Positions 1 to 5,394 of a DNA stretch of 5,394 nt are shown one piece after another. The notes below the pieces were generated by a model. That model worked only from the letters and a program-made list of their open reading frames with translations. It searched no databases and was not told where the DNA came from. Source of the stretch: Promethearchaeota archaeon (GTDB taxonomy: Archaea; Asgardarchaeota; Lokiarchaeia; Sigynarchaeales; SOKP01); assembly GCA_016839425.1 (NCBI GenBank), contig JAEOUI010000204.1, positions 1 to 5,394 on the forward strand, written 5' to 3'. Every line of letters starts with the position of its first letter. The stretch's first letter is position 1. The position numbers and the translations under genes are program-made.

Positions 1-1068
1 AAGTAAATTTATCGTTTCTGTATGAGGGTCGTTATTATTGAAAACAAAGCGTAATGCAGAATTCGGAGAAGTTGTAGGCCATGTTGTATTGCCCCAAAAA
101 CTTAAAGTTAAATTTGCTTCAATATTTTTTGCTGCTGAAGGTATAGCTGCAACCGTTTGATAGAAAGATGCTTTAGACTCGTAATCAATTATTTTCTCAT
201 AAGTAAAATTTAGACTAAAACTATTAATTCTTAAGTAGTTCCACCTATCATCATCAATAGCTGGTACATTGTCAACAAACTCTGCTTCTATGCCTAAAAA
301 GATGGAAAGTTGTTGTGAATTATCGGCGAGTGCAGATTCTATCACGGAAATCAAGATACTTTGGTCTAATACAGTCATGTGTTGGTATGATAAAGATGTA
401 GCACCAGTTGTTTCAATGCTCGCTACTCTAACCGCTGGAAGGGTTTCTGCTAAATCTCTTATTTCTACATATAGTTTGGCAGTATCTTCTGCCTCCAAAG
501 GATATGATCCCGTATTTCTTTGCGTACTCACGATAGCATCCAATTCTGCATACACAATTTTATAATCTGAAATATTAATATCAGTAGAAATATCGTATTG
601 CCAATAAGATCCTGCGTGTTGGTCTTCTTCTGCACCATCATGCCATTCATGAGTTACCGAGATGCCCTCACCTGCTACATAACCTGCTGAATCACATGCA
701 TATTGCGTATATGGATTATCTATAACAGTTCCCCAATCTGTAGATGTGGGAATTTCACTATAATTATAAGATCCCTCATTTCCTAGAACATCAAAACTGA
801 TCGAACCCGTATTATAAACCATATCTATATCATTATTAGAATCATCCGTTGAAGTTATCCAATATGTATCTCCCAAGTCAAATCCATTATCCTGAAATAA
901 TTCGTCAGAATATGGTACTGTATAATTTCCTTGAGTATTAAGGTTTGGTTCATTAATATTAATTATATTATCACTTAAATTCAGTTGGTTAAACATTCCT
1001 ATCGTCATTATCGTGATAAAAACAACAGTAAGTATCTTTATTTTAGATTTTTTACTTATTAAATACAT
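1..1068 (-). CDS. Secreted/surface glycoprotein, N-terminal part (3' end beyond window)
   Basis: An uninterrupted minus-strand frame begins at ATG 1068-1066 and continues for 356 codons to the left edge without a stop, so the C-terminus is missing. Residues 1-11 are basic (lysines at 6, 7, 9 and 11). Residues 12-26 form a hydrophobic stretch, as expected for a signal peptide or N-terminal membrane anchor. The rest is rich in Ser, Thr, Asn, Asp and Tyr with alternating beta-strand patterns, and I see only one cysteine (C125). Seven N-x-S/T sequons occur, at N30, N48, N102, N165, N287, N319 and N327, fitting an N-glycosylated extracellular archaeal protein. Residues about 150-295 look like one beta-sandwich domain (strands around YKIVYAEL, KLYVEI and FSLNFTY), and a second domain may start near 315. 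I do not recognise a named family. Start choice: GGGAT lies 6 nt upstream of the ATG, immediately followed by the signal-like segment. It diverges from the winged-helix gene at 1208. The reading frame and export are well supported; the function is unknown. Confidence 0.8.
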   Translation of the reverse strand, partial: MYLISKKSKIKILTVVFITIMTIGMFNQLNLSDNIININEPNLNTQGNYTVPYSDELFQDNGFDLGDTYWITSTDDSNNDIDMVYNTGSISFDVLGNEGSYNYSEIPTSTDWGTVIDNPYTQYACDSAGYVAGEGISVTHEWHDGAEEDQHAGSYWQYDISTDINISDYKIVYAELDAIVSTQRNTGSYPLEAEDTAKLYVEIRDLAETLPAVRVASIETTGATSLSYQHMTVLDQSILISVIESALADNSQQLSIFLGIEAEFVDNVPAIDDDRWNYLRINSFSLNFTYEKIIDYESKASFYQTVAAIPSAAKNIEANLTLSFWGNTTWPTTSPNSALRFVFNNNDPHTETINLL

Positions 1069-1074
1069 GAGTAT

Positions 1075-1083
1075 ATCCCTTCT
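1075..1083 (-). promoter_or_regulatory. Ribosome binding site of the surface-protein gene
   Basis: On the minus strand AGAAGGGAT precedes the ATG at 1068, leaving a 6-nt spacer. It is a weak purine-rich Shine-Dalgarno-like element, but it shares the GGAT core seen before the other three genes and so supports this start. Confidence 0.45.
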
Positions 1084-1194
1084 GTTTAAATTTGTAAGTT
1101 TCCAAATGTGTAGAAAAAAATTTGAAAATTAAGATGAACTATTTATATTTAATGCATCTAATTTATATAAATATAAACATTTTAGCAAAACATC

Positions 1195-1200
1195 GAGGAT
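1195..1200 (+). promoter_or_regulatory. Ribosome binding site of the longin-like/wHTH gene
   Basis: GAGGAT lies 7 nt upstream of the ATG at 1208. It is the most Shine-Dalgarno-like element of the four in the window and fixes this start. Confidence 0.55.
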
Positions 1201-1207
1201 ATTAAAT

Positions 1208-2461
1208 ATGATTCAAGGTATTTTTTGCTTTCAGTTCGTTTTAAACCAAAGTCCTTCTGGGGAAATAGAACCCGAATTCAAGCCCGTCCAAATCGTACTC
1301 AAGAACGAAGAATTCACGCCTAATAATTATTCTGGGCTAATGGTCGAAAACGACATTTTTGCAATTTTTTACCAGCACACCACGGGCATTTATGCCAGTA
1401 AAGGAGGACATAGCAATTATTATACAGGTAGGTTAAAAGAAACCCCTTATCAAGTAATATCGTATTACAAGCAAGAAGCAGATGGTACTCAATATATTAC
1501 TATATCTATATTCGAGCTTGACGACGAGATAGCCATTTTTGAAGATTTAATTAAGGACTTAACCATACGCTTAGACAATTCCTTTGAAACGCTCTTGAAG
1601 GCAAATGCAGCCAAGCAGACATCCATTATTTTGAAAATTAACGAAAAAATAAAGACTGACATCAGCTTCACGATATTTCAAGTCGAAAGATTGGCAAACT
1701 TAGATAGGTTACAGAAAGTCGCCTTGATATTTAACACGAGAGAGCGCTTGACCATACTCAAAACTTTAAGAGAGACTCCCGTTTCTAAAAGTCATATGAA
1801 AGACATTTTAGAAAAAATCAAACCCGTTTTTAATATTGATATTTTGATTGAGCCATTTTTAGAATTGAACTTGATCCGTCGAGATTGGATTAAAGGCGAA
1901 AAGGATAGGGCTACTGGTAGGATGAAATTTCAAGGAGAATATTTGTTTTTGGTAAAAGACATTACTTTAGCACGAATTCCTAACAATACTTTATTAGAAC
2001 ACCTAAAGACTAGTAATCCTTCCCTGCAAGAGAATTTCGAGCAAAGAACCATCGATTTTTTCTCTAAATACGATCCCTTGCTTCAGACCGACGAGGATTT
2101 GGGTCAAATCTCTATGCTATTGTTAAATCCGGATATTTACGACTTTCTTGCGCTTATGCGGAAGAATTACTATCCTGTAGCCAAAATTCCAAAAGTTTTT
2201 TCAGAATACGCTAATACACAAAAGATATTGGATTGGTTGAAAGAAATCCAAGTGATTGTTGATGTAAAAGACGGAGAAAATCGTGAATTCACCTGCTTGT
2301 TAACGGACATTAAGCCTCTCATCATTTTCCCAGAATATTTACTTCCAAAGATTCAAAAGGCATATCAATCGTACGATAAAAAGGTTCAAATATCTCATGA
2401 AATCGCCAAAAAGGCTTTGGAATTGTTGGAAGTCACCTATCCCGAAAAAATTGATTTATAG
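1208..2461 (+). CDS. Possible longin/Roadblock-like domain protein with two winged-helix modules
   Basis: The protein has 417 residues and no signal peptide or membrane segment, so it is probably cytosolic. Residues 1-125 form an alpha/beta domain: hydrophobic strands at 2-10, 49-55 and 95-102, then an acidic amphipathic helix at 104-122 (DDEIAIFEDLIKDL). This resembles longin/Roadblock-type sensor domains, but I place it by pattern only. A helical connector follows. Residues about 169-257 look like a winged helix: helices at 177-188 and 195-204, a possible recognition helix at 211-219 (ILIEPFLEL), then a basic wing (KGEKDRATGRMK) and a beta hairpin. Residues about 307-381 look like a second winged helix, with helices at 308-318, 325-333 and 336-346, and a hairpin at 349-364. 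Two winged helices suggest DNA binding or a protein-protein scaffold. The gene stands alone: it diverges from the surface-protein gene and converges with the GTPase gene 33 bp downstream. Its start is supported by GAGGAT 7 nt upstream. The reading frame is certain; the domain assignments are moderate to low, and no function is claimed. Confidence 0.75.
   Translation: MIQGIFCFQFVLNQSPSGEIEPEFKPVQIVLKNEEFTPNNYSGLMVENDIFAIFYQHTTGIYASKGGHSNYYTGRLKETPYQVISYYKQEADGTQYITISIFELDDEIAIFEDLIKDLTIRLDNSFETLLKANAAKQTSIILKINEKIKTDISFTIFQVERLANLDRLQKVALIFNTRERLTILKTLRETPVSKSHMKDILEKIKPVFNIDILIEPFLELNLIRRDWIKGEKDRATGRMKFQGEYLFLVKDITLARIPNNTLLEHLKTSNPSLQENFEQRTIDFFSKYDPLLQTDEDLGQISMLLLNPDIYDFLALMRKNYYPVAKIPKVFSEYANTQKILDWLKEIQVIVDVKDGENREFTCLLTDIKPLIIFPEYLLPKIQKAYQSYDKKVQISHEIAKKALELLEVTYPEKIDL
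2445..2450 (-). terminator. Possible T6 terminator of the GTPase transcript
   Basis: The gap beyond the minus-strand GTPase stop is purine-rich on that strand and offers no T-run. The first one met is T6, at plus-strand A2445-A2450, inside the last codons of the convergent gene. If used, the two convergent transcripts would overlap by tens of bases. The call rests on position and composition alone. Confidence 0.2.
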
Positions 2462-2463
2462 CC

Positions 2464-2482
2464 TTTTTCTTTTATTTTCTTT
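2464..2482 (+). terminator. T-rich terminator after the longin-like/wHTH gene
   Basis: Directly after the TAG stop, the plus strand carries three T-runs of 4-5 broken by single C or A residues. There is no hairpin. Such T-rich tracts are the usual intrinsic termination signal of archaeal RNA polymerase. It fills most of the 33-bp gap before the convergent GTPase gene. Confidence 0.55.
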
Positions 2483-2494
2483 ATTATATTGTCT

Positions 2495-4132
2495 TTAATA
2501 GGAAAACATCAGATTTTTTACTTCATTAACCATTACTTCGAGCTGTTCATAGAGCTCTAACTTGTTTTCGGCATTAATTTTAATAAAAAAGATAGATGTG
2601 TTTTTCTTTTCATACTTCTTTGGTATGACGAAATCTTCTATGATTCTCGAAGGATCTGTTTTTTCAGAAGAAAGTAGACCGATTAAGATGACCTTGTTTT
2701 TTTCAATTTTATCAAGTATCTTTACAAGGATTTCATTCCATTTTGGATCGATGAAAGTCTTGTCTGCTAATTCGAAAGTCAAGAAAACGCCATCTGAATC
2801 AGAACTTTTAAAAGAGTCGTAATCGTGATTTTTCACGACAAGTCCGCTCGAGTATTTGAATTGCTGCTCTTTCTTTTTATCCTTTTCAGTTGAGAATTGG
2901 CCCAATTCCTCGATTTCTAAAATCAAGTTTATTAATGGATTTTGTAAGGGATTTTCAGACACAAAAGAGAGAGTTACTTTATTTTTATTGCTTTCTAAAA
3001 TGTTTTTAATTTCCTCCATAATAGACGATTTTAACCGTTGCTCCTCTAGTTCCATGCTTTTCAAGATATAGTGATAAGAAAGGATGTTAAACGCATTTTC
3101 TACATTGTCACCGTTCAAGGCACTCGTCTCGATGTACATAATTCTCGTGTCCGACGATATAGAAAGGCTTGAAAGGTCTGAGAAATCGGTCAAACCAGAT
3201 TTCTCGTATAATTCGGCAAAATCTGATAAATCTTTGGCAAGTTGAATGCCTTCATCGAATTGAATCTGTCTATTGTTAACCAGGTCGTTCTTATTTCCGA
3301 CAATGATAATTGGCAGGTCCTTGTATTCTGTAAATTCCCTGAGTTCGTCGTGCCAAACTTTCACGTTCTCAAACGATTCTCGACTTGTTAGATCAAAAAC
3401 TATAAATGCTGCTTGGGCTCCCTTGTAATAAATCTTTCTGTAACGCTTGAAATATTCTTGGGCGCCAATATCCCATAACGATAGATTAATATTATTTCCA
3501 TGAGCTTCGAAGGAATGACCCATTACATGTAACCCCATTGTAGCGCGATAATCGGTTAAAAACTCCCTTCCCACAAATCTTCTTACGATGGAGGTTTTAC
3601 CTACCATGTGGTCGCCAATGATGATGAATTTAAATCTGTACGCTCCTCCCTCCTCAATCTTTTTCTTGTGGATAATGTTCATTGTATCCTCGTCTTGAGT
3701 GGATATTGGTTCAAAATCGAATTCTGGAAGTTGGATGTTTAAGGGTTCGTCTTCTGAGATGTTAAGGATCTGGGCGACCTTTTCGGCAATATAATAGGCG
3801 AATGGTGAAATACGTTCAACCGATGCCATGCTTTTTAAGACAACGCTTAGCGTTTTGCTTTCCTCTATCGATACGAATAATAAACGATGACCGCTCGTGT
3901 CGAAATTAGCGGTTCCAAACTCCTTAAACGCAAATTCGTCCCGTAATCGTTCCATTATGGGATTAACAATAACTCCCAAAATTGAAACGATCTCCATGTC
4001 AATGTCCTTCCTTTTTTCGCCCGCAATGATGAATCCATCAGTGTCGGATACGATCGCAGCTTCGATATCTTCATTTACTTTCAAGAAATTCTTAAACAAA
4101 TCTTTGAAAAGTTGTTGTTTAGTTTGAACCAT
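2495..4132 (-). CDS. Roadblock/LC7 - Rab/Ras-like GTPase - pseudo-GTPase fusion protein
   Basis: From ATG 4132 the protein has 545 residues. An in-frame ATG at 4144 would add four, but GGATGA lies 8 nt before 4132, so I prefer the shorter form. Residues 8-122 are a Roadblock/LC7 domain (strand-turn EAAIVSDTDGFIIA near 25-37), a fold that scaffolds or regulates small GTPases. Residues 123-165 are an acidic linker. Residues 166-356 are a Rab/Ras-like GTPase: G1 GDHMVGKTS at 173-181, G2 Thr198, G3 WDIGAQE at 220-226, G4 NKND at 280-283 and G5 ETSA at 335-338. Two oddities stand out: the DxxG glycine is Ala224, and about 25 extra Ser/Leu/Asp-rich residues (304-328) separate G4 from G5. A helical connector (357-382) leads to 383-545, which resembles a second GTPase fold without its nucleotide-binding motifs (separate entry). 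I see no cysteine anywhere, hence no prenylation box, and no membrane segment. Role inferred: a GTP-dependent switch with built-in Roadblock and pseudo-GTPase partners. It diverges from the CxxC/wHTH gene. The first two domains are very secure. Confidence 0.92.
   Translation of the reverse strand: MVQTKQQLFKDLFKNFLKVNEDIEAAIVSDTDGFIIAGEKRKDIDMEIVSILGVIVNPIMERLRDEFAFKEFGTANFDTSGHRLLFVSIEESKTLSVVLKSMASVERISPFAYYIAEKVAQILNISEDEPLNIQLPEFDFEPISTQDEDTMNIIHKKKIEEGGAYRFKFIIIGDHMVGKTSIVRRFVGREFLTDYRATMGLHVMGHSFEAHGNNINLSLWDIGAQEYFKRYRKIYYKGAQAAFIVFDLTSRESFENVKVWHDELREFTEYKDLPIIIVGNKNDLVNNRQIQFDEGIQLAKDLSDFAELYEKSGLTDFSDLSSLSISSDTRIMYIETSALNGDNVENAFNILSYHYILKSMELEEQRLKSSIMEEIKNILESNKNKVTLSFVSENPLQNPLINLILEIEELGQFSTEKDKKKEQQFKYSSGLVVKNHDYDSFKSSDSDGVFLTFELADKTFIDPKWNEILVKILDKIEKNKVILIGLLSSEKTDPSRIIEDFVIPKKYEKKNTSIFFIKINAENKLELYEQLEVMVNEVKNLMFSY
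2498..2986 (-). other. Degenerate second GTPase (pseudo-GTPase) domain within the fusion protein
   Basis: Residues 383-545 of the GTPase fusion can be laid by eye on its own GTPase domain. The P-loop position holds SENPLQNP (392-399), the same length as GDHMVGKT but with both glycines, the lysine and the threonine replaced, and followed by a similar helix. GVFLTFELADKTF...W (448-465) matches AAFIVFDLTSRESF...W, the conserved strand after switch II. VILIG (481-485) matches IIIVG before G4, but NKND becomes LLSS. IFFIKINA (514-521) matches IMYIETSA at G5, with the key residues changed to K, I and N. The terminal helix corresponds to the last Ras helix. The switch regions are shortened. The domain should therefore be unable to bind GTP in the standard way and may act as an intramolecular partner of the active domain. 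The alignment was made by eye; a structure prediction would settle it. Confidence 0.6.
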
Positions 4133-4140
4133 ATTTTTTA

Positions 4141-4146
4141 TCATCC
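4141..4146 (-). promoter_or_regulatory. Ribosome binding site deciding the GTPase start
   Basis: GGATGA on the minus strand lies 8 nt before the ATG at 4132 and overlaps the alternative ATG at 4144, which has no comparable element upstream. The same GGATGA occurs 7 nt before the divergent gene at 4323, which supports 4132 as the main start. Use of 4144 from a leaderless transcript remains possible. Confidence 0.5.
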
Positions 4147-4307
4147 AAATTTTTATAATTGAGAAAGATCATTAATTAAATGGATATTACTATTTAATAA
4201 AGTATTGAAACAAGATTAATTTAACATTTAAATTATAGTTTGTTCTAACACTTAGTTAATATAAATTGATTTAAATTATATTGCATTAGAAACTAAAAAT
4301 CGCTTTC
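4147..4307. promoter_or_regulatory. Divergent AT-rich promoter region between the GTPase and CxxC/wHTH genes
   Basis: The full gap (4145-4322) is strongly AT-rich and has no open frame or RNA gene that I can see. TATA-like candidates for the plus-strand gene are TAATATAAAT (4257-4266) and TTAAATTATA (4271-4280), predicting starts about 26 bp downstream and short leaders before 4323. For the minus-strand gene, AT-rich blocks at 4171-4180 and 4190-4200 lie at suitable distances. Which box is used cannot be decided from the sequence. Confidence 0.4.
4226..4280. repeat. 12-bp direct repeat in the divergent promoter region
   Basis: ATTTAAATTATA occurs exactly at 4226-4237 and again at 4269-4280, offset by 43 bp, close to four helical turns. 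The second copy overlaps a TATA candidate for the plus-strand gene. It could be an operator pair or two core-promoter elements. In such AT-rich DNA, chance similarity is also possible. Confidence 0.35.
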
Positions 4308-4309
4308 AA

Positions 4310-4315
4310 GGATGA
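4310..4315 (+). promoter_or_regulatory. Ribosome binding site of the CxxC/wHTH coiled-coil gene
   Basis: GGATGA, preceded by AA, lies 7 nt upstream of the ATG at 4323. It is identical to the element before the divergent GTPase gene. An in-frame TAG at 4287-4289 rules out a much longer N-terminus. Confidence 0.5.
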
Positions 4316-4322
4316 CGAAAAA

Positions 4323-5394
4323 ATGTATTTATTCAAGGATATGAACGAAATTGAACTGGTTTTTAACTGTAAGGTGTGTTTTAAAGAGGAGAAAATCACG
4401 ATTACGAAAACAGATTTTATGAACATTTCGGAATTTCCCGCTGTCAAAGAATTCATTCACGAGAATCCCCCCCACAAGTTATTATTATACATAAACAAGA
4501 ACCTCGAAATTGAGAATTTCAAAATAGAGGACATCATCGATAAAGATGTGAGCTACTCTGAAGACTTGGTCAAGCAAGCTTTAGCCGAAATCGAGCTTAC
4601 TGATGAGGAAATAAACCTATATTTCTTGAGTACGGGTCGAGATGTGCTTTCGCTCGGCGAGATCTCTATTTTATTGGAGAAACCAAAAGAAGAATGCCAA
4701 AAGATTGCCGAAAAATTCGTAGAAAAAGGGCTATTCAAGGAGGTTGTTGGAGCGTCTCCACATTATGCCCCCTTACCCCCTTACGCTGCGTTAGTAAGTC
4801 AACTAAAGAGCTTTCATGGTTTTATCTCTGAAATACACTCAAACGCTCCAAAAGAGCTTGAAGCGTCGTTTAAGGAACTAGAGAGCCAAACCGAAGGTAT
4901 GACTCGCTTAAAGGACTACTCTGATTTTATGAAGGACCTAAAATCAAATACGATCAACACGATGGTGCAACAAAAACAGGAAATGGACGATACTCTAGCT
5001 GGCATGGAGAGGATAAAGGACTTATCTTCTACTATCACTGGTTTAGACGATAAAACGAAGGCACTCTTTGACCAACAAACTAATGTTTTAACCGAGCAAT
5101 TTAATGTAATCAATACGAAAGTATCTGAGGCAATTAAAAAACAGTTCTTGGAACTTATTGAAGAGATTCTGGGTGTAAAAACAAAAATATCTACAAACCT
5201 TCAGAAATTGCGATTAGGCGTCGTGCAACAAACAGTAGATCAAGTAATAGATAATATTTTTTCCACATGGATAACACAAATGGAAGATAGCTTGAACCAA
5301 CAAGTAAAGGACATAGAAAAAGTAACCGAAGAAGTGCTCAAGGGCTCCATACAAGGATTCTTTAATGATTTCATATCAAACTTGAAAGATATAA
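4323..5394 (+). CDS. CxxC-domain / TrmB-like winged-helix / coiled-coil protein (3' end beyond window)
   Basis: The frame is open from ATG 4323 to the right edge, giving 357 complete codons without a stop; the C-terminus is missing. Residues 1-75 form a small domain with a single CxxC (C16, C19) in an otherwise strand-rich segment, plus the motif HENPPHKLLLYINKN (46-60); I cannot name its family. Residues 92-162 match the TrmB-type winged helix in layout: LTDEEINLYFLSTG (helix 1), LGEISILLEK (helix 2), KEECQKIAEKFVEKGLF (recognition helix) and a short wing ending HYAPLPPYAAL, where TrmB proteins typically have a Y-x-P-x-P-P-x-x-A-L pattern. From about 163 to the edge almost everything is amphipathic helix rich in K, E, Q, D and L, with few prolines or glycines, as in a long coiled coil; no sugar-binding TrmB effector domain is visible. 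It is probably a cytosolic, oligomeric DNA-binding or scaffolding protein. It diverges from the Roadblock-GTPase gene over a shared 190-bp control region, so the two could be co-regulated (inference). Its effector is unknown. Confidence 0.8.
   Translation, partial: MYLFKDMNEIELVFNCKVCFKEEKITITKTDFMNISEFPAVKEFIHENPPHKLLLYINKNLEIENFKIEDIIDKDVSYSEDLVKQALAEIELTDEEINLYFLSTGRDVLSLGEISILLEKPKEECQKIAEKFVEKGLFKEVVGASPHYAPLPPYAALVSQLKSFHGFISEIHSNAPKELEASFKELESQTEGMTRLKDYSDFMKDLKSNTINTMVQQKQEMDDTLAGMERIKDLSSTITGLDDKTKALFDQQTNVLTEQFNVINTKVSEAIKKQFLELIEEILGVKTKISTNLQKLRLGVVQQTVDQVIDNIFSTWITQMEDSLNQQVKDIEKVTEEVLKGSIQGFFNDFISNLKDI

Follow-up and report, generated by a model that had tools for sequence, protein, structure and literature searches.

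The locus raised the question of whether an archaeal small GTPase can carry, in the same chain, a second GTPase fold without nucleotide motifs, and what such a fold might do there. The window (the whole 5,394-nucleotide stretch of DNA that was analysed) contains a 549-aa frame, and residues 171-549 of this frame (2498-3634) had been described, by a sequence-only reading, as a tandem GTPase and pseudoGTPase. With high confidence in the identity of its parts, the gene product was assigned as a Promethearchaeal (Asgard) Roadblock-GTPase-pseudoGTPase protein with the following features.

2495..4144, minus strand: whole gene, Roadblock-GTPase-pseudoGTPase, 549 aa
3740..4129, minus strand: Roadblock-like domain, residues 6-135, by family profile
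3062..3649, minus strand: Ras/Rab-type GTPase domain, residues 166-361 (Pfam, Ras-type at residues 172-355, E 1.5e-42; Rab11B, E 5.9e-27)
2990..3058, minus strand: helix entering the second domain, residues 363-385, in the AlphaFold2 model
2510..2983, minus strand: pseudoGTPase domain, residues ~388-545

Homologue alignments started from residue 5 of the frame (4132), so translation may begin at that position. Among named records, the closest relative was L001 (Candidatus Lokiarchaeota archaeon isolate Zod_Metabat.1389), with 94% identity across the C-terminal part. Computational comparison gave the three-domain order and, at the C-terminus, a small-GTPase fold that lacks nucleotide motifs; this order was found in 165 of 167 proteins, the other two (P0011 and L079) being truncated. 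That the chain is a self-contained switch module, as had been proposed, is something that we infer. An extra C-terminal part was present in two longer members of the family, of 822 (L085:3687-6152) and 896 (L085:11526-14213) residues.

Pfam analysis of the N-terminal and C-terminal parts of the window protein gave nothing above the cut-off. The Roadblock assignment comes from the family profile and from the likeness of the family to two-domain Roadblock-GTPases. The profile matched the Roadblock/LC7 chain 7yh1_D (E 9.8e-4) and, with unrelated rows in between, MglB chains (E 0.47-0.79). Pfam Robl_LC7 matched three of six single members, all below the cut-off (best E 0.002), and gave no match to the window protein itself. 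The first domain is described here as Roadblock-like.

The first GTPase domain contained the following motifs.

3593..3616, minus strand: P-loop GDHMVGKT, intact, residues 177-184
3458..3472, minus strand: G3 DIGAQ, unusual, residues 225-229, with Ala at the place of Ras Gly60
3284..3295, minus strand: G4 NKND, intact, residues 284-287
3119..3127, minus strand: G5 TSA, intact, residues 340-342

GxxxxGK[ST], the switch I Thr and NKxD were present in all 163 relatives, and G5 was ETSA in 161, with ESSA and EASA in one each. The G3 motif of Ras is D57-x-x-G60. In the window protein this canonical DxxG was replaced by DIGA; the fold and the remaining motifs were still those of the Ras superfamily. 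Across the 163 relatives the fourth G3 place was Ala in 147, Ser in three and Gly in 13, the last comprising the three deepest proteins and ten from one subclade. At this place 87 of the 89 remaining Asgard GTPases of the fetched loci had Gly, and the two exceptions were family members cut by the locus end. The two-domain Asgard Roadblock-GTPases that were fetched had DxxG, in contrast to DxGA in the family; DxGA was confined to the Roadblock-GTPase-pseudoGTPase family. In H-Ras, mutants such as G60A populate mainly state 1, and their intrinsic GTPase activity is drastically impaired (PMC4867591, consulted sections). By analogy, DxGA predicts a naturally state-1-like, slowly hydrolysing GTPase, the simplest reading being a slow switch biased to the open state. 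This natural G60A-type change in a live GTPase adds a point to the sequence-only reading. An insert at residues ~300-335 (within 3062-3295, minus strand), between G4 and G5, was present in the close relatives of the window protein and absent from many others.

The second domain contained the following equivalents of GTPase elements.

2936..2959, minus strand: P-loop equivalent SENPLQNP, residues 396-403 (AlphaFold2 model, column counts)
2753..2791, minus strand: b4 segment GVFLTFELADKTF, residues 452-464 (profile-profile alignments and PDB profile match)
2666..2689, minus strand: b5/G4 equivalent ILIGLLSS, without NKxD, residues 486-493 (profile alignments, column counts)
2570..2590, minus strand: b6/G5 equivalent FFIKINA, residues 519-525 (model and profile-profile alignment)

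Structure prediction with AlphaFold2, compared with solved GTPases, gave the small-GTPase fold that had been anticipated by eye for the second domain. In the model the P-loop region consisted of a strand (390-395), a loop (396-402) and a helix from 403, and the switch II helix was absent. The structural matches were mostly Arf proteins (best match, 14% identity), and in several of them the predicted helix at 363-385 was positioned as the Arf N-terminal helix. The model hinted at a GDP-like shape, although not uniformly, since the GppNHp form of Arl3 scored 13.7 and its GDP form 13.1. Single-sequence prediction for residues 364-549 gave a similar element order, but with a pLDDT of only 56.7.

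Profile searches with the second domain also led to small GTPases. A profile (A4) built from ten diverse second domains had Rho6/Rnd1 as its top match among PDB sequences (E 3.5e-4, aligned across b4-a3-b5), and Rho-family GTPases made up eight of the ten matches at E <=10, the other two being one designed protein. When 227 Asgard genomes were scanned with A4, the eight best places below the family were small GTPases aligned in register (G021, G020, G013, G034, G030, G140, G107 and G027; E <=0.0025). They were recognized as GTPases from their frames, with local profile search giving the same match for four (L126, L127, L129 and L139) and coordinates placing the other four; lower-ranked places, among the matches listed, included unrelated frames (L133, L141, L142 and L144).

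Profile-profile comparisons were carried out between 89 second-domain representatives and three GTPase sets. The likeness exceeded chance in each: 25 Ras (PF00071)-locus GTPases (26%, score 29.2; shuffle maximum 20.8), the family's own first GTPase (52%, score 33.5; shuffle maximum 25.3) and 28 Asgard Arf (PF00025)-locus GTPases (90%, score 44.8 over 92 columns; maxima in 60 column shuffles 18.7 for the target and 21.5 for the query), this last score possibly being inflated by the mixed and more diverse make-up of the Arf-locus set. A further run of second against own first domain under strict domain limits, with 92 of 94 representatives included and two short ones left out, gave a score of 30.3, whereas the highest of 200 shuffles reached 25.95. 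The Roadblock domain scored 14.0 against the Arf-locus set, and HMMER cross-matches between the two GTPase domains were weak and occurred in 11 of 211 proteins. The pairings drawn by eye held in these alignments: GVFLTFELADKTF with AAFIVFDLTSRESF, and ILIG-LLSS with IIVG-NKND, were in register both in the profile-profile alignments and in the PDB Rho6 match, and FFIKINA fell at the b6/G5 position when the domain was aligned over 92 columns to the Arf-locus GTPases. The pairing of SENPLQNP with GDHMVGKT lies outside the span of the sequence-profile alignments and comes from the predicted structure.

By these scores, the second domain may be closer to the Arf-locus GTPases, a mixed and more diverse set, than to its own Rab-like neighbour. 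It may thus be an appended domain; origin by duplication of the first GTPase within the chain is less favoured. A different three-layer alpha/beta fold that resembles GTPases by convergence would fit the Pfam results on single members (Arf in one of ten, E 0.026, and scattered other families elsewhere) and the low identity to the best structure; we consider it very improbable.

GxxxxGK[ST] was absent from the second domain of all 167 distinct proteins in which that domain is near-complete, in agreement with the loss of nucleotide-contacting motifs that had been read from the window protein. SENPLQNP has no Gly, Lys or Ser/Thr at the nucleotide-contacting places. Among 163 full-length sequences, 158 had Asn or Ser where the P-loop has its Lys, and 161 had Pro in place of the Mg-binding Ser/Thr. 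Fourteen of the 167 had [NT]KxD anywhere in the second domain; in nine of these it was TKKD or TKRD near the end of the G4 strand, two residues out of register, and an in-register NKxD was found in none of the relatives. The second domains of the deepest branches (L136, L137 and L138, from three genomes; P0065-P0072) were likewise degenerate. GKS/T and in-register NKxD were thus missing from every relative found, and inactivation of the second domain probably predates the split of the known members.

At E <=1e-9, A4 found the family in 62 of the 227 Asgard genomes (counted from match rows), and 89 had a match at E <=0.1. A weak match obtained in an initial genome scan (G144:C55, E 0.0018) was dropped, its frame resembling a DNA methylase; a scan of viral contigs gave no relative. 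The profile scan of the 227 genomes found no complete second domain that was free-standing or on another carrier. Family frames had at least 318 residues, except for contig-end pieces and, in G151, a 57-residue fragment lying within a contig. Free-standing copies (190 residues) could be revealed only by such genome scans, the protein-database searches having length limits. In eight genomes a profile of the first GTPase scored 245-305 bits at the nine places of family members, 166 bits at a truncated member in G161, and at most 198 bits with the next GTPases, several of which were two-domain Roadblock-GTPases. From this gap, and from what stands next below it, the family appears to be a Roadblock-GTPase that has gained a domain at its C-terminus; two-domain Roadblock-GTPases were also among the nearest GTPases outside the family.

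At least two larger family matches were present in 42 of 55 genomes, and 31 of the 55 had two family genes on the same strand no more than 2.6 kb apart. FastTree analysis of 163 sequences gave two supported clades, one of 41 members (support 0.97) and one of 29 (support 0.95), and 26 loci held one member of each; deeper nodes were poorly supported. The deepest branch consisted of L136, L137 and L138, which retain the G3 Gly. The window gene belonged to a third group of 66 members, and no paralogue was found beside it within the window.

What the dead fold does next to a live GTPase is considered here in terms of regulation in cis. The Roadblock domain would mediate homodimerization or pairing with a paralogue. 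The first GTPase would bind GTP, hydrolyse it slowly and favour an open, effector-poor state, as in Ras G60A, and the pseudoGTPase, nucleotide-free and locked in a shape like that of Arf, would be the cis partner that maintains or completes the active state. The pseudoGTPase would also offer a docking face, somewhat like the second subunit of the Rag heterodimer, in which global conformation shifts with the bound nucleotide (PMC12557722, consulted sections). Contact between the two GTPase folds is a putative part of this scheme, drawn from domain-level analysis. The scheme as a whole is tentative, with a little less than an even chance of being correct. Cis regulation is favoured because the fused dead GTPase is found together with a live one whose change is of a type that impairs hydrolysis; the three deepest members and ten of one subclade have the fusion together with the G3 Gly, so the pseudoGTPase can occur without a need for the Ala.

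Alternatively, the pseudoGTPase may simply be a domain on which some other protein or complex docks, like CENP-M at the kinetochore, with the neighbouring GTPase switching alone. This is a possible explanation, to which we give appreciable but lower weight. It agrees with the GTPase fold without motifs in 167 of 167 proteins, with CENP-M and p190RhoGAP as precedents of pseudoGTPases serving as interaction domains (PMC10211241, consulted sections) and with the mutual information analysis, which gave no interdomain coupling and is uninformative at a Neff of about 51. However, the second domain was never free-standing or on another carrier in the 227 genomes, and most members have the special G3 change in their live GTPase; together these suggest a functional tie between the two GTPase folds. 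A sensor role, with the second domain still binding nucleotide or some other small ligand by a non-canonical mode, is unlikely. In p190RhoGAP, the N-terminal pseudoGTPase does bind GTP without hydrolysing it (PMC10211241, consulted sections), and the nine proteins with TKKD or TKRD near the G4 strand could be read in this way, but the TKxD is out of register, the predicted structure has no switch II helix, and the substitutions at the P-loop Lys and Mg-binding places argue against such binding. Regulation in cis remains the reading that we prefer.

The protein joins two known kinds, Roadblock-GTPases and pseudoGTPases. Miro has two GTPase folds in one chain, with EF hands between them, a membrane anchor and no Roadblock; here the Roadblock comes first, only a helix lies between the folds, and Pfam detected no EF hand in the window protein. 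The Rag/Gtr signalling unit also includes Roadblock domains, and is formed by two subunits that each bind nucleotide and have the Roadblock at the C-terminus. The likeness to it lies in two GTPase folds within one signalling unit (PMC12557722, consulted sections); in contrast, the protein here is one chain with an N-terminal Roadblock and a motif-less second fold. Members of the Arf family, especially Asgard ArfR1 (8oul, 8oun), bind nucleotide, whereas the second domain lacks the P-loop, the switch II helix and NKxD. The proteins p190RhoGAP, Rnd1/Rnd3 and CENP-M are eukaryotic, unlike the archaeal protein described here, and to our knowledge none of them is fused to a Roadblock-GTPase. They share with the second domain a GTPase fold that is no longer a switch, and p190RhoGAP is, in addition, multidomain (PMC10211241, consulted sections).

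In the Asgard archaeon MK-D1, 74 small GTPases were predicted, 26 of them with Roadblock or longin domains, and its Roadblock-GTPases have a Roadblock followed by a Rab-like GTPase, as here (PMC10933270). The consulted sections of that paper mention no second GTPase fold, and its main text contains neither the word "pseudo" nor "tandem"; a figure legend marks other domains with "?". The Roadblock-GTPase-pseudoGTPase architecture may already be listed somewhere as an unnamed domain. A description of an archaeal pseudoGTPase was not found in the literature on archaeal and Asgard GTPases, a survey covering mostly papers outside subscription.

Asgard archaea have dozens of small GTPases, some of whose modes of regulation may predate eukaryotes. 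A fused pseudoGTPase in 62 of 227 Asgard genomes would make degenerate GTPase partners older than, or independent of, the eukaryotic cases. Judged from sequence and model, a docking domain, a live switch and a dead switch in one chain would be an unusual signalling device. A more speculative extension, which we regard as rather doubtful, is that an ancient pair of paralogues would assemble as a heterodimer containing four GTPase folds, a live pair with a G60A-type bias and a dead pair, with the output governed by how the dead folds set the live ones; this would be a Rag-like Asgard hub, possibly linked to a ubiquitin-type pathway through a neighbouring RING-TPR gene.

A RING-TPR frame was present in 38 of 60 compared stretches, some of which represent one place fetched twice, and it adjoined the family gene divergently in the 35 of these 38 that were kept in the gene map. 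Its product has a RING finger and, C-terminally, a TPR-like part. Examples are L006:3313-3891 and L082:3072-3674 (both minus strand), with related frames in 36 other stretches; Pfam zf-RING_2 was above the cut-off in one of two such frames tested and just below it in the other. Beyond the RING-TPR gene there were often frames resembling thiamine-synthesis genes. The window has different neighbours.

1208-2461, plus strand: convergent 3' neighbour, 417 aa
4323-5393, plus strand: divergent 5' neighbour, by eye a helix-turn-helix and a long coiled coil

Pfam gave no match above the cut-off for either. A convergent 3' neighbour of 415-442 residues stood in place of the RING-TPR frame in ten of the 60 stretches (the window and nine others, two of them repeats); by eye, the window copy has a longin-like start and then winged helices. 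The divergent, coiled-coil-like 5' neighbour occurred in eight of the 60 (the window and seven others) and has 795 aa in L001. A further frame at 1-1068 (minus strand) has a hydrophobic N-terminal stretch and is probably exported; its relative at the same place in L001 has 1192 residues.
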